Source: a virus. Taken from it: a stretch of 64,000 nucleotides of DNA. This document shows positions 1 through 64,000 of this stretch, one piece after another; positions within the stretch are counted from its first letter, which is position 1; every line of letters begins with the position of its first letter. Under the pieces are notes generated by a model. It searched no databases. It was given only the letters and a program-made list of their open reading frames with translations, and was not told the origin of the DNA. The position numbers were made by a program, and so were the translations under genes. The stretch spans positions 178,597 to 242,596 of IMG/VR virus record IMGVR_UViG_3300033153_015063. One strand, given 5' to 3'.

Positions 1-556
1 CGGTTCCACCGGTCCCTCGGCGTCCCGGAAACTGAAAACCATCACCTCGATTTTTGGTTGCTGTGGTGGAGTACCCCAGGTGTTTTCCCTGCCATTCCGG
101 GTGGTCTGGGCTGTGGTTCCCTGACCCATAGTAGGTATCCCCTATGTTGACCCATAACGTGCCCCAGGAGGCAAGCCCTGGTCGGTGGCTGTCGAACAGG
201 TCAGGAAGGTTTGTGGATGCAAATAAGGATAAAAAAGGTTCCTGTCCCAATTCACCCTTCCATGCCCCACAGTAGATACAGAATGATTGTTCTGCATCAG
301 GAACTATCTGAAAGTTATCTTTACCTTTTATCTTAAGTTTACTTGTATTTGTTCCACCAGTTACCCCTTTCCTGATAAAATCTTCCCACTCATGGTCACA
401 ATCGGTGTCTCCGCCCCAGACCTGTGGTTCAGTCCCATAGGCCCTCATCGACCAGTATGGCGGACTGGTGGTTATCATCGAGATTGAACCTGGCTCCAAC
501 TTCCGTGCCAGGTCGATGGCATTCCCACGATGGATTTGGTTCAGTTCCAGATACAT
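1..556 (-). CDS. DNA methyltransferase (TSPPYW class), C-terminus cut by window edge
   Basis: An open frame runs off the left edge, so only about 185 N-terminal residues are visible. They read NQIHRGNAIDLA, then TTSPPYWSMRAYG (methyltransferase motif IV, SPPY), then QVWGGDTDCDHEWE, a zinc-like CIYCGAW and LWVNIGDTYYGSG. The same order occurs in the complete 548-residue enzyme at 5992-7638, so this is a paralogue of a beta-class (motif IV first) N4-cytosine or N6-adenine methyltransferase. The AdoMet-binding FxGxG motif would lie beyond the edge. The ATG at 556 follows AAAGGAT and sits 4 nt after the preceding stop. Whether N4-C or N6-A is modified cannot be told. Confidence 0.8.
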   Translation of the reverse strand, partial: MYLELNQIHRGNAIDLARKLEPGSISMITTSPPYWSMRAYGTEPQVWGGDTDCDHEWEDFIRKGVTGGTNTSKLKIKGKDNFQIVPDAEQSFCIYCGAWKGELGQEPFLSLFASTNLPDLFDSHRPGLASWGTLWVNIGDTYYGSGNHSPDHPEWQGKHLGYSTTATKNRGDGFQFPGRRGTGGT

Positions 557-560
557 CAAC

Positions 561-785
561 TCATATCCTTTTTGCTTCGTATCGAAGATTACATCGTATT
601 TCTCTTTTTACATTTATTTTTTCCAATAGGTATTTTCTGATGAAGTATCTTAATTTTGGCCCTGAAAGGACCCCGGCATGATCCGTTTTTTCAAGATGCC
701 TTTTTATCTGTTTTGTTGTGCAATTTGGATTAGACTTGACAAACTCAACTATCGTATTTTTTAATTTTTTAAAGTTTTTAAACAT
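561..785 (-). CDS. small winged-helix-like protein
   Basis: This 74-residue basic protein has the helical pattern of a small HTH/winged-helix domain: FKKLKNTIVEFVKSNPN, then TTKQIKRHLEKTDHAGV as a likely recognition helix, then a GPKLRYFIRKYLLEKINV segment. It lies between two methyltransferase genes on the same strand, 1 nt downstream of one and 4 nt upstream of the other, so it is probably co-translated with them. A DNA-binding role is inferred only from the helical pattern and charge. Confidence 0.55.
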   Translation of the reverse strand: MFKNFKKLKNTIVEFVKSNPNCTTKQIKRHLEKTDHAGVLSGPKLRYFIRKYLLEKINVKREIRCNLRYEAKRI

Positions 786-786
786 C

Positions 787-1380
787 TTAAAACTCCATTA
801 CGCTCGTGTACTCGACATCATCATCTTCTTTCATAAGCGAGAGTGTTCTCAGCCTGAGTGGTTCATCTGATATCTTTTTCTCCACCACTACCAGTGTGTC
901 ATTGTGCCATCCGCCATGACAGACCACCAACAACTCTTCCTTTACAAACCCCCGGCATTCCCCGAACCCGGTGGTGTTCCAACAACAGGAGATAGCAACA
1001 CCACCAAGTTTTAATTTCCTTGCAGCGGCATCCTTTACCTTACTCCAGAACGATGATTGGGTCGTTTTCATTCCGACATCCATCCCTATCCCCTTGTAGC
1101 ATTCAGAGACCTGCCTGGGGCTGTATGGAGGGTCAAAAAGAACTCCGTCCAGTATCTCGTGTGGACAGTATTTTTCGATGAATACCAATGCATCAACGTG
1201 ATAGATTGTGGGTGCTTCAGGGTTCAGGTCGTTGGTTATCTGGGCTGGAGAGTTCCATCCAGCAAACGGGTCAGCCCATCCTCTACCATCTTCAGGAACA
1301 TACATCTTCAGTATCTCTTTGATTGGTTTGATGGTGAAAGTATCCTTAGATGGCATATGCCATGTCCATTCAAACTTCAC
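787..1380 (-). CDS. adenine-specific DNA methyltransferase-like protein
   Basis: This 197-residue protein has an AdoMet-binding motif I (WADPFAG, residues 35-41) followed by catalytic motif IV (LFDPPYSP, 81-88). The order I then IV is typical of phage and archaeal-virus adenine-N6 methyltransferases. No target-recognition domain is visible, so the enzyme is minimal. It ends in SVMEF, close to the VFDF/ILDF tails of other DNA-acting proteins here. Its ATG overlaps the stop of the 633-residue upstream gene by 4 nt, showing translational coupling. Confidence 0.75.
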   Translation of the reverse strand: MKFEWTWHMPSKDTFTIKPIKEILKMYVPEDGRGWADPFAGWNSPAQITNDLNPEAPTIYHVDALVFIEKYCPHEILDGVLFDPPYSPRQVSECYKGIGMDVGMKTTQSSFWSKVKDAAARKLKLGGVAISCCWNTTGFGECRGFVKEELLVVCHGGWHNDTLVVVEKKISDEPLRLRTLSLMKEDDDVEYTSVMEF

Positions 1381-3278
1381 TTATTACCACCCATCTCACT
1401 TTTTTCTCTCATAGCATTTACTTTGTACTCTACATTTGGTTGTGACAATCCTTTACCTTTACCTTTAGTGTAGGCATCTTGCCATGTATCTGTCCAATCT
1501 ACGACAAGTGGGGCACCACAAAGAACACAAAATTCTTCCTTATGTTGGTTCCTGTTCTTATACAACCGTCCACCACAACTGGAACAATAAGTAATACCTT
1601 TATGATGAGCTGAAACAGGGAACTCACAACTTATCTTCCATTTTGGTAGTGATTTCATATCAGGAACAAGAACTTTACGGCTATCAGGACGTTCAATCAA
1701 TCTCCGTAGCAACTTTATCCAAGTATGAGAACGTTCTCCCTTTTTTATATCAATATCTATCTCTTTTCTCTTGTTAATACTTTTCTCCTCGATTTGATAC
1801 TCTATGTCAGATGTCGTTATTATCTTCAGAATCTTATCTACTATAATCTTTATTTGTCTGTATATATCAAGTAAAGGACAATGACATAAATCGAGTTTAT
1901 CCTTATTGTGTGTTTTAAGGCATTTCATGGGAAAACAATGAATATTCAGAACCCTTCTTTTGAGAGGGTCGTCACTCTCATCATAATATTTTGATTGTTG
2001 GAACAAGCAAGTATAGTCACTTATCGACTCTGGGCAGTTTATAACAGATGTATTACCAGCATCATCTATACTCAACATAATCTCCTTATCATCAAATAAC
2101 GGATAATGTTTGGGATTATTGTGTATGCCCGGATATGGACTCATCGAAGAACCGTCACTCCACGATTCAGGAGTTGTTGTCCAACCACCATCTATTCTTA
2201 TTATAACCAATCTCTGTGATGTTTCATAATGTTCATTGTCGAGTATAAACACCGATTTAATAAGGATTTTATCAAAATGACCAAAGAATCTTCTATCACC
2301 TAATAACAAGTTATCCTCTATGTCATCAATTCGTGTTTTCAACTCTCTTTTATTCTCTGGTCTGGTTAGGTGTCTCATCTCCACTTGGGTAAAGAAGGGG
2401 TTATCTTCTTGAAAAGGTGGATGGTGTTCGATATTTGGAATTGTCAACCATGTGGGCTTCAGAGGTTCCTCAAACTCGAAGTGCATTGATTTATACGGCA
2501 GTCTTGGTTCAACGTCGAGTGGTGTCATCTCATCAAGTATCTCCATGAAGTTGTTGGAGATAAAGTACTCCATTATCTCGTCCTTTTTCTCCAATGATTG
2601 TTCATCAGTATATACTTCCTCTTCCTGCTTTTCTTCTATCTCATCCTCTTCAGGTGTTGCATCTTTTCCAAATATAGTAAATATCTCTTCGTTTGATAAA
2701 TCTTCTATTTTGTACTCGTCAATATCTTTAATCAGTTTCCCGATACTATCAGCAAAATCCTTCCATCTATCCTTAAATGTCTTTCCTAGTAGTTTACGAT
2801 ATGCTTTATAATATTCCTTCAGGAAATCAGTTGGGGTAATGATATTCTTGAGACTGAATCTCTTACCGTCTTTAAATACAAAATGATATTTATGCACGTG
2901 TTTAGGGTTGGTTGGCTCGACTAGAAAAACACCTAATATAGAATATAAAACTGCTTCTACAGTTTCCCGATTCTTTACTAAATATACAAGTTCTTTAAAG
3001 TCTGTATAAATTTCACTTCCTTCATATTCAAGTATTAAATTGGTCAACTCATTTCTTTTTCTTTCGTTATAAGGTACAAGGTAGTCCTGACTATATATAT
3101 CTTTGAAAAGTTGTTTCTCCACTTCTTTCTTTGTTAAGTTACAGTCACATTTTACGCATCCATCATAATAGTCTACAGTAAGTTCGTCTAAATCACCTTC
3201 TTTCCATATATTGTCAATGTCATAATGGTCACTGGGATAATGACCACACTTACAGACGTGGCATTTCGCTATATTCAT
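1377..3278 (-). CDS. large zinc-binding protein of unknown function
   Basis: I do not recognise this 633-residue protein. It has Cys/His pairs at both ends: CHVCKCGHYPSDH and CVKCDC near the N-terminus, and CSSCGGRLY plus CVLCGAPLV near residues 570-600, the latter a classical zinc ribbon. The middle holds an acidic stretch (EEDEIEEKQEEE). Its codons are more A/T-rich than those of its neighbours, which hints at a separate origin. It lies in one operon with the Nudix gene upstream (4 nt gap) and the methyltransferase downstream (4 nt overlap). Confidence 0.6.
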   Translation of the reverse strand: MNIAKCHVCKCGHYPSDHYDIDNIWKEGDLDELTVDYYDGCVKCDCNLTKKEVEKQLFKDIYSQDYLVPYNERKRNELTNLILEYEGSEIYTDFKELVYLVKNRETVEAVLYSILGVFLVEPTNPKHVHKYHFVFKDGKRFSLKNIITPTDFLKEYYKAYRKLLGKTFKDRWKDFADSIGKLIKDIDEYKIEDLSNEEIFTIFGKDATPEEDEIEEKQEEEVYTDEQSLEKKDEIMEYFISNNFMEILDEMTPLDVEPRLPYKSMHFEFEEPLKPTWLTIPNIEHHPPFQEDNPFFTQVEMRHLTRPENKRELKTRIDDIEDNLLLGDRRFFGHFDKILIKSVFILDNEHYETSQRLVIIRIDGGWTTTPESWSDGSSMSPYPGIHNNPKHYPLFDDKEIMLSIDDAGNTSVINCPESISDYTCLFQQSKYYDESDDPLKRRVLNIHCFPMKCLKTHNKDKLDLCHCPLLDIYRQIKIIVDKILKIITTSDIEYQIEEKSINKRKEIDIDIKKGERSHTWIKLLRRLIERPDSRKVLVPDMKSLPKWKISCEFPVSAHHKGITYCSSCGGRLYKNRNQHKEEFCVLCGAPLVVDWTDTWQDAYTKGKGKGLSQPNVEYKVNAMREKSEMGGNK

Positions 3279-3281
3279 TTT

Positions 3282-3710
3282 TCACTCCTCTCCTAACACA
3301 TTTCTACTATTCCGTTCAGACCACCCAATATCTTTCAATATTTCTTCGGTAATCGGAGATAGTGATAAAGCTTTTATTTCATCCTTCGAGAAGAAAGAAG
3401 CTGCAAGTATTTCTATGCCATCGACATTTATCTTATTGGAGACGTGTTTAGCATACCACACTACGATTATTCTATGATAATATGGCTTTTTGATTATTTC
3501 ATATACCCCAATTTCCTTTACTATCTCGATTTTAATACCGGTTTCCTCTTTCAACTCCCTGACCGCTGCATCTCTCATCAGTTCGAATGGTTCTATCTTA
3601 CCACCAGGGATAGTCCACTTGTTCTTGTCATTACCCTTGGCTCTCAGACCAAGGAGTATTTTATTATCTTTTATCACCACTGAGGCACTACATACTCGTG
3701 GTCCGTTCAC
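3282..3710 (-). CDS. Nudix hydrolase
   Basis: The Nudix box is complete at residues 37-59: GKIEPFE, seven residues, then RELKEETGI, matching GX5EX7REUXEEXGU. The preceding WTIPGG is also typical. At 142 residues it is of MutT/ADP-ribose-pyrophosphatase size and should hydrolyse a nucleoside diphosphate-linked substrate in the cytoplasm. It is translationally coupled (4 nt overlap) to a MazG-like gene, so a nucleotide-pool role is likely. The exact substrate cannot be read from the sequence. Confidence 0.9.
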   Translation of the reverse strand: MNGPRVCSASVVIKDNKILLGLRAKGNDKNKWTIPGGKIEPFELMRDAAVRELKEETGIKIEIVKEIGVYEIIKKPYYHRIIVVWYAKHVSNKINVDGIEILAASFFSKDEIKALSLSPITEEILKDIGWSERNSRNVLGEE

Positions 3711-4246
3711 GGTTCCACCTCTGGTTCGTCACCCTTCCACACTTTTTCTATTTTCAACCACATGAAGCTGCACATAATTGCTACATCCACGAGTTCTTCT
3801 GAGTCTGGGATAGAACCCTGCATCATAGATTCCTCCATCTCTATCCACTCGTCTTTGAGTCTTTTGATGAGATAGCCCATTTCATGGTCAGCCCAGGGTT
3901 CCTTTGAACGTGGCAACCCTTCTTTGTTTATACCTTCTGATATATCCTCGAACTTCTTTTCACAAGCTGTCCAGAACATCTGAAGTGTTATTGTTGTCGT
4001 TGAGTTGTTCTTTTTCAACCATTCTGCAGTAAAGTTTCCTCCTGAATCTTCATATCCACAGACCCAGCATCTTATACCATCTGTTTTATGTAGTAGTGTG
4101 CAATCATCATGGGCACCAGGGTCCGCCTCGACTACTAGACCATCGGAAGTCTGTGTTTCTACACCAACACCACATTTAGGACATGAGAACTCTTTGTCGG
4201 TTATTTGATACTCACAATGTTCGAGATAACAGTTTTCTTCAACCAT
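3707..4246 (-). CDS. zinc finger plus MazG-like NTP pyrophosphohydrolase domain
   Basis: The N-terminal half has two Cys pairs (CPKC at 22-25 and CWVC near 60), probably one zinc site. The C-terminal half has the all-alpha MazG/dUTPase-2 pattern: EMGYLIKRLKDEWIEMEESM, then DSEELVDVAIMCSFMWLKIE, where the E..E and E..D pairs would bind magnesium. Such enzymes hydrolyse NTPs or dNTPs to the monophosphate. It is coupled to the Nudix gene downstream. The zinc-finger fusion is uncommon and its role is unknown. Confidence 0.65.
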   Translation of the reverse strand: MVEENCYLEHCEYQITDKEFSCPKCGVGVETQTSDGLVVEADPGAHDDCTLLHKTDGIRCWVCGYEDSGGNFTAEWLKKNNSTTTITLQMFWTACEKKFEDISEGINKEGLPRSKEPWADHEMGYLIKRLKDEWIEMEESMMQGSIPDSEELVDVAIMCSFMWLKIEKVWKGDEPEVEP

Positions 4247-4504
4247 TTATAATACCTCATCGTCTATTTGTAGTGTACCAATCAGGCCAATTTCGTCTGG
4301 ATTTTCAAGTTGTCTGATTTTCTCTTTCAATGCCCTGATCTCGGCCCTGAGTTCACCTTCTATCTCGTACGCTGCACACAGTGGGCAAGGTAAGGTGGGA
4401 TGATCCCACTCGATACGAATACCACCTGCTGCATGTTCGCATTGAGTGGGAATTTGATCTGGTGGTAAGTTAATCCCCCACTGGCATTTTGATATATTCA
4501 TCAC
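4247..4504 (-). CDS. small Cys-containing coiled-coil protein
   Basis: This 85-residue protein of unknown function has CPLC and other scattered Cys/His residues (CQW, CEHAAG) in its first half. A short predicted coiled coil, ELRAEIRALKEKIRQLE, follows. It overlaps the upstream zinc-ribbon gene by about 35 nt and abuts the MazG-like gene, so it belongs to the same operon of small zinc proteins. Confidence 0.55.
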   Translation of the reverse strand: MMNISKCQWGINLPPDQIPTQCEHAAGGIRIEWDHPTLPCPLCAAYEIEGELRAEIRALKEKIRQLENPDEIGLIGTLQIDDEVL

Positions 4505-4769
4505 ATTTGTTACAGAACCAGACCTCGAATAACCTGTCGGGAGTAAGATTGCCCTGGTTCCACATCAATTTTTTACACGTCGGACACTTCTTACAATCAG
4601 GTGGTGTCCCCTCACCATGAATCCACGTGGGGCAATTCCCCTCATTGTCTTTGGAACATCCTTTTTCCGAGAGAGTGCAGTCTTTACATTTCCTGAATGC
4701 GTTTGCTATTGCAACCTCTTTTTTATGTTCTTCACGTAGTAGTTCGAGAACGTCTTTGTCCCGCATCAT
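4470..4769 (-). CDS. zinc-ribbon protein
   Basis: This 99-residue protein has several Cys motifs: CKDC, then CSKDNEGNC, then CKKCPTCKKL and FCNKC, enough for one or two zinc ribbons. The N-terminal helix (LELLREEHKKEVAIANAFRK) is charged. Function unknown. It overlaps both neighbours by a few bases, which indicates tight translational coupling. Confidence 0.6.
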   Translation of the reverse strand: MMRDKDVLELLREEHKKEVAIANAFRKCKDCTLSEKGCSKDNEGNCPTWIHGEGTPPDCKKCPTCKKLMWNQGNLTPDRLFEVWFCNKCDEYIKMPVGD

Positions 4770-5149
4770 TCCACCTCATCGTTATGGTTGATCTCCTCAA
4801 GGACCTCGACTTCCCACCCATACTCATCTTTGAATACTTTTCCGAGACCGCTGCAGGTGTTACAGACATTATGACCGATGGTGCATTTGGCCTTACATCT
4901 TGGACATGGCTTCCACTCCAGCTTTTCGATTGTGGCTGCCATCTCGATAGCGTCCTGGATAGCCGAGAACTCGTTGTGCCCCATACCTTCGTAGGCGTAG
5001 GTCTCTTCTTTCTCTTTCCAGCCCATCCTTAAGGTGTACTGGAGAAGAACGTCTTTCAGTGGTTGTGGGTCCTTTTTCTTCCCGTAGTAGAAAAGCTCAT
5101 AACGGCCCCATCGTCGTTTGACCAGTTGTAGTATCGGATGCATCAGCAA
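4766..5149 (-). CDS. protein with DnaJ-like CxxCxGxG zinc motif
   Basis: The 127-residue protein carries CPRCKAKC and CNTCSGLGKV, the paired CxxC/CxxCxGxG signature of DnaJ-type zinc fingers. There is no J domain, and the first 80 residues match nothing I know. Its stop overlaps the next start by 4 nt. Confidence 0.6.
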   Translation of the reverse strand: MLMHPILQLVKRRWGRYELFYYGKKKDPQPLKDVLLQYTLRMGWKEKEETYAYEGMGHNEFSAIQDAIEMAATIEKLEWKPCPRCKAKCTIGHNVCNTCSGLGKVFKDEYGWEVEVLEEINHNDEVE

Positions 5150-5433
5150 TATCCCCTCTTTGGATTGTGTTCAAGGTTCCAATCGTCTGTCTTGACCTTC
5201 GTGATTGGTGGAATCGGATTCGTGGTTGGTATCGGTTGGTGTGGTATCTTTGCCACTATAAAGGAATTGGATGTCTGGTAGAACTTGACATCCCCTTCAT
5301 AAGTATCTGCTTCATGGATAGCTCTGGCTGCAGCAGAGAGTGGACCGACGATGTAAGCCACTCTTTCGACAATCTCTCGGTTTACTTCCTCAAACATACC
5401 TTCACCTTCTTTACATATTTGTTGTAGTCTCAT
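5143..5433 (-). CDS. small protein of unknown function
   Basis: 96 residues, not recognised. The first half is helical (FEEVNREIVERVAYIVGPLSA) and the end is proline-rich. The start at 5433 overlaps the stop of the methyltransferase upstream (TGATG). An internal ATG preceded by GGTGAAGGT (Met13) is an alternative start. The context is a methyltransferase operon. Confidence 0.5.
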   Translation of the reverse strand: MRLQQICKEGEGMFEEVNREIVERVAYIVGPLSAAARAIHEADTYEGDVKFYQTSNSFIVAKIPHQPIPTTNPIPPITKVKTDDWNLEHNPKRGYC

Positions 5434-5987
5434 CAGAAATCAAGTATCGTCATCTGACCATCGCCAGGTTTCCAGAACTTCAGGATAGTATCTTCTTTCC
5501 AACCTCTTTTCATCTCCAGGACACAGGTCTGGACCCGGGACCCAGGAAAGGCATGTCGTGGTAAGTGGGATACCATCTTCAGTCCATATGACAATATTCT
5601 CTGGGTCCTTCCCTCGGAATTTATCAGAGATAACCAGGGTAGAAGGCAGATGATATGATCGGTTATATCCATGAACCTGTCAAGCATCCTGTAACCCATC
5701 TCCATAGGACTGAATGGTGGATTGGCCACTATACAGTCAAACTCTATCATGGAAGATAACTTCCAGAAGTCATTGGGTGCTGTGACATTATTGTAGTATC
5801 TCTTTATCTCATCGACCAGGTTACCCTCTCCTGGTGTTGGTTCGAGTATTGACTTGTTCCTGCACCCTCCTATCATCGAGACCATCTTCTTACATACCCA
5901 TCCCGGCGTCTGGAAGTCAGTCGGCATCGTTGTCTGAATGAAGTAATCGGTCATCGGGTCTACTTCTCCATCCATCACCATCACCAT
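5433..5987 (-). CDS. N6-adenine DNA methyltransferase (NPPF type)
   Basis: The 184-residue protein has motif I (ILEPTPGEGNLV) followed by motif IV (DCIVANPPFSPME), the order of gamma-class N6-adenine methyltransferases. NPPF is the catalytic motif for exocyclic amino methylation. There is no separate specificity domain. It ends in QMTILDF, which resembles the archaeal PIP box QxxLFDF. A second possible start is the Met at PMTDYF, preceded by GGAGAAG. It lies just downstream of the 548-residue methyltransferase. Confidence 0.8.
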   Translation of the reverse strand: MVMVMDGEVDPMTDYFIQTTMPTDFQTPGWVCKKMVSMIGGCRNKSILEPTPGEGNLVDEIKRYYNNVTAPNDFWKLSSMIEFDCIVANPPFSPMEMGYRMLDRFMDITDHIICLLPWLSLINSEGRTQRILSYGLKMVSHLPRHAFPGSRVQTCVLEMKRGWKEDTILKFWKPGDGQMTILDF

Positions 5988-5991
5988 CTCA

Positions 5992-7638
5992 TCAGAAATC
6001 TAGTGCGTTTGAGTATTCATCGGGGTCTCTCTCCGTCCAGTCATCATCTTCTATCCGCCTTTTTGACATCTCCACGTATTCTGGGTTGATATCGAACAAC
6101 AACCAATCTTTCTTCTGACGCTTCGCAGCGATGCCAACAGTTCCCGTTCCACCAAACGGGTCCAGGACTACCCCAGGTTCGAACTCTGCCCCACAACCAC
6201 AATTGGTTTCTCCAAGGAAGATTGAGAAGGGTTTTTTTTCGTCCCACTCGATAAACCCAGTCAGAATGCAGTTCTTAAATTTCTCTTCTGGTGTTGATGT
6301 CGATAGTTTGAGTGGTTTACCGTAGACCCTTTCCATTGGTAGGCCACACTTTGTACAGACCTTTTCGGGGCATCCCGCCTTGACCGGCCTCATTGCAAGG
6401 TCCACCGGGAAGGTTGCGGTGTGAACCCCCTTGAGTGATGGCGTTGGAGGGATATCCCAGACGCATCGCATGTTTCGGCCTATCGGAGACCCACCCATGC
6501 CGTGTAACCCCCTGGAACGCCCCGTTTCACCGTCTCCAGAGACCTGTACGATTGGATTGGATGACGACCAGACATGGGACCCATCAGCCCGTAGAGTTCT
6601 CTGGTTCTCGAACATTTGTTCGAAATGATAGTTGCGACCCGCCCATAGGTTCTTTTTCAGACGGCCTGTTCCCTGACCCAGACGCCCTCTGTCCCTACAT
6701 CGTTGGCATGGATGCAATTGGGCGACCTCGAACAGGTTGCCCTTTCTCTCTTTTGGGGTTAGCTCTTCCACCCACAACAACTCTAATCCTTCCTTGGAGA
6801 TGCCATATCCCTGACAGTAGTGACACTCAACCCACACCCAGTCGGTGCCCTCTACACCATTGATGCCCTTCGGTTTCTTTGCTGTGATGCCAAGCGTTTC
6901 TCTGTTGACCCAGTAAAGTGGTTTGTTAGACCGTGAAAACATGAAGATATACTCGAAATCGTCAGTGAACCTATCTCGATGTGGATCTGGTATTGTGGAA
7001 CGTTTATACCAGATTATAGTGCTACGAAGTATCCACCCTCGATTACACATCTCGATGGCAAAGCGATGGGGGATGTTGCAGAGGCAGTTGTCGGGGAGCT
7101 CTTTCTGTCGGTTCTGATACCCATCCTTTACGTTGTATGACCTGTTGAACTCACCGTCTTTATACTCCAGGTCATACTTTGGTCTCGTTGCGTAGGAGTC
7201 TGCGATATTTACCATGGCCGTCGACCAGAGCTCCATGCCCGGGACCATTCTATCAAATACTGTGCAAAGGTTGTCCACGAACATGGTAAAGGTTGGTTCC
7301 AGCCCGAGTTGGCCGTGCCACGCCCCACAGTGAACACAGATTTTCCCACCACTTTTCTCTCGGTTCACGGATTCAATGGTCTTGGCTGTAGCTCTCGGAG
7401 CTCCGTGTAAGGTGGAACCACTCAAAGTGTATCTGTTGGACTGGTGAATCTCCAACTCTTCTCCCCACTCATGGTCACAATCGGGGTCTCCGCCCCAGAC
7501 CTGCGAAGGTCCATCATAGTCTCGTTTGTTCCAGTAAGGTGGGCTTGTAAAGATGGTTGCTATTGATCTGGATTCGAGACCATCGGCCAGATCAATAGCA
7601 TTCCCTTCAATAACCTGGTTCCTATCTATCTTCTGCAT
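5992..7638 (-). CDS. beta-class DNA methyltransferase with zinc-binding inserts
   Basis: The N-terminal FTSPPYW is motif IV, and VLDPFGGTGTVGIAAK near residue 500 is motif I, so this is the permuted beta class of N4-cytosine or N6-adenine methyltransferases. At 548 residues it is long for the class. The extra length includes Cys pairs (CVHCGAW, CHYCQGYG, CQRCRDRG, CTKCGLPM) that should bind zinc. It ends in SNALDF, part of the shared C-terminal tail motif. A TATA-like TTTAAA at about 7661-7666 lies about 26 nt upstream of the ATG, so translation is probably leaderless. It is a paralogue of the partial gene at the left edge. Confidence 0.85.
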   Translation of the reverse strand: MQKIDRNQVIEGNAIDLADGLESRSIATIFTSPPYWNKRDYDGPSQVWGGDPDCDHEWGEELEIHQSNRYTLSGSTLHGAPRATAKTIESVNREKSGGKICVHCGAWHGQLGLEPTFTMFVDNLCTVFDRMVPGMELWSTAMVNIADSYATRPKYDLEYKDGEFNRSYNVKDGYQNRQKELPDNCLCNIPHRFAIEMCNRGWILRSTIIWYKRSTIPDPHRDRFTDDFEYIFMFSRSNKPLYWVNRETLGITAKKPKGINGVEGTDWVWVECHYCQGYGISKEGLELLWVEELTPKERKGNLFEVAQLHPCQRCRDRGRLGQGTGRLKKNLWAGRNYHFEQMFENQRTLRADGSHVWSSSNPIVQVSGDGETGRSRGLHGMGGSPIGRNMRCVWDIPPTPSLKGVHTATFPVDLAMRPVKAGCPEKVCTKCGLPMERVYGKPLKLSTSTPEEKFKNCILTGFIEWDEKKPFSIFLGETNCGCGAEFEPGVVLDPFGGTGTVGIAAKRQKKDWLLFDINPEYVEMSKRRIEDDDWTERDPDEYSNALDF

Positions 7639-7685
7639 CTGATAGTGGGAAAAGAACTGGGAGTGTTTAAAAAGAGTTCGCTTAT

Positions 7686-8480
7686 CTACAATCCAAGTCT
7701 CTTTCTTACGTCACCTTCAGATATTTTTCCCTTTCTTCCCTGAGTCTCGAACGGGAAAATGCCAAGAAATTCCATATTGAGTTCTTTTAATTCTTTATTT
7801 TTCTTCTCAATATCTTCTATTGTTACACCTCTAGTCTCTCGAACTCCGTTTCCTATGACTTTTAATATCTCTTTCCAGTACGTTTCATTTTTCAATAAAA
7901 CAGGGCTGTCGGTTCTGATACACTGTAGGTTCAGGTCTTCCCAGGTTGCTGGTCTCCTATATGCAAGAAGCCTTATATCACCAGCAACATTTGGTAACAT
8001 TGGGTCATCTATAGTGTCTCTCCATAGACCTAATCTTATATGGAAATATTTATCGTATGTTTGTAACTCATCTTCGCTATAAGGATTCCTCTCGACCATT
8101 GCACGACCACCATCTGTTAATGTATATATATTGTCCAGATAATCATCGCCTTTTTGTAGTGTGAGGAGACCTCTACCAACTAGACATTGAAGGGTGCCCA
8201 GTTCTCCTATCTGTCCTTCTCGATATTTTGAAATTCCACCCCTTTCATGTATCTTCATTAAAGGCACTCTCTCATCTATTGGAAGTAACCATATCTCGTC
8301 TCGTTCCCATTTTTTCTGGCACACGAGATTATCACACTCGCTCAATTCCTTCAAGAACTCATCCTCTCTCAGCTCAGGAGAATCTCCAACAGGGCCCCTG
8401 TATTCCATATTACCTGTTTCTGGATTGTACTCGTAGCGATAGCGGTTGCCTGAGCCAGGAGGGATTTCGACGATGGTCAT
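7686..8480 (-). CDS. tag-module protein T1 with winged-helix domain
   Basis: Residues 1-45 are the shared module (VEIPPGSGNRYRYEY, then YRGPVGDSPELREDEFLKEL). In this copy the linker is longer (NPETGNME). The rest contains a winged-helix-like segment (GTLQCLVGRGLLTL, then NIYTLTDGGRAMVERN), suggesting nucleic-acid binding. The ATG at 8480 is chosen because a TATA box (GTATAAAA, about 8503-8510) lies 26 nt upstream, giving a leaderless message. The function of the module is unknown. Confidence 0.7.
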   Translation of the reverse strand: MTIVEIPPGSGNRYRYEYNPETGNMEYRGPVGDSPELREDEFLKELSECDNLVCQKKWERDEIWLLPIDERVPLMKIHERGGISKYREGQIGELGTLQCLVGRGLLTLQKGDDYLDNIYTLTDGGRAMVERNPYSEDELQTYDKYFHIRLGLWRDTIDDPMLPNVAGDIRLLAYRRPATWEDLNLQCIRTDSPVLLKNETYWKEILKVIGNGVRETRGVTIEDIEKKNKELKELNMEFLGIFPFETQGRKGKISEGDVRKRLGL

Positions 8481-8580
8481 CAAGGAATAGAAGGGGTGGT
8501 GGGTATAAAAATGTGATGGTGGTACTTGTTACTTCAAACTAAGCAATTAATGATAATACAATAGCATTAGGCACAGTTAT

Positions 8581-9645
8581 TTAACTCTTTGGTCTGAACA
8601 ATCGTTGTTTGTAGTTGCGGTCAGGCTCTTCGCCACTTTTCAACCGCTTGTATTTATGCCACTCACAGAGAGAGTGTTCGATGTTGATTAGTGATAGCTC
8701 TCTCACGGGTGGATACCAGCTCTCATCTCCGGCATAGTAATCCCTTTCATTCTCATACTTATCGTCGTCCCAGTAGTGTTCCCGTTCGACGTCCAGGGAT
8801 ATCTCAATGAAAGATGGGTGTTGTGGGGTGTTGCGTAGATACTTGAAATCATGTCCCAACCTTTTGAAGTGCTTCCGTTGACTTTTACAGAGATAGGTGA
8901 TTGCCTTTACATAATCCCGTTGCCCCAGTCTGTTTTTATCTTTCCTTGAAGCGAGATATTCAAGTCCCGATTTTGCACCTGGTCCTGGATCTACGAAATC
9001 ATTTTCTGAAAACGGATTGTTGTTTGAGATAGTGAGATAGTAGTTATAGTCGATGGCGATTTCAAAGGCGAGAAATCTTGAGATAAGAGAAATATCCTGT
9101 AGTGCCTCCCATATTCTACGTATAGTCCCAGCCCCATCTATTTGTCTGTAATATAAATTAAGATGTTTTTTGAGGTCTCGTTCTATCACTTCAACGAAAA
9201 TAGTGGTTAGTTTGTTATCTGTCCCAGCTACTTTGTGGGTGTGGCTAGGCGAGAAAACCTGTTGATTGTGGTCGTTGGACCACTCAGAGACGACATCAAC
9301 CATCGCCTCCCCATCCCACTCCCCCGGGTCCTGTAAACCCATGAAAATCATGGTTTCCGGGTGGTTTATCAGGCGGTAGAGGATTATGTTGAACAGGATC
9401 TTCATCCCAACTTCATCTGGGTCATCATCGGGGTTGTTGATAGGTAAGATGATGTTCTCAATGATGAACCTGGTCCCTCGGTCAAGCTCTCGATAGACGT
9501 TGGAGAAGTGGTACTTCGAGAGGATAGGGTCCTTGGTCCAGGATGCTACTTCCTTCGGGTGTTGACGCTGATGCCATATCTCCTGACGTTCATAAACAAA
9601 GGACCAGAACTCGTCCATCATATCTGTGTGTATTTGTATAGACAC
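8581..9645 (-). CDS. thymine-hypermodification family protein (5-hmdU DNA kinase helical-domain / alpha-glutamyl-putrescinyl-thymine pyrophosphorylase type)
   Basis: The 354-residue protein shows the hallmark pattern of this family: FWSFVYERQEIWHQR, then WTKDPILSKYHFSNVYRELDRGTRF near residues 30-60, and IEHSLCEWHKYKR near the C-terminus. In phages with hypermodified thymine, such proteins act on 5-hydroxymethyl-dU in DNA or its pyrophosphorylated form. I see no P-loop kinase motif here, so this is the helical domain alone. A GTG start at 9645 fits a TATA (TTAAAAAG, about 9669-9676) 26 nt upstream. The thymidylate-synthase-fold enzyme at 30594-32453 could supply the modified nucleotide. Family assignment is from remembered motifs. 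Confidence 0.7.
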   Translation of the reverse strand: MSIQIHTDMMDEFWSFVYERQEIWHQRQHPKEVASWTKDPILSKYHFSNVYRELDRGTRFIIENIILPINNPDDDPDEVGMKILFNIILYRLINHPETMIFMGLQDPGEWDGEAMVDVVSEWSNDHNQQVFSPSHTHKVAGTDNKLTTIFVEVIERDLKKHLNLYYRQIDGAGTIRRIWEALQDISLISRFLAFEIAIDYNYYLTISNNNPFSENDFVDPGPGAKSGLEYLASRKDKNRLGQRDYVKAITYLCKSQRKHFKRLGHDFKYLRNTPQHPSFIEISLDVEREHYWDDDKYENERDYYAGDESWYPPVRELSLINIEHSLCEWHKYKRLKSGEEPDRNYKQRLFRPKS

Positions 9646-9742
9646 AGAATGTAAATGGCCGAGAGAGATTAAAAAGATAGCGGGTTGTTTTTGAGTGGCG
9701 ACTCAGACTTCGAGGTCACGAGCTCCAGACCCTCGGAGCGGG

Positions 9743-10372
9743 CTAACGTATCAGCCCTCTGTAGCCAATGGGGTTCCCATCCTCGGTTTGGACCAGCTCA
9801 TTGGGGGACCAGAGGTCCTTCCGATTCGGGGACTCTTTTCGGACCATCCACGACACGATGTAGGCCACTCCTACTTTGGGGGGAGGGAGGTTCTGAACTT
9901 GACCATAGATGGAACGATAGAGTGAGATTCCTCTGGTTTTCCTCAGTAACGTTGATGGTATGGTCACTCTGGCTACTTGCCCAGATGGGGGGATGATGAT
10001 TCCTTCATCTTCATCGGAAATGATCCCACAGGCCATCAGGTTGACGAACTCCACCATATCCTTTTTCTTCGCCCATTCCTTGCACTCTTCCCGGGTTGTG
10101 GCCCAGAGACCATCATCGTCCCAGGGGAGGACGTGAGACTCGTCCCTGTCTCCACGTTCCCAGTGGCTACCTTCATAGATCCTGATAAACAGATCACCTT
10201 TATCACCCCTGCACAGATGCCAGTCATCCTCGTCCCAATACTCCTGGTCCGATGGGTTAGGAGTAAGATTTGCATCAAACACAATCTCGTGAATCGTGTT
10301 CATTTCATCCTCGTCCACATAGAAGATGGATACGGTCTCACTCTCTCCCTCTTGCTTCGTTTCATCCGTCAC
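9743..10372 (-). CDS. conserved phage-type protein under composite promoter P1
   Basis: In this 209-residue protein the N-terminal two-thirds are acidic and unrecognised. The last third (PPSGQVARVTIPS, then VQNLPPPKVGVAYIVSW, then DLWSPNELV and GNPIGYRGL) follows the layout of a small protein common in phages and bacteria, whose members begin LTPHxI. Its function is not known to me. The GTG start at 10372 is preceded by GCAGGTGAT at a proper distance. The promoter is one of seven shared composite elements. Confidence 0.55.
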   Translation of the reverse strand: MTDETKQEGESETVSIFYVDEDEMNTIHEIVFDANLTPNPSDQEYWDEDDWHLCRGDKGDLFIRIYEGSHWERGDRDESHVLPWDDDGLWATTREECKEWAKKKDMVEFVNLMACGIISDEDEGIIIPPSGQVARVTIPSTLLRKTRGISLYRSIYGQVQNLPPPKVGVAYIVSWMVRKESPNRKDLWSPNELVQTEDGNPIGYRGLIR

Positions 10373-10408
10373 ATAATCACCTGCCGTTTCATCCTTGTCG
10401 ATAATCAG

Positions 10409-10451
10409 CCTTTATATAGTTTCATGGTTTTGAACCGTAAAAAGCGTAAAA
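10409..10451 (-). promoter_or_regulatory. composite promoter P1 (TTTACG repeat + TATA)
   Basis: Read on the minus strand it has TTTACGCTTTTTACGGTT, a short spacer, then TGAAACTATATAAAGG. TTTACG occurs twice, 9 bp apart. The TATA lies about 42 nt before the GTG start at 10372, leaving a short leader with an AGGTGAT ribosome site. The TATATAAAGGCTGA context is shared with P4 and P5. Confidence 0.8.
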
Positions 10452-10534
10452 GGATTGTTAGTTAGATGACCCGGACCTTGCGGCGAAGTGCTCGTAAGGT
10501 TCTCACTCCGTTCCATTTCCTGATGAGATATTTG

Positions 10535-11878
10535 TTAGAAATCAAAAACCCCCCCCGTCATACTGGGTTTACCATTCTTATTATCTGTAGAAACCCTTTT
10601 TTGTATCTCTTCAATCCTATCATCACTACTCTGTATTGAGAAATCATCTATCTCACCATACAGGTAGACACACTCAGTGTCTGTCAAGTCAGCGTAGTAT
10701 TTTAACAGTCTAACCATCTCGATGTCACCACGACAACATCTTACGAACAAGTTACCTGTATGCCGTAGGAACTCACGCCTATTTACCCTTGTCAAGCCCA
10801 CCTTTGTCAGCTTCCCTCGTATCCCACTCAACATCTTTGCTTCTTTCTCGTTGTATGGGAACCTGGTTTTCCACGTCCCGGGGTGTTTGATGTTCACGTG
10901 ACCTTTGATGGGATAGGGAGGTGTGACCGCAGTCAGAATTTTTTTTACCCACTTCCATGGCCGATAGTTGGTGTGCCTGACCTGTGAGAGTATGACATCG
11001 GCCATGGCAATTATTTCTGCCATATCATACCGTGCAAAACCATCGAAGCCATCTGTAATAGTCTCCAGTAAGAATAAGGTTAAAAGACCTGGGTCCTCCC
11101 GGTTCTCTACTGGCTTACCATAGATGATACCAGAGGTGACGGCAAATATGTCTGGGAAATAATCCTGACTGTCGATTTTCCCTTCTATTCCATTATGAAA
11201 AAGGTAGAGGGCATTGATGGCCGACCTGTAGTTTCCTCCCTTCTTCGATATCTCAATAAGCTTCTCATCTGATATTTTTACCTTCTCGGCCTTTACAATT
11301 TTCTTCAGATATGCTTTAATAGAACGATGGTCGGGTGCCCTCATCTTGAAAAATAGTGATTTATCTTTAACACTATCAGGTATCTTCTTGGCATCATTGC
11401 CCGTGATAACGATTGGATGTACTGTATCTTTGACAACACGTTCCAATATTTTCTTTGATTTTACCTTCAGATTATCTGCTTCGTCTATGATGATTACCTT
11501 AAGGTCGGTATCATCTATCGGTTCGTTTATTACAGCCATGTACAACTGTTTCATCTCTTTTTCTCGCCCATATTTACTTATATCGAACTCGATTGTTTTG
11601 ATACCATAGGTCTGCCCAAGAGTATGTGCAAATGTAGTTTTCCCGATGCCGTTCCTTCCAGTTAACACCACCGCCTTTTCCTTCGGAATACCCCGGAACC
11701 ATCTATCCATGAAATTGGCCAGGGCATCTTTGATATTTTTATATCCTTGAACATCCATCAGGTTCTTTGGTCGATACTTTTCATCCCAATTATCAGGGTC
11801 CGGTTCTGGTTCTGGCTTGGTCTCTACGGTGATGAAAAAATCGTCATCATCGTCTTCCGGCGTCACTATAGGATTCAT
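10535..11878 (-). CDS. rfcL: replication factor C large subunit (clamp loader)
   Basis: The 447-residue AAA+ protein begins its core with WDEKYRPKNLMDVQG, the RFC box, then Walker A GRNGIGKTT (74-82), Walker B IIIDEAD (129-135) and a sensor-like PIVITGND. With RFC-S it would open and load the sliding clamp at primer ends. Its last residues (GGVFDF) match the PIP-box tail LFDF of archaeal RFC-L, lacking only the leading Gln. It heads a run of small zinc-protein genes upstream. Confidence is high for RFC-L rather than RFC-S because of the divergent RFC boxes and the C-terminal PIP-like tail. Confidence 0.88.
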   Translation of the reverse strand: MNPIVTPEDDDDDFFITVETKPEPEPDPDNWDEKYRPKNLMDVQGYKNIKDALANFMDRWFRGIPKEKAVVLTGRNGIGKTTFAHTLGQTYGIKTIEFDISKYGREKEMKQLYMAVINEPIDDTDLKVIIIDEADNLKVKSKKILERVVKDTVHPIVITGNDAKKIPDSVKDKSLFFKMRAPDHRSIKAYLKKIVKAEKVKISDEKLIEISKKGGNYRSAINALYLFHNGIEGKIDSQDYFPDIFAVTSGIIYGKPVENREDPGLLTLFLLETITDGFDGFARYDMAEIIAMADVILSQVRHTNYRPWKWVKKILTAVTPPYPIKGHVNIKHPGTWKTRFPYNEKEAKMLSGIRGKLTKVGLTRVNRREFLRHTGNLFVRCCRGDIEMVRLLKYYADLTDTECVYLYGEIDDFSIQSSDDRIEEIQKRVSTDNKNGKPSMTGGVFDF

Positions 11879-11890
11879 GTTATCGCCTAC

Positions 11891-12124
11891 TCACTCTATC
11901 AATATTTTTCTTACTTCTTTAGATACAACTATTAACCCTTTACATTTCCTGAAGTTGTTGTACTCATTGCACAGTATTGGTCTCTCGAAGTCCCAACCAC
12001 TTTCATACTCATGTCCACATCTCTGGCACTTGTGTAGATAGACGGTCTTTTCAGAATACCCCCGTTCTCTGTCAATTTGTTTCTGCTTCTCTTTTTTCTC
12101 AAGCAGCTTTTTAAAATCAACCAC
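11891..12124 (-). CDS. small zinc-ribbon protein
   Basis: This 77-residue protein has a charged helical N-terminus (FKKLLEKKEKQKQIDRERG) and a four-Cys site (CQRCGHEYESGW followed by C..C in the second half). The GTG start at 12124 is preceded by GGAGTGAGATGA. Function unknown. It lies 12 nt upstream of RFC-L and is probably co-transcribed. Confidence 0.6.
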   Translation of the reverse strand: MVDFKKLLEKKEKQKQIDRERGYSEKTVYLHKCQRCGHEYESGWDFERPILCNEYNNFRKCKGLIVVSKEVRKILIE

Positions 12125-12150
12125 TCATCTCACTCCTTTTATTACCTAAG

Positions 12151-12621
12151 TTAGAATCCATTACCCGTCTCATTGATTGTCAAAGTATTGTTGGATGACA
12201 TGGGCTTGACCTCCTCTACAAAATTTTCGTCTTGGATATCCCTGGTCCCGACCAACTTCATCTCTTTTCCGCACTCCTCACAAAGAGTTTCGGCCCCTAC
12301 TAAACCCCGTCCATAATATGCTTTGCACTCTGGACACCATGCGTCTTGGTCGTTGATGGGATGATATGTCAGGCGTCGTGGTTTTCCTTCTATCTCTGTT
12401 ATGATTTTATCGAAAACAACTTCGTAGTCAGAACCTTCTCCTTTGACACAGATGCTCTCGCCTCCTTTTTTCACTACAATATAAATGCGGTGTTTTTTGG
12501 TGTCTGAGACGTTATTACCAACGGAAGTAGATAGTGTGTACTCGTTCATGGCAACGATCCCGTAGCCATGTTCACGTAGTGCTTTGATGAAATCTTCAAA
12601 CTTCATTCCACTTCCTCCCAT
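12151..12621 (-). CDS. zinc-ribbon protein
   Basis: 156 residues. The N-terminal 90 resemble a small alpha/beta domain (FIKALREHGYGIVAMNEYTL). A zinc ribbon follows (CPECKAYYGRG, then CEECGKEMK). It overlaps the upstream zinc protein by 19 nt. Function unknown. Confidence 0.6.
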   Translation of the reverse strand: MGGSGMKFEDFIKALREHGYGIVAMNEYTLSTSVGNNVSDTKKHRIYIVVKKGGESICVKGEGSDYEVVFDKIITEIEGKPRRLTYHPINDQDAWCPECKAYYGRGLVGAETLCEECGKEMKLVGTRDIQDENFVEEVKPMSSNNTLTINETGNGF

Positions 12622-13010
12622 GGCCAGATAGCTTTTTCTCGTTTTTCAGATGCATAGTCACTGGTGTATGGTACACCCCTTTCATCCCAATTGGTCTCTC
12701 TTATAAGAAGTGTCAATTCGAATCCTTCTCCGTCATTACAGAACATGGTCCTGGTTTGTTGTTTATCCCCATACAGAAGACCTTCAATAGCAGATTTCAG
12801 GTCTACCAGTGATGCACGATTCAATACAATATGCACTTCAGAATGGTAGTGTGATTGACCGAACACGTGCATCAATGGGCCAGGGTCTGACACCGATACA
12901 ACATCGTTGGATTCGCACCAATTACATACGCATTTTCCATTGGGGAAATAAGTTGGTCTCCTACCACAGTTGTTGCACAACCAAAATTTATCTTCACTCA
13001 TTTTCATCAT
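12603..13010 (-). CDS. zinc-ribbon protein
   Basis: 135 residues with an N-terminal zinc ribbon (CNNCGRRP, then CVCNWC) and an alpha/beta remainder that includes SEVHIVLNRASLVDLKSAI. Not recognised. It sits in the run of zinc-protein genes between PolB and RFC-L and is 2 nt from its upstream neighbour's stop. Confidence 0.6.
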   Translation of the reverse strand: MMKMSEDKFWLCNNCGRRPTYFPNGKCVCNWCESNDVVSVSDPGPLMHVFGQSHYHSEVHIVLNRASLVDLKSAIEGLLYGDKQQTRTMFCNDGEGFELTLLIRETNWDERGVPYTSDYASEKREKAIWPWEEVE

Positions 13011-13012
13011 CC

Positions 13013-13243
13013 TCAGAAATCAAATACACTAGCTCTCTCCAATTCATGGTCATCATCACTCTCAACCTCTTCGTCAAAGGTGTCATCTTCTACCTCTTCG
13101 TGGCGACGTTCAGTAGCGTCTGTTCTGGTGCATGGTTTTCCAGCGAGACAGTTCCGATAGCAATGGTCACAGGTATGTCTTTCAATACCCATTCTCACAG
13201 TAGTATGTTCAGCCTCTGTGTTTTGACAACACTCACATTCCAT
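13013..13243 (-). CDS. small Cys-cluster protein with PIP-like tail
   Basis: 76 residues: a Cys/His-rich first half (CECCQNTEAEH, HTCDHCYRNC, GKPC), a very acidic middle (EEVEDDTFDEEVESDDDHE), and a C-terminal RASVFDF. That tail is nearly the archaeal PIP box QATLFDF and matches the end of RFC-L. I infer a clamp-binding adaptor, without other support. Confidence 0.55.
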   Translation of the reverse strand: MECECCQNTEAEHTTVRMGIERHTCDHCYRNCLAGKPCTRTDATERRHEEVEDDTFDEEVESDDDHELERASVFDF

Positions 13244-13483
13244 CTACATACCTCGACTACTTGGCGAGAACAGTCTTTTGGCCTTATTTACAATCTCTCT
13301 ACTCTCATGCCAATTATTATGAGACCAGAGTGACTGCCTTTGATAAAGGTCACATTTGTCCACAGGCATGAAGAGTTCTTTAATTCGGGGGCTGAACCGG
13401 GCCCTGAGCTCATCAAACTTCCGCTGTGCTTCTTCCTGTTCCATACTCATCACGCCCACGTTCTTTGTTTTGTCTCGTTCCAT
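13244..13483 (-). CDS. small charged protein of unknown function
   Basis: 79 residues counted from the ATG at 13483, which is preceded by GGTGAG at 8 nt. A GTG 9 nt upstream would lie too close to that site. The protein is helical and charged (EEAQRKFDELRARFSPRIKELF). Its stop abuts the start of the Cys-cluster gene. Confidence 0.5.
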   Translation of the reverse strand: MERDKTKNVGVMSMEQEEAQRKFDELRARFSPRIKELFMPVDKCDLYQRQSLWSHNNWHESREIVNKAKRLFSPSSRGM

Positions 13484-13509
13484 CTTACACACTCACCATC
13501 GTAATTGTT

Positions 13510-14121
13510 TCAATAACCCATCACGTCTGTCTTCTCATGGTCAGATGTTACCTCAGAGAATTTTCTACCAATGCCACGTAGTATGTTATTCAGTGGGGTC
13601 TCGATAACAACAATTGACATCTTTTTCCAGTTCATTTCAAAACCATCAGGCCATGGTTCATCCCAATCGAGAGAAATGACGTCAGTTGATGGGAATCCTC
13701 TGGGCGTTCCAGAAACATAGAAGAATTTTGGTTTATCGCCAATCCTATACTGTTTTCCCATCCACTCATTGCTATACATAGCGGCCCTGATATGAGCTGG
13801 GATTGCAATGATTACACCATTCTTCATCCTTCCATATTCATCGAATGGTTTCTTGATGCCAACACCTTTACCAAGACGGGTATGTTCTATCTCACCGTTG
13901 ATAACCATCAACCAACGTTCTGTAACATATCCGTCCATCATTGTGATTTTATTTTCATAGAGAAGTACTCGTAAAACATATGACATTAATTCCTTGGTCT
14001 CGGTTGCTGATGATGATACAATTATATCCATACCAGTTACATCCACTTTATCAAGGACCTTACCGCCCCGGTAGTCCTGCTTCGGTTCCAGCCCTCCGAA
14101 GAAATCTTCATCATCCAACAT
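13510..14121 (-). CDS. unknown protein next to DNA polymerase
   Basis: 203 residues, not recognised. It begins with an acidic, aromatic stretch (LDDEDFFGGLEPKQDY) and has a mixed alpha/beta body with a KKPFDEYGRMKNG segment. It lies in the PolB operon, separated from it by one 63-residue zinc-ribbon gene. PolB here lacks its usual thumb, but this protein shows no thumb-domain motifs that I can see. Confidence 0.5.
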   Translation of the reverse strand: MLDDEDFFGGLEPKQDYRGGKVLDKVDVTGMDIIVSSSATETKELMSYVLRVLLYENKITMMDGYVTERWLMVINGEIEHTRLGKGVGIKKPFDEYGRMKNGVIIAIPAHIRAAMYSNEWMGKQYRIGDKPKFFYVSGTPRGFPSTDVISLDWDEPWPDGFEMNWKKMSIVVIETPLNNILRGIGRKFSEVTSDHEKTDVMGY

Positions 14122-14122
14122 C

Positions 14123-14314
14123 TTAATCCTCCATTAATACTTTGAATTGCGGGTTTTCTTTCAGGTAATCTTTGGTATCCTGGAGCCATCCACAACTCCG
14201 GCAGGATAGGAGAGGGAAATAAACCTTCCGGTAACCTTTATTCTTTACCACTCTATTTTCTGGAAGAGCGGTTTTTTCACCACATCCAGGACACTCCACA
14301 GCTAATATTATCAT
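14123..14314 (-). CDS. mini zinc-ribbon protein
   Basis: 63 residues with CPGCGEK and CRSCGWL, a typical four-Cys zinc ribbon. Its start overlaps the PolB stop by 4 nt, so it is translated together with the polymerase. Confidence 0.6.
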   Translation of the reverse strand: MIILAVECPGCGEKTALPENRVVKNKGYRKVYFPLLSCRSCGWLQDTKDYLKENPQFKVLMED

Positions 14315-16344
14315 TTTTTGAACACCAACCTACCACCATATTTTTTCTTTATTCCTTCACCACTTTTTTTGACCGAGAAGAATAGCCGTTTGTATATCTT
14401 CTCGAAACCAATACGGAACCGATGTTTTCCAGGGCTTATGTTCAACATCTCAGCGAACTCATCATATGTGGTGTTGAGATATTCGGCAATTTCATATCCC
14501 ATCGAAATTAATTCATCCAGTGTCATATCAGATTTGGCTGGGTCAGTCACGAACAAGCTGTCCGTGTCAGCATATAGCACATTATAACCAAGAGATTCAA
14601 TTTTCTCGGCAGAGTAATTTATGATTGATCTACCTACACTGGTAGTTGCTTCACCACAACGTACGTCCATAAGACGAAATCCGATGAAGCCCAATACTCC
14701 ATAAAATGCATTTGTAAGTGTCTTGAAAGAGAACTGCATCAACTCATATGTATTATAGAGGTCCGTACCAGGAACATTTTCATCTCTGGCATTTTTGTAG
14801 ACCTTTCGCTTCTCAATCATCTCAATAAGGATTGTAGGTATGATACCTTCCTTATCCTTACGAAACATATGGCCTGATGGTGTAGTTATATAGTCATCTG
14901 GTAATGGTTCACCATCAGATATGATAGTGGTTGGGTCGATGTCACATCCTATGATGATGTTGGGATAGAGTGAGTTCAGGTCGACCACCACCACGTTTTC
15001 ATGTAAACCAACAGGTGGTTCGAATACAGTTGCACCTTTGAATTTCTCTTCTCGTTCTTCTCCTCTGACTTGTGTTGGTAGTATCATTTTATTCCACAAT
15101 TTGTGGAAGATGTAGCTATCCAGTAGTTTTGAATTGTAAAAACATTCTTCGATGTCTGTACCTGCTGTGTTGACCACAGCCATATGATAGAACAGGACAT
15201 TCATTTTATCGTTGATTGCTTTCGTAAGTGCCACGTCTATAACATTGTATGCTGCAATGAGCTCACGGTCCCCCTCAAAATACTCCCATCCAAAACCATT
15301 TGGAAACGTCGACAACTTACCAGCTTTCAATTCACTGTTGGCGACAAAGTCGAGTTTTGAACTCTCAGGTAATCCTTTCAATAGTTTTTTCCAGCCACCC
15401 ATCGTGTCGAGGATAGGGATTCCAACGATGGGTCGCCTACCACCTCTGGCGTCGATACGACCAATTTCAGACAGCCGGGCTGGATTTACTCGCATTTCTT
15501 TCATCCGGCCCATGATTACAGGGATATCAAAACCATCAACCCACCATCCGCCGATAATATCGGTCTCCAGTTTATGTAGCATCTTCGGAATGGTCTGAAG
15601 CATACCAACCTCATCGACAGATTGAAAGTATCTGAGTGCCTGGTTATCGTGATGACCATGTGTGTTTATGATACGCACAACATCATTTTTAAGATACTCA
15701 TTCATATCTGGATTGCTTTCCAGATAATCTTTTATGTGTGCAACTACCTTATCATGGTCGATTTCGAGTTGATGGAGTAAATAGTACCTATCATGCTTCG
15801 GGGAATAAAATGAGACACAAAGGAACTCGCCTACTGGGTTTTCTCGGCTTGAGAATCCCTGTCTGTCATCAACCTCGATGTCGATGATAACGTAGTTTGG
15901 TTTGATTTCGGGCCTTTTTTCGTTTTCCCTGAGTGGAACAATCTCATCCTGGTGTATCTCATCACGATCTGGAATCCTGATAAATTCTTTGATGCCGAGA
16001 TCATAGCGACATTTGTCAGTGTAAATTACATCAGCCTGATAGGTCTTTGAGAAGAACTTACGGAGTTGACCCACGTCTCGTGGTAGTCTGGTTTCGATCT
16101 TCCAGGGATAACATCCGTCGATGGCTGGAACAGTTGAACGGGACACCTTGACGACACGTTCCAGATACTCATCAGAGAAATTGGGTTTCTCCGGTGTGTA
16201 GAAGTGGGGAGTTGTGCCCCTGACTCTGATGATACGACGCTTGTTGTCCTCATCACGTCCAAAAAGGATAAGAACCAACCCATCTTTATCCTCGGAGTAG
16301 GTAAGTGAGAATACGAAGAGTGAAATATATCGTTCCTTTGTCAT
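14311..16344 (-). CDS. polB: family B DNA polymerase lacking a thumb domain
   Basis: Exonuclease motifs are present: DIE (about 155-157), DGFDIP (about 270) and YNVID (about 366-370). So are polymerase motifs A (DLNSLYPN, about 455), B (KTLTNAFYGVLG, about 541) and C (YADTDS, about 591), so both activities look intact. The ATG at 16344 follows GGAGG at 7 nt. At 677 residues it is about 100 short of archaeal PolB: it stops soon after the KKKYGG motif, where the thumb normally begins. The next gene starts within the stop codon and does not encode a thumb. This could be a natural truncation or one part of a split polymerase. Confidence 0.9.
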   Translation of the reverse strand: MTKERYISLFVFSLTYSEDKDGLVLILFGRDEDNKRRIIRVRGTTPHFYTPEKPNFSDEYLERVVKVSRSTVPAIDGCYPWKIETRLPRDVGQLRKFFSKTYQADVIYTDKCRYDLGIKEFIRIPDRDEIHQDEIVPLRENEKRPEIKPNYVIIDIEVDDRQGFSSRENPVGEFLCVSFYSPKHDRYYLLHQLEIDHDKVVAHIKDYLESNPDMNEYLKNDVVRIINTHGHHDNQALRYFQSVDEVGMLQTIPKMLHKLETDIIGGWWVDGFDIPVIMGRMKEMRVNPARLSEIGRIDARGGRRPIVGIPILDTMGGWKKLLKGLPESSKLDFVANSELKAGKLSTFPNGFGWEYFEGDRELIAAYNVIDVALTKAINDKMNVLFYHMAVVNTAGTDIEECFYNSKLLDSYIFHKLWNKMILPTQVRGEEREEKFKGATVFEPPVGLHENVVVVDLNSLYPNIIIGCDIDPTTIISDGEPLPDDYITTPSGHMFRKDKEGIIPTILIEMIEKRKVYKNARDENVPGTDLYNTYELMQFSFKTLTNAFYGVLGFIGFRLMDVRCGEATTSVGRSIINYSAEKIESLGYNVLYADTDSLFVTDPAKSDMTLDELISMGYEIAEYLNTTYDEFAEMLNISPGKHRFRIGFEKIYKRLFFSVKKSGEGIKKKYGGRLVFKK

Positions 16345-16393
16345 CAACAATCCTCCTTCTCGATGTTTTTGAACGGATTTCTCATTTCATCAC

Positions 16394-17089
16394 CTATTCA
16401 GTGTTTTCCAGGAGTCGGTTATTCAACTCTCGTTCACTATCAGCCAACTTGTTGAGCTCGTCAGCAACCCATTTCCAATCCCGGACAAGCTTCTGGTCTT
16501 CTGGTTCTCCACCATCTTCTCCTAATATTCGTAGTGGTTTATTTTCATCATCAAACTCGACCAGTACCCAGTGAAAATCATCATACAATTCTTTTTCTTT
16601 TTTATAGTATGTATAGTTGAGAATTTTCTGTTTGATTAAATCATCAGTGCTCATCACCTGGAATCTAACTACTCTCTTGTCCACTCCACCCAACTGTTCC
16701 CGGGCGAAGTTGAGTATCTCCTGCCAGTCCTCAATTTTCTTGGGCATCCTCTCGATGTCCTTCCGAACACACGCCTCGCACTGGTGGGCTTTTGAGTCAT
16801 CTCTTCTGGTCTTGTAAAGCTTCTCGGTCAGACCGTCGCACCACACACACTCATAACCCTGGAGTTGGAAACAAGTTTCCTGGCCGGTTCTGTGCCCACA
16901 GATAGACATGTAGACCCGTTCACACTTTGGGCAGACCAGGAAGAGGTCCGATTGACTGTCATCAGGAATAGAAGTCCTGTTGGCCGTGTTCAATTCTTCT
17001 CCGCACTTACACTCGATGACCTCGATGGCCGCCTGCTTTTCCACCACCAATGGCGTGTGATACTTTTCATAATCATTGTTCCATGCCAT
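16394..17089 (-). CDS. multi-Cys zinc protein
   Basis: 231 residues from the ATG at 17089, which follows the HD-gene stop by 2 nt. A longer frame would overlap that gene. The first half has many Cys pairs (CKCGEEL, CPKCERVY, CVWC, CEAC), probably three zinc sites. The second half is helical and charged. Function unknown. The gene lies just upstream of PolB in the same direction. Confidence 0.6.
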   Translation of the reverse strand: MAWNNDYEKYHTPLVVEKQAAIEVIECKCGEELNTANRTSIPDDSQSDLFLVCPKCERVYMSICGHRTGQETCFQLQGYECVWCDGLTEKLYKTRRDDSKAHQCEACVRKDIERMPKKIEDWQEILNFAREQLGGVDKRVVRFQVMSTDDLIKQKILNYTYYKKEKELYDDFHWVLVEFDDENKPLRILGEDGGEPEDQKLVRDWKWVADELNKLADSERELNNRLLENTE

Positions 17090-17091
17090 CT

Positions 17092-17655
17092 TTACCACAC
17101 CCCACCTCGTTGTCGTCCTGCCTCTATGGAAAGATTTTTCCACATTGTCAGGTAGGCATTATGTGGACTCTTATCGTCATCTGTTATTCCACGTGCTACT
17201 CTTCTGAATATTTCAAGTAGTGCGTCGGTTTCGTCGAGGTATCGTAGATACCTGTCTTTCTCCATCATCCAGGGTGCCTTGTCAGTGATGTTGTCGTAAC
17301 GGTCTACCATCTTCAGGAGTTGAACCTCCCATCGTGCTGTTCTCATCCTCTTCAGCATATCAGCCTTCCGTTCCTTACGGGCCAGGCGGTTGTCATCTGT
17401 TACACCGACCACGATATCACCAACCACTTCTCCGAACTCAGAACGGATTGTTCCGTAGTTTACCCCACAATCTTCGATGGTATCATGTAGGAGAGCTGCT
17501 ATCACAACTCCATCGTATCGTTCGAAACCGAGTTCCCGAAGTGTCTCTGCAACCCTGATAGGATGGATGACGTAGGGGTCACCGGTTGTATCTCGTGTCT
17601 GGTGCCTGTGCTTCTCCATAGAGAACAGAAGAGCTTTGATGTAGATGTTGGTCAT
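17092..17655 (-). CDS. RelA/SpoT-type HD hydrolase
   Basis: The 187-residue protein has the metal-dependent HD pattern of (p)ppGpp hydrolases (SpoT/MESH1): HRHQTRDTTGDPYVIHPIRVA, then AALLHDTIEDCGV, then LKMVDRYDNI. Only the hydrolase half is present, with no synthetase. In an archaeal setting the substrate may be a (p)ppGpp-like alarmone or another nucleotide such as NADPH, as known for MESH1. It is coupled at both ends to neighbours. Confidence 0.8.
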   Translation of the reverse strand: MTNIYIKALLFSMEKHRHQTRDTTGDPYVIHPIRVAETLRELGFERYDGVVIAALLHDTIEDCGVNYGTIRSEFGEVVGDIVVGVTDDNRLARKERKADMLKRMRTARWEVQLLKMVDRYDNITDKAPWMMEKDRYLRYLDETDALLEIFRRVARGITDDDKSPHNAYLTMWKNLSIEAGRQRGGVW

Positions 17656-18197
17656 GGTTTCTCACTCCTTGGTTCAGTGTATGCTTTCAGCCATGCAAGA
17701 GCCACGATGAGTAGGGTCTTGAGCGGGGTGACTTCTTCGCCTTCAGGTATCTGGGTGACCATTTTAACAAAGTCAGTATCTTTCGGACGGAGCTGTACGA
17801 CCTTTAGGTGACTCATAACCCACGCCCCCAGGGGTTTTGATACACTTATAGGCCACTCCTCGAAGTTGAGAAAGTCCTGCACATCAGGAATCCAGAGTAG
17901 GTTGTGGTAAGGAACGGTGATGAGCTGACCTTTTATCTCTTCGACACAATCAATCATGTCCTGTCGGATGTCGTTGGTCTTGACGATGGATACGATACGA
18001 GGACTGTACTCCGGTTTTTTCTTGTCGAGGAGATGTATCTGAGGGAACCAGAAAGCCCTGCGTCCGAACCTGGGCCATCGTTCGTTGGGTAGTTTTTCCT
18101 GGGTCACTACCAGACAAACCTTAGCCAGAGCTCGAAGGTCGGGGTCCTCGATGAGTTCCAGGTTACGTTCAATCCATTTCTCCTCTCCATCTCTCAT
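17652..18197 (-). CDS. unknown protein
   Basis: 181 residues, not recognised. It is helical at both ends, with Trp-rich segments (PRFGRRAFWFPQIHLL) in the middle. It overlaps the HD hydrolase start by 4 nt and its upstream neighbour by 4 nt, so it is part of a four-gene operon that begins with the MazG/phosphohistidine fusion. Confidence 0.5.
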   Translation of the reverse strand: MRDGEEKWIERNLELIEDPDLRALAKVCLVVTQEKLPNERWPRFGRRAFWFPQIHLLDKKKPEYSPRIVSIVKTNDIRQDMIDCVEEIKGQLITVPYHNLLWIPDVQDFLNFEEWPISVSKPLGAWVMSHLKVVQLRPKDTDFVKMVTQIPEGEEVTPLKTLLIVALAWLKAYTEPRSEKP

Positions 18198-18661
18198 GTA
18201 TCTACCTGCCTCAGGTTGTTATCTGCGATGAATCCCAATGCAAGAAACTCGGTTTTGAAAGAGTTAAGCCAATAGCTAGACCCAACTATCTGGACTGCGT
18301 AGACTTCTCCCCCTGTCTCAGTGGTGTGGTTGATAAACACTGGTATATCCTCAACCACACATATGGATAGTAAATACTCTACCTGTTCTTTGGAACTACT
18401 GATGTATGGGAGACCATCGTCCACAATCATTTTCCCTCTATCTCCATCTTTCACATTATTACCAGTTTGTAGTGCAAGTTCCCAGATTAATCTATGAAAT
18501 GCTTCGATGGCCCTGATACAGTTCTTGCAAGGTTTCCCATCACATACCCCGACGTCTTTCAATTCGATTTCAATCTTCGGGCTACACATAGCAGTTCCAC
18601 CAGTTGTGGTGTAGTGACTCTTCGAGAGTGGTTTATTATGGGACTTCCCCCACCACTTCAT
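18194..18661 (-). CDS. unknown protein with a Cys pair cluster
   Basis: 155 residues. CDGKPCKNCIRA suggests a small metal site. The rest is mixed alpha/beta and unrecognised. The ATG directly follows the stop of the upstream gene (TAA then ATG). Confidence 0.5.
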   Translation of the reverse strand: MKWWGKSHNKPLSKSHYTTTGGTAMCSPKIEIELKDVGVCDGKPCKNCIRAIEAFHRLIWELALQTGNNVKDGDRGKMIVDDGLPYISSSKEQVEYLLSICVVEDIPVFINHTTETGGEVYAVQIVGSSYWLNSFKTEFLALGFIADNNLRQVDT

Positions 18662-19645
18662 TTACAATACCTCAACTGTGCCTTTCTCCAGGTCCATTCT
18701 CACGGAGCTGTTATGCTCCAACTTTTTGGTAGCCTCTCCTGTTCCGACTATCACCGCAAGATGAACTCCACGCTTCGCCCATTCGATGGTCTGAATTGAT
18801 GCATGGCATGTCCTGGACCCATAGTCGGTAATTATACCGGCGACCACATCAAAAAGCGGTGTGAGTGATGGAGAGAAGTGTTCACAGACCACGATATCCA
18901 CTTTCTCGATTTCTCTGGATAACATCATCTCAACCATCTCATTGATGGATGACTCTGGATACTCTGGATTCCCTTCCATCAGAACAAATACCTTTCCTTC
19001 GTAACCACTCTTCAAGGAATAAGGAGTGATGTCAGTGATTATACCGAGACCAGCGACCACATCATTATTTCTTTCCTTGGTCTCGACAACTTCCTGGTCC
19101 CAGTACTGCGTCCCTTCTCCGACAAACAATCGTTTTCCTGCTAAATCTATGCATTCCTGGGGGTTAAAGCCTCGCTCTAGGCAAAACCTTAGGAGGTGGA
19201 TAATGGTCTCTCCTATGGTGCTTTTTTCGTCGTTTTCTGAGCCGTATGGAGTGGCCCTGGGGTTGTAGGTTGGGTCGTGGCACACCCGCCGATGGATATC
19301 CCCGAGCTGCCCCTGGATGACCGATAGAGTGTAGAGTGGGTCCTTGCTGTGTTGAGTAGCCTCACACTCCCTGACGCCACTCTTCTCAACAGAGTAGCAA
19401 TGTTTTGTATAATATTCTTTGACAGTACCTGCGATGCTGATGTTGATAGGTGGTATCACCTTCATTTCGTCTATATCTTTCATTCGGTGGTAGATACCCT
19501 CGACAACTTCCAGTTGTTCCAGGGGGAGTTCAGGTAGACCGGGGGTTGTGGGTGTGAATGTAGGTGATTGCAATTTCTGGGCGTTGTGGTCCCTCATGGC
19601 TTGAAGAAATGAGAGAACATCTTTGAAGGCACGGAGTTCGTCCAT
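18662..19645 (-). CDS. MazG-like domain fused to a phosphohistidine swivelling domain
   Basis: In this 327-residue protein, the middle (YTLSVIQGQLGDIHRRV, then IGETIIHLLRFCLERGFN) looks like a MazG-type all-alpha NTP pyrophosphohydrolase. The C-terminal 90 residues (GIITDYGSRTCHASIQTIEWAKRG, then VIVGTGEATKKL, then VRMDLEKGTVEV) match the PEP-utilising mobile domain, with the phosphorylatable His in CHAS. This domain normally ferries phosphate between active sites. No ATP-grasp or PEP-binding partner domain is attached. The promoter is a TTTAAAAA box 26 nt upstream, leaderless. Confidence 0.65.
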   Translation of the reverse strand: MDELRAFKDVLSFLQAMRDHNAQKLQSPTFTPTTPGLPELPLEQLEVVEGIYHRMKDIDEMKVIPPINISIAGTVKEYYTKHCYSVEKSGVRECEATQHSKDPLYTLSVIQGQLGDIHRRVCHDPTYNPRATPYGSENDEKSTIGETIIHLLRFCLERGFNPQECIDLAGKRLFVGEGTQYWDQEVVETKERNNDVVAGLGIITDITPYSLKSGYEGKVFVLMEGNPEYPESSINEMVEMMLSREIEKVDIVVCEHFSPSLTPLFDVVAGIITDYGSRTCHASIQTIEWAKRGVHLAVIVGTGEATKKLEHNSSVRMDLEKGTVEVL

Positions 19646-19704
19646 GGCCGATGTAGGGCCGGTCAGAGTTTAAAAAGATACTGAAGGTCTTGTCGAATTG
19701 TGAC

Positions 19705-21717
19705 CTATCCGACCCGGGCCATGATGGTCCGTTGGATGAGTTTCAGGAACTCGGTAGGCAGGTCTTCGGTATTCTCGATACTGATGCTTCTCTTGTAGTA
19801 CTGCTTGACAGGGCTACCGTCGATGCCGATCCCAATGATGTTATCATTGGCGTACGAGCTCAGAACAGAGTGAAGGATACTTGAAGCGTCCATACTCTCG
19901 CCTTTCCACGAAGAACCCTGTGATGGCATCCCATCAGAGGTAACCAACAGGAACTTTTCTTGTTCTGGTCTGTTGTTGAGGCGGGTCATGGCGTAGTGGA
20001 TGGAAGCACCATCGTTGTTCATACAGCCCCCCGGGTCATCGACCACCTTGAACTTTCTACGTTCGTATTCGGCGTCGAATGGTTTGGGGACCCAGGTCTG
20101 AACAGTGTCACCGGCTGCCCCGAACATCTGAACCTCGAACGGGATGCCGAGTTGGTTCAGGACCTCACAGAAGAGTAGTACCGCCTCGCAAGCTTTGTTT
20201 GTCTTGTTACTACCCCACGACCCCATCGACCCCGACCGGTCCACGATGACGCTGAAAACAACATCGAGTGCTTTTCCGCCCTTCCGCTGCTTGAAGATGC
20301 GGTTGTTGAAGGTCAACGCCTTGATGAGACGCTTTCCGTTCAGTTTACCCCGGGTCTGACCACCGACCATCTTTTTACGGGACCTCTTTGCCGCTTCGAT
20401 GATGTTCTGGAGTTTGCGGGATGTCAGATTAACAAGCGGAGCGACCTTTTTTAACAGGTGCCAGTATCGTTCTGGTCTGTCGATACATTCGTGACTGACC
20501 CATTTTGTTGTACCATCTGCTATGGAAAGATTCGTGCAATCTTTTTTGGTATCTTGATCCTGCTTCCTGTCCTTTTTCTCTCTATCCACCTCTTCGTTGA
20601 TTTCTGGGAGCTCATCAGAAATATCAGATTCCAACTTTTCCTTTTTCTTCTCCATCATCTCGGTCAAGATCTCTTCGTCAGACTTTTTTCCATCCCCATC
20701 CTGCTTTTCTTTCTCGTCTTTCTTATCACCATCTTTACCAGAACCACCATCTTTCTCATCGGCGTCTTTGCCGCTTTCCTTACTGGAGCTGCCCCCCTCA
20801 TCTTCCCCCTCTCCTTTCTTTTTGTTATGAGTACCACCTTTCCCCTCTTTCCCTTCCTTATCCCGGGCTTTTTCAATTGCGTTATCTCGGGCCTGTTCGA
20901 CGGTTGTGGTGATATCAACGTCCTCGCCTTCACTGTCCCCAGGCTGCATCTGGGTAACAAAATCGGGCATATCGGTCTTTTCAGCCCGGTCTTCGGCGGA
21001 TTTCATCTTCTTTTCGATGATAGCCGCTGCTTCAATGACCTTCCAGAGACACGCCTTCGTGTTTAGCGTCATAGCCGCCTCTTGCATGATGCCAAGTGTA
21101 TCAGCATACAGCTTTTTGGCTGCGTCATTGCTGAACGGGGGCGGTTCACGATGGATGATGACCTTGATAGCCAGGGCGGCAATGAGTTGTTTCATGTAGT
21201 CTCCGCCAAGGGTAGACTCATTGGCCCATTGCCGCCGGTAGATACGCTCATGGTCAAGATAGAAATCCTCGGCTATCCCTGGAAGGCTAGTTGCCATACA
21301 GTTGTTGATTCTGTCGTCTTCGGAGATGTTCAGCAGATCCTTGACGAGAGTGAGTGCCTTCACGTTCTCGTTGTTCTGCTTGTTCCATTTGTTGACTACC
21401 TCTTTCATGCCTTTTTCCTTTACTACAGTGAAATCCGAGAATTTCACGTGGCCCACTTCATGGTAGTTGTCGGCCTTCTGTGTTGCCAGGACGTCCAATG
21501 GATCTGAGTATTCAACCCATGATCGTTCACAGATAGCAATGGTGTTGCCATCAGTATGTGACGACCCACTATCCCAGTGGTATTTGATGGCCCTGCCGGC
21601 GAGAATGTTACCGGTCTTACGGAGTCTGGTCAACCGCACGGTCTTTCCCGATGCCGATGGCAACCTCTTTGAGAACCATGCAGCTGGGAACTTTTCTGCT
21701 TGGACATGTTCTGCCAT
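19705..21717 (-). CDS. VWA-domain protein (CobT/BatA-like) partner of MoxR ATPase
   Basis: The C-terminal third of this 670-residue protein is a von Willebrand A domain with a MIDAS (DRSGSMGS, near residue 493) and a later TSDGMPSQG strand. The middle (about 290-420) is a low-complexity Lys/Glu/Asp/Gly linker. The N-terminus contains GHVKF and YLDHERIYRRQW, as in cobaltochelatase CobT-like proteins. Such proteins work with MoxR-type AAA ATPases, and one is encoded at 25090-26499 under the same type of promoter. A role in remodelling or assembling a complex is inferred. Confidence 0.8.
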   Translation of the reverse strand: MAEHVQAEKFPAAWFSKRLPSASGKTVRLTRLRKTGNILAGRAIKYHWDSGSSHTDGNTIAICERSWVEYSDPLDVLATQKADNYHEVGHVKFSDFTVVKEKGMKEVVNKWNKQNNENVKALTLVKDLLNISEDDRINNCMATSLPGIAEDFYLDHERIYRRQWANESTLGGDYMKQLIAALAIKVIIHREPPPFSNDAAKKLYADTLGIMQEAAMTLNTKACLWKVIEAAAIIEKKMKSAEDRAEKTDMPDFVTQMQPGDSEGEDVDITTTVEQARDNAIEKARDKEGKEGKGGTHNKKKGEGEDEGGSSSKESGKDADEKDGGSGKDGDKKDEKEKQDGDGKKSDEEILTEMMEKKKEKLESDISDELPEINEEVDREKKDRKQDQDTKKDCTNLSIADGTTKWVSHECIDRPERYWHLLKKVAPLVNLTSRKLQNIIEAAKRSRKKMVGGQTRGKLNGKRLIKALTFNNRIFKQRKGGKALDVVFSVIVDRSGSMGSWGSNKTNKACEAVLLFCEVLNQLGIPFEVQMFGAAGDTVQTWVPKPFDAEYERRKFKVVDDPGGCMNNDGASIHYAMTRLNNRPEQEKFLLVTSDGMPSQGSSWKGESMDASSILHSVLSSYANDNIIGIGIDGSPVKQYYKRSISIENTEDLPTEFLKLIQRTIMARVG

Positions 21718-21738
21718 GATACTTACCTGACCTCTGGT

Positions 21739-21779
21739 CTTTATATACTTTCAGCTTGTTTAACTGTAAAAAGCGTAAA
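21739..21779 (-). promoter_or_regulatory. composite promoter P2
   Basis: Minus-strand TTTACGCTTTTTACAGTT, then TGAAAGTATATAAAGACCA. The TATA is about 26 nt before the VWA gene's ATG at 21717. A GGTAAG site lies between them, so the transcript is leaderless or has a very short leader. It belongs with P3, P6 and P7 by its AAAGACCA context. Confidence 0.8.
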
Positions 21780-21899
21780 TTAGAGATGTTGTGTCAATCC
21801 TCTACCCTGGAGACCGGATACCATCAGCAAAACAGATGGCTGGGTCGAGCTTTGTAGCGGATAATAAAGACAAGAAGATAGGGTTGGGGTTTGGCGATC

Positions 21900-23669
21900 T
21901 TACGAGGCGGAGATTGTGATTTCTTCCCACTCATAGGGTCCATAGTCACCATTATTACATGCCTGACCGTTGTCCATGTTGTAGGCAGGCCAGAAGTGGA
22001 AATTTCCATCATCACCATTCCCAACTCCGAAATCCCACTGGTCCACCGGGTCATTCTGGCCAAACTGTCCAACCCATTTACCAGCGTGTCCTTCCCATTC
22101 CAATCCTGCATTGATGTCGTCGTTGTAGTTGTCATCATGTAGGAGCGAAATTGTAAACGTTCCTTGTGGTACAAGGATTAGAACACCACACCCCGGATGA
22201 CAGTCTCCCATACGGTCATAACCGAGCGTGTAGTCGATGTTATCGGTGTCGCCATCACGAATACCAACAAATATTTCTCGAAACTCAATGTTGTTGGTAG
22301 CATGAGTATTTTTGTACTGGAAATAAAGATGCCATATGTAGTCATCGTTATTTACTGTCGGGTCTTTGTGAACGTCCATATACCATGCGTTCAGTCGGAC
22401 GTTATAGTTTCCATCAGACGTTCCTGACATCAGATGGCGACGATATGGCACTTTGCTACCATATTCATAATCAATATCATCATTGATATTATTGGTGTTA
22501 GCAGACGAATACTTCCACCACTTATCACTATCTGAATCTGGGAGTTGGCTACGCATAAAACTGTATTTAGTGTTCCATTCCATACACCAGATTAAGAACC
22601 ATCTAACACAGTAGGTGTTGGAAGTAGCATCATCGTGGCTTCCTTCATAGGCATGGCCGAACTCGTGAAGAGCCACGAAATTTATATCATTGTTCGACCC
22701 AGAGTGCTTGACCCATATATACCTTATTCCACCATGACACCCCAAGTGGTTGTCAAACGTATATTTAGTTGTCGATGAGGTGAAATAAATGAGGAGGTCA
22801 AAATATTCGTAGCTAGGAACTTGGTATTCAATAAATAGGTTATCCATCAAAGTACCTGGGTCTCCACTACAATCAGCATCCCCGTTCAGGTCGTCATTGT
22901 CCTCTACATCTCTGGTTTCCTCGATGATGAGAAACATCTTGTCCAGGCCATGGTCTCCATCATCGAGCTCGGAGTTCATCACATTGATATGATGGACAAC
23001 GCTACCCACCGTAGAATCGTCATAAAGCAGTACAACCCGATGAAGCTTGAAAGGCGTCTGGATGGACTCAGCAGACTTGCCACCGGTCTCATTTTTCTCA
23101 CTGGTGGGTGTGATGGTCTCAACCACCTCGTTCTGAACTTTTTTCTCTTTGGCAATCTCCATTGACGATAGTTTCTCAGGGGCGTTGGAATAGCTCAAGT
23201 AGGTGTTGGGGTAATCCTTCTCCAGTTGCTCACTCTTGCCCCAGTACTGGGCCGGTAAGATGTAGTAATCATATTCCTTGTAGTTGAACGATACCTCGAT
23301 GCATACCTCACCCATTGCATAGGTGATGACAGCAGAACTTCCGTCGTAACCATCGACTACTCCATGCCATGCCAACACAGGATAGCCTGCAAGGTCGCTG
23401 TCGGCAATGTATTGCCTCGTCAAGATGATGTCTGCGGGCTTTCCATCAAGATTCACTTCCAGTTTCCCGGTTCGGTCCATCCGGTCTGCGAGCTTCACCG
23501 GGTCCAGTTCCTTCAGCTCGAAGGACTCGATCTCAGCCTCTTCAGGCAGATACGATGCTACCTCGGTCATGTCAGATGACAAGTCATCTGACGCTGTCAC
23601 ATCTCCTATTACCAAGGTTTGGCATAGGAACAAAACCACTACAAATCCAACTACCATTTTCGAACTCAT
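21900..23669 (-). CDS. secreted zinc metalloprotease (metzincin-like)
   Basis: 589 residues. The N-terminus has a signal peptide (MVVGFVVVLFLCQTLVIG, then a cleavable region). HEFGHAYEGSHD near 333-344 fits HExxHxxxxxH with a following Asp, the metzincin zinc site. The first 190 residues resemble a pro-region. The rest is Asp/Asn-rich, suited to calcium binding or export in salt. There is no C-terminal membrane anchor, so it should be released outside the cell or sit on a particle. A TATA-like box (TTATAT, about 23702) lies just upstream. Confidence 0.8.
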   Translation of the reverse strand: MSSKMVVGFVVVLFLCQTLVIGDVTASDDLSSDMTEVASYLPEEAEIESFELKELDPVKLADRMDRTGKLEVNLDGKPADIILTRQYIADSDLAGYPVLAWHGVVDGYDGSSAVITYAMGEVCIEVSFNYKEYDYYILPAQYWGKSEQLEKDYPNTYLSYSNAPEKLSSMEIAKEKKVQNEVVETITPTSEKNETGGKSAESIQTPFKLHRVVLLYDDSTVGSVVHHINVMNSELDDGDHGLDKMFLIIEETRDVEDNDDLNGDADCSGDPGTLMDNLFIEYQVPSYEYFDLLIYFTSSTTKYTFDNHLGCHGGIRYIWVKHSGSNNDINFVALHEFGHAYEGSHDDATSNTYCVRWFLIWCMEWNTKYSFMRSQLPDSDSDKWWKYSSANTNNINDDIDYEYGSKVPYRRHLMSGTSDGNYNVRLNAWYMDVHKDPTVNNDDYIWHLYFQYKNTHATNNIEFREIFVGIRDGDTDNIDYTLGYDRMGDCHPGCGVLILVPQGTFTISLLHDDNYNDDINAGLEWEGHAGKWVGQFGQNDPVDQWDFGVGNGDDGNFHFWPAYNMDNGQACNNGDYGPYEWEEITISAS

Positions 23670-23733
23670 GGTATCACCAAAGATCCTATAAAACGGTAGA
23701 GTTTATATCTTTATCCCCATAAGTCCGGGGGGT

Positions 23734-23793
23734 TTATAAGTTTTTTATATATAAGGATGGGCCCCCAACTCCGACAGTGGAAAGGAGACGCAT
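23734..23793 (-). CDS. possible 19-residue microprotein behind promoter P3
   Basis: An ATG at 23793, preceded by TTAGGTAAAC, opens a short frame (MRLLSTVGVGGPSL, then a stop at 23734). It is the only start placed correctly for promoter P3. The leader closely matches that of the VWA gene (AAAGACCAGxGGTxAGGTAA). It may be a true microprotein or the remains of a longer gene whose body was lost when the protease gene arrived. Confidence 0.3.
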   Translation of the reverse strand: MRLLSTVGVGGPSLYIKNL

Positions 23794-23816
23794 CAGGAGT
23801 TTACCTAACCCCTGGT

Positions 23817-23871
23817 CTTTATATACTTTCATGCTGAGTTGCTGAGTACTGAGTAACCGTAAAAAGTGTAA
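23817..23871 (-). promoter_or_regulatory. composite promoter P3 (long spacer)
   Basis: Minus-strand TTACACTTTTTACGGTTA and TGAAAGTATATAAAGACCA as in the other copies, but the spacer between the two halves is about 14 nt longer, with CTCAGTACTCAGCAACTCAG repeats. It faces the 19-codon frame and then the metalloprotease gene. The longer spacer may change regulation. Confidence 0.65.
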
Positions 23872-23874
23872 CTA

Positions 23875-24261
23875 TCAGAGTGAACGTGCATCCCAGTCCT
23901 CTTCCAGGTCCTTCTCAAATTGATACCAGTCCCCTGGTTTGAAATTGACGATACTGTCGAACTTTTTCACTTTATGTTTTTTGTACCACCGAAGTAAGGT
24001 GCCCATCTGTTGGTTGGTTGGCTTTATCCTGTCACTTTCCCAGGTGACGAAACTGAAGATACTCATTGCCGTGACCTTAATCCATCCATCTTGTTCCAGG
24101 TGGTCTTCAGCGGAGTGTCTTGAGAAGTTGTCAGATTTTTTAAAACCAACCAGCCAGACAGCGATTTCACTATGGTCACCACATTCACAGGAGTACCAGA
24201 GACCGTCTGGAGACAACCATCCTTCTTCTTTCTCAATGTCATCTGGTTCGACTTTACTCAT
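23875..24261 (-). CDS. unknown protein, phage-like GWLSPDG motif
   Basis: 128 residues: EEGWLSPDGLWYSCECGDHSEIA with a Cys/His set, then HLEQDGWIKVT. This layout is known in small phage and archaeal proteins whose function I do not know. The remainder is Trp- and Lys-rich. It ends at the P3 promoter and overlaps closely with the upstream zinc-ribbon gene. Confidence 0.5.
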   Translation of the reverse strand: MSKVEPDDIEKEEGWLSPDGLWYSCECGDHSEIAVWLVGFKKSDNFSRHSAEDHLEQDGWIKVTAMSIFSFVTWESDRIKPTNQQMGTLLRWYKKHKVKKFDSIVNFKPGDWYQFEKDLEEDWDARSL

Positions 24262-24263
24262 CT

Positions 24264-25019
24264 CTACACCTTTACAAACTCCTGACCGTTCCAGGCCAGC
24301 CCATGGTTCATCAGGAGACGGGGCTCGTGGACCTCATCACTTCTACCACAGTAAATTAAAATGACTCCTTCTTGTTTGTCGGGTGGTTTTGTTCTCAACT
24401 TGTTGTCATAGATAACTTTCTTTGTATTACGATGTGTTATACACTCCATAGTATAACAATCCTGTCTCTTTATCATATTTAGTGCTTCAATCGACTTCGG
24501 AGTGAGTTTTTTTGGTTTTTTAACTCGTAACAGGCCCCTGAACATCATGCAGCCTGGGCGATGCCCACAATAATCCTTTCCTACAGATGAACCATAGCTC
24601 CATCTCACCTGAACACTTTCTCCTAACTTTTTTCCTACCTCTTCCCATGAGAAAGACGCATACCTTTTAACCTGCTTCAGCCATCTATCTATAGTTATTT
24701 CCCAAGTATAGTGATACTTCACTTTGTCCCGGTTATGGGTTTCCACTTCACTCTTGTAGTATTTCAGTGCATCTACCTCGGTCCCATCTACACCGCCTGT
24801 CAGGAAATAGAATCGAGTCATCTCGTCCCATGAATCCCAGAGTTCCTGAGGCGTCTCTGCGGTACCATAGGTTGATACGAAGCGTTGATAATCCTTATCG
24901 GTGAAGTGGAACCACGTATCTAGTTCCATCTCGTAACGATAGTGCTTCTTACAAAATGGGCACCAGATAGAATTTCTATATTTCTTTGCTTCTTTACCAC
25001 AATCAGGGCAATGAGACAT
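24264..25019 (-). CDS. zinc-ribbon protein of unknown function
   Basis: 251 residues from the ATG at 25019, preceded by AAGGGACCT. The frame is open further upstream, but that part overlaps the MoxR gene. The N-terminus is a zinc ribbon (CPDCGKEAKKY, then WCPFCKKHY). A later DYCGHRPGCMMF may be a second metal site. The gene follows the MoxR ATPase and may be its co-regulated partner. Confidence 0.55.
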   Translation of the reverse strand: MSHCPDCGKEAKKYRNSIWCPFCKKHYRYEMELDTWFHFTDKDYQRFVSTYGTAETPQELWDSWDEMTRFYFLTGGVDGTEVDALKYYKSEVETHNRDKVKYHYTWEITIDRWLKQVKRYASFSWEEVGKKLGESVQVRWSYGSSVGKDYCGHRPGCMMFRGLLRVKKPKKLTPKSIEALNMIKRQDCYTMECITHRNTKKVIYDNKLRTKPPDKQEGVILIYCGRSDEVHEPRLLMNHGLAWNGQEFVKV

Positions 25020-25089
25020 AGGTCCCTTGTGGGGCCGAACCCACAGCCATCCAAGGAGGCTCCACTCCATAGCGGAAGGGAGAGAAAAA

Positions 25090-26499
25090 TCAGAAATTGG
25101 TGTTAAAAACGTCCAGGATCGCTTTCTTATCATCTTCACGGAATAAATGATGGGTTGTAAAACTGTAGGCGGTGTGAACATCAAAATCGAGGCAGGCCTC
25201 GGCCCACATGATAAGGTGTCGGGTTGTGATGGTTGACCGAATGTCACTATCCCAGTTTTTGTATGCCGTGCGGATATCCTTGGCAAATCTCATCATGGCT
25301 GGATAGACAACATTGTGTTCGTCCTGGAAACCAGAGTAGTGCTTGACACACTCGATTTCATCGTCCTTTTCCAGATAGTCCATCTCCATGATGACACCGA
25401 AGCGGTCTTTGTCAGCAAAGTTGAGCTCGTGTGTTCCGCTATGTTCTCCGGTGTGGGATGGGTTCATTGTTGCGAAGAACCTGAAGTTCTGGTGAGCTCT
25501 GATTACATCATGTCCTTGTTGGGCCAGGGTGATGGAACGGGCTCCATCAAGGAGAGAACGAAGGATGAACAGGACTGTGTCCTCAGCTGCATTGATTTCG
25601 TCGAACGTAATCCAGTGCCCGAGCTTCATAGCGACGACGAGGGCACCATCGACCCATTTTGTCACAGGATTTCCACTCTCACCTTCGTCCAGGATGAATT
25701 GCCCCAGGATTTCATCTGGGGAAGTATGGCCGGACAGGTTGATACGCCAGTAGGGGATCTTTTCCATCCCAGCCAGATGCTCTATGGCCACAGATTTTCC
25801 ACAACCGGGGGGACCGACGAGAAGGGTGTTTTTGTTCTTCTTGACACCCCATCTGACGGCCCCGAGGATAGTTACGTCGATGTCAGGTAGACCATCGACC
25901 TTCAGATCCTGGTCGTAGTACTTGTCGATGGTCGGAACCATTTCAGAGAAATCTCTGAACACAACCTCCTCACCCTTCTTTTGTTCCTTCTGTGGTTTGT
26001 GAGTGGTTGTACTCTGTTGTCCGTCCTGTATCTGGAGGAGCTGCCCGAACAGGTCGGGGTCCGTGTCTTTCATCTGCACGATGAACTTTACCTTCTCCTC
26101 GAAGGGGAGTGAGCTGTAGGTGTCGAAGATGTACTTTGCCTGGGTCACTGTTGCGGACTTTCCAGGGACCCCTACGACCCCGGTACCTGCGGTATCGGCC
26201 AGTATCTCAACGGGATGCCATCCCATCGCCTTTACCAACCCCTTCGTCATGGTCCGGCTGTCTCGGAGGTCCCGGATGTTGTAGGTTCCTCCGTTTACGA
26301 GGGGGACCTCGCTTTTTACAGCAATACGAAGGCTACCTCGATAACCATTGAACCACACTATGGTATGGTTCCCGCCACGCTCCATGACCACGTCGGTCCC
26401 TTCTGGGGGGAGTTCGATTCCATCAAACTCGGAGGTCCAGTCGACCTCCTTGGATGCTCTGTCCGAACCAAGTGTTTGTGAGTTATTTTCACTCATCAT
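25090..26499 (-). CDS. MoxR/CbbQ-like AAA+ ATPase
   Basis: In this 469-residue protein the C-terminal AAA core has Walker A GPPGCGKS (229-236), Walker B WITFDEIN (296-303) and a sensor FFATMNPS. The N-terminal 180 residues carry a separate beta-rich domain (GIELPPEGTDVVME) and a Gln-rich linker. MoxR ATPases pair with VWA proteins to mature or activate a target complex; the VWA gene at 19705-21717 has the same composite promoter. The target is unknown. Confidence 0.88.
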   Translation of the reverse strand: MMSENNSQTLGSDRASKEVDWTSEFDGIELPPEGTDVVMERGGNHTIVWFNGYRGSLRIAVKSEVPLVNGGTYNIRDLRDSRTMTKGLVKAMGWHPVEILADTAGTGVVGVPGKSATVTQAKYIFDTYSSLPFEEKVKFIVQMKDTDPDLFGQLLQIQDGQQSTTTHKPQKEQKKGEEVVFRDFSEMVPTIDKYYDQDLKVDGLPDIDVTILGAVRWGVKKNKNTLLVGPPGCGKSVAIEHLAGMEKIPYWRINLSGHTSPDEILGQFILDEGESGNPVTKWVDGALVVAMKLGHWITFDEINAAEDTVLFILRSLLDGARSITLAQQGHDVIRAHQNFRFFATMNPSHTGEHSGTHELNFADKDRFGVIMEMDYLEKDDEIECVKHYSGFQDEHNVVYPAMMRFAKDIRTAYKNWDSDIRSTITTRHLIMWAEACLDFDVHTAYSFTTHHLFREDDKKAILDVFNTNF

Positions 26500-26529
26500 A
26501 CATCACTACCACTTACTCCCAGATTCAGC

Positions 26530-26570
26530 CTTTATATAGTTTCACATTGATTAACCGTAAAAAGCGTAAA
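26530..26570 (-). promoter_or_regulatory. composite promoter P4
   Basis: Minus-strand TTTACGCTTTTTACGGTTAA, then TGAAACTATATAAAGGCTGA. It drives the MoxR gene, whose start lies in GTGATGTATGATGAG, a leader shared with the P5 gene and similar to the P6 gene. Confidence 0.8.
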
Positions 26571-26616
26571 AAAATAGAAACTGTTAACGGTTTTTGTCAA
26601 CGGAATTTTGCATAAC

Positions 26617-27444
26617 TCAGAAACCGAGAACAAAAGGGTCCCTCCCATCTACATTCAGACCCAAGTTTTCCATGACGTCGATGGCGTCAGTATCTATGTC
26701 GATGCCGATATAGTGCCTGTCGTTGTCTCTGGCCATTCGTAGTGATGTTCCTGATCCTGCGAAGGGGTCGAGAACCAGGTCTCCGGGGTTCGAAAAAGCA
26801 AGGATGATGTCTCTGGCCAGATCATCGGGCATCGTCGCCGAGTGTTGCAATTTAACTTTGTTACCCTCGGTGTTACTGGTGTTGTAGAACCAGACTGTGC
26901 CTCTACACTTCATGTCACCCTGGACCTTTTTCTCGATAGGGACCCGTTTACCTGATGTCAGGGTCTGGGTCCCATGCCAGGTTTCGCCAGCGTGTTTGGC
27001 CGGGACCATCAATAATTCCTTGTGGTAGACTCTTGGCTTGATGGTTCCCTTCCCGGTCTGTTTGACGAAGGCGAGGATATACTCGTGGTCGACCCGGAAA
27101 CGGTCCTGCCACCATGCCCCAGGCCTACCGTGACGGTGATATATGATGTCTGCCCATAGGGACCACCCCAGACTCTCCCAGTCATCCACCAGATATCTGG
27201 TGGTCCCCGTTACCCGACCTTCCTGATGGGAATCCCGCATGACTACCCAGGCCATACCTCGCTCTACTGTGAGGGCATAGAGATTCCTTCCTATATACCT
27301 CAAATATTCCCTTCCCACCTCCCTCTTCCTGATACCGTCGTAGGGTGGACTGGTCACTGTAAGATGGATACTTTCCTTTCCCAATTCGAGAATCTCGGAG
27401 AGCTTGATGCCACTGTCCTTGTGATAGATGATATCCTTTTTCAT
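26617..27444 (-). CDS. DNA methyltransferase, beta class
   Basis: 275 residues. Motif IV TSPPYDGIRK is near residue 33, followed by MAWVVMRD and AWWQDRFRVDHEYILAF. Motif I VLDPFAGSGTSLRMA is near 230, followed by YIGIDID. This is the permuted layout of N4-cytosine or N6-adenine methyltransferases. It ends in FVLGF. No cognate restriction nuclease is adjacent, so self-protection or regulation is more likely than a restriction system. Confidence 0.88.
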   Translation of the reverse strand: MKKDIIYHKDSGIKLSEILELGKESIHLTVTSPPYDGIRKREVGREYLRYIGRNLYALTVERGMAWVVMRDSHQEGRVTGTTRYLVDDWESLGWSLWADIIYHRHGRPGAWWQDRFRVDHEYILAFVKQTGKGTIKPRVYHKELLMVPAKHAGETWHGTQTLTSGKRVPIEKKVQGDMKCRGTVWFYNTSNTEGNKVKLQHSATMPDDLARDIILAFSNPGDLVLDPFAGSGTSLRMARDNDRHYIGIDIDTDAIDVMENLGLNVDGRDPFVLGF

Positions 27445-27456
27445 ATTTTTTACCTT

Positions 27457-27753
27457 CTATATTTTTCGATGCATCATTTTCTGGTTCTCATCGAACCACT
27501 CTTTGTTCTCGTCTATCCACCGTTCTTTCTCTTTTTTGCCCCTACAATAGATATATTTCTCTGGTGGAAAAGCATGTTGCCCAGGTTGATTTACTATCCT
27601 CATCTCCAGTTTCAATTGGCCAGTGCTGACTATGACAACCTCGATGTTCTTTCCTCTATGGAAAAACCCCAGAATTTCTCCCTTACTGGGTTTCTTCTCC
27701 AGATAAAGGTGACCTCCAGGTTCATTGTCTATAGTCAATTCATATGAAGGCAT
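27457..27753 (-). CDS. small unknown protein
   Basis: 98 residues, not recognised. The first half is beta-rich (YELTIDNEPGGHLYLEKK) and the C-terminal helix is charged (KEKERWIDENKEWFDENQKM). It lies 12 nt upstream of the methyltransferase and is probably co-transcribed. Confidence 0.5.
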   Translation of the reverse strand: MPSYELTIDNEPGGHLYLEKKPSKGEILGFFHRGKNIEVVIVSTGQLKLEMRIVNQPGQHAFPPEKYIYCRGKKEKERWIDENKEWFDENQKMMHRKI

Positions 27754-27785
27754 ACCATCACTCTATGGGTGGGATTTCGATATTA

Positions 27786-28334
27786 CTACTCACCTACTTT
27801 ACCGAGAAAAAGAGAGAAATCCTGGACCTCACGAATGGCCAACGGAACGACCTTGTCTTTGTTCACACCACAATCGAGTAGGATAATTGGCCGCTGCCCC
27901 TTCTTTTGATGTCCATATTTCTCACATACCTTTATCAATACCCTTGAAGGGAGATGGGGTTTGGCTTTGTAGGAGTCATTGAACCATGAGATAGTGAATT
28001 TGACGCCGAACTCCTCGACTACGATTCGTTCATCTTTATGGAACCTATCGGTGTAGTCTTTCATCCGTTCACTCAGAGTAAGTTCTTCGGAGAAGGTAAC
28101 TATGTCTCCATCGAACTCGTCCTCGTCCTCTTCCTCGACATCCCACTCGTCTATCTCTGTCAAGTTCTTGAGTTGATGGGCGATCTCTATGCCGAGCTTT
28201 CGATTCACAGACGTATCTTCGATGGGTTTTCCATCATCTGTGCATGGCCCGAGTACCTTCCATCTTCCTCCATTCCTGTGAAATTTGAAGCACGATGAAG
28301 CCCTGTTGTTAGAAAGACGAATAATTTTGTCCAT
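27786..28334 (-). CDS. unknown acidic-linker protein
   Basis: 182 residues from the ATG at 28334. This start is chosen because a TTTTTAAAG box lies 26 nt upstream, and the longer frame overlaps the next gene. The N-terminus is small and basic. A highly acidic stretch (DVEEEDEDEFDGD) follows near residue 68. The second half (KFTISWFNDSYKAKPHLPSRV) may be a separate fold. No family recognised. Confidence 0.5.
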   Translation of the reverse strand: MDKIIRLSNNRASSCFKFHRNGGRWKVLGPCTDDGKPIEDTSVNRKLGIEIAHQLKNLTEIDEWDVEEEDEDEFDGDIVTFSEELTLSERMKDYTDRFHKDERIVVEEFGVKFTISWFNDSYKAKPHLPSRVLIKVCEKYGHQKKGQRPIILLDCGVNKDKVVPLAIREVQDFSLFLGKVGE

Positions 28335-28398
28335 GAAAGTGGGATGGCCTGGAGAGTTTTTAAAGATTGAGAGAGAAGAAAGGGTTGGTGGATCTACA

Positions 28399-28809
28399 TC
28401 AGTAGTATTTTTCCCACAGAGCCTCTCCAACCCACAAAACAAGCGGGGCGGAGAAGGAAGCCCACAGAACCACTCTGCGGAAGTAAAAATCGTCTTCGAT
28501 GGTGATTGACCTCTCCAATACAAAGTCGCTCATCCCATACCCGTTGTACATGAAGGAGAGTGCTACCACAAAGAAGACTGTCATCAGGATGAAGTTGGCG
28601 ATGGGTTGACTGTTATCTTCAAAGGTCTCGAAGAGATAGAAGTACACGACGCCCATGATGAGTCCCATTACAAGACTGTAAAGGGCATACTCCTCGAATG
28701 CTTTCGGTGTGTAACCTGCGAGAGTATACGGTGCTATGATGAACCAGAAAAGAGTGAGGGCGAGAGCTACTATTGCCGTTTTCACAGCCTGTCGCGGTAC
28801 TTCAGTCAT
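28399..28809 (-). CDS. four-helix membrane protein
   Basis: 136 residues with four hydrophobic segments (AIVALALTLFWFIIAPY, LYSLVMGLIMGVVYFYLF, FILMTVFFVVALSFMY, LWASFSAPLVLWVGEAL). The ATG at 28809 fits a TTTAAATAC box centred near 28837, 26-28 nt upstream. An earlier in-frame Met lies upstream of the expected transcript start. Function unknown. Confidence 0.6.
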   Translation of the reverse strand: MTEVPRQAVKTAIVALALTLFWFIIAPYTLAGYTPKAFEEYALYSLVMGLIMGVVYFYLFETFEDNSQPIANFILMTVFFVVALSFMYNGYGMSDFVLERSITIEDDFYFRRVVLWASFSAPLVLWVGEALWEKYY

Positions 28810-28853
28810 CGGCCAACGCAATAGCTTGTGGAGTATTTAAACCTACCGAACAT

Positions 28854-29309
28854 CTAATGTTCAGTCTTATGGATGACGATGAAATTATCTTCTTTCAATA
28901 TCACTTCGAGAACGGGACGGACCTGGTCCCAATCAAGACCACCGCAACCGCATCCTGGTCGTGGGATAGCAACAGTAGGCCGTCGTGGTCGTGGAAGATG
29001 CATCATCCATTCACCCCTGAGCTCCATGCAACTGGCCCTTATCAGTTCCAGGGTTGCCTTGTCACGCCAGTGTTTTTTCACTGGAAAAGAAAAAATGGTT
29101 TTACCTTTCCAAGCCCCTATCGGGGTAACATCACAACCCATACGAATCGCCTTACCAAGGTTGATATCGACGCCAGGGACCCGGTTCACAGCCTCGGCTG
29201 CACACCCTCTACCCATCACAGCTCGTCCATCACTCTTCGTGGTCTTGTTGGTTGTGATACAAAGCCAGTCGGCGTCAATCTCCCATAGGTCTTCGTTTTT
29301 CTCTATCAA
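28854..29309 (-). CDS. macro-domain (ADP-ribose-binding) protein
   Basis: 151 residues. DADWLCITTNKTT, then AVMGRGCAAEAVNRVPG, then a conserved FSFPVKKHWRD and VAIPRPGCGCGGLDW follow the macro-domain pattern for binding ADP-ribose or hydrolysing ADP-ribose-1''-phosphate. The only in-frame start near the domain edge is TTG at 29309, and it lies inside the first repeat of the CRISPR-like array. It may reverse ADP-ribosylation of proteins or DNA. Confidence 0.7.
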   Translation of the reverse strand: MIEKNEDLWEIDADWLCITTNKTTKSDGRAVMGRGCAAEAVNRVPGVDINLGKAIRMGCDVTPIGAWKGKTIFSFPVKKHWRDKATLELIRASCMELRGEWMMHLPRPRRPTVAIPRPGCGCGGLDWDQVRPVLEVILKEDNFIVIHKTEH

Positions 29310-29462
29310 TCATAATCCTCAGTGAAACGCAAAGCCTTCGGGACGGATAAGGTCGTGTAGTTGCGGTTGCATTTTTCTATCAATTATAATCCTCAGTGAA
29401 ACAGGTTGAGGTTAAAATTTCCGGTACATGGTACTACTGTTGCATTTTCTATCAATTATAAT
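29292..29462 (+). CRISPR. mini CRISPR-like array, three repeats and two spacers
   Basis: A 37-nt repeat (29366-29402), starting GTTGCATTTTTC and ending CCTCAGTGAAAC, recurs upstream at 29292-29328 with an altered 5' part. It recurs again at 29439-29462, where the match stops after TATAAT. The intervals are 37 nt (29329-29365) and 36 nt (29403-29438), unrelated to each other. Size, regular spacing, a GAAAC end and a degenerate last repeat are all typical of CRISPR. No cas gene is near, so host Cas proteins would be needed. The flanking repeat overlaps the start of the macro-domain gene. Confidence 0.7.
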
Positions 29463-29478
29463 TCGAAAATATAATATA

Positions 29479-30177
29479 TTATCCACGTTTCCACCATCGT
29501 TTCTTCTTCTTCGGTTCTCCTTTCTTCTTCATTGTATTCTTTTCCAGGATATTACTCATGTCATAAAGATAATTATCCCCCCTCGTCATAAACTCGAATG
29601 ACATACAGACAAAATCACTCTTCAACCCTCCGTCTTTTGTCGATCCAAGGATATATGAAACCATTCCAATCGCATATCGGCTAGTATATGATACCTCTTC
29701 TGGGTTGAACTCAAGCAATATCAACCAGTCGCCGATTCTGAAGTTACGGTCATTCTTACGCAGCTCGAAGCTCTTTTCTTTTTCCCAGACTGCGTTGAAA
29801 TGTTTCGGCCACGTCTTTATCTCATGCCCTCGGACTGGTATCGTGAATCCTGGAACATTTTCTCTTATGTCGGAAAGGGTCTCCCCATCAACGTTACCTT
29901 CTGCATCAAACAGTCCGATAGACATCGCAAACTCCATGTTTTTCTGGACGTGGATAATTGCAGTAAGGACATCTTTACGATACCGTTCTTCGGCGGTCTC
30001 CTGAGCCTCTTTCCACACCTCCATTTCATCTTCTCTCTTTTTTATTTCATCCTCCATCTCCTTGAATTTATCTGGCCCCATGATGTTCAATAGTTCATCC
30101 TTCAGACCAGTATCATCGTCTTTGAATATAGTAACTATACCACATCCAGGGGTTTTACATCGTGGCATTTTACACAT
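29479..30177 (-). CDS. DUF3850 (ASCH/PUA-like) protein with N-terminal coiled coil
   Basis: 232 residues. Residues about 116-178 (HEIKTWPKHFNAVWEKEKSF, then ELRKNDRNFRIGDWLILLEF) match DUF3850, a PUA/ASCH-like fold thought to bind RNA or modified nucleotides. Before it is a charged helical region (DEIKKREDEMEVWKEAQE). The tail is very basic (KKKGEPKKKKRWWKRG). The start overlaps the upstream zinc gene by 43 nt. Confidence 0.7.
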   Translation of the reverse strand: MCKMPRCKTPGCGIVTIFKDDDTGLKDELLNIMGPDKFKEMEDEIKKREDEMEVWKEAQETAEERYRKDVLTAIIHVQKNMEFAMSIGLFDAEGNVDGETLSDIRENVPGFTIPVRGHEIKTWPKHFNAVWEKEKSFELRKNDRNFRIGDWLILLEFNPEEVSYTSRYAIGMVSYILGSTKDGGLKSDFVCMSFEFMTRGDNYLYDMSNILEKNTMKKKGEPKKKKRWWKRG

Positions 30178-30584
30178 TCAATGAAGTAAAAACCAGTTCC
30201 AGGGGCCGTGACATGCCGGTATTTACCACCACAGGAACAAGTGTTTAGGGATCGTTCCATCAACCCTAACCCTTCCATCTTCATCCTGTTATCGTACCAG
30301 AAGTTTCTGACGTCGTCTGGGACATCCAGTGTCGAAATACCATGAACCCGTTCTCCAGACGCCTCCGCCCCATAATAATACATGACCTTCAAACCAAAGA
30401 AAGCCAGTTTTAAAGTTAATATAGGATGGAAAATGAACTTGAGAAAACCACGTATGTCAAGCCATTTTCTGGTATTTCCAGGCCAGAGTTTGTCGATGAG
30501 GTCGGCCTTTTGTTGTGTTAAGCCGCAATGAGTACATTTATTGTTCTCAACTACCTTCCCACAACGAAAACAATTTTCCGGCAT
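30135..30584 (-). CDS. double zinc-ribbon protein
   Basis: 149 residues with an N-terminal zinc ribbon (CFRCGKVV, then CTHCGL) and a C-terminal one (CSCGGKYRH, then CVKCHD). The middle has a hydrophobic segment (GFLKFIFHPILTLKLAFFGL) that could contact membrane. Function unknown. It follows the thymidylate-synthase-like gene by 9 nt. Confidence 0.55.
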   Translation of the reverse strand: MPENCFRCGKVVENNKCTHCGLTQQKADLIDKLWPGNTRKWLDIRGFLKFIFHPILTLKLAFFGLKVMYYYGAEASGERVHGISTLDVPDDVRNFWYDNRMKMEGLGLMERSLNTCSCGGKYRHVTAPGTGFYFIECVKCHDVKPLDVV

Positions 30585-30593
30585 ATTATCCCT

Positions 30594-32453
30594 TCATTCT
30601 CCCTGAAACTCTCGTAGACATTTCTTGCCTTCCTCAGTCATCTTGAACTCGAAGCGGGCATACTCGAAGTGGTTGCCTTTCCCGGTGAATGTCCCCTCGG
30701 TAATGTTGGATGGGACGGCCATAGTCATCGCCAACCGTCCAAGGAAATCAGAGACGTAGTAAGGGTTATTGTTCTCAAAGAGCTCCTTCAGGAAGGCGGT
30801 CTGGGCCGGTGTGTTGGTGTTCTTCATCGACTCTGGACGTTCTTTCTTTTTCTCATCGAGGTGGACCTTGACTTCAGTCACTCTATCAAACTCGGAAAGT
30901 GCCTTCTTGGTCCGTTCTATCGCTTCTTTTTGACCAGGCCAGTCAGGTTCAGGTTCGTCTTTAACCATTTCTTTCTCCTCCTTCTCTACGATGTCAGATG
31001 ACTCACATTCGTTCTTGGTGATGATTGGGATCGGTTCCCACTTTGAAGTGTATTCAGTAAACAATACTTCATCCAGATTGTGTGTTTCGCAGTCCTTCAG
31101 TATCCTTTCTCTTATCCGGTGATTGGCGTTCAGTTTATCATAATCCTTTTTTTCCGTCAGACTTTCCATATAATCTTTGTCTTCAACGGACTCGTAGAGA
31201 CGTTGGGCCAACGACACCCACCATTCGTTTGTGACATAATCCAGATGGTCACAGGATAATTCGTACAATTGCATCTCTCGATACCAATCACAGGCAATGG
31301 CACGAAGCCAGAATCTCCAGTATGACCAGACTGGCTTCGTGATACCACCATAGAAAACCTTAGCTGTGGCATAGGAGAGAAGACCTGAATCGGTCCTGAT
31401 GATGGACCCTGGGAAGTCATTGACCATCGTTTTAATGATATCGTGACACCACTCCAGAACACCATTCATTTCTTCCTTGGTCATGGGTGGCATCGGTTCA
31501 GGGTCGAAGTGGTCATATATCTCAAACTGCTCAGCGATGATGTTTGGAATGATGTTCTTGTGTCTACTCATGTAGATGTGCATGTTGTTGGAGACCTGGT
31601 AGAACTTACCAACCTCAAGACCGAGACGGGATGCGACGAGTTGCTGGAAGATGGTGGGATCGAACAGGTCAAAAGGTAAACCCCAGATGGCGTCGTTGGA
31701 CCTGATGGTGCAATGCATATCAACCCGACCCTCTCGAACCTCGAACTGCCATGACATTGTGCAAGGCACGTACTGGCGGGAGTGGTCATGCATCGGGTTC
31801 CAGAAAGAGATAATGGCGTGGCGGGTTGTGGGGTCCCGCTGCAGCTTCTCGATACAGACCTCCAGTTGGTCCACCTCCCATGTCCTGACTGGTACCTCTT
31901 TACGAGATACGTGACAAATCTTGGGTTTCACTTGTTGTATCTGATGGGCGTTGTAAGAGTGGACGTTGTTCATCATCCAGCTCTCCTCGTAGTCATATTT
32001 GTGTGTCCAGTCGAGTTTGATGGGTAGGTCCCGGCCCGGCCAGTGTCTGATACGGTCACCATAGGTATAAGGACAGAGCTCTTTCTTCTCGTCTTTATCT
32101 GGTGGTTCTTGGTGATATTCGTCGTAAGGAATAGGACTCTGACGCCACTTCTCAATCAAGAGCCAGCGTTTGTGGTAGGGGTGGAAGTGATGGATGAATC
32201 CTGGGTTGAGACCGAGAAGGTAGTCCATAACCTCGACCAGGCAGACGCCGACCTGTTGACGGACGTTTGGGATGCCGCACCAGTTCTTCGTCGGATCTTC
32301 GAGAACCAGATGGAGAGAAGGGGCCTCTCGCATGGTCATTACTTTCTCCTTGTTCGGACCTTCAGGACGTTTGATTTTCAGTCCGTTGTTGGAGATGTAG
32401 TCGATGGTATCTCTTACTACTTCAGTAGAAGTATTACCGACAATACTCTTCAT
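30594..32453 (-). CDS. thymidylate-synthase-fold enzyme, Asn-to-Asp variant (predicted dCMP or dUMP hydroxymethylase/methylase)
   Basis: 619 residues. YGDRIR, DQLEVCIEKLQRDP, YVPCTMSWQF (nucleophile Cys231), TIRSNDAIWGLPFDLF and NNMHIYMSRH follow the ThyA core. The invariant PFN of thymidylate synthase reads PFD here (Asp262), the change that switches T4 gp42-type enzymes to dCMP. The residue after the nucleophile is Thr instead of His. The C-terminal 120 residues form a winged-helix-like domain (AQTAFLKELFENN), unusual for the family. The enzyme probably makes a modified deoxynucleotide for viral DNA. A TTTTTAAAG promoter gives a leaderless message. Confidence 0.8.
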   Translation of the reverse strand: MKSIVGNTSTEVVRDTIDYISNNGLKIKRPEGPNKEKVMTMREAPSLHLVLEDPTKNWCGIPNVRQQVGVCLVEVMDYLLGLNPGFIHHFHPYHKRWLLIEKWRQSPIPYDEYHQEPPDKDEKKELCPYTYGDRIRHWPGRDLPIKLDWTHKYDYEESWMMNNVHSYNAHQIQQVKPKICHVSRKEVPVRTWEVDQLEVCIEKLQRDPTTRHAIISFWNPMHDHSRQYVPCTMSWQFEVREGRVDMHCTIRSNDAIWGLPFDLFDPTIFQQLVASRLGLEVGKFYQVSNNMHIYMSRHKNIIPNIIAEQFEIYDHFDPEPMPPMTKEEMNGVLEWCHDIIKTMVNDFPGSIIRTDSGLLSYATAKVFYGGITKPVWSYWRFWLRAIACDWYREMQLYELSCDHLDYVTNEWWVSLAQRLYESVEDKDYMESLTEKKDYDKLNANHRIRERILKDCETHNLDEVLFTEYTSKWEPIPIITKNECESSDIVEKEEKEMVKDEPEPDWPGQKEAIERTKKALSEFDRVTEVKVHLDEKKKERPESMKNTNTPAQTAFLKELFENNNPYYVSDFLGRLAMTMAVPSNITEGTFTGKGNHFEYARFEFKMTEEGKKCLREFQGE

Positions 32454-32490
32454 ATGAGAGAGTAGGAGAAGGATGAGTTTTTAAAGAGTT

Positions 32491-32970
32491 CTATTTCCCA
32501 TGCCTCTCTTTAAGTTCACGTTGCATAGCCGGAAACGTTCGGTTGAGACGATAAGCTTCATCAGCCCTTTTCCACGCCGTTTCTGGATTGGCATAACCAC
32601 TCTTTGCCTGATAGACCTCACTGAACTGCCCAAGACCAGTATTGGACTTACTACTCAATGGATTTCGCTGATACGCTTTCCATTTTCCATTACCTTCACG
32701 AACAAGTTTATATTCCAGGAAATTGGTCTCATCGAGTTTGACAATCATACCTGCATACAACCCATCTTCTACGACAGGCCAATCTGTGATTGATGGTAGA
32801 TTCAGGGGAAGGCTATCGTGTATTGTTATACCACCAACCATCCTCTCCAGGAACTCTCCCTCCGTCAACTGAGGACTGTCTCCCACAGGCCCCTTGTAAA
32901 CCGTAGCTCCCTCTTCGTAGACGTATTTGTAGCGGTTACCTGAACCTGGAGGGATTTCGACGACGGTCAT
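32491..32970 (-). CDS. tag-module protein T2
   Basis: 159 residues. The module (VEIPPGSGNRYKYVY, then YKGPVGDSPQLTEGEFLERM) fills residues 1-46. The rest has SLPLNLPSITDWPVVEDGLY and an R/K-rich C-terminus (RTFPAMQRELKERHGK) that I do not recognise. A TATTTAAAAG box lies about 26 nt upstream of the ATG. Confidence 0.65.
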   Translation of the reverse strand: MTVVEIPPGSGNRYKYVYEEGATVYKGPVGDSPQLTEGEFLERMVGGITIHDSLPLNLPSITDWPVVEDGLYAGMIVKLDETNFLEYKLVREGNGKWKAYQRNPLSSKSNTGLGQFSEVYQAKSGYANPETAWKRADEAYRLNRTFPAMQRELKERHGK

Positions 32971-33046
32971 GGTATCAATGTGGGATGGGCTGAGGAGTAT
33001 TTAAAAGGTTCTAACGTTTTACGTTTTGTATTTCATTACTGTCGAC

Positions 33047-33214
33047 TCATGGTTGCCTCAGGAAGTTCTTTCGGCAATTGGAACACCAGTCGACGTTTGG
33101 AGTGACACGGTCCATGAGACTGTCACACTCTTTACATTTCCTTGGAGTATCGTCATCCTTTTGTCTCTTCAGATGGTCGGATAATGCGTTGGAGACGGCA
33201 TCGTTTTCTAACAT
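33047..33214 (-). CDS. mini zinc-ribbon protein
   Basis: 55 residues. The ATG at 33214 is embedded in the end of the Cas4-like gene (ATGTTAG). A longer frame would overlap that gene by 105 nt and is not needed. CKECDSLM and WCSNCRKNF form one zinc ribbon. Confidence 0.55.
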   Translation of the reverse strand: MLENDAVSNALSDHLKRQKDDDTPRKCKECDSLMDRVTPNVDWCSNCRKNFLRQP

Positions 33215-34020
33215 ATCCAACAACGACTTTTTCCTTCGCAGTACAGTTTCATCGGGCACCAGTAACACTCCTTTGTGTTTTTCTGAAATTCTTGTTTCTC
33301 TATCTGTTCCCACATGTATTCAATCTTTCCTATTGCCTTGTTGATGCGTTCTGTGGTGATCTCAAATCTGATTGGTTTGTTGACCCGTAAGAACAGAAAC
33401 TCGAACTCCTTTATCATCTGACCGAATACTCCATCTATCAACATAGCCGTGACCAGGGCCTGCATCTTCATCGGCCCGGTCAACTCTGCCTTCTTATTGG
33501 ATTTATAATCTCTGACCAATATTATGTTTCCGTCTTTGTCGGTCCACATTGCATCAATGATAGCCCTGAGACGTATTTTTTCATCCTTGATATCCAGTTC
33601 ACGGAAACGTGGGATGAAGTCAACCCCTGGGTCAGGGTCCATTCTCCATACTTTCCATCTGCCAGACTCTCTGATAGAGAACAACCTCAACATATCTTTA
33701 GCGTCCATCAGGTGTACTTCACTTTGCCCATACTCCCAATGTGCATCCAGTAGTTGTAGCAACACCGCCTCAATTTTATTCTTTGCATCACGATCAAGGT
33801 CATCATCATCTGGAAAGTACTGTGGTCGGTAGAAGTCTTCCAGTATGGTGTGCATCATACTACCAAACCACCCATAGTCGAATCGTGTTCTTTCGTTGGG
33901 CTCAGGGTTTCCCTGGCATTGGTCTGCGTAGATGAGTTCATACTTTTTCGGGCACTCATAGAATTTATTGATTGCCGTCTGTGAAAGTAGTTTACTGTCG
34001 AGTATTTCCTGAACACCCAT
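33208..34020 (-). CDS. Cas4/RecB-like PD-(D/E)XK nuclease with iron-sulfur Cys set
   Basis: 270 residues. SQTAINKFYECPKKY (first Cys), GSMMHTILEDF (motif His), LRAIIDAMW (Asp), VRDYKSNKK (D..K active site) and CYWCPMKLYC (three further Cys) fit the Cas4/AddB fold with a 4Fe-4S cluster. It is likely a 5'-3' ssDNA exonuclease in recombination or replication. It is co-transcribed with RFC-S upstream, not with cas genes, so a replication-repair role is more likely than spacer acquisition. Confidence 0.82.
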   Translation of the reverse strand: MGVQEILDSKLLSQTAINKFYECPKKYELIYADQCQGNPEPNERTRFDYGWFGSMMHTILEDFYRPQYFPDDDDLDRDAKNKIEAVLLQLLDAHWEYGQSEVHLMDAKDMLRLFSIRESGRWKVWRMDPDPGVDFIPRFRELDIKDEKIRLRAIIDAMWTDKDGNIILVRDYKSNKKAELTGPMKMQALVTAMLIDGVFGQMIKEFEFLFLRVNKPIRFEITTERINKAIGKIEYMWEQIEKQEFQKNTKECYWCPMKLYCEGKSRCWIC

Positions 34021-34037
34021 TTTATATACCCTCTAAA

Positions 34038-35051
34038 TTAGATGAAGTTTTCGAGTTCGGCCTTTGGGCACTCTGGTGAAATATATTTCATAACACCAAA
34101 CCACCCGATAAGACAACGTAGTTGAATACGTTCGGACCTTCCGTTGGTCATACGGTTGTCGATGTCGCCTATCTTAGCCATCAACCTACCGTAATCCTGA
34201 CGACTCATCTCCATAGAGTCGATGATATTGGCCATCATCTCCAGTATCTCTGAGCCAGAGTAACCATATTGATAAATCATCTCATCAATAGTTGCACAAG
34301 CTCTCTGGAATTTCCCCTCGAAAGCCTCTTTCAGACACCTCTCGACCAGTTCCTGGTCCACCCAACCAATGAGATATCTGGCTTCATCTATAGTGACCTT
34401 CCCTTCGATATAGGAGAGCTCCTGCAAGGCGTTGACAGCTATCCTGGCGTCGCCCTTTGCAGCATCAGCGATATAGTCTTTGACCTTATTTGGGAGACGC
34501 ATATCCTCACCCTTGTCGATGGTGTCAATTATTTTCAGGATGTTCGCTTTCGATAGAACTGTGAAGCGAAATATAGCACATCGTGACTGGATCGGTTCGA
34601 TGAGTTTGTTTGACCAATTACATCCAAGGATAAAACGACATGAGTCAGAATGAATTTCCATCGTTCGACGAAGGGCAGCCTGAGCATCTTTGGTCAACTC
34701 ATCTGCTTCATCGAGGAATAGAACTTTGAAGGATGAAGGTCCATAAGGCACAGTCGAGGCAAAATCCTGTATCGGCCCCCTGACAGTATCAATACCCCGA
34801 CTATCAGAAGCATTCATTTCCTTGAAGTTTTTATCAACAAACTCGTCTCCGAACAATTCATTGGCTAAAGCGATGGCCATCGTGGTTTTGCCGATACCCT
34901 GGGCCCCTGTGAATAGAAGATGAGGTAGGTTGCGATTCTTGATTAACCTTTTCAATCTGGCAATCTTATGTTCGTGACCGATAACCTCGTCCAGAGTCTC
35001 TGGGCGGTACTTCTCCAGAAAGAGTATCTGTTCGATGTCCTCGTAATCCAT
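34038..35051 (-). CDS. rfcS: replication factor C small subunit
   Basis: 337 residues of full RFC-S length: KYRPETLDEVIGH (RFC box), Walker A TGAQGIGKTT (48-57), Walker B LFLDEAD (111-117), and IEPIQSRCAIFRF with the SRC arginine-finger motif. It should assemble with the RFC-L of 10535-11878. The promoter (TTTAAAAAG, about 26 nt upstream) gives a leaderless message. It heads an operon with the Cas4-like nuclease. Confidence 0.93.
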   Translation of the reverse strand: MDYEDIEQILFLEKYRPETLDEVIGHEHKIARLKRLIKNRNLPHLLFTGAQGIGKTTMAIALANELFGDEFVDKNFKEMNASDSRGIDTVRGPIQDFASTVPYGPSSFKVLFLDEADELTKDAQAALRRTMEIHSDSCRFILGCNWSNKLIEPIQSRCAIFRFTVLSKANILKIIDTIDKGEDMRLPNKVKDYIADAAKGDARIAVNALQELSYIEGKVTIDEARYLIGWVDQELVERCLKEAFEGKFQRACATIDEMIYQYGYSGSEILEMMANIIDSMEMSRQDYGRLMAKIGDIDNRMTNGRSERIQLRCLIGWFGVMKYISPECPKAELENFI

Positions 35052-35111
35052 GAAAGGAGTAGGACTGGATGAGTTTAAAAAGTTAAAGGATGGATAGGTG
35101 AAGTGGTGAGA

Positions 35112-35852
35112 TTAACCGATGATGTGTATTTCGCCACCGTAAACGGCATACTCGAAGCTTCTACCATCCTTTGCTAACACTATGTAATGGGGATAGTAAC
35201 GGCGGCCTCTTCCCATGTAGAAATCCTTGAGCCTGATACCCTCGATGTTGTTGAGTACCCTTATTTCTCGGCCAAAGAAAGGATTGTTCTTCCGTTCCCT
35301 TCCGGTAGGCGTCTGCCACTGGCTCATCAACCACTTACTGACCTTCTGGTTCTGTTCTTTTGTCAGGGGGATACCCCCCTCCATCTCTACCCATGTTTGT
35401 AGAGTTCCCAAGTGTACATCCTCTCCACTGTTCTTCCGTCGAGTAAGAAGATTAATTTCCTGTTCTGTGAGATGGTCCTTACCCCAATCTATCTCCTTTC
35501 TTCGGGATTTTTTCAGGCTCCCCTCGTTGTACCATGTGCCATGCACCTTGTAGGCCCACCACCCACTGACTTTGAGTTTTTTATCATCGTCGTACCAGCC
35601 CTCCCGCCATTCCTTGAGTGTCACAGGATGATAACCCCAGTTGGGGCTATCAGGGAGGGTGAGATAGTCACCGAGCTCAAACTTATTCTTCGGGACTTTC
35701 CCTTTCCCACCTTCCATCCCCTTCAAGAACTCCTCCTCCGAAAGCCCAGGACTATTCCCTACAGGCCCCTTGTAGACTGTGTCCTGGGTGCCCTTGTCGT
35801 AATCATACCTGTAGCGGTTCCCTGAGCCCTCAGGAATCTCAACGGTGGTCAT
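35112..35852 (-). CDS. tag-module protein T3
   Basis: 246 residues. The module is at 1-46 (VEIPEGSGNRYRYDY, then YKGPVGNSPGLSEEEFLKGM). The remainder includes ELGDYLTLPDSPNWGYH and Trp-rich segments (VSGWWAYKVHGTWYNEG), then an HLTEQEINLLTRRKN helix. Not recognised. The TATA (TATTTAAAG) is 26 nt upstream. Confidence 0.65.
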   Translation of the reverse strand: MTTVEIPEGSGNRYRYDYDKGTQDTVYKGPVGNSPGLSEEEFLKGMEGGKGKVPKNKFELGDYLTLPDSPNWGYHPVTLKEWREGWYDDDKKLKVSGWWAYKVHGTWYNEGSLKKSRRKEIDWGKDHLTEQEINLLTRRKNSGEDVHLGTLQTWVEMEGGIPLTKEQNQKVSKWLMSQWQTPTGRERKNNPFFGREIRVLNNIEGIRLKDFYMGRGRRYYPHYIVLAKDGRSFEYAVYGGEIHIIG

Positions 35853-35903
35853 CAGGGGAGGAAAGGGCTGAGGAGTATTTAAAGATTCGGAGGGAGGATC
35901 GGA

Positions 35904-36647
35904 TTACTCGGTCCTTTTCAGGACCTTTTTACCGAGTGGCCCGATATCATAATAGACTGATTTGCCACGTTTAGATTTGATGATATAACCGTCGTCAGCC
36001 CATCCACCCAGTATCATGCCACCCTGACGCCCACCTGGAAGCATACCCGCTTTTTTCAGCTCGGTCTGGGCAACAGATCCCTCTTTCTCCAGATGGATGA
36101 TAAGGTTGTGTTTTTTCGAACCATCTCTCACGGCACCAGGTCCGACCAGGTCATCTTCGACCTTTTCCTTCCAGTTGGGGACGTCCTTGTTCTGGACTAC
36201 AATTTTCTTTAGTGCGGTCTTGTAGCGTTTGGCCCTACTTCCATACCCGTAGTTTACCTTCACGAACTCGTCGATGAACTGATTTTTCCAGGTGTCAGGC
36301 TTGAGTCTGGTTGTGGTTGGGTCGTCGGCCTGGATGAACTTACCCTCACGCCCTTTGAACACCACACCATCAATACTCTTACCTGTCAGACCTTCGAGTT
36401 GTTTTTGGAGTTCAGCGACCTCATGGTAGGTCTTTTCGTGTTCACCGGCCGGTTCAGTGACCAACTCTGGAGTATGGTCATCAATGTCGATGATAGTTGG
36501 AGTTTTGAACCTCTCCAGGAACTCCTCCTCCGAAAGCTCAGGTGCTTCTCCCACAGGCCCCTTGTATTGTGTCTTTCCTTCCTCGTACTCGTACCTGTAT
36601 CTGTTACCGGACCCTGGTGGAATCTTGTTGGACTGGCGGCGGTTCAC
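35904..36647 (-). CDS. tag-module protein T4, altered module start, winged-helix C-terminus
   Basis: 247 residues. The module lacks the usual MTxVE and starts MNRRQSNKIPPGSGNRYRY, because the GTG start overlaps the T5 stop (GTGA). The rest of the module is intact. The C-terminus (LIIHLEKEGSVAQTELKKAG, then DDGYIIKSKRGKSVYYDIGP) looks like a winged helix. It is translationally coupled to T5, so two tagged proteins are made from one message. Confidence 0.65.
   Translation of the reverse strand: MNRRQSNKIPPGSGNRYRYEYEEGKTQYKGPVGEAPELSEEEFLERFKTPTIIDIDDHTPELVTEPAGEHEKTYHEVAELQKQLEGLTGKSIDGVVFKGREGKFIQADDPTTTRLKPDTWKNQFIDEFVKVNYGYGSRAKRYKTALKKIVVQNKDVPNWKEKVEDDLVGPGAVRDGSKKHNLIIHLEKEGSVAQTELKKAGMLPGGRQGGMILGGWADDGYIIKSKRGKSVYYDIGPLGKKVLKRTE
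36513..36625. repeat. module copy identical to 63888-64000
   Basis: This 113-nt stretch, encoding residues of the tag module in T4, is base-for-base identical to 63888-64000 in T10. The genes are unrelated on the downstream side, so only the module DNA was copied. Confidence 0.9.
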
Positions 36648-37153
36648 TTTTTTTGTGGTATATGGAAGAAATCCTCCGTTTCCTTCACATTTTCCATCTT
36701 ACGGAGCGATTTTTGAAGAGCTGTACTGGCCTGAAACTTTTCGACCACGATACCATTCTCATAATCTGATATTATTTGACGTAAAGCATCCTGATATCTT
36801 CCCTGACCTCGATATAATTCATCGAGCTCCGTGTTCCAGATTGCTATCAGGTTGATATTATCTATTCCGACCTGTTCTTTGAATTTTTTACTATCGCCAA
36901 CGTACTCAAAACCAGCGATATGGCCGATTCGTTTTCGGCCATCATAGATACCATATATCGCTGTTTTATACTCAGACTTCAAACGACGCACCCTGGTTGT
37001 ATATGAGACGTTTTTACCAGCCATCCTCTCCATGAACTCAGCCTCTCCCAGCTCAGGTGCTTCTCCCACAGGTCCTTTGTACTGTGTCTTGCCATTCTCG
37101 TACTCATAGCGGTATCTGTTGCCACTTCCAGGAGGGATTTCAACTATGGACAT
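36644..37153 (-). CDS. tag-module protein T5 with GNAT-like domain
   Basis: 169 residues. The module is at 1-46. The rest (YGIYDGRKRIGHIAGFEY, then DELYRGQGRYQDALRQIISD, then a final ASTALQKSLRKM helix) resembles a GNAT acetyltransferase, including the RGQGR acetyl-CoA loop. A degenerate TATA (TTCTTATCC) lies 26 nt upstream. It is the first gene of a pair with T4. Confidence 0.6.
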   Translation of the reverse strand: MSIVEIPPGSGNRYRYEYENGKTQYKGPVGEAPELGEAEFMERMAGKNVSYTTRVRRLKSEYKTAIYGIYDGRKRIGHIAGFEYVGDSKKFKEQVGIDNINLIAIWNTELDELYRGQGRYQDALRQIISDYENGIVVEKFQASTALQKSLRKMENVKETEDFFHIPQKK

Positions 37154-37190
37154 TGGAGAGTGATAGGGGAGGGAGGATAAGAAGATTGTG

Positions 37191-37243
37191 GTAGGATGGT
37201 GGGATGGAGTAGGATGGTGGGATGGAGTAGGGAGGTGGGAGGA
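37191..37243. repeat. 18-bp G-rich tandem repeat
   Basis: Two perfect copies of GTAGGATGGTGGGATGGA (37191-37208, 37209-37226) and one degenerate copy (to 37243) lie between divergent genes (T5 on minus, helicase on plus). The many GG/GGG runs could form a G-quadruplex. It may be an operator, a recombination site or an origin part. Confidence 0.75.
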
Positions 37244-37299
37244 GAGTGACGATGGTGATGGGGCAGTCTTTATAAAGACGGTTGGTTGTTTTCAATTAC

Positions 37300-39372
37300 G
37301 TGCCCAGACCCAATATCAAACACTTCATTGCGAAGGAAAACACTAACCTCAACGATTCATTTATTCCTTGGTCGGAGATTGCACCTTATTTTGTCTTCGA
37401 AAAACCACGTAAGATACAAGAAGTATTATTGCGGGTCATCATATCAGCAATAGAGAAAGGTAGGAAAGAAATCGTTCTATCAGCACCAACGGGGATAGGT
37501 AAGTCTGTAATTGCTGTCACAATTGCAAAGTGGATAGAGGCTCAGGGTAAAAAATCTCTCTTTCACATCCCCAGAAAAGCACTTGTAGACCAATACCAGG
37601 AAGTATTTCCTGAGTATCCACTCATCAAAGGCAACAACGAATACAGATGTATATTATCACACAATGAACTGAAGAAAGCTGGATTCGAGCCTGGTTACTA
37701 CACCAAGGATAAAGCACCTTGTTCAGTTACCAAGTATTTTTGTAAATACAAACCACGTCGAAGGGGAGAAAAAGATGGGTTGTTACCAGCACTCGCCACG
37801 TCGGCCAAGAGGGGTGAAATGGTGTGTGGCAATGACCCGTGCCCATTCTGGGAGGAGAAGATAAAGTGTCTCAACAGTAAAATCATCTTTGCATCTTCAA
37901 TGTTTGCTTACATGGAGAGACAGACCAGTGACGATTTTGGTGTCGTCGAATTTGGCGTCTATGATGAGGGTGACCACGTCGAGACCGATATAATGTCCGT
38001 TGAGACAGTGAAAATCACAGAAAAAGAACTCGAAGAGTTCATGGGCCATCCAATGCAGATTCCCAATAACATCAAGGATATAAAAGAATGGATACCGGTT
38101 GTAGAAAAACTTCGGGAGGGTGCTTTAGCCAGAGGTATTTATCTGAGTGGTAAGATAAAGGATATGGAAATTGGTACAAAGAATAAAGGGTTGATATTAA
38201 GAGAAAAAATGAGATTGAGATTCTCTGAGGAAAGATTAGAAAAGTATGATGATATTATCAGCTACATCAAAAAGTGGCCTGATACTATGGTGAGTGCCAT
38301 TGGTGAGGATGAGATTAAGGGTGAGAAGGTTGGGTATGTTGAGTTCAAACCAGCTTTTGTTCGTCAGTTTGCAGGTAAACATCTCCGAAGGAGTTCAACC
38401 AGGCTTTTTATGTCAGCGACCATCCTCCACCCGGTTCTGTTCGGCCATAACATCGGAATGTATGATTTCCTGTATATCGAGGTCCCAGAAAGCCCATTTC
38501 CTACCAAAAATAGGGGCATAGAACTCCATAATGTGGGACGGGTAAACAACAATACCATCCGGGAGTTAATGCCCAAAATAATGGCAGAAATCAAGCAAAT
38601 CGTGGCCGATAATCAGGGTAGGTCTGGACTCATCATCCCCGTATCTCACAGGATGAGGCTTGAAATCTACCGTGCATTGATGAAAGATATCTCGTTCAGT
38701 AAAATCCAGGAAAATGGGGTAGAGTGCCCATATTGTGGTCAGAGGTTGTGGCAGTTGTTCCCGCATGTAGAAGACATCCATAAAACAAACACTTATCAAT
38801 TTCTACGTGAGTTTGGAAGGGACATTGAATTGTTCTCACCGGCAGCGTCTATCATCACCAATGGTTCACATACACTGGAGCGTAAGAAAGCTATGGCCCT
38901 TTTCTCGCAGGGTTTAATCTGCCCGGAGTGTGGCGACTATGTTCACGGTGGCGGTTCCGTACTTCATTGCCGTAGATGTAGAATACATTACAAAAAGAGT
39001 ATGTTGAAACCGATGCCCAGGTTGTGGATAAGCACCTATCCTAAGGAGGGATTCGACGGTAAGGATGATGTTGTGAGATATATTATCATCCCGAAAATGT
39101 TCTATGCCTATCTTGGAGATCCGTTGGTTCAGAAACGTAAGGAAGTACAACCAACATCTTATCTTATCGACGCACTCCGTTCTCTCATCCAGGCATCGGG
39201 ACGTGGAACCAGACATGAGGATGACTATTGTAACACTCATGTTCTCGACAGTGGTATCAATACTCTGTTGGGTATGATTAGACGGTCTGAGGGTAAGCTC
39301 AGGAACGATTATCTACCCAATGCCAGTATTATACCCAGATGGTGGGAAAAGGCCATGACAAAGAAAAAATGA
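37300..39372 (+). CDS. XPD/DinG-like superfamily 2 helicase
   Basis: 690 residues from the GTG at 37300. That start is 27 nt from a CTTTATAAAG box, so it is favoured over a TTG at 37282. Walker A SAPTGIGKS and Walker B YDEGD are clear. Four Cys between them (CSVTKYFCKYK, CGNDPCPFW, KCLN) fit the iron-sulfur domain of DinG/XPD. Motif VI reads QASGRGTRHEDD. Two zinc fingers (CPYCGQRLW, CPECGDYVH) are inserted in the second helicase domain, which is unusual. It should unwind DNA 5'-3'. Confidence 0.85.
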   Translation: MPRPNIKHFIAKENTNLNDSFIPWSEIAPYFVFEKPRKIQEVLLRVIISAIEKGRKEIVLSAPTGIGKSVIAVTIAKWIEAQGKKSLFHIPRKALVDQYQEVFPEYPLIKGNNEYRCILSHNELKKAGFEPGYYTKDKAPCSVTKYFCKYKPRRRGEKDGLLPALATSAKRGEMVCGNDPCPFWEEKIKCLNSKIIFASSMFAYMERQTSDDFGVVEFGVYDEGDHVETDIMSVETVKITEKELEEFMGHPMQIPNNIKDIKEWIPVVEKLREGALARGIYLSGKIKDMEIGTKNKGLILREKMRLRFSEERLEKYDDIISYIKKWPDTMVSAIGEDEIKGEKVGYVEFKPAFVRQFAGKHLRRSSTRLFMSATILHPVLFGHNIGMYDFLYIEVPESPFPTKNRGIELHNVGRVNNNTIRELMPKIMAEIKQIVADNQGRSGLIIPVSHRMRLEIYRALMKDISFSKIQENGVECPYCGQRLWQLFPHVEDIHKTNTYQFLREFGRDIELFSPAASIITNGSHTLERKKAMALFSQGLICPECGDYVHGGGSVLHCRRCRIHYKKSMLKPMPRLWISTYPKEGFDGKDDVVRYIIIPKMFYAYLGDPLVQKRKEVQPTSYLIDALRSLIQASGRGTRHEDDYCNTHVLDSGINTLLGMIRRSEGKLRNDYLPNASIIPRWWEKAMTKKK

Positions 39373-39408
39373 AATTGGGCACAATTTGTATAATATCTTT
39401 AATTATCT

Positions 39409-39639
39409 TTAATGGCCAATTGTAGTAATTTCCTCATTGATCCGCTTGCATGATTTACACGTGGTGTCCATCCTTGTGCTGCACCATCCATCCAGCCACA
39501 TTTGAGTTATAAGCGTCTCACGATCACTTCTGTATTGAAGACCGCAAAGTGTTTTATTTCCAGTGAGTGGGACGACGTGAATTTTAGTTGTTGGTGACAT
39601 TACTCTGAAACCATCACTTGTCCTGGCCGGATATTTCAT
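39409..39639 (-). CDS. small Cys protein, paralogue of next gene
   Basis: 76 residues. Its end, TTCKSCKRINEEI, resembles SVCKRCRRIAVSK of the neighbour, so the two may be duplicates. The ATG is preceded by GAGGTGATC. Function unknown. Convergent with the helicase gene. Confidence 0.5.
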   Translation of the reverse strand: MKYPARTSDGFRVMSPTTKIHVVPLTGNKTLCGLQYRSDRETLITQMWLDGWCSTRMDTTCKSCKRINEEITTIGH

Positions 39640-39643
39640 AGTT

Positions 39644-39841
39644 TCAGATCACCTCAATTCCCATCTTTTTCAATTTAGATACAGCAATCCGTCTACACCT
39701 CTTACAGACAGAACCACATTCCAAGAACGGATGAATATAAGACAGCACTCTGCGGTTGTTATGTGTGGTTTGATTTAACCTATAAGATGTCAAAGAACCA
39801 AGATGAGCTTGACACCATAGATAGATGTGTACTGTTGACAT
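39644..39841 (-). CDS. small Cys protein
   Basis: 65 residues with VHIYLWCQAHLG and C..CKRCRRIA. The ATG at 39841 follows CGGTGATCTG. The leader is nearly the same as that of the next gene (GGTGATCTGA), which suggests duplication of the gene with its ribosome site. Confidence 0.5.
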   Translation of the reverse strand: MSTVHIYLWCQAHLGSLTSYRLNQTTHNNRRVLSYIHPFLECGSVCKRCRRIAVSKLKKMGIEVI

Positions 39842-39857
39842 CAGATCACCGATACTG

Positions 39858-40559
39858 TCATTTTGAAAGATAGGTTGCTGGGTCCCAACCGCAGAGTAAC
39901 GTCAGGTCCTGGTTCGAGGCGATCTTGTCGGCGAGGTGAACGATAAGGGGTATGATGGCGTGATTGGTGATGTCGGCCGGTGGCTTACCCCACTTCCCAT
40001 GATGAAGGAGGACCGCACGACACACCTGCTCGGGGAACTTCAGGTCCCAAAGAAAGTCTGCTATCATCTTGTTGTGGTCGTCGGCCAGTTTCCAGTCAGG
40101 ATTCCATATAGGTTTTTTGCCTTCTCCAAGATGTGGGTTGTTCTCCTTCGAACAACCTTTCAGGATGTCATGGAGAAGACAAGCTGCCATTACATGGTCG
40201 AACTCTTCCGAACCAGGCTCGATGTTGTAGGCATCCAGTAAGGTAAGGGCAACCGCACAGACCCGGTTGGTGTGGATGACCAGACCTTTGATGTCTCGCT
40301 CATCAAGTGGATGATGTTTAACCGACGAGGGGCTGACCCAGAACTGGCGTGGGGCCTTCCTGAAGGCATTGATAACCTTTGCGTGAAGCTCGGCGTTCTT
40401 GATGTAAAGTAGGAATCTGTCGAGCCCAGATGATCTGAGAATACCTTTCTCCCCATCTACCTGAAGCTCTCTTCCTTGGTCGTTTCCCAACGCTTGTTCG
40501 AGGTTTCTCTTCAGGACCACCAATTCTACCGGGAGAACTTTATGTTTCTCGGTCTGCAT
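39858..40559 (-). CDS. HD-domain phosphohydrolase
   Basis: 233 residues. VIHTNRVC (His), AACLLHDILKG (HD pair), ADDHNKMIADFLWDL and LLHHGKWG with a later HLADKIASN (Asp) make a full metal site. The N-terminal 70 residues are unrelated. It may act on nucleotides or dNTPs. Leaderless from a TTTAAAAAG box 26 nt upstream. Confidence 0.75.
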   Translation of the reverse strand: MQTEKHKVLPVELVVLKRNLEQALGNDQGRELQVDGEKGILRSSGLDRFLLYIKNAELHAKVINAFRKAPRQFWVSPSSVKHHPLDERDIKGLVIHTNRVCAVALTLLDAYNIEPGSEEFDHVMAACLLHDILKGCSKENNPHLGEGKKPIWNPDWKLADDHNKMIADFLWDLKFPEQVCRAVLLHHGKWGKPPADITNHAIIPLIVHLADKIASNQDLTLLCGWDPATYLSK

Positions 40560-40610
40560 GGTTGTGATTTGAGAAACTATGTTTAAAAAGATTTAGTTAA
40601 CGTATCACTC

Positions 40611-40634
40611 CCGGGCTTTTACCAGAAGCCCCGA
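40611..40634. terminator. GGGCTT/AAGCCC hairpin
   Basis: A 6-bp GC-rich stem with a 7-nt loop between the end of the minus-strand gene at 40643 and the promoter of the HD gene. It is placed to end transcription of the 41094-40643 operon. No T-run follows on the minus strand, so termination is only a guess. Confidence 0.35.
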
Positions 40635-40642
40635 GGCGAATC

Positions 40643-40825
40643 CTATAAATGTTTTAAATTCTTTAAATATCCTCTATTTTGATAATCACTCAAATGATAT
40701 ATCAATTCATCTTTTGAGTACATGGTAGCTGGAAAAGGGATATTATGAGTTATTTTCAACCTCTTCCCCAGCTTAACCAACTCTGCTTTTGTCATTCTCT
40801 CCAAATTATATTCCATATTGTTCAC
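40643..40825 (-). CDS. small SAP/HeH-like protein
   Basis: 60 residues. RMTKAELVKLGKRLKI, then YSKDELIYHLSDYQ, shows the helix-turn-helix spacing of SAP or Rho-N-like DNA-binding motifs. The start overlaps the upstream stop (ATGA), so it is coupled to the P5-controlled zinc gene. Confidence 0.55.
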   Translation of the reverse strand: MNNMEYNLERMTKAELVKLGKRLKITHNIPFPATMYSKDELIYHLSDYQNRGYLKNLKHL

Positions 40826-41094
40826 TCCCTGGCTTCATCTTTGCTATCCATGATTACGTGTTGACCACAGGTCCCACAGTGCCCATCAGCACCACAGTCG
40901 TTGACGGTACCCAGCATGAACCTACAGGGATTACCACACTCCTGACCACAGGTAGGGCAGATCCCGGTGAGTTGGAAATCCTGTTTGGCATTCCACTCTA
41001 CGTCGATGATAAAATCATCATGGTCCATCTGTTGATGTCGGGCATCGTCGGATCGCCATGTATGGTCGTATTCAGAAGTTTGAGTTGCCATCAT
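40822..41094 (-). CDS. zinc-ribbon protein under promoter P5
   Basis: 90 residues with three clustered motifs (CPTCGQECGNPC, CGADGHCGTCGQHV), probably two zinc sites. The start lies in the AGGTGATGTATGATGG leader shared with the MoxR gene. Regulated by a composite promoter. Confidence 0.6.
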   Translation of the reverse strand: MMATQTSEYDHTWRSDDARHQQMDHDDFIIDVEWNAKQDFQLTGICPTCGQECGNPCRFMLGTVNDCGADGHCGTCGQHVIMDSKDEARE

Positions 41095-41126
41095 ACATCA
41101 CCTGTTGCCTCTTACTAACAATCAGC

Positions 41127-41168
41127 CTTTATATACTTTCAGGGAAATCAACCGTAAAAAGCGTAAAA
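41127..41168 (-). promoter_or_regulatory. composite promoter P5
   Basis: Minus-strand TTTACGCTTTTTACGGTT, then TGAAAGTATATAAAGGCTGA. It sits immediately downstream of the T6 frame, driving the zinc-ribbon/SAP pair. Confidence 0.8.
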
Positions 41169-41174
41169 GAACAA

Positions 41175-41693
41175 TTATTTCCTGGATGTACTTCTACGAC
41201 TGCCCCCTTCCCCCATCGCCTTCTGAGATTTCCGACGGAGTTCTTGAAGTGTGAGGTTACCCCAACGAAGCTCAGCCTCTTTGACACCATCATCTGTGAT
41301 ATAACCGTAGATGACACTAAAATAATAAGGACTACCAGCCTCTCTAAAACGTTCACCCTTCTGTCTGGTCAGGCCCCTCTTGTTGAGGCTATGTATGATA
41401 CGGAGATCAACGTTCGACAACCCAGGAGATTCCAATCCAGTTTCGTGTGTTCTTCCTCGTCCACCAGTTGTTTTATCCTCGGTCACCAGACGATAGTGGG
41501 CATAGAGACGGAGGAGATACTCCTCCTGACTGACGCTGAGCTCAACCTGGCCCTTTCTCTTCATCCTCTCCAGGAACTCCTCCTCACTCAGCTCAGGTGC
41601 ATTGCCGACCGGCCCCTTGTACACGGTCTTTCCTTCCTCGTAATCGTAGCGATAGCGGTTGCCTGAACCTGGAGGAATCTCTACAGTGGTCGG
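41175..41693 (-). CDS. tag-module protein T6 with no start codon
   Basis: The frame begins with the module (TTVEIPPGSGNRYRYDY, then YKGPVGNAPELSEEEFLERM), but CCG stands at 41691-41693 where other copies have ATG. No ATG, GTG or TTG lies between there and the in-frame TAA of T7 (41703-41705), only seven codons away. The first usable start (GTG 41622-41624) would cut the module in half. The C-terminus (DLRIIHSLNKRGLTRQKGE) looks like a winged helix. Either it is a dead copy or it is made by readthrough of the T7 stop or a non-standard start. Confidence 0.55.
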   Translation of the reverse strand, partial: PTTVEIPPGSGNRYRYDYEEGKTVYKGPVGNAPELSEEEFLERMKRKGQVELSVSQEEYLLRLYAHYRLVTEDKTTGGRGRTHETGLESPGLSNVDLRIIHSLNKRGLTRQKGERFREAGSPYYFSVIYGYITDDGVKEAELRWGNLTLQELRRKSQKAMGEGGSRRSTSRK

Positions 41694-41702
41694 ATGTTGT
41701 GA

Positions 41703-42440
41703 TTAGGTTATGATCCTTATCCATACGTCGTTCTTTCCAGCATATCCGATAAATTTGTATTCATTTGATTGTGCCCGATTCCTGACTGCCCTCAAACCAG
41801 TGTCGTAGAATGGTATAATATTCAATATCTCTTCTTGGCTCATATTTTCCTGGGCCCACGCCTTTGGATTATTCGATATTTCTTCTTTGAAGTCATTAAA
41901 TGCAGATGTTTGCCAACTCCACCCTATCGCTGCTTCATAGTCATCCTCATCCCATCCATCTTCCCAATCGTCAGGTGGAAAATACTCGTCTGGGTTGAAA
42001 TGTTCTTCACGTAGGTAATCCTGACCTTGCCAACCCAGAAAATCGTGCCACTTCACGTGGTCCATGAGTACCGGGAGATATCTATCTGGAACGTCTTTAA
42101 CGCTATTAAATCTATTTGAAAGGTCAATATCTACACCTTCTTTGTTGATGAAGAACTCATACTTTTCATTCCCTTTCTTGATAACACCACCACACGTTCT
42201 GGTAATGTCAACCTCCAGATCCTTTCTATCGACGCCCCAGTGACTTGCCAGTAAGTCAATCTCTGGTATGAACTCATCGTCCCAATCGCCCACACCACCA
42301 ACCATCATCTCCAGGAACTCCTCCTCTCCCAGCTCAGGTGCTTCTCCCACAGGCCCCTTGTAGATTGTAGCCTTGGTCTCAGCATCATAGACGTATTTGT
42401 ACCTGTTGCCGGACCCTGGGGGGATTTCGACGACGGTCAT
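41703..42440 (-). CDS. tag-module protein T7
   Basis: 245 residues. The module has a longer linker (VYDAETKATIYKGPVG). The remainder is acidic and Trp-rich (LREEHFNPDEYFPPDDWEDG) and unrecognised, ending NDVWIRIIT. Its stop is in frame with T6. The promoter is a 40-nt sequence identical to that of T8. Confidence 0.65.
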   Translation of the reverse strand: MTVVEIPPGSGNRYKYVYDAETKATIYKGPVGEAPELGEEEFLEMMVGGVGDWDDEFIPEIDLLASHWGVDRKDLEVDITRTCGGVIKKGNEKYEFFINKEGVDIDLSNRFNSVKDVPDRYLPVLMDHVKWHDFLGWQGQDYLREEHFNPDEYFPPDDWEDGWDEDDYEAAIGWSWQTSAFNDFKEEISNNPKAWAQENMSQEEILNIIPFYDTGLRAVRNRAQSNEYKFIGYAGKNDVWIRIIT

Positions 42441-42474
42441 TGGAGAGTGATAGGGCCGGAGAGTATAAAAAGAT
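42441..42474 (-). promoter_or_regulatory. T7 promoter, duplicate of T8 promoter
   Basis: The stretch including the start codon (42435-42474) is identical over 40 nt to 46571-46610. It contains a TATA (CTTTTTATAC on the minus strand) about 26 nt from the ATG, so the message is leaderless. Confidence 0.8.
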
Positions 42475-42485
42475 TGGTAGTTACT

Positions 42486-42821
42486 TCATCGTTCGTTCCA
42501 GGACTCCGATCCACTTTTTCGTTGAAAGGCCTGGATGGTTGTCCATTTTGCCTGGGAAAACCACTTATCGGGAGTGTTCTTGAGGACGACGTCAAGGACC
42601 TTTCCGATAGCCTGGTTCTCAAACTCACGGTCATCTTTGATTTTGCTGTCGCCTTTCAAGTCCAGATCCATTTCATGTTCCATCTTGTAGAACACCCATG
42701 CGAGCTCCTCCAGAATGATGGCAAGGTCAGGGAATCTCTTTTTTATCTCTTTATCTTCACCCATCGCTTCTAGACCGTCTCGGATGCGAGCACCACAGTA
42801 ATCCCAATGCCCACCACTCAT
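42486..42821 (-). CDS. phage-type SGGHWDY protein
   Basis: 111 residues beginning MSGGHWDYCGARIRDGLE, the start of a small protein common in phages whose function I do not know. The rest is helical (LAIILEELAWVFYKMEHEM). The TATA (GTATAAAAAG, about 42873-42882) leaves a leader of about 30 nt. Confidence 0.6.
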   Translation of the reverse strand: MSGGHWDYCGARIRDGLEAMGEDKEIKKRFPDLAIILEELAWVFYKMEHEMDLDLKGDSKIKDDREFENQAIGKVLDVVLKNTPDKWFSQAKWTTIQAFQRKSGSESWNER

Positions 42822-42910
42822 GTTATCACGTCCACTTTATGAGTAGTCATGTTTAGGGAAAGAAGTGGTGAGTATAAAAAGATGATGAGAGACCACTTGT
42901 TTTGTTACCT

Positions 42911-43168
42911 TCAGGAGCTGATGGGAACAGGGAAGACCAGCTCTCGCAGGTTCCATTCGCAGATGTGATAGCTCCCGTAGCGACTTCCGACCCGGCGGAC
43001 ATACCCCACCTTCACTATGTCTCGGTCCTTGGCCAGGATGTTCCCCAGTTGCTGTGTGGTCGTCCCGTGCCTGGATGTCGTGTTGATGTGTTCGAGGATC
43101 TCTGCTGTGCTCTTGGGACCGTTCTTCAGATACTCCTTGACCTTCTGTCTCAGTCGTGTTGTTTTCAT
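42911..43168 (-). CDS. small winged-helix protein
   Basis: 85 residues from the ATG at 43168, which is preceded by GGAGGAAAC at 3 nt, a strong ribosome site. The longer frame would run into the ribonucleotide reductase gene. SKSTAEILEHINTT-like and RHGTTTQQLGNILAKDRDIV segments form a winged helix. It may regulate the upstream nrdJ gene or replication. Confidence 0.65.
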   Translation of the reverse strand: MKTTRLRQKVKEYLKNGPKSTAEILEHINTTSRHGTTTQQLGNILAKDRDIVKVGYVRRVGSRYGSYHICEWNLRELVFPVPISS

Positions 43169-43287
43169 GTTGTTTCCTCCATGTAGATTGGTGAACGGCC
43201 TTACGGCCGGATACCTCGGAATTGGTGGGGCAGGCGAGATTAGACCGCCTTTCAATCTTCTGACATCAGTCATCACGAAGAACCCCT

Positions 43288-46044
43288 TTATGAACAACCG
43301 GTGTTCTGTCCGCATTTACCACAGACCCGGCAGCCACCTGATGGAAAGGTCATACCACCACATCTGTCACATACCCCCAATGAGGCCGAGAGATTGAGTT
43401 TCTTTCCAGCATCACCCCGTTCTCGCCGATGCCCACCGTTGAAGTGGATATTGGTCATGGCGTTGACCTGTTTGTGTAGGTTATCTCTCTCAGTCTCCCA
43501 GTCTCCTCGTGGTTTGATACCAAGTTCCTCCCAATCTGCAGGGTCCAGGAACATGATGGCTAACCATTTAACCATGAAATCAACCACAGAATCGCAGAAT
43601 GGGATGATGGGATTCCCAGTTGGACCAGATGGGTCGAACTTCTGATAGATGAATTTTTTCACCACGAACTTCAGTGGCACTCCGTATTGGAGAAGATACG
43701 AGATGGCCATCCCGAAGTTTCGCATCATCCCCATGGCCATACCACCCTCTTTACCGATACACATGAATATCTCTCCAACCCTCCCGTCTTCATAGAATCC
43801 CACATGCATATAACCAGAGTCGGAAGGTCCTATTGCCACCTTCTCTCTGACACATGGAACCAGATGTGGTAATTGTTCACGTTTTGAAGTTTCACGATAT
43901 TTGCTGGTTGAAAGTGGCTGGGAACCTTTGGAGCCATCACGGTAGACGGCAACCGACTTGACACCCCTCTGCCATGCCTCAATGAATATCTGTTCGATGT
44001 CCTCTGGAGTCGAACTCTCAGGCATATTGATAGTTTTCGAGATCCCACCGCTGATGAACGGCTGGACAGCCTCCAACATCTTTATGTGGCCCATCGGAGA
44101 AAGGCATCTTGTTTTTCCTGCTGCTTTGAACGAGCAGTCAAATACATCCAGATGCTTGGTATTGATTTCCTTGCATCCCTCGACACTCCCATTTTCATCT
44201 ATATAAGAGAGAATCTGGGCAATATCATCTGTTTCATATCCAAGTGTTTCAAGGGTATATCCAAGGAATTTTGTTCTCATTGTTAGTTGTCCTTCCCCAA
44301 CCAACTTCTTATAATAGACAAGAGCCATCATCGGTTCGATGCCAGTACTGTCACAGTCCATAATGAACGAGATGGTCCCGGTCGGTGCCATCAGTGTTGC
44401 CTGGGAATTACGATAGCCGTTTATCTGACCCATCTCATAAGATTCACTCCAGAGCTTGTGTGCTATACGATGGAGTTTAAGCGAAATATCGCTACCTGAA
44501 ATCCTTTTTTCATCCATCTCTTTATGCATCTTGATAACATTTAACATATATTCCTTGTTCTCGCTCCACCCTTCGAATGGGCCTACTACGGAAGCTATCT
44601 CTGATGAGATTTTGTATGCCTGGGCTGTCATAATCGACGCCAGGGACCCGGCCATAGCCCTACCATCATCGCTGTCATAAGGTAAGCCCAGGGACATCAA
44701 TAATGCACCAAGATTGGCGTATCCCATGCCGAGGTTCCGATATCTGTGGGCGTTCTCGGTGATACGGGGGTCGGGGTATGATGAGTTCGAGACCAGTATC
44801 TCCTGGGCCAGAATCATTATTTTGATAACGTGGAGATAGGATTCAATGTCGATGCTGCCATTATCTGTACGATACTTCATCAGGTTGAGACTGGCGAGAT
44901 TACACGCTGACCAGTCGATAAAAATCACTTCGCTGCAAGGATTCGTAGCTGTGATGGGCCCGGCGTCTGGGCAGGTGTGCCAGCGATTCATATGGTCATT
45001 GAATTGCACACCAGGGTCACCACATCGCCATGCCATATTGGCCATCTTTTTCAACATCTCTCTGGCGGGGAACTTCATGGCATCCTCTCCAGAGACACGA
45101 TAGGTGGTTTTCCACTCTCGGTTCTCAATAGCAGCCAACATGAAGCTGTCAGTCACCGAGACCGAGTTGTTCCCGTTCTGGAAATGAGTGTTATCGTAGG
45201 CGGAATGTGGATGATTGAAACTGAGGGGGCGGCCTGTTGTCTTATGAATGGCCCAGGCAATATCTTCCTGTTCAGCCTTGATACCGATAAAATCATTGTA
45301 GGTATCTGGCCCATGATAGACGTCTGGATGGTCATCATTCATCACAACCATCTTTGCAGCCCGTCGTGTAGAACCACCTGACTTGATACTTCCGGCATTG
45401 GCATCGTGAGATTTCATAAACTGGATGGGGCCTGATGACGTTCCACCTCTTGATAACGGTTCCCCAAAAGCTCTGAGTTTACTCAGGTTGAAGCCTGACC
45501 CCGATCCCATCTGGAAGATGCGGCCCTCGATTTTACTGATATCGGTGATACTCTCCATTTTATCCTTACAGCCAAGGATAAAACATGCTGCCGTCTGAGG
45601 ATCGACAACCGAACCAAGGTTGAACCACACCGGGCTGTTCGGAGCTGCATACTGATGGAGAAGGATATACATCAGTTCATCTGCGAAGACGTCAGCTCTT
45701 TTGTGAGTCTCATCGTGTAAGCTATCGAACCCGAAGTATCCACCCTTGATACCCCATTTCTTCATCGTCAGAACAATGCGTTGAATGACATCCCAGAGTG
45801 AGGCTTCTTTGACACCATTGTGCATCTTGAAATATTTGTCAGCGAACATAGTCCGAGCTCTTTCACTCCATGTATCAGGGAACTCAACACCATCCTGTTT
45901 GTAAACTACACTACCATCATGTTCCGATTGAATCTTGACGTTGTAGCGTCCCCATTTCACAGTGCTGTAGACATCCCTTCCATCAGTAAAGAACCTCGGT
46001 ATCTCGATTGTATTGGTGTTAACAATCTCCTCTGTTACAGACAT
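43288..46044 (-). CDS. nrdJ: class II (B12-dependent) ribonucleotide reductase
   Basis: 918 residues. The N-terminal substrate region (AAPNSPVWFNLG, TAACFILGCKD), the GSGSGFNLSKLR loop, TNPCSEV with a catalytic Cys, and LMAPTGTISFI are those of adenosylcobalamin-dependent RNR. The C-terminus has a zinc ribbon (CDRCGGMTF, CRVCGKCG) and redox-type Cys. It makes dNTPs with or without oxygen, which suits viral DNA synthesis. The start is preceded by GGGAG and a TTTTTAAAG promoter. Confidence 0.93.
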   Translation of the reverse strand: MSVTEEIVNTNTIEIPRFFTDGRDVYSTVKWGRYNVKIQSEHDGSVVYKQDGVEFPDTWSERARTMFADKYFKMHNGVKEASLWDVIQRIVLTMKKWGIKGGYFGFDSLHDETHKRADVFADELMYILLHQYAAPNSPVWFNLGSVVDPQTAACFILGCKDKMESITDISKIEGRIFQMGSGSGFNLSKLRAFGEPLSRGGTSSGPIQFMKSHDANAGSIKSGGSTRRAAKMVVMNDDHPDVYHGPDTYNDFIGIKAEQEDIAWAIHKTTGRPLSFNHPHSAYDNTHFQNGNNSVSVTDSFMLAAIENREWKTTYRVSGEDAMKFPAREMLKKMANMAWRCGDPGVQFNDHMNRWHTCPDAGPITATNPCSEVIFIDWSACNLASLNLMKYRTDNGSIDIESYLHVIKIMILAQEILVSNSSYPDPRITENAHRYRNLGMGYANLGALLMSLGLPYDSDDGRAMAGSLASIMTAQAYKISSEIASVVGPFEGWSENKEYMLNVIKMHKEMDEKRISGSDISLKLHRIAHKLWSESYEMGQINGYRNSQATLMAPTGTISFIMDCDSTGIEPMMALVYYKKLVGEGQLTMRTKFLGYTLETLGYETDDIAQILSYIDENGSVEGCKEINTKHLDVFDCSFKAAGKTRCLSPMGHIKMLEAVQPFISGGISKTINMPESSTPEDIEQIFIEAWQRGVKSVAVYRDGSKGSQPLSTSKYRETSKREQLPHLVPCVREKVAIGPSDSGYMHVGFYEDGRVGEIFMCIGKEGGMAMGMMRNFGMAISYLLQYGVPLKFVVKKFIYQKFDPSGPTGNPIIPFCDSVVDFMVKWLAIMFLDPADWEELGIKPRGDWETERDNLHKQVNAMTNIHFNGGHRRERGDAGKKLNLSASLGVCDRCGGMTFPSGGCRVCGKCGQNTGCS

Positions 46045-46201
46045 GGTATTACTCCCAGATAGGTAAGTATAAGGACCGGCAGTCCGAGTTTTTAAAGTTT
46101 CAATCTATACAAGTACAAGGATAAAAGAGTGATTGTATTTGGGTTTTAAGTACTCCGGGCACAAACGTATTGGAGTGGTGTTATCAGTTGTAGGAGGGGC
46201 C

Positions 46202-46576
46202 CTATCTACCCCTCAACTCTTTCGTCTTCCTGGCCAACGCCAACGAACCTCCCAACGTTTTAATAGCCTCACGTGGGGCGTGTTCAGGTAGCATAAGTCT
46301 ACCCTCATAAACAATCGCCACATCTGAACCATTGTAGTAGATTAATCTGGGGCAGTTTTGTTTACACTGGCATCGTGTGGCTTTTGCCACCCCTTTCTCA
46401 TCTCGACGGTCTTCCATCAACAGAAGAGTAGGTGGTTCTTGATCCATAGCCGCCATGAACTCCTCCTCCGTCAACTGAGGGCTATCCCCGACCGGCCCCT
46501 TGTAGACCGTAGATCCACCTTCGTACTCGTACCTGTATTTATTCCCTGAACCCTCAGGTATCTCTACGGTGGTCAT
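46202..46576 (-). CDS. tag-module protein T8 with Cys motif
   Basis: 124 residues. The module is at 1-46 (VEIPEGSGNKYRYEY, then YKGPVGDSPQLTEEEFMAAM). The rest is short, with TRCQCKQNCPRLIYY as a possible metal site. Part of its module DNA (GAACTCCTCCTCCGTCAACT and following, about 48 nt) matches T9 exactly. Confidence 0.65.
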   Translation of the reverse strand: MTTVEIPEGSGNKYRYEYEGGSTVYKGPVGDSPQLTEEEFMAAMDQEPPTLLLMEDRRDEKGVAKATRCQCKQNCPRLIYYNGSDVAIVYEGRLMLPEHAPREAIKTLGGSLALARKTKELRGR

Positions 46577-46610
46577 TGGAGAGTGATAGGGCCGGAGAGT
46601 ATAAAAAGAT
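46577..46610 (-). promoter_or_regulatory. T8 promoter, duplicate of T7 promoter
   Basis: Identical to the T7 promoter over 40 nt including the start codon, while the coding sequences diverge right after it. This points to promoter swapping or gene conversion between copies. Confidence 0.8.
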
Positions 46611-46619
46611 GGTGATTAG

Positions 46620-47780
46620 TTAACCGTCACTCGTATTGAAGTACTGACCACATTTATCCTTGACGCAGAGACCCCAGTGTTTCAGGGTTGAACAGTTCGG
46701 GGTATTGTATGGTGGATCGTTGAAAGCTATCTGGTAGACTTGTATCTTCGTTTCCTCTTCACTCCAGTCAGCCATGTTGAGGTTCTTGAAAAACTCGATG
46801 ACTTTCTCAGGTGGCCACTTGTAGTAGTTGAGTAGTAGTACTGCCACGTAGAGTCTGGTGATGTGGGATGGTTCCGATGAACCCAATATATCGTTGTGGA
46901 TACATGGTTTTTGGAACATCTTTTTGATTACTTCTGTCTGTGGATGAGTGTAGTTTCCTTTGTATTGGCTATAGACAGCAATACCTTTACTACCACCCAT
47001 TTTCAACCAATCTTCTATCCTGATATCAAATCTTTCCATGAACTCATCCAACGTCAACAGGTCTTTTGTCCTATCAATAACCGGTTTGATAGGATGCCAC
47101 TTCTTACATCTCTTGATGATTGTGGCGTGGTTAAATTCCATCATAATATCGTTCGGGACGACCATACAGTAAGTATCCTTTACAAAGTATCGACTGTTCT
47201 TGAATTTCGAGTATCTGTATCCAGGCACTCTTACCAGACGCCGATAGTCGCCCTTTACACGGATATCAAGTGTCCGAAGTAACCTGAAGTTGCCTGGATT
47301 GACCAACTTATCATCATCACCCCGTTGCCATAACCACCCCTTTGCCCCAATCCAGTTCGAGACCGCCCTCAACTTGAGTTTGAGCTCTGTGGCCTGTTCT
47401 ATCTTCCTGATGGAGAAACGTTGTGGTTTCAGGATGACATAAGAGTGATAACCCTTTGAACCAGTAAAGATACCGACGTGCTGAAAATTCTCTTTCTCAC
47501 ACCATTCAATTATTTCCCTGATGTCACTCAGGGCGTGTTCTGGCTTCTTTTCATCGTCCAGGTCGTTATAGAGATGGTCCACGATACACCAGCGTCCTGG
47601 TTTGAAGCAGTAGAGGGAGACGAAGCAGCAGTAACCCATCTTCTCCCACATCTTCAGGGCGTTGAATAATTGCCGCTTATCAGATACCCGTTGTTGGTGT
47701 GGATTCCCCATGTAACGTGGCATCTTGACAAAGTTCAACACGTGACCGGTTTCGGAGTACCATTTTTCCTCGTCAACCAT
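46620..47780 (-). CDS. archaeo-eukaryotic primase (PriS-like) with PriL-type Cys motif
   Basis: 386 residues. HLYNDLDDE (about 69-77) holds the acidic metal-binding residues, and GIFTGSKGYHSYV (about 103-115) the nucleotide-binding SKGYH motif. LRTLDIRVKGDYRRLVRVPG follows. The C-terminus (TPNCSTLKHWGLC, then KCGQYF) looks like the Cys motif of a PriL/PriCT domain, so one chain may combine both primase functions. The ATG begins 2 nt after the tRNA-like gene. Confidence 0.82.
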   Translation of the reverse strand: MVDEEKWYSETGHVLNFVKMPRYMGNPHQQRVSDKRQLFNALKMWEKMGYCCFVSLYCFKPGRWCIVDHLYNDLDDEKKPEHALSDIREIIEWCEKENFQHVGIFTGSKGYHSYVILKPQRFSIRKIEQATELKLKLRAVSNWIGAKGWLWQRGDDDKLVNPGNFRLLRTLDIRVKGDYRRLVRVPGYRYSKFKNSRYFVKDTYCMVVPNDIMMEFNHATIIKRCKKWHPIKPVIDRTKDLLTLDEFMERFDIRIEDWLKMGGSKGIAVYSQYKGNYTHPQTEVIKKMFQKPCIHNDILGSSEPSHITRLYVAVLLLNYYKWPPEKVIEFFKNLNMADWSEEETKIQVYQIAFNDPPYNTPNCSTLKHWGLCVKDKCGQYFNTSDG

Positions 47781-47781
47781 A

Positions 47782-47926
47782 TGGACTTGAGGGGTCTCGA
47801 ACCCCCATCTACCTATCGGGCATAATTACACACAGGTGTGCTAGCTGAGGTAAGAACAATGCCGAGCTGAAGAAGTTATGTTCTCATGTCCTTCAAGGCC
47901 GTTTTTTCCCATTAAACTACAAGCCC
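47782..47926 (-). tRNA. tRNA-like gene with probable intron, identity unclear
   Basis: A 145-nt region starts GGGCTTG and ends CAAGTCC plus A, giving a 7-bp acceptor stem with one G-U pair. TA-GTTT...AAAC fits the D arm. GGGGG-TTCGAGA-CCCCT fits the T arm. The arms sit at tRNA distances from the two ends, but the middle is about 70 nt too long, so an intron is required. The anticodon arm is not clear: GCCTTGAAGG gives a candidate GAA, while a CCTGT/ATAGG stem also forms. It could be a functional tRNA, a degraded one, or an integration site. Confidence 0.5.
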
Positions 47927-47970
47927 TTTTAATAACGTTGGGTATGGTCGTGGGGCGGGCGGTCGTTGGC

Positions 47971-49002
47971 TCAGATGAGTTCGATGTCCTCGTCTTCTTC
48001 TTCTTTCTTCGGTTTCTTGGCTTTGGCTTTGGCTTTGGACTTGGACTTCCCACCTTTCTTTGCTGAGGAGGCTTTTGTCTTTGCCTTGTCCTTTGGTTTC
48101 ATCGGACTGACCACGTAGTGGGCGATATACATCGGTTCACCCTCTGTCTCCTCATTCGTCTTTTTTCCATCGACTTCGACCTCTTTGACCACCTTCACGT
48201 TCTTTTTCGATGAGACGAGTACTGGGTAGAGGCCGGGTGTCATGTCGAGAAAGACGTGTTCGGTGCCGAACACTTTCACGACGTTCAGGAAGTGCTCAGT
48301 CATCTTGGTCTCGATGGGCCCCACGTCGTTCCAGTACTCGGTATCGTCGGTCTTGATATTGCCGTCATACGACCCGGCCGACCTGTCTCCCATGTGACCA
48401 CACTGGATGTTGAGATTCTCCTTGGTCAGTGTCACAGGAACGTAGTTGGTGTCCTTTTTACCTCCACCAGCCCAACTGAGTCCCCTGGATACCACCTTTT
48501 TCAGAGTACTCATCGAGACCTTCGCCCGGGCTACAGCCTCGGCGTTGGAGTACTTGATGCTTCGGATGTCTGGGTACTTCTCAGAGACCTCGACCAGCCT
48601 GTATGGGAACGTTTTCATGTTGTTCAGAGCTTTGGTTGACGCCTTCCTGGGGTGAACGAACCTCTCGACCCTGTCACCATCACCATCGAAAGATTCCACG
48701 ATGATGTTCTCCTTCTCGATGGTCATCTTGACGGTCTTCTCGGACTTGACGAATCCGGCCACCTCTGTCATTTTCTTCGTCTCCCACGTGAAGCTTTCCT
48801 TACCCACAACCTCCTCGAAGAATGGTTTGAAGTAGCTGTTGATGAGAATGACCATTGAATCGGTCCCGAGGGCGAGGACATCCACTGTCGCCTCGTCCTC
48901 TTTCTCATCATCCACGTTCACAACGACGCTCTCGAAATTGCCGTCACAGTGTAGATGTGCAGCAAGTTCGGAAAAGTTCTCGGTTGTCATCTCGATGTGC
49001 AT
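47971..49002 (-). CDS. possible divergent sliding clamp with basic tail
   Basis: 343 residues. The body alternates short beta strands in a pattern that could be two PCNA-like domains (VDVLALGTDSMVILINSYFK, and near the end LYPVLVSSKKNVKVV then MYIAHYVVSPM, like the YYLAPR end of PCNA). The tail is Lys/Ala-rich (KSKSKAKAKAKKPKKEEE), suited to DNA contact. It sits with the primase, RecA-like ATPase and OB-fold genes. The element has both RFC subunits but no clear PCNA, which makes this the candidate. The start is preceded by GGTGAG. Confidence 0.4.
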   Translation of the reverse strand: MHIEMTTENFSELAAHLHCDGNFESVVVNVDDEKEDEATVDVLALGTDSMVILINSYFKPFFEEVVGKESFTWETKKMTEVAGFVKSEKTVKMTIEKENIIVESFDGDGDRVERFVHPRKASTKALNNMKTFPYRLVEVSEKYPDIRSIKYSNAEAVARAKVSMSTLKKVVSRGLSWAGGGKKDTNYVPVTLTKENLNIQCGHMGDRSAGSYDGNIKTDDTEYWNDVGPIETKMTEHFLNVVKVFGTEHVFLDMTPGLYPVLVSSKKNVKVVKEVEVDGKKTNEETEGEPMYIAHYVVSPMKPKDKAKTKASSAKKGGKSKSKAKAKAKKPKKEEEDEDIELI

Positions 49003-49032
49003 TTTCTCACCTTATCTTGATGGACTTTGATA

Positions 49033-50181
49033 TCAGAAATATACATCTTCATCTTCTTTTTTATTTTCATTTTCAGTCTTTTTTGCAGATGCGGTTGCCT
49101 CTTTTGAAAAAGAGATATCTTCGGGTTTTTTTGGCCCTTCAATCTCATTTTGTGGTTGAACCTCGTCATCTGAAGTGTTGGTTGAAGTTTCGTGATAGAG
49201 ACCACGTTCAACCAACGTCTCCCTCAGGTGTTTAAAGTCTCGTTCTTCATCAATACGGTCAAATACAGTGCATTTTTCCAAAAAATACATATGTTTCCAG
49301 TAAGTGACACGATTGACACAAAGTGTCCGGTCTTTTTTCTCCTTATTTTTTATGGTTCTTTTCAGGTCTGGGGTACCACCGTAACGGTTTTTTACATCAC
49401 GGGATTTTTCGAGGAATGCCCAGACATTAGCGGGGTTGTCGGGATCTTTGTGGAGGAAGATAGTGTTGTCAACTCTGAACCCATTATTCTTCTGGCCTGC
49501 GGGCCTTCGGCCAATGATTTTAAAACGTTCCTCTTTCGAGTAGACATCTTTGGCCGGTGCTGTCCAGATGAAGTTGACGCCACTCTTCTTCAGGGCATCA
49601 GCAACGTTGTTATGCTTTGGGTTGATGGCGTTGTAGTCGGTCATCGGGTCGAGACGTTCATTATCGTCCATTCTCATTTCACCGAGATTCATGTTCCGCT
49701 TGTGTTGGGTGTACCATTCCTGGGCCCCGGTTGAATCGTCCCACCACCCTGCGATGGTATCACAGATTATCCAGGCTGAATAGAAACCTTTTTCACCGAT
49801 TTCTTTTTCCTTAACCTTTTGCCACTCACGGCATTCGTATATATACCAGTCCACAAGTTTCTCGATATCGTTCATATCCTTTGGATATGCTATTTCGACA
49901 GATTGCATGTACTCATGTTTGAATTTTTTCAGAATGGGTTTAAACCCATAGTCGGTGTCGATGACCCTGATGCATATGTCCTCAGGTTCAAGACCGAGTA
50001 CCAGATGAAGGTAGTCGATCACGGAACAGGCAAAGTACGTTTTACCTGTCCCCTCTGGGCCGTAGATGAGAACTCCATGACGTCGTTCTTCGTCGTCGAT
50101 GGGATGGTCGAAGGTGACGTGTTCTACAGACTTTCTCTTTTTTATCCCTGGTGTCTTTATTTCTATAGCCAAACACGTCAC
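49033..50181 (-). CDS. RecA/Sak4-like P-loop ATPase
   Basis: 382 residues. Walker A is GPEGTGKT (41-48), and a Walker B-like SAWIICDTIAGWW comes later. The fold and the neighbouring OB-fold protein gene fit phage Sak4-type or RadA-core single-strand-annealing ATPases. The C-terminus is acidic, ending EDEDVYF. Start codons GTG (50181) and TTG (50172) are both possible after GAGGTGA. Confidence 0.7.
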   Translation of the reverse strand: MTCLAIEIKTPGIKKRKSVEHVTFDHPIDDEERRHGVLIYGPEGTGKTYFACSVIDYLHLVLGLEPEDICIRVIDTDYGFKPILKKFKHEYMQSVEIAYPKDMNDIEKLVDWYIYECREWQKVKEKEIGEKGFYSAWIICDTIAGWWDDSTGAQEWYTQHKRNMNLGEMRMDDNERLDPMTDYNAINPKHNNVADALKKSGVNFIWTAPAKDVYSKEERFKIIGRRPAGQKNNGFRVDNTIFLHKDPDNPANVWAFLEKSRDVKNRYGGTPDLKRTIKNKEKKDRTLCVNRVTYWKHMYFLEKCTVFDRIDEERDFKHLRETLVERGLYHETSTNTSDDEVQPQNEIEGPKKPEDISFSKEATASAKKTENENKKEDEDVYF

Positions 50182-50211
50182 CTCTGTTTTCTATCGTCCC
50201 ACTCTACCGGT

Positions 50212-51228
50212 TCACAGATCATCGAGCGATTGTTCACGTTCCTTTGCTTCGCCGCCCTCCAACCCGCCAGTCGTCCCGGTGTCAGAGGCGGCGGATTTGA
50301 TGGTCTCCTTGATGGGTTCGAGGACGTCCCCCTTGACCACGATGGGGTGGATGAGCCTACCGTCGATGATACGCTCTTCGGTTGGTTCTCCCTCGCCTGG
50401 GTTCTCGTTCTCACTTTTTCTGAGCCGACCGACGACCTGGACGATGGAGCCCTGTGGATAGACGACCTGCTCAGGAGACAGAAAGATGGTTATCTCCCGC
50501 TGGGAATGGTCTCCCTTCTTTGCCGCATCGACTTTCTGGCTGTCATCCACCAGAGTGATGATACCCCAGGGGTTGCCCTTCTTGTACCCACCGGATCGAC
50601 GCCCGACGATGCCCATCACGAGCTTGTAGTCACCGGCTTTACCCTTCGAGAGGTGGTCATCGAAATCGGCCAGCTTGACCGTCGGGAAGAGGTTGTTGAG
50701 AACGGATGCGATGGCAGGAGTTCCGTCGATTTCTTCAGAATCCTTGAACTTGGTGTTGTCCGAGCTGGAGAGGTTGTAGATGCCGTTCTTCTTTTCACCC
50801 CACAGGTTGACATCGTACCATGCACACCGCTTCAAGCCGCCGATCAAACCCGTCTGGTCGTTCCACAGAGTGACCTCGGCGAACATCAGCTCATCGTCCT
50901 TCCCGGCCTTCTCCTTGACCAACATGAAGACGTCGGTAGCCTTCCAGGGCTTACCTTCTTTGATACCTTTCCTGACGCTCTTCCAGTCGATGACCTGACC
51001 GATGAATGGTTTGGTCCCTCGCTGCACTTCGAGAAGCATCTCACCCTTCAGCGAAAGCCAGGCCATCTCATGGCGTTGTTCACCATCAAGGCTGCTCAAG
51101 AAGTCAGAGCTGTAAACTTCCTTGTACTTGCTCTTGATGTCTTTCATGTCGAGTCCGGTCTCTGTCTGGAACTCCTTCAGATTCTGGACGATGTCCTTTG
51201 GGACCTTCAGTTGCTTTTCATCTGCCAT
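50212..51228 (-). CDS. OB-fold single-stranded-DNA-binding protein candidate
   Basis: 338 residues from the ATG at 51228, preceded by GAGGTATCCCCT. A TTG at 51249 would be an alternative. KRCAWYDVNLWGEKKNGIYN-like and WGIITLVDDS segments with IFLSPEQVVYPQGSIVQVVG suggest two OB folds. The C-terminal tail is acidic and flexible (GGEAKEREQSLDDL), like SSB tails. The gene lies between the MCM-like and RecA-like genes. The assignment rests mainly on context and fold pattern. Confidence 0.55.
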   Translation of the reverse strand: MADEKQLKVPKDIVQNLKEFQTETGLDMKDIKSKYKEVYSSDFLSSLDGEQRHEMAWLSLKGEMLLEVQRGTKPFIGQVIDWKSVRKGIKEGKPWKATDVFMLVKEKAGKDDELMFAEVTLWNDQTGLIGGLKRCAWYDVNLWGEKKNGIYNLSSSDNTKFKDSEEIDGTPAIASVLNNLFPTVKLADFDDHLSKGKAGDYKLVMGIVGRRSGGYKKGNPWGIITLVDDSQKVDAAKKGDHSQREITIFLSPEQVVYPQGSIVQVVGRLRKSENENPGEGEPTEERIIDGRLIHPIVVKGDVLEPIKETIKSAASDTGTTGGLEGGEAKEREQSLDDL

Positions 51229-51292
51229 AGGGGATACCTCATCGTTCAACTTGAGTGACTATCAAAGTAATGGAATGTGTTTTTAAAGATTA

Positions 51293-53734
51293 CTATACCA
51301 GGATGTATTTACCAACATCTGGAGACTCTACTGTACCCTTTTCGATGAGAACCTGGATGATTCGATAGAGCTCTGATGTTCCTATCTGACACATCAGAGT
51401 CAACTGGTCGAATGGCACATACCCGTCCGCATCAACGGGACACTTGTGGATAGCTTCGACTACCATATTAAGATCCTCAGTGGTAGTCGAGATTTCATCT
51501 TCTTTCATAAAGGATCGAAGGTCGTTGAGTATCTTCTTGTAGACCTCCCTTCCGAGTGTGGTAAGTTTGTAGACGCCTCCTGATGGCCGAGTAATCAATT
51601 CCTCCCTGATGAGAACATTGATGTTCGTGAAGATAGTGTTTTCACTCTCACTAAATACTTTACATAAATCACTGAAACCTCTTCCGTTATGCCTCGCAAT
51701 CTCAGAATAAAGGCGATATTTGAGCTTTGCCTTTTTCTTCATGTTCTTGACAGCGATATACATCGAAGAGACGGTTTGACGGAACTGACCTTCCTCGATA
51801 AGCATAAGGTCGAACTCCCATCTTCTTTCGTACTCATCAAGAAGTTTTTCCAGTTGTCTGGCATGACGTTCTTTGATGTATATCTGTTGATCTGCATCCA
51901 ACTTGAAATCAATGAAAGCAATACCTTTAATCATTTTACGGAGATGGACCAGAAGGTCATTGGAGTATGGTTGTATATAGGACATCTCAAATCTGTTCTT
52001 TCTGGATACATATATTTGATTTATAATATCCTGCACACCATCTTCCCATATATAGTTTTTTTCGCTGTTCAATCCATCACAAAATATCTTTAACATCTTA
52101 AAATCTTCTGGACTGAGACCAATAACATCTCCATCCATGTACTTGTTATAGGCTGAGACCATCATAGTTGATGGGACGTCATCCTGTCCGAATGGCACAA
52201 CCAGGGTGAAGCGTTTCAGGTCAAAATAAGTAAAAGCCCCGGGCATTCCACTTTTCCATGCTGCATAGCGATGTGGGTAGTTGGAGAATTCCTCTTCGAG
52301 ATTCCAAGTTACTCCATACCTCGTAACAAAATCGACGGTCATGGTCTGTCCGGTGGTTCCTGCCCCACCGATAATCATTTTACCTTGAGGTAGTGCTTCC
52401 CGAAGGATACCGATAATTTCTTTGTTTGCCTCGGTCACACTGTCTATGAATAGTCGTCCGTGTATAGCTCTGAGGGCCTTACCCTTCAGCAGTTTCCACT
52501 CTCCACTTTCACTATCCCGCTTATGTTCATAGAACACCGTCCGTTTGATGTTCTCGCCCTGAAGGACAACATCACAATCCGCAGCCTTGTTGTCACTCAC
52601 ACTCTCATACCTTGAGATAAATGACAGACCAGCGTTGAAGATATCACTCTTTCCGACTCTCGAATCCCCGATGAAAGCTATGAACATTGGGTCGTCCGGG
52701 GCTGAGAAGCACCAGATGAGAAATAACTCTTTCTCGAAGTCACGACCACCAAGCCAGGGAGCCACAGTGTTCATCATCAACTCCAGGTTGTCGTCATAGG
52801 TTCCATTCAACCTATGACGGAAATTTGTCATCATTTCTTCTGTAATAACAGTATAACTGAAGCGTTTGTCTGTCTCGAACAACTCCATACACTCGAACAC
52901 CTTTCTTCCGGTATTGAACTGAGTGTTTTTAACCATCAGCTTGAGTTTGAGTTTGAGTTTGTTAGCAGATTCTATCTTTTGTAATAACTCTCGTTGATGT
53001 TTTTTGTCTTTACAAAATATGTAGCATGGGTATGCTTGTTCTACCTCATGTTCCCATGTCTCCATGTTGTTGTCGATATCTTTTATCGACAGTTTGATGA
53101 CGTCCTGATGTGTTGATGGTTCAATACGAATCTTCTTCTTTTTACAGACAGGGCACACCAGTTGTAATTCTTTGACAAGACGTATCTCCTCGCACTTCTT
53201 GATGCCACCCACCATTTTCAAGGAAATTTCTCTATCAATTTTTACGATGTCCTCCCAGCAACCTTTCTCACACCATGCATAAACGTGAGATGGGATAGTA
53301 TTGATTGTAAGTTCTGTCCATGTAACCTCTACTACCTGTGGGTTATCATCATGTGGTAATATGTCAATAAGTCTACCATACTTTATCGGGTTGGTATGAT
53401 ATTCACAATCATCAACGTGGAGAGCTGCGGCCTCTTTTGTAATAAGATCGCACTTGAAAACGCCGCTGCCAAGTTTATCTCGAATCTTGAAGATATCATC
53501 CTCGTTCTGGAGACCTTGACGGCGGGCCAAACGCCGGGCCATCGAGTCAAATATCTTACCATCCATTGTATCATATATCGACCTGATGCAGGCTAGAGCC
53601 ACTTTACAGGCATTGATGGGGTTCCCCCGAAAGCATGTCTCTGGGGCACGTTGATTGAACAGATACTTGATGCATGGTGGTAGATTGTCGATAGCTGCCC
53701 TGGGTGTGTTGGGATAATCAATTTTTTCAAACAT
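51293..53734 (-). CDS. divergent MCM-like replicative helicase
   Basis: 813 residues. The N-terminal OB region has a zinc site (WCEKGCW, CPVCKKKK). The AAA core has Walker A GDSRVGKS (near 355), matching MCM GDPxxxKS. HGRLFIDSV then ILREALPQG (near 430) aligns with the MCM Walker B and EAMEQ region, but Ser replaces the Glu of DE. ARRQGLQNEDD-type N-terminal and winged-helix C-terminal domains (LYRIIQVLIEKGTV) complete it. It probably unwinds DNA at the fork; the Walker B change questions its ATPase cycle. Confidence 0.75.
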   Translation of the reverse strand: MFEKIDYPNTPRAAIDNLPPCIKYLFNQRAPETCFRGNPINACKVALACIRSIYDTMDGKIFDSMARRLARRQGLQNEDDIFKIRDKLGSGVFKCDLITKEAAALHVDDCEYHTNPIKYGRLIDILPHDDNPQVVEVTWTELTINTIPSHVYAWCEKGCWEDIVKIDREISLKMVGGIKKCEEIRLVKELQLVCPVCKKKKIRIEPSTHQDVIKLSIKDIDNNMETWEHEVEQAYPCYIFCKDKKHQRELLQKIESANKLKLKLKLMVKNTQFNTGRKVFECMELFETDKRFSYTVITEEMMTNFRHRLNGTYDDNLELMMNTVAPWLGGRDFEKELFLIWCFSAPDDPMFIAFIGDSRVGKSDIFNAGLSFISRYESVSDNKAADCDVVLQGENIKRTVFYEHKRDSESGEWKLLKGKALRAIHGRLFIDSVTEANKEIIGILREALPQGKMIIGGAGTTGQTMTVDFVTRYGVTWNLEEEFSNYPHRYAAWKSGMPGAFTYFDLKRFTLVVPFGQDDVPSTMMVSAYNKYMDGDVIGLSPEDFKMLKIFCDGLNSEKNYIWEDGVQDIINQIYVSRKNRFEMSYIQPYSNDLLVHLRKMIKGIAFIDFKLDADQQIYIKERHARQLEKLLDEYERRWEFDLMLIEEGQFRQTVSSMYIAVKNMKKKAKLKYRLYSEIARHNGRGFSDLCKVFSESENTIFTNINVLIREELITRPSGGVYKLTTLGREVYKKILNDLRSFMKEDEISTTTEDLNMVVEAIHKCPVDADGYVPFDQLTLMCQIGTSELYRIIQVLIEKGTVESPDVGKYILV

Positions 53735-54266
53735 CTTTTAACACCTCGATAACTTCATTTAGATTGTAGTAATAAATCTCTGAATCGGTAAGGTCATCAA
53801 GGTCTATCTCACGGTGTTTTGCGAGATAATCTCTGACTATAACAGCACGTTTAATTTTACCATGTTCTGTCCAGAACCCGTCTGGCCAGTCCAGATGTTT
53901 GTCTGTGACCTGTTGAGTTATTCTGATGACCTGACCTGTCCAGTTCCTGGGCCATGGTTCTAATTTTCCTGGCACCGGAACTGAACGGAGTAACAGAGGG
54001 AACGTGACCCTGGCGTATAGTGACGGTTTGTGAAAGTATATAATAACCAGTGGAGACGAGAGATGATACTCTGCAAAGAAGGACCTTGTGAACTCCCACT
54101 CCTTAATCTGATAATCTTTGAGTCCTAGTATGTTGTACATCAGGTGCTTCAACAACCTGGTAGAGTTATAGATGCCGATATTTTTTGGTGTCCACGTCCC
54201 TCGTCGTAGTTTACCCCCTTCTCCTCGGAGTATCTTTTCATACTTCTCGATGAGACGGGACTTCAT
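53727..54266 (-). CDS. unknown protein coupled to the MCM-like helicase
   Basis: 179 residues, not recognised. Aromatic and basic (YKARVTFPLLLRSV-like segment, PWPRNWTGQVIRI). It overlaps the helicase start by 8 nt and is first in the operon, after a TTTATAAAG promoter 26 nt upstream. A GINS- or loader-like partner role is conceivable, but I see no motif for it. Confidence 0.5.
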   Translation of the reverse strand: MKSRLIEKYEKILRGEGGKLRRGTWTPKNIGIYNSTRLLKHLMYNILGLKDYQIKEWEFTRSFFAEYHLSSPLVIIYFHKPSLYARVTFPLLLRSVPVPGKLEPWPRNWTGQVIRITQQVTDKHLDWPDGFWTEHGKIKRAVIVRDYLAKHREIDLDDLTDSEIYYYNLNEVIEVLKDV

Positions 54267-54318
54267 AATGACTCTGAAAAACGTTGATGAGTTTATAAAG
54301 ATTTAGCTAATACACCAG

Positions 54319-54359
54319 TTACGCTTTTTACAGTTAAACAAGCTGAAAGTATATAAAGA
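54319..54359 (+). promoter_or_regulatory. composite promoter P6
   Basis: TTACGCTTTTTACAGTTAAA, then CTGAAAGTATATAAAGACCA on the plus strand, in the divergent gap between the MCM operon and the 111-residue gene. A GTGGTGATGTATGTG leader follows. Confidence 0.8.
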
Positions 54360-54376
54360 CCAATAGAAAGCTAGTA

Positions 54377-54712
54377 GTGGTGATGTATGTGGTTACAGGA
54401 GATGATATCCTTGACGCTATGCTGAACGGGACTGATGCTGAGTTCGCCGGGGTCCTTGAGAACTACTGGCACGAACTGGCCGTTGAGATGAAAGACAACG
54501 AGTATCTCCGAAAGAGAGAGCTCTTCGACCAGGTGTCCAACCCCGAGAACTGGAAACTCCCGACCCGACCGGTGGAGTTCGATACCCTGGATGAAGCTGA
54601 TGAGATGCTGTCTGCTATCACCCATTTTGTGGGTGGTGCTGAGATGTTGGGTCTCCCATCAGGGAAAATTGCTGTATGGTCGAAGGGTTACTATCATCAC
54701 ATCGGTGCGTAG
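54377..54712 (+). CDS. unknown protein under promoter P6
   Basis: 111 residues or slightly fewer. GTG (54377), ATG (54383) and GTG (54389) are all in frame, and the GGTGAT site best serves 54389. Helical and acidic (FAGVLENYWHELAVEMKDNE, DEADEMLSAITHFVGGAEML). Not recognised. A T-rich terminator follows. Confidence 0.55.
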   Translation: MVMYVVTGDDILDAMLNGTDAEFAGVLENYWHELAVEMKDNEYLRKRELFDQVSNPENWKLPTRPVEFDTLDEADEMLSAITHFVGGAEMLGLPSGKIAVWSKGYYHHIGA

Positions 54713-54737
54713 TCGATCTATCCACTTCCCAACCCCC

Positions 54738-54760
54738 TCTTTTTTGGTCTCTCTTTTTTT
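54738..54760 (+). terminator. T-rich archaeal terminator
   Basis: CTCTTTTTTGG followed by CTCTCTTTTTTT after the 111-residue gene and ahead of the next promoter. Poly-T tracts end transcription in archaea. Confidence 0.6.
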
Positions 54761-54831
54761 CCACACACTATAATTGGCTGCACCTTACACTATAATAATC
54801 TATAAAAGGGAAAAGACTGGTTTAGTTGCTG

Positions 54832-55350
54832 ATGGCTGTCAACACCAGTGAGAAAAAAACTGTTGGTAGCGACGGTAATGTCACTCTCCAGACGCCATTT
54901 CTTGCAATGATACTAGCTCTGGGCGTCTCGTTGTTGGTTATTATCATCTACACGAGTGGGCTTTTCAAGTACGCTTACACACTGTTTGTGGTGTATATGA
55001 TATATACCTCGATAGAGCGTCAAACAGAACCGATGGAAGTAAAAAAGCAGGAAAACCCTGGGTTGGTGAGGAAAGACCTTGGGATTGACGAGAACCATAT
55101 TATTTTTGGCGTCGATAAAATCGGTGGCATCAAAAAAGTTGATGATGTTGACGTTGATTCTGTAGAGTTGTTGATTGCTGAGCCAGATAACGCCAAAGAA
55201 ACGGACGATGATGAGTTGTGTTGGGTTATCTTTCGAGAGAGAGAGGGAAAGATAACAGAACATATCATCGTCCGTTCATTTATACTTGGTAGGATTATGA
55301 TTTATTCGTGGGGTGAAAACGATGGGCTCATTGAAGGAAGAGTTAGATAA
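54832..55350 (+). CDS. membrane protein at the head of a translocation operon
   Basis: 172 residues from the ATG at 54832, which is 28 nt downstream of a TATA (TCTATAAAAG) and therefore leaderless. Two transmembrane segments lie in residues 22-65 (LAMILALGVSLLVIIIYTSG, AYTLFVVYMIYTSI). A soluble domain follows. It overlaps the ATPase gene by about 29 nt. Confidence 0.6.
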   Translation: MAVNTSEKKTVGSDGNVTLQTPFLAMILALGVSLLVIIIYTSGLFKYAYTLFVVYMIYTSIERQTEPMEVKKQENPGLVRKDLGIDENHIIFGVDKIGGIKKVDDVDVDSVELLIAEPDNAKETDDDELCWVIFREREGKITEHIIVRSFILGRIMIYSWGENDGLIEGRVR

Positions 55351-57001
55351 ACGAGATAAAATAAAAGTGAAAAACGAAGATTTCTGTGCTTTTAAGACAC
55401 TAATACGTCTTGGTAAAAATATAAAAAGGATGGACCGCAGTCTCCCACGTCCAGATACCACTTTCAAACAAATGATGAGAATAAAAGATATTAAACCTAT
55501 AGTAGTTGAATCCACCGATGAAAATGCAAAATTTAATCTTGGATATGTGGTATATGCTACGGACCCGAAAGAGACCAGAGTCTATAAAAAAATTGGGTAT
55601 GCCTCAAAGAAAAGTGGTTATCCAATTGAGGATATGATGAGTGTTCCACAACGAGACCTTATAGGAGTGACTGCCAATCCACTCTATCAGAACACCAATG
55701 GTATCTTCATCGGTGGAACTGGGTCAGCCAAAACTGTCAGGGCGAAACGAGAGGTCGAGAACCGCTATTTGAGAGGTAGACGCATCATCGTAGTAGACCC
55801 CAAAGGTGAGTGGGAACATGGCTTACCGTATCCCCAGGAAACTTCCAGAGAAATCCAGATGTTGAAGTGGAATGGCGAGGAACCAAGAGGTTTTCCTGTT
55901 CGTATCATCCCACCTCGATTCGATGATCGTATCGTTCTACACGATTCTGATATACTTTCGGCGGTTGCATCTTTACAAACAACCAACCAGAAGGCACAAG
56001 TGGCCATATTGTTGGGTGTTTTCAAATCACAAGTGGTTCCGACTCTTGACCACGAACCCCGTATCGGAGATTTTGTCGAGTTCTGCACGACATGGCAACA
56101 AAAACAGATGGATGGTGAGGGATTCGGAGACGAGGAAGAGGAAGAGGAATATGACGAAAAAGGAAAAAAGAAGAAAAAGAAGAAGAAGAAAGGTGTGAGT
56201 CTACCCCAGATTCAACGTGGACTGGAGAAATTGAAGGAACGTTATGACCGGGGTATGTTCGCACCAGTATTGGAAGAGATGTTGACCATGCCTCAACGTG
56301 AGATTGGTGTGGTCTCGGCCGGGACAGTCTTCAGAGGCGATCTGTATGGCGTTCTCATCGAACACTGGACCGGTCTGTTCTTCCGATATCTAATGCAGAA
56401 CACGTGCCCAAAGTGTTATGAGACATATACCAGTCGAGACCTCAACGTAGGTACGAAAATCTGTACAGAATGTGGCGGTCATCATAGCTCCGGTATCTGC
56501 CAGAAATGTAAATGCCGAGAGTTTAAAGTCAGGGAACCAAGCGATGAGTGTGTTCATTGTGCCGATGGTACCAAGGTGGTCAGAGTCATACCAACTGACA
56601 TTGTCCTTGAAGAGGTGCAGGAGGGAACCAGCAAGTCAGATACTCTGGTCAAAGAACTGGCACGTATCATGTCGATAAACAGGGTCATGGGTGGTGGTTG
56701 TGGTGTCATAATGATTACACAGTCAGCAACCGTGTTAAAGTCGTCTGGTGGTGGTCAGAACCCCATTTACACTAACCTGGGGACAGTCTCCTATGCCGGG
56801 GCCATGTCCGGGCGTCAGGATATTGCACCACTCAGAGAGGGTTTTGGAATTGCTTATGGTACAGAGAACACTGACGACGATAAAGTTCAAATCATCAGGT
56901 GTTCAGATACGAGTCTTGGCACGAAAATCTGCAACATCATGCCGCCGAGGTCCTATCACCCGATGTTTTCAGGATTCAATCCAAATAGGTTAAATGTGTA
57001 G
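55322..57001 (+). CDS. VirD4/HerA-type DNA-translocating ATPase with zinc insert
   Basis: 559 residues from the ATG at 55322, preceded by GGGGTG. Walker A GGTGSAKT (about 139-146) and RRIIVVDPKGEWEHGLPY after it fit TraG/VirD4 coupling proteins and HerA/FtsK-like pumps. A multi-Cys zinc region (CPKCYETY, CTECGGHH, CQKCKC, CVHCADG) is inserted before a VLEEVQEG strand and IMITQSA sensor. The Lys/Glu-rich EEEEEYDEKGKKKKKKK linker is flexible. It probably moves DNA through the membrane proteins of this operon, in conjugation-like transfer or virion packaging. Confidence 0.75.
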   Translation: MGSLKEELDKRDKIKVKNEDFCAFKTLIRLGKNIKRMDRSLPRPDTTFKQMMRIKDIKPIVVESTDENAKFNLGYVVYATDPKETRVYKKIGYASKKSGYPIEDMMSVPQRDLIGVTANPLYQNTNGIFIGGTGSAKTVRAKREVENRYLRGRRIIVVDPKGEWEHGLPYPQETSREIQMLKWNGEEPRGFPVRIIPPRFDDRIVLHDSDILSAVASLQTTNQKAQVAILLGVFKSQVVPTLDHEPRIGDFVEFCTTWQQKQMDGEGFGDEEEEEEYDEKGKKKKKKKKKGVSLPQIQRGLEKLKERYDRGMFAPVLEEMLTMPQREIGVVSAGTVFRGDLYGVLIEHWTGLFFRYLMQNTCPKCYETYTSRDLNVGTKICTECGGHHSSGICQKCKCREFKVREPSDECVHCADGTKVVRVIPTDIVLEEVQEGTSKSDTLVKELARIMSINRVMGGGCGVIMITQSATVLKSSGGGQNPIYTNLGTVSYAGAMSGRQDIAPLREGFGIAYGTENTDDDKVQIIRCSDTSLGTKICNIMPPRSYHPMFSGFNPNRLNV

Positions 57002-57012
57002 GAAGTAGTAGT

Positions 57013-57186
57013 ATGATGAAACGATTAATATTAGTCATCAAACGCCGAATACAACTATTTTTCTATAACAGGAAATCAGACTATTGGAAGTGTAAGGAAA
57101 AGAAAAGTGACCCATACATGGTCAATTTTGATTATAAACGTCTTCTTCGGAAGGAGTGTGAAAAATATGACGCCAAAGGTGAGTAA
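57013..57186 (+). CDS. 57-residue basic small protein
   Basis: ATGATGAAACGATT opens a frame of 57 residues (MMKRLILVIKRRIQLFFYNR, then KSDYWKCKEKKSDPY), ending TAA at 57184-57186. It fills the gap after the ATPase gene, and the next gene's ATG starts 1 nt after its stop. The hydrophobic-basic N-terminus may touch the membrane. Confidence 0.5.
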   Translation: MMKRLILVIKRRIQLFFYNRKSDYWKCKEKKSDPYMVNFDYKRLLRKECEKYDAKGE

Positions 57187-57187
57187 T

Positions 57188-57616
57188 ATGACCAAAGAGG
57201 AAGAGATGGCTATCTGGTGCAAGAAGAACAAAAACAATCGCTATGTTCTCAAATGGATTGAGAAGAATCCAGCCGGAAAGAAGTGGGTCGAGAATGGTCA
57301 CACTGACCTTGAGTGGGCTTTCACCGAGATGCCACTCTACTTCAATGATATCGAAGGTATCGTTGCTATGATATTCATATCAGTCTTTTTCTTAATCATA
57401 AGTGGTTTTGCATATTATTTTTTGTTTATGTTTATTGTTGTCATAACCATTCTCGGTGCAGGTTTCTTGTTGAATTGGCGTGATGAGAAAAGGAGGTTAG
57501 ATACCAATAAGAGAGAAAATAAGAGAGAAAATAATGATCGAAATAGTAAGTTATTCCATGATACGTTCGATGCTTGTATGATAACGAGTAAGAAAGGGGA
57601 TGACACAGGTGAATAA
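57188..57616 (+). CDS. membrane protein
   Basis: 142 residues from the ATG at 57188, right after GGTGAGTAAT. An upstream in-frame start would overlap the small gene. Two adjacent transmembrane segments (IVAMIFISVFFLIISGFAYY, FMFIVVITILGAGFLL) are flanked by charged ends. It lies in the translocation operon. Confidence 0.6.
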   Translation: MTKEEEMAIWCKKNKNNRYVLKWIEKNPAGKKWVENGHTDLEWAFTEMPLYFNDIEGIVAMIFISVFFLIISGFAYYFLFMFIVVITILGAGFLLNWRDEKRRLDTNKRENKRENNDRNSKLFHDTFDACMITSKKGDDTGE

Positions 57617-57617
57617 A

Positions 57618-57686
57618 ATGGAGATACAAATAGGTAGATTCTTCACGATTCTTTCTCTACGAATTAAGATGAAAAATAGTTGGTGA
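57618..57686 (+). CDS. 22-residue microprotein
   Basis: The ATG at 57618 follows AGGTGAAT at a proper distance. The frame (MEIQIGRFFTILSLRIKMKN, then SW) is amphipathic, and its TGA lies 4 nt before the next start, whose own GGTGA site overlaps the stop. Size and spacing suggest a real coupled microprotein. Confidence 0.45.
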   Translation: MEIQIGRFFTILSLRIKMKNSW

Positions 57687-57690
57687 CGAT

Positions 57691-59061
57691 ATGGGAAAAA
57701 GGGCAAAACAGGTAGCTTCAGGCTATGCACCTGGTAGTGGCACAGCCCAGCAGTACCCAGGTCAGGCTGCTATCCTGAATCTGGATGAAGGTACTATCAA
57801 CGAAATGGTCACTCCGCAGGTTGACCAGGCTATCGTCACTGGGCGTCTCCAGGAGATTCAGGACCACGCAGATGTCGGGGCCTATATGAGGGACTTTGAT
57901 AGAATTAAAGATAAAGCCCACTTCCTTTCCACAATCGGAGACCCCGATGAGTTAAAAAAGAAAGTCCCGAAGCTCGGACATTGTAAAGTCAAAACGCAGG
58001 ATGAAGTCGAGGAAATGTCAAAAAAGCAGAAGCGGGATACGGAGATACTCATCTATTTCCTGGTTGCTGTTCACATCGTTGGTTACGTTGCTGCGTTCGT
58101 TTTTGCATGGTATGTTATCTGGGGTATGGTCACCGGATTCTGGGGAAGGTTAGCTATCATTATAAACAAAGTTCTTAATGGGTATATAGTCACTGCACCC
58201 TATGGAGTCCCAGTTGTATTTCCTTTTACAGGAACATGCGGATTGTTTATAGGGACGTGGTTAATTTCCCTGGTTTGGTCTTCAATGCGTATTATCAGTG
58301 AGAAATTGGGTGGTTTTGCCGGTTTCTACTACATTATGGATGACAATATGAATGTCCGAGGAAGATTCTTCGCTGCTGGACAGACTTTGACAGGAACACA
58401 CATGGTCAGCGATACCGTCATGTGTAATGTATCCACTCCCGCTGAGAGTATCAACGAACCAAGATTCATAGCGGTCTGGAAAATGTTTAAAAGTTGGTTC
58501 CCGTTTTATCTGGGAAACCAGGTGAGAGTCGATAAAATAGTTATTTTCTCAACGAAGGATATGTTTTTCCCAACCGAGAATTACGCTAACCAGCACAACC
58601 AGATACTTGGTGAATTATACGATACTGGTTATTACTATACATCTGGACCGACAATCTATAAAATATATACATGTGACAAAGTTATGGCCTGGAACAGGAT
58701 ACCTCCTGGTGCTTACCCAAAAATCACCTACCAGGCGATGTCGGCCTACAAGGGTGTCAGCATACAGCTCCGTATCAAGGAAAAGAACCTCCAACTCCTC
58801 TTTACAGAGATTGAGTTGCTCCTTCGTAACAAACACATCACCGACAGGCACTTCATCAAGCTGGTCTCTGACCGTCTGACACAGATGGGATTGATTGACC
58901 GCCAGACCGGTGTCATCAGGGCAAAGTATGGCGGATACTGGGATAACATCGGAGAACGCCAGAAGCTGTCGAGTGGTTGGAAGCAGCTTTATGAGGACAG
59001 AAAGTTGCTCGAAGACGCCAAGGAGAAGTACGCTCCAAAGACACGCTATACGGGTGATTAG
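57691..59061 (+). CDS. multi-pass membrane protein of translocation operon
   Basis: 456 residues. The soluble N-terminus (1-115) is followed by transmembrane segments near 118-148 and 170-205 (YFLVAVHIVGYVAAFVFAW, FIGTWLISLVWSSM). A large C-terminal domain (about 210-456) contains YYIMDDNMNVRGRFFA and many aromatic residues. Not recognised. It could form the channel or anchor for the ATPase. The start of the next gene is immediately adjacent. Confidence 0.6.
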   Translation: MGKRAKQVASGYAPGSGTAQQYPGQAAILNLDEGTINEMVTPQVDQAIVTGRLQEIQDHADVGAYMRDFDRIKDKAHFLSTIGDPDELKKKVPKLGHCKVKTQDEVEEMSKKQKRDTEILIYFLVAVHIVGYVAAFVFAWYVIWGMVTGFWGRLAIIINKVLNGYIVTAPYGVPVVFPFTGTCGLFIGTWLISLVWSSMRIISEKLGGFAGFYYIMDDNMNVRGRFFAAGQTLTGTHMVSDTVMCNVSTPAESINEPRFIAVWKMFKSWFPFYLGNQVRVDKIVIFSTKDMFFPTENYANQHNQILGELYDTGYYYTSGPTIYKIYTCDKVMAWNRIPPGAYPKITYQAMSAYKGVSIQLRIKEKNLQLLFTEIELLLRNKHITDRHFIKLVSDRLTQMGLIDRQTGVIRAKYGGYWDNIGERQKLSSGWKQLYEDRKLLEDAKEKYAPKTRYTGD

Positions 59062-60948
59062 ATGTCGTTAACAGAAGCGAACGAGAACGAGAATCGTTTC
59101 GAACTTGGAGGGGACGATGAGGATGAAGAATTTAGCCTCTCCAAACTACGTGAACAAGTTGAGGTGTTTGACAACAAAGACAAAGGTAGACAGGAGAGTG
59201 CTGAGGCACTTACCTATCGCTGGTTGGAGTTGATGTTGGAGGGCGGACGGGACGAGATACTCTACGACCTGAACGTTCGAGAGTTGGTGGATATCGTCCC
59301 ATTCGCCCGACGCATCATACACTCTAAAATCGGACATATTCTTGGTCTGATGAAAAAGATAGCTGGTCTCCTGTACAAATACGAGTTGTTCGGTGAGTTC
59401 TACAGCAGCAGGACGCCGGGTATGTTCGGTGAAGACTACATCTCTATTCAAGGAGAACTTATCGAGAAGCAACTTGAGATGATAAAACTGATGCTTCCTG
59501 CTCTTGGAGCTGCCGACACTACATTAGATCAATTATCCTCAAACTTCGACTCTATTGGCTATGAACTGCAGAAGCAGGCAGTACCGAAGATGATGAGAGA
59601 GACCATCGTGGTTCTGTATCTACTTGCCAGAGAAGGTTCTGTCGAAGAGGCAAATCTCCAATTAATGGCAAAACGGCATGGTATCGAACACGTCCAGAAG
59701 CAGGTTCTCGAAGGTATTGAGTTCGGATGGGTCGAACGTGATGAGAACAAATTGAAGTGGAAATCGGCAAAGATGAGAACCTTCATGCTTACTATAGGTG
59801 AGATATCTGCAGTTGAGACACTTCCCGAAATCGTGAAGCAAAAGGAGGAAGATAACAACGCATTACGTCGTCAGGTTCGTAAGTTATCAAACATCGTGTT
59901 TAAATTAAAAGGTGGTCACGAGCTACTGGAAGAGTTTGATATGAGCGAACAGGAACTGGAAGAAATCGCCGAGATGAGTCCTGGTCCAGACCCCGAAATC
60001 AAAGCGTTGTTAGATGTTTTCACTGGTCAGATGACTGGTCTGGTAGGTGAACTGAAAGAGAGTAACAGGATACGGGACGAAGAGACACGCATCCTCCGAG
60101 AAGAGATATCTGACACCAAATTCACACCTTTCACACCGCCACCCCGGATCGAGGAATCGAGTCATTTTGATACGACCGACACTTTCTCATTAGATGATGA
60201 CCAAGAACTCGAAAACATACCTGTTTCTTTTGGGCTCGATGACGTTACTGAATCCGATGAGATTGATGAAAGTGATGGCGACACCACAGCCACAGATGAC
60301 ATCGTTGAACCTGACAAAGGTGTGAAGAAAAAAAAGCAGAGGGAAATAACGGATGAGGAGTTGGAAGAGGAAGAGAAAAGAAAAAAAGAGGCCCGTTCAA
60401 TGTTCGAAAAAACCAAGTTCGAAGCAAGAGATTTTGTTATGTGTGAGTTTTATCTGGGCCCAAAGGAAATAAAAGAACTGGAAGATAGACTGTCTACTCT
60501 TGATGAAGGTTCTGATGAATGGATACAGACAAAGGTAACGCTGGAGATGAAACCAGATACACATTGTAAGATAGGCTTCAAGCCAACTACTCTGGTGATG
60601 GACAACAAAACATGTATGTTTCAACTCCCGGTCCCAGACGAAGATGGATTTTATTGTGGTGTTACTGCATTGGTAAATAAGGGGTATGATGATGAAACAA
60701 TTTCTACTCTACTTGGTGATAGGGCAGCTACCTTTAAATGCCCTCATTGTGATGAGTGGTTCAAGAAGGAAATCTCCCTTAAGAGTCATATAAAAAGAAA
60801 TCATAAAGAAGAGAAAAAAACGGATGTCGAGGAGAAGCTCCCTTTTTGTACCTGCCGGACCTGTGGTTACATATTCCATGACGAAAAAGAGTATGACCTT
60901 ACTGATGGTAAATGCCCATCAGGTTGTGGTAAGGTCGAAAAAGAGTAG
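59062..60948 (+). CDS. coiled-coil protein with C2H2 zinc finger
   Basis: 628 residues. Long helical and coiled-coil parts cover 1-330 (EIVKQKEEDNNALRRQVRKL). An acidic linker with SDEIDESDGDTTATDD follows. Then comes FKCPHCDEWFKKEISLKSHI (C2H2) and a final four-Cys ribbon (CTCRTCGYIF, CPSGCGK). The C2H2 finger suggests DNA or protein binding. As last gene of the operon it may be the cytosolic adaptor that delivers DNA to the ATPase. Confidence 0.6.
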   Translation: MSLTEANENENRFELGGDDEDEEFSLSKLREQVEVFDNKDKGRQESAEALTYRWLELMLEGGRDEILYDLNVRELVDIVPFARRIIHSKIGHILGLMKKIAGLLYKYELFGEFYSSRTPGMFGEDYISIQGELIEKQLEMIKLMLPALGAADTTLDQLSSNFDSIGYELQKQAVPKMMRETIVVLYLLAREGSVEEANLQLMAKRHGIEHVQKQVLEGIEFGWVERDENKLKWKSAKMRTFMLTIGEISAVETLPEIVKQKEEDNNALRRQVRKLSNIVFKLKGGHELLEEFDMSEQELEEIAEMSPGPDPEIKALLDVFTGQMTGLVGELKESNRIRDEETRILREEISDTKFTPFTPPPRIEESSHFDTTDTFSLDDDQELENIPVSFGLDDVTESDEIDESDGDTTATDDIVEPDKGVKKKKQREITDEELEEEEKRKKEARSMFEKTKFEARDFVMCEFYLGPKEIKELEDRLSTLDEGSDEWIQTKVTLEMKPDTHCKIGFKPTTLVMDNKTCMFQLPVPDEDGFYCGVTALVNKGYDDETISTLLGDRAATFKCPHCDEWFKKEISLKSHIKRNHKEEKKTDVEEKLPFCTCRTCGYIFHDEKEYDLTDGKCPSGCGKVEKE

Positions 60949-60951
60949 TTT

Positions 60952-61032
60952 TTAATCTCCGAACCAGATGTACCACAGGGCATAGAGACCAACCACTACA
61001 CCAATCACGTAAAGCCATATTGGGATATCCAT
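60952..61032 (-). CDS. 26-residue single-span membrane microprotein
   Basis: ATG at 61032 (MDIPIWLYVIGVVVGLYALW, then YIWFGD), stop at 60952-60954. One transmembrane helix spans nearly the whole chain. An AATATA TATA box centred near 61055 is 24-26 nt upstream, so the message would be leaderless. It sits between two convergent genes, where no other function is apparent. Confidence 0.5.
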   Translation of the reverse strand: MDIPIWLYVIGVVVGLYALWYIWFGD

Positions 61033-61069
61033 AACAGGCAATCCCGAATGTGGTATATTATGTTTACTG

Positions 61070-61675
61070 CTAGTAATCCATGTGGAGTTCCATTGCTATA
61101 ACCCTTTTTTCCACGGGCTTTCTCCCAAGACCTTTGATGTCGCCCCAGAACAACTCACTCACACCACGCCATATCTGGTAATCCTCTTTGGGGTAGTATG
61201 CATCTCGGCTGAGAGGATTATATTCTTCACGTTCGGCACCCCAGAACTCATATTCGTGGAGATTGGTCAGTGCTTTGAACTCGCTATTGGTCATTTTCTT
61301 CGGGACCCATACCCACTTGTGGACCTTCTCACAGCCCATTTTCCCCTTATCCGCTATAAACTTCATCTCTCGTTTCTCATAGGGACCAATACTCCACCTG
61401 TCTCTGAAGGCTTCAACATATTTTGCTGTATGTTTACCTTCGGTGGACGTATCATCAAAAGGGGCGACGAATACGAATACTTCATCCTCTATCGGTTCCC
61501 TGACCATCTCCCGCCCCTCAAACTCTCCCCTCGATGCCACCTTCATCCTCTCCAGGAACTCCTCCTCCGTCAACTGAGGGCTATCCCCGACCGGCCCCTT
61601 GTAAACCGTAGCTCCCTCTTCATATTCATAGCGGTATCTATTCCCTGAACCCTCAGGTATCTCTACAGTGGTCAT
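61070..61675 (-). CDS. tag-module protein T9
   Basis: 201 residues from the ATG at 61675, which is 26 nt from a GTATATAAAG box. An upstream Met would be outside the transcript. The module is complete. The body (FVFVAPFDDTSTEGKHTAKY, then WRGVSELFWGDIKGLG) is unrecognised. Part of the module DNA matches T8. Confidence 0.65.
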   Translation of the reverse strand: MTTVEIPEGSGNRYRYEYEEGATVYKGPVGDSPQLTEEEFLERMKVASRGEFEGREMVREPIEDEVFVFVAPFDDTSTEGKHTAKYVEAFRDRWSIGPYEKREMKFIADKGKMGCEKVHKWVWVPKKMTNSEFKALTNLHEYEFWGAEREEYNPLSRDAYYPKEDYQIWRGVSELFWGDIKGLGRKPVEKRVIAMELHMDY

Positions 61676-61726
61676 CAAGGAATACAATGGGTGTTGAGTA
61701 TATAAAGAGTTCTAACCTCCCCTCCC

Positions 61727-61769
61727 TTTTACGCTTTTTACGGTTGTTTGGCCTGAAAGTATATAAAGA
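61727..61769 (+). promoter_or_regulatory. composite promoter P7
   Basis: TTTTACGCTTTTTACGGTTG, then CTGAAAGTATATAAAGACCA on the plus strand. The TATA is about 38 nt before the ATG at 61803, and an AGGTGATG site lies in the leader. Back to back with the T9 promoter. Confidence 0.8.
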
Positions 61770-61802
61770 CCAAGATGCGGGTAAGAGTTAGGTGATGCAA
61801 AC

Positions 61803-62354
61803 ATGACCGACAGTAAACAGAAACGGACCTTATATGAACCCTTCTACATCGGCCACAACATCCTCAATCCTCGTGATATCGAGGATGTAGAAGAACGTGT
61901 GAAGGCCAAATCCAGACTGAACAACGGCATCGGACGGACCGCCGGAGACCTGTGGAACGACTGGGGGTCTGATGGAATCTACGATTTCCTGGTAGATGAA
62001 ATCGGATACAGCGACAGCCGGACCGTTGGGACCGGGGCCCGGGGTGGTTCCGAGTGTCCAGGGAACACCGGGAAGTTGGCCGAGATGTTTTGGGATGAAA
62101 TCGGAGAGCGTCGTCAAAAGAAAATCGGCGATGAGATGGATCGCCTCGGTCTCATCGAACCGGATCTCCCGAAGGTAGTAGTCGAAGAGGCTACTGTGGA
62201 CAATAAACCCATCTACAAGGTCTTTCTCCACATCAGCAACCAGAAGCTTCAGCTCTCCAATCGTTTCGGTCTGGATATCTTCGCCTACCGCCGGGACGCC
62301 AGCACCACCGTCGATGAGTTCTTCAATGCGTGGTGGAAAGAGAACAAGCAGTAG
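61803..62354 (+). CDS. unknown protein under promoter P7
   Basis: 183 residues, not recognised. It has an acidic, hydrophilic character with RTAGDLWNDWGSDGIYDFLV, a Gly-rich loop (GTGARGGSECPGNTGK) and a C-terminal DEFFNAWWKENKQ. As a member of the composite-promoter regulon it may act with the VWA/MoxR genes. Confidence 0.55.
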   Translation: MTDSKQKRTLYEPFYIGHNILNPRDIEDVEERVKAKSRLNNGIGRTAGDLWNDWGSDGIYDFLVDEIGYSDSRTVGTGARGGSECPGNTGKLAEMFWDEIGERRQKKIGDEMDRLGLIEPDLPKVVVEEATVDNKPIYKVFLHISNQKLQLSNRFGLDIFAYRRDASTTVDEFFNAWWKENKQ

Positions 62355-62376
62355 GCCCAACCAACCACTACCCCAA

Positions 62377-62411
62377 ACCCTTTATTTTATCCCTTCTCTT
62401 TTCTTTATTGT
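62377..62411 (+). terminator. T-rich terminator
   Basis: CCTTTATTTTATCCC and CTTCTCTTTTCTTTATT follow the P7 gene and precede the convergent methyltransferase gene. Confidence 0.5.
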
Positions 62412-62417
62412 GCTAAC

Positions 62418-63161
62418 CTAGAATCTCATGGCACCTAATCGCTGTTCTGCCACTTCACAATATTCCTTGGACATGTCTATTCCGATGAACCGACGCCCAA
62501 GCCTGCTGGCGACGGCTGTGGTCGTTCCTGCCCCGTTAAAGGGGTCTAAAACAGTGTCTCCAGGCCATGAAAAGAGTTTGATGAGGCGATATACCAGTTC
62601 CTCGGGAAACATCGCTGGGTGCCCAAAATCCCGCATCTTTCTCTCCGGGGCGATGGACCACTTAGCCGTTGTCCATTGCTTGAACTCGTCGCCATCCAGG
62701 TCGCTTTCGATCCCATCTGGTCTCTTCTTTGTGTAGGTATCTTTACAGAACACTTCGATGAACTCCCAGGTGTATTTGAGATATGGGTTGCTCGGGGATT
62801 TCCAGCTCCCCCAGGCCGTGTACTTACAGTTGTAGTTGTTCTTCTCCCACAGTATCTCGCCCTTCCATAGGAATCCAAGGTCGGTAAGGTCTTTTGTGAT
62901 GATGTGATGGGTTGGTTGATAGACTTTCCAGTTGGGTTGGATGACGATACACAACCGACCACCTGGTTTCAAAACTCCCCTTATCTTTTGCCAGATACCA
63001 TACAACCACTCGAAGTACTGGTCCCAATCCTGGACATCATCGTGGGTATCGTATTCTATCCCGTAGTTGTAAGGTGGGCTGGTCACTACCAGGTCAATAG
63101 AGTTTTTACCCAGAGTAGATATCTCATCGTAGGCATCTCCACAGATGATGGAATCTTCCAT
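62418..63161 (-). CDS. beta-class DNA methyltransferase
   Basis: 247 residues from the ATG at 63161, which overlaps the upstream TGA. Motif IV VVTSPPYNYGI is near 28, KPGGRLCIVIQP follows, and motif I VLDPFNGAGTTTAVA is near 210 with RRFIGIDMS. This is a complete N4-cytosine or N6-adenine methyltransferase of ordinary size. It ends GAMRF. The upstream gene is coupled. Confidence 0.88.
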   Translation of the reverse strand: MEDSIICGDAYDEISTLGKNSIDLVVTSPPYNYGIEYDTHDDVQDWDQYFEWLYGIWQKIRGVLKPGGRLCIVIQPNWKVYQPTHHIITKDLTDLGFLWKGEILWEKNNYNCKYTAWGSWKSPSNPYLKYTWEFIEVFCKDTYTKKRPDGIESDLDGDEFKQWTTAKWSIAPERKMRDFGHPAMFPEELVYRLIKLFSWPGDTVLDPFNGAGTTTAVASRLGRRFIGIDMSKEYCEVAEQRLGAMRF

Positions 63162-63442
63162 CAAAACCGCAGGCCACCGAATATCCGAGAACTCCAGATC
63201 CTGAGTGGCCGGCCGTGATTGTGGTTGACCCGGGTAGACCGCTTGAACTCATCGGTCTGGGTGCAGATGCCATCTTTTTTTGCTTCCATCATCACAGGAC
63301 CCATGATCCTTGGTTCTCTGGGAGTTTCGAGAGAAGACTGTTCTATCTTCTCCCATACATCATCAGTCGTGAACTTCCGTTTGGCCAACGCAATCAGACG
63401 CACGAAGTGGCCAACCTCATCTTTCCAGGTCTTTTCGTCCAT
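63161..63442 (-). CDS. small winged-helix-like protein
   Basis: 93 residues from the ATG at 63442, which is 26 nt from a TTTAAAAAG box and so leaderless. A longer frame starts upstream of the transcript. FTTDDVWEKIEQS, then PRIMGPVMMEAKKDGICTQT and HGRPLRIWSSRIF, matches a small phage HTH-like protein type. It is coupled to the methyltransferase and may be its regulator or specificity partner. Confidence 0.6.
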   Translation of the reverse strand: MDEKTWKDEVGHFVRLIALAKRKFTTDDVWEKIEQSSLETPREPRIMGPVMMEAKKDGICTQTDEFKRSTRVNHNHGRPLRIWSSRIFGGLRF

Positions 63443-63473
63443 GATAGGAAAACACCGGTCGAGTTTAAAAAGA

Positions 63474-64000
63474 TTAATCATCGAACTCTCTTCTTACATC
63501 CTTTGCGTGTTCTATCACGTCTCCAACACTGTCGCCATCTTCCCAACTGACACCCCTACTCCACTTAATGTCACCATCTCCGTCATAGTAGTAGACAACG
63601 ACAGATTCCTCATAGTGTTCGAAGCCGTACTCACCCTTCCCGGTCCAATATGAACAAACTTCCTGTGTCATCTTCGTCTTTCTGGTCACATGAGCTTTTT
63701 TGATGACGTCTTCGATGGTGTCGCCCTCCTTCCAGTAGGCAACTCCACCCCACGAGAAATTCTTTCCTGAACGACCATAGGATATGACAGTGACTCTCTC
63801 CCCTTTATGTTCGAACGTATATGTGATGCCTTTCAATTTGATTTTATCCAGGTCTCTTGACGTCCTCTCATCCACCACCTTCATAATCTCCAGGAACTCC
63901 TCCTCCGAAAGCTCAGGTGCTTCTCCCACAGGCCCCTTGTATTGTGTCTTTCCTTCCTCGTACTCGTACCTGTATCTGTTACCGGACCCTGGTGGAATCT
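63474..64000 (-). CDS. tag-module protein T10, start beyond window
   Basis: About 175 residues visible. The first few residues of the module lie past the right edge. The body holds two related blocks: GITYTFEHKGERVTVISYG, then SWGGVAYWKEGDTIEDVIKK; and EYGFEHYEESVVVYYYDG, then KWSRGVSWEDGDSVGDVIEH. This indicates an internal duplication of about 50 residues. The module DNA is identical to T4 over 113 nt. Confidence 0.65.
   Translation of the reverse strand, partial: IPPGSGNRYRYEYEEGKTQYKGPVGEAPELSEEEFLEIMKVVDERTSRDLDKIKLKGITYTFEHKGERVTVISYGRSGKNFSWGGVAYWKEGDTIEDVIKKAHVTRKTKMTQEVCSYWTGKGEYGFEHYEESVVVYYYDGDGDIKWSRGVSWEDGDSVGDVIEHAKDVRREFDD
63888..64000. repeat. module copy identical to 36513-36625
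   Basis: This 113-nt stretch of the T10 module is identical to T4. It reaches the window edge, so the shared segment may be longer. Confidence 0.9.

Follow-up and report, generated by a model that had tools for sequence, protein, structure and literature searches.

A candidate membrane-anchored DNA-export operon with a single HerA-type ATPase in a large, probably archaeal, mobile element

Results and discussion

A tight, probably co-transcribed cluster of six supported genes is present on the plus strand at positions 54832-60948 of the window, the 64,000-nt stretch analyzed here, which corresponds to bases 178597-242596 of a 242,596-bp IMG/VR virus record. The interpretation that we favor, with a probability of roughly one in two, is that the operon gives a large archaeal mobile element a DNA-export machine anchored in the membrane; the DNA movement, its direction and the contacts between partners are what we infer from the gene set. 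The operon may thus be how the element carries its DNA between cells. For the spread of large archaeal elements without recognizable capsid or conjugation genes, such as the Borgs and the Methanoperedens plasmids, a six-gene operon with a single T4SS-type motor is a compact, testable candidate, and it is also a seed for locating modules of this type in other elements.

Organization of the operon

The operon lies near the end of the record, right after a long run of minus-strand genes, and is among the few plus-strand blocks of the record. Its features are as follows.

54800-54808, plus strand: TATA-like box CTATAAAAG, leaderless-type operon promoter (from the sequence and the record-wide TATA peak)
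54832-55350, plus strand: gene A, 172 aa, two-TM hairpin (aa 20-64) and beta-rich soluble domain
55322-57001, plus strand: gene B, 559 aa, likely HerA/VirB4/VirD4-clade P-loop ATPase (Pfam, NCBIfam and PDB matches)
57013-57186, plus strand: gene C, 57 aa, basic (coding score; no family)
57188-57616, plus strand: gene D, 142 aa, two-TM hairpin with charged ends (no family)
57618-57686, plus strand: ORF E, 22 aa, doubtful (SD-like AGGTGA; coding score -0.01 per codon)
57691-59061, plus strand: gene F, 456 aa, 2-3 TM (aa ~120-195) and a C-terminal soluble part of ~260 aa
59062-60948, plus strand: gene G, 628 aa, soluble, acidic, C-terminal C2H2 finger and a second CxxC

Start sites were set by Shine-Dalgarno (SD) motifs and codon statistics. 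The intergenic gaps from A to G were, in order, -29, 11, 1, 1, 4 and 0 nt, and most of the internal genes were preceded by an SD-like motif. Seven genes had been proposed in a sequence-only reading of this DNA. Six of them (A, B, C, D, F and G) showed a coding signal in codon statistics, including the 57-aa gene C, whose score was above that of all short non-coding control ORFs (871/871). In contrast, the 22-aa microprotein, ORF E, showed no coding signal, its score being matched or exceeded by 27% of the non-coding controls, and its SD-like motif overlaps the end of gene D. ORF E is a doubtful gene and its coding status is unproven.

The TATA-like box is located 24-32 nt ahead of the gene A ATG at 54832. 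Across 234 starts of the record, TATA motifs peaked at -32 to -25, with 34 in one 4-nt bin compared to few elsewhere, and SD-like motifs were found at 77 of the 234 starts compared to 8% by chance, a fourfold excess. These motif statistics point to leaderless transcription of the operon and to a host that is probably archaeal. A separate 111-aa plus-strand ORF with its own TATA is found just upstream of the operon (54383-54712).

The ATPase encoded by gene B

Four segments of gene B were located.

55712-55735, plus strand: Walker A, GGTGSAKT
55796-55813, plus strand: strand-2 motif DPKGEW (VVDPKGEW), aligned to VirB4 IIDPEREY and TrwB IVDPNGD
56405-56560, plus strand: Cys-rich insert with four CxxC, ahead of Walker B
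56603-56623, plus strand: Walker-B-like VLEEVQE, with Glu for the usual Asp (by inspection)

The four CxxC are at residues 365, 384, 396 and 413, counted from 55313, and the insert is followed by the Walker-B-like IVLEE and then by TQS. In Pfam, gene B matched AAA_10 (4.1e-5) and DUF87/HerA (0.009), both short of the cut-off. In NCBIfam, its best matches to conjugation models were VirB4-like (2.3e-5 and 4e-5), VirD4-like (0.065), CedD (0.09) and TraD, and against the PDB the top matches of the P-loop segment included VirB4 (4ag5, 0.023) and TrwB (0.18). The ATPase profile matches span about 45-200 residues and all are under the curated cut-offs, and Walker A (GSAKT) and Walker B (EE) are each one residue off the canonical GxxGxGKT and hhhDE. 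Gene B is thus likely a HerA/VirB4/VirD4-clade ATPase for which no single subfamily is assignable. Of the VirD4/HerA-like ATPase with a large zinc insert described earlier, the ATPase and a Cys-rich insert are borne out by the clade matches and the four CxxC; the insert is presumably zinc-binding, judged from its cysteines. An AF2 model built without an alignment was uninterpretable (pLDDT 34.5).

Gene B is the lone HerA-type ATPase of the record. A search of the record with AAA_10 returned gene B and a weaker match in a helicase-like ORF, and a P-loop census of the record gave no second HerA-type candidate.

The partner genes

Genes A, C, D, F and G had no family match above noise in searches that included Pfam and NCBIfam, except for the C2H2 finger of gene G (zf-C2H2_jaz, 1.2e-4, at the Pfam cut-off; ZFAT finger, 0.006). 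The earlier statement that only the ATPase resembles a known family was confirmed to the extent that the ATPase and this C2H2 finger gave the only matches. A winged helix in gene G, seen by eye, is possible. In gene A, single-sequence AF2 gave helices with a pLDDT of approximately 84 and a soluble portion of low confidence. The two-span membrane protein described at gene D was confirmed as a two-TM hairpin. Gene F, which had been called a multi-pass membrane protein, has just 2-3 hydrophobic spans and matched no family or PDB entry. The products of A, D and F appear mainly cytoplasm-facing.

Gene content of the element

The record encodes an archaeal-type replisome, with a PolB approximately 30% identical to those of haloviruses and clamp loaders, together with topoisomerases, class II RNR, thymidylate synthase and a 5-hmdU DNA kinase domain. 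ParA-like proteins and serine-recombinase proteins are also encoded, as are numerous DNA methylases and a TROVE/Ro60 protein. Approximately 140 kb from the operon, a block spanning about 65-102 kb encodes large signal-bearing surface proteins, several of which have two C-terminal TMs. PADLOC gave no match, and assignment of the operon to a defense system was rejected.

Neither T2SSE/VirB11 (PF00437) nor relaxase (PF03432) was matched in the record, which may be incomplete. The capsid genes that were to be sought elsewhere in the element did not appear: the record had no match to HK97 capsid (PF05065), terminase (PF03237) or portal (PF04860), and no structural PHROG family was matched by the 116 small ORFs of the record or was present among the best 25 of the 32 families matched by 64 larger or unassigned proteins. 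The 64-bp identical ends of the record were not accepted as a sign of circularity, because the repeat falls within a coding tag that occurs in multiple copies, and a third exact copy is found at 215158.

Search for relatives

No relatives of genes B and F were found in IMG/VR or, by tblastn, among the 72,556 plasmids of PLSDB, and GenBank phages gave none beyond one short P-loop match. GTDB genomes contained no relative of gene B, and queries with genes from the neighborhood and the rest of the record (an 813-aa protein, RFC and GyrB) found no sister elements. Scans with degenerate DNA patterns of the DPKGEW and GGTGSAKT motifs, and of the repeated GSGN tag, gave only proteins that were unrelated or matched by chance. 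Pattern scans of this kind require exact short peptides, so that they reach close relatives and miss distant kin; within that reach, the missing relatives show isolation at close range and not uniqueness. Homologues and conserved synteny of the operon were not found in the collections scanned, which counts against the DNA-export interpretation.

DNA export and the alternatives

The DNA-export interpretation is based on several lines of evidence. The P-loop and strand-2 matches of gene B go to VirB4, VirD4, TraD, CedD and AAA_10/DUF87/TrwB, and gene B is the sole ATPase of its type in the record, within a tightly spaced set that includes three membrane proteins. The element yielded no T2SSE, relaxase, terminase, portal or capsid match and no structural PHROG among the matches listed, and it has a block of large signal-bearing surface proteins, several with C-terminal TMs, as do the plasmids with comparable modules. 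Moreover, there are precedents in the pT26-2 core, the HMp ORF112 cluster, pR1SE ORF25 and Ced (PMC9905601). Counted against it are the sub-cut-off scores, the deviant Walker A and Walker B, the uninterpretable AF2 model of gene B, and the lack of any relaxase or second motor among the genes detected. Archaeal conjugative plasmids are generally without recognizable relaxases (PMC9905601), and the absence of a relaxase here is therefore compatible with conjugation.

In the mechanism that we propose, the gene B product would form a ring and act as the motor, and A, D and F would be inner-membrane partners that dock it there, much as VirB3/VirB6 or CedA1/CedA2 do. The soluble zinc-finger protein G would bring the DNA of the element to the motor, and the Cys-rich insert of B would probably touch DNA or a partner. 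The DNA would then be passed out of the cell, with either a recipient cell or a vesicle or virion as its destination.

A packaging motor, in which B pumps DNA into a membrane vesicle or a novel capsid and A, D and F form a membrane portal, ranks second and is a tentative alternative, with odds of little better than one in four. IMG/VR classes the record as viral, and the halovirus-like PolB, RNR, thymidylate synthase and 5-hmdU DNA kinase domain are virus-like replisome and nucleotide genes. No other packaging motor was found in the record, the surface proteins have signal or TM N-termini and in several cases two C-terminal TMs, and pR1SE ORF25 is a precedent here as well (PMC10818511). Nevertheless, capsid, portal and terminase families are absent from the matches (for the larger protein set, the PHROG result holds among the matches listed), gene B has the DPxGE motif common to T4SS motors and matches VirB4/VirD4 best, and the surface proteins are encoded far from the operon. 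For packaging as in tailless DJR/SJR viruses, where an FtsK-HerA packaging ATPase is linked to a jelly-roll capsid gene, the observation is that no structural PHROG stood among the matches listed. The claim of a conjugation-like or packaging apparatus is upheld as regards a translocase-type ATPase, its membrane partners and the lack of VirB11, relaxase, terminase, portal and HK97 capsid matches, while DNA movement itself, its direction and the choice between conjugation and packaging are hypothetical.

It is unlikely that the module instead exports proteins, or anchors or segregates the DNA of the element at the membrane as a maintenance system. HerA-superfamily motors also work in segregation and secretion, gene G has a DNA-binding-type domain, and the apparent, mainly cytoplasmic orientation of A, D and F would suit such a role; against this, a separate ParA-like protein is encoded in the record and the NCBIfam matches of gene B are conjugation motors and not FtsK-type. 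A chance cluster of unrelated orphan genes beside a HerA-like ATPase, without a common function, is improbable given the -29 to +11 nt spacing, the one promoter and the shared membrane and DNA-binding theme, even though no conserved synteny was found in the collections scanned. DNA export thus remains the favored interpretation, ahead of packaging into a vesicle or virion and then of secretion or maintenance.

Comparison with known systems

Our best reading is that the operon is a DNA-export module of a plasmid/virus-like archaeal element and broadly resembles in type the modules on the pT26-2, Methanoperedens and pR1SE plasmids, without being a detectable member of those that were compared. 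The gene set is indeed unlike the usual VirB or capsid genes, as had been claimed, but comparable ATPase and membrane-protein modules have been described in archaeal plasmids (PMC6972569, PMC9674854, PMC10818511), which gives the DNA-translocation idea a precedent.

In the pT26-2 family of Thermococcales and Methanococcales plasmids, the core module of seven proteins, proposed for DNA transfer, includes the t26-14p ATPase (PMC6972569). The two have in common a HerA/VirB4-type ATPase, several orphan membrane proteins and large surface proteins on the element. What sets the operon apart from pT26-2 is its zinc-finger protein and its set of three small membrane proteins, and the element is approximately 10-fold larger. 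Seven pMEFER01 proteins, the ATPase among them, gave no significant phmmer match to the operon, and the pMEFER01 ATPase lacks both the DPxGE motif and the CxxC present in gene B.

In the ORF112 cluster of Methanoperedens HMp_v1, a HerA protein (DUF87/AAA_10) is found beside membrane proteins, and DNA extrusion has been suggested (PMC9674854). That cluster likewise joins membrane proteins with nucleic-acid-binding features to a DUF87/AAA_10 ATPase on a large archaeal plasmid. HMp also has a VirB11/7-TM cluster, whereas T2SSE was not detected in our record; this distinction is drawn from the description of HMp. For the pR1SE ORF25 protein, a role in bringing plasmids into vesicles has been proposed (PMC10818511), and pR1SE/apHPV resemble our element in having one VirB4/TrwB/HerA/packaging-like ATPase along with orphan and PKD/S-layer-like surface proteins. 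Here too the comparison is one of description; genes B and F had no tblastn match in the plasmid collection, which does not list pR1SE under KX687704. His1 gp16 was rejected as a parallel because it is annotated as a 308-aa DnaA-like protein and not as HerA.

The Ced/Ted systems (PMC9905601, PMC11868833) likewise combine a VirB4/HerA-type motor with a channel in the membrane and with small proteins of two TMs. Unlike these systems, the operon has no 6-7-TM CedA-like channel, gene F having 2-3 spans, and the family match stops at CedD (0.09). As for VirB/VirD4 systems and pNOB8, the P-loop/DPxGE region of gene B is closest to VirB4/TrwB, and phmmer gave no significant match to pNOB8 TraG (E 0.08) or VirB4 (E 0.3). 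VirB/VirD4 systems use two motors whereas the operon has one, with no VirB11 or relaxase detected in the record.

A bolder proposal is that the operon is a self-contained DNA-translocation machine of new architecture, in which a T4SS-type motor with a zinc insert works with three small membrane proteins facing the cytoplasm and with a zinc-finger DNA adaptor. Its non-motor parts would all be unrelated to VirB, Ced or capsid packaging, and a capsidless archaeal giant element would depend on it alone for transmission; we consider this doubtful, at about one chance in four. VirB3/VirB6-like membrane proteins are a trait of type IV secretion systems; the operon has the two-TM hairpins A and D, which match no family. 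The position of a small two-TM protein directly ahead of the motor recalls VirB3-VirB4 and CedA1/A2-CedB, by analogy and not by homology.

Repeated N-terminal tag and record ends

Across the whole record, 34 ORFs were found to share a near-identical N-terminal tag, IPPGSGNRYRYEYxxGxTVYKGPVGxxPxLxEEEFL, while the C-termini of these proteins are unrelated to one another. Examples within the window are:

35904-36647, minus strand, tag ORF
36644-37153, minus strand, tag ORF
46202-46576, minus strand, tag ORF
61070-61687, minus strand, tag ORF

A DNA-pattern search with exact short peptides found the tag in no other IMG/VR contigs.

Record positions 1-64 and 242533-242596 are identical over 64 bp, which suggests a circular record, and joining the two ends leaves the gene that spans them unbroken. 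The argument from the end repeat is weakened because the 64 bp recur exactly a third time at 215158, within one of the tag genes.

ORFs flanking the operon

Two small ORFs border the putative DNA-export operon, the first directly upstream and the second, a possible microprotein, convergent and downstream:

window 54383-54712, plus strand, ORF of 111 aa, preceded by a separate TATA box at about 54352 and followed by a T-run
window 60954-61034, minus strand, candidate 26-aa single-TM microprotein

Other encoded proteins

Large secreted or surface proteins with PKD and beta-propeller-like domains form a block (loci L005-L007), start with signal/TM N-termini and in several cases carry two TM segments at the C-terminal end:

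record 65673-81580, minus strand, part of block
record 88471-101076, plus strand, part of block

By domain matches, a CobT-like VWA protein is encoded close to a MoxR-type AAA ATPase, with a second, similar pair in another part of the record, and a TROVE/Ro60 protein is also encoded:

window 19705-21717 and 25090-26499, minus strand, and 12573-14225 of locus L010, minus strand, CobT-like VWA, MoxR-type AAA ATPase and TROVE/Ro60

Among the proteins of window 1-33000 are a thymidylate synthase and one with the helical domain of a 5-hmdU DNA kinase, which suggests that the element's DNA may be hypermodified.

Eight contigs of IMG/VR, drawn from different datasets (L013, L014, L019, L020 and L022-L025), encode an almost identical protein, NTGKLVKRAVQVKGQGG..., which points either to an element of very wide distribution or to a contaminant or standard common to these datasets.
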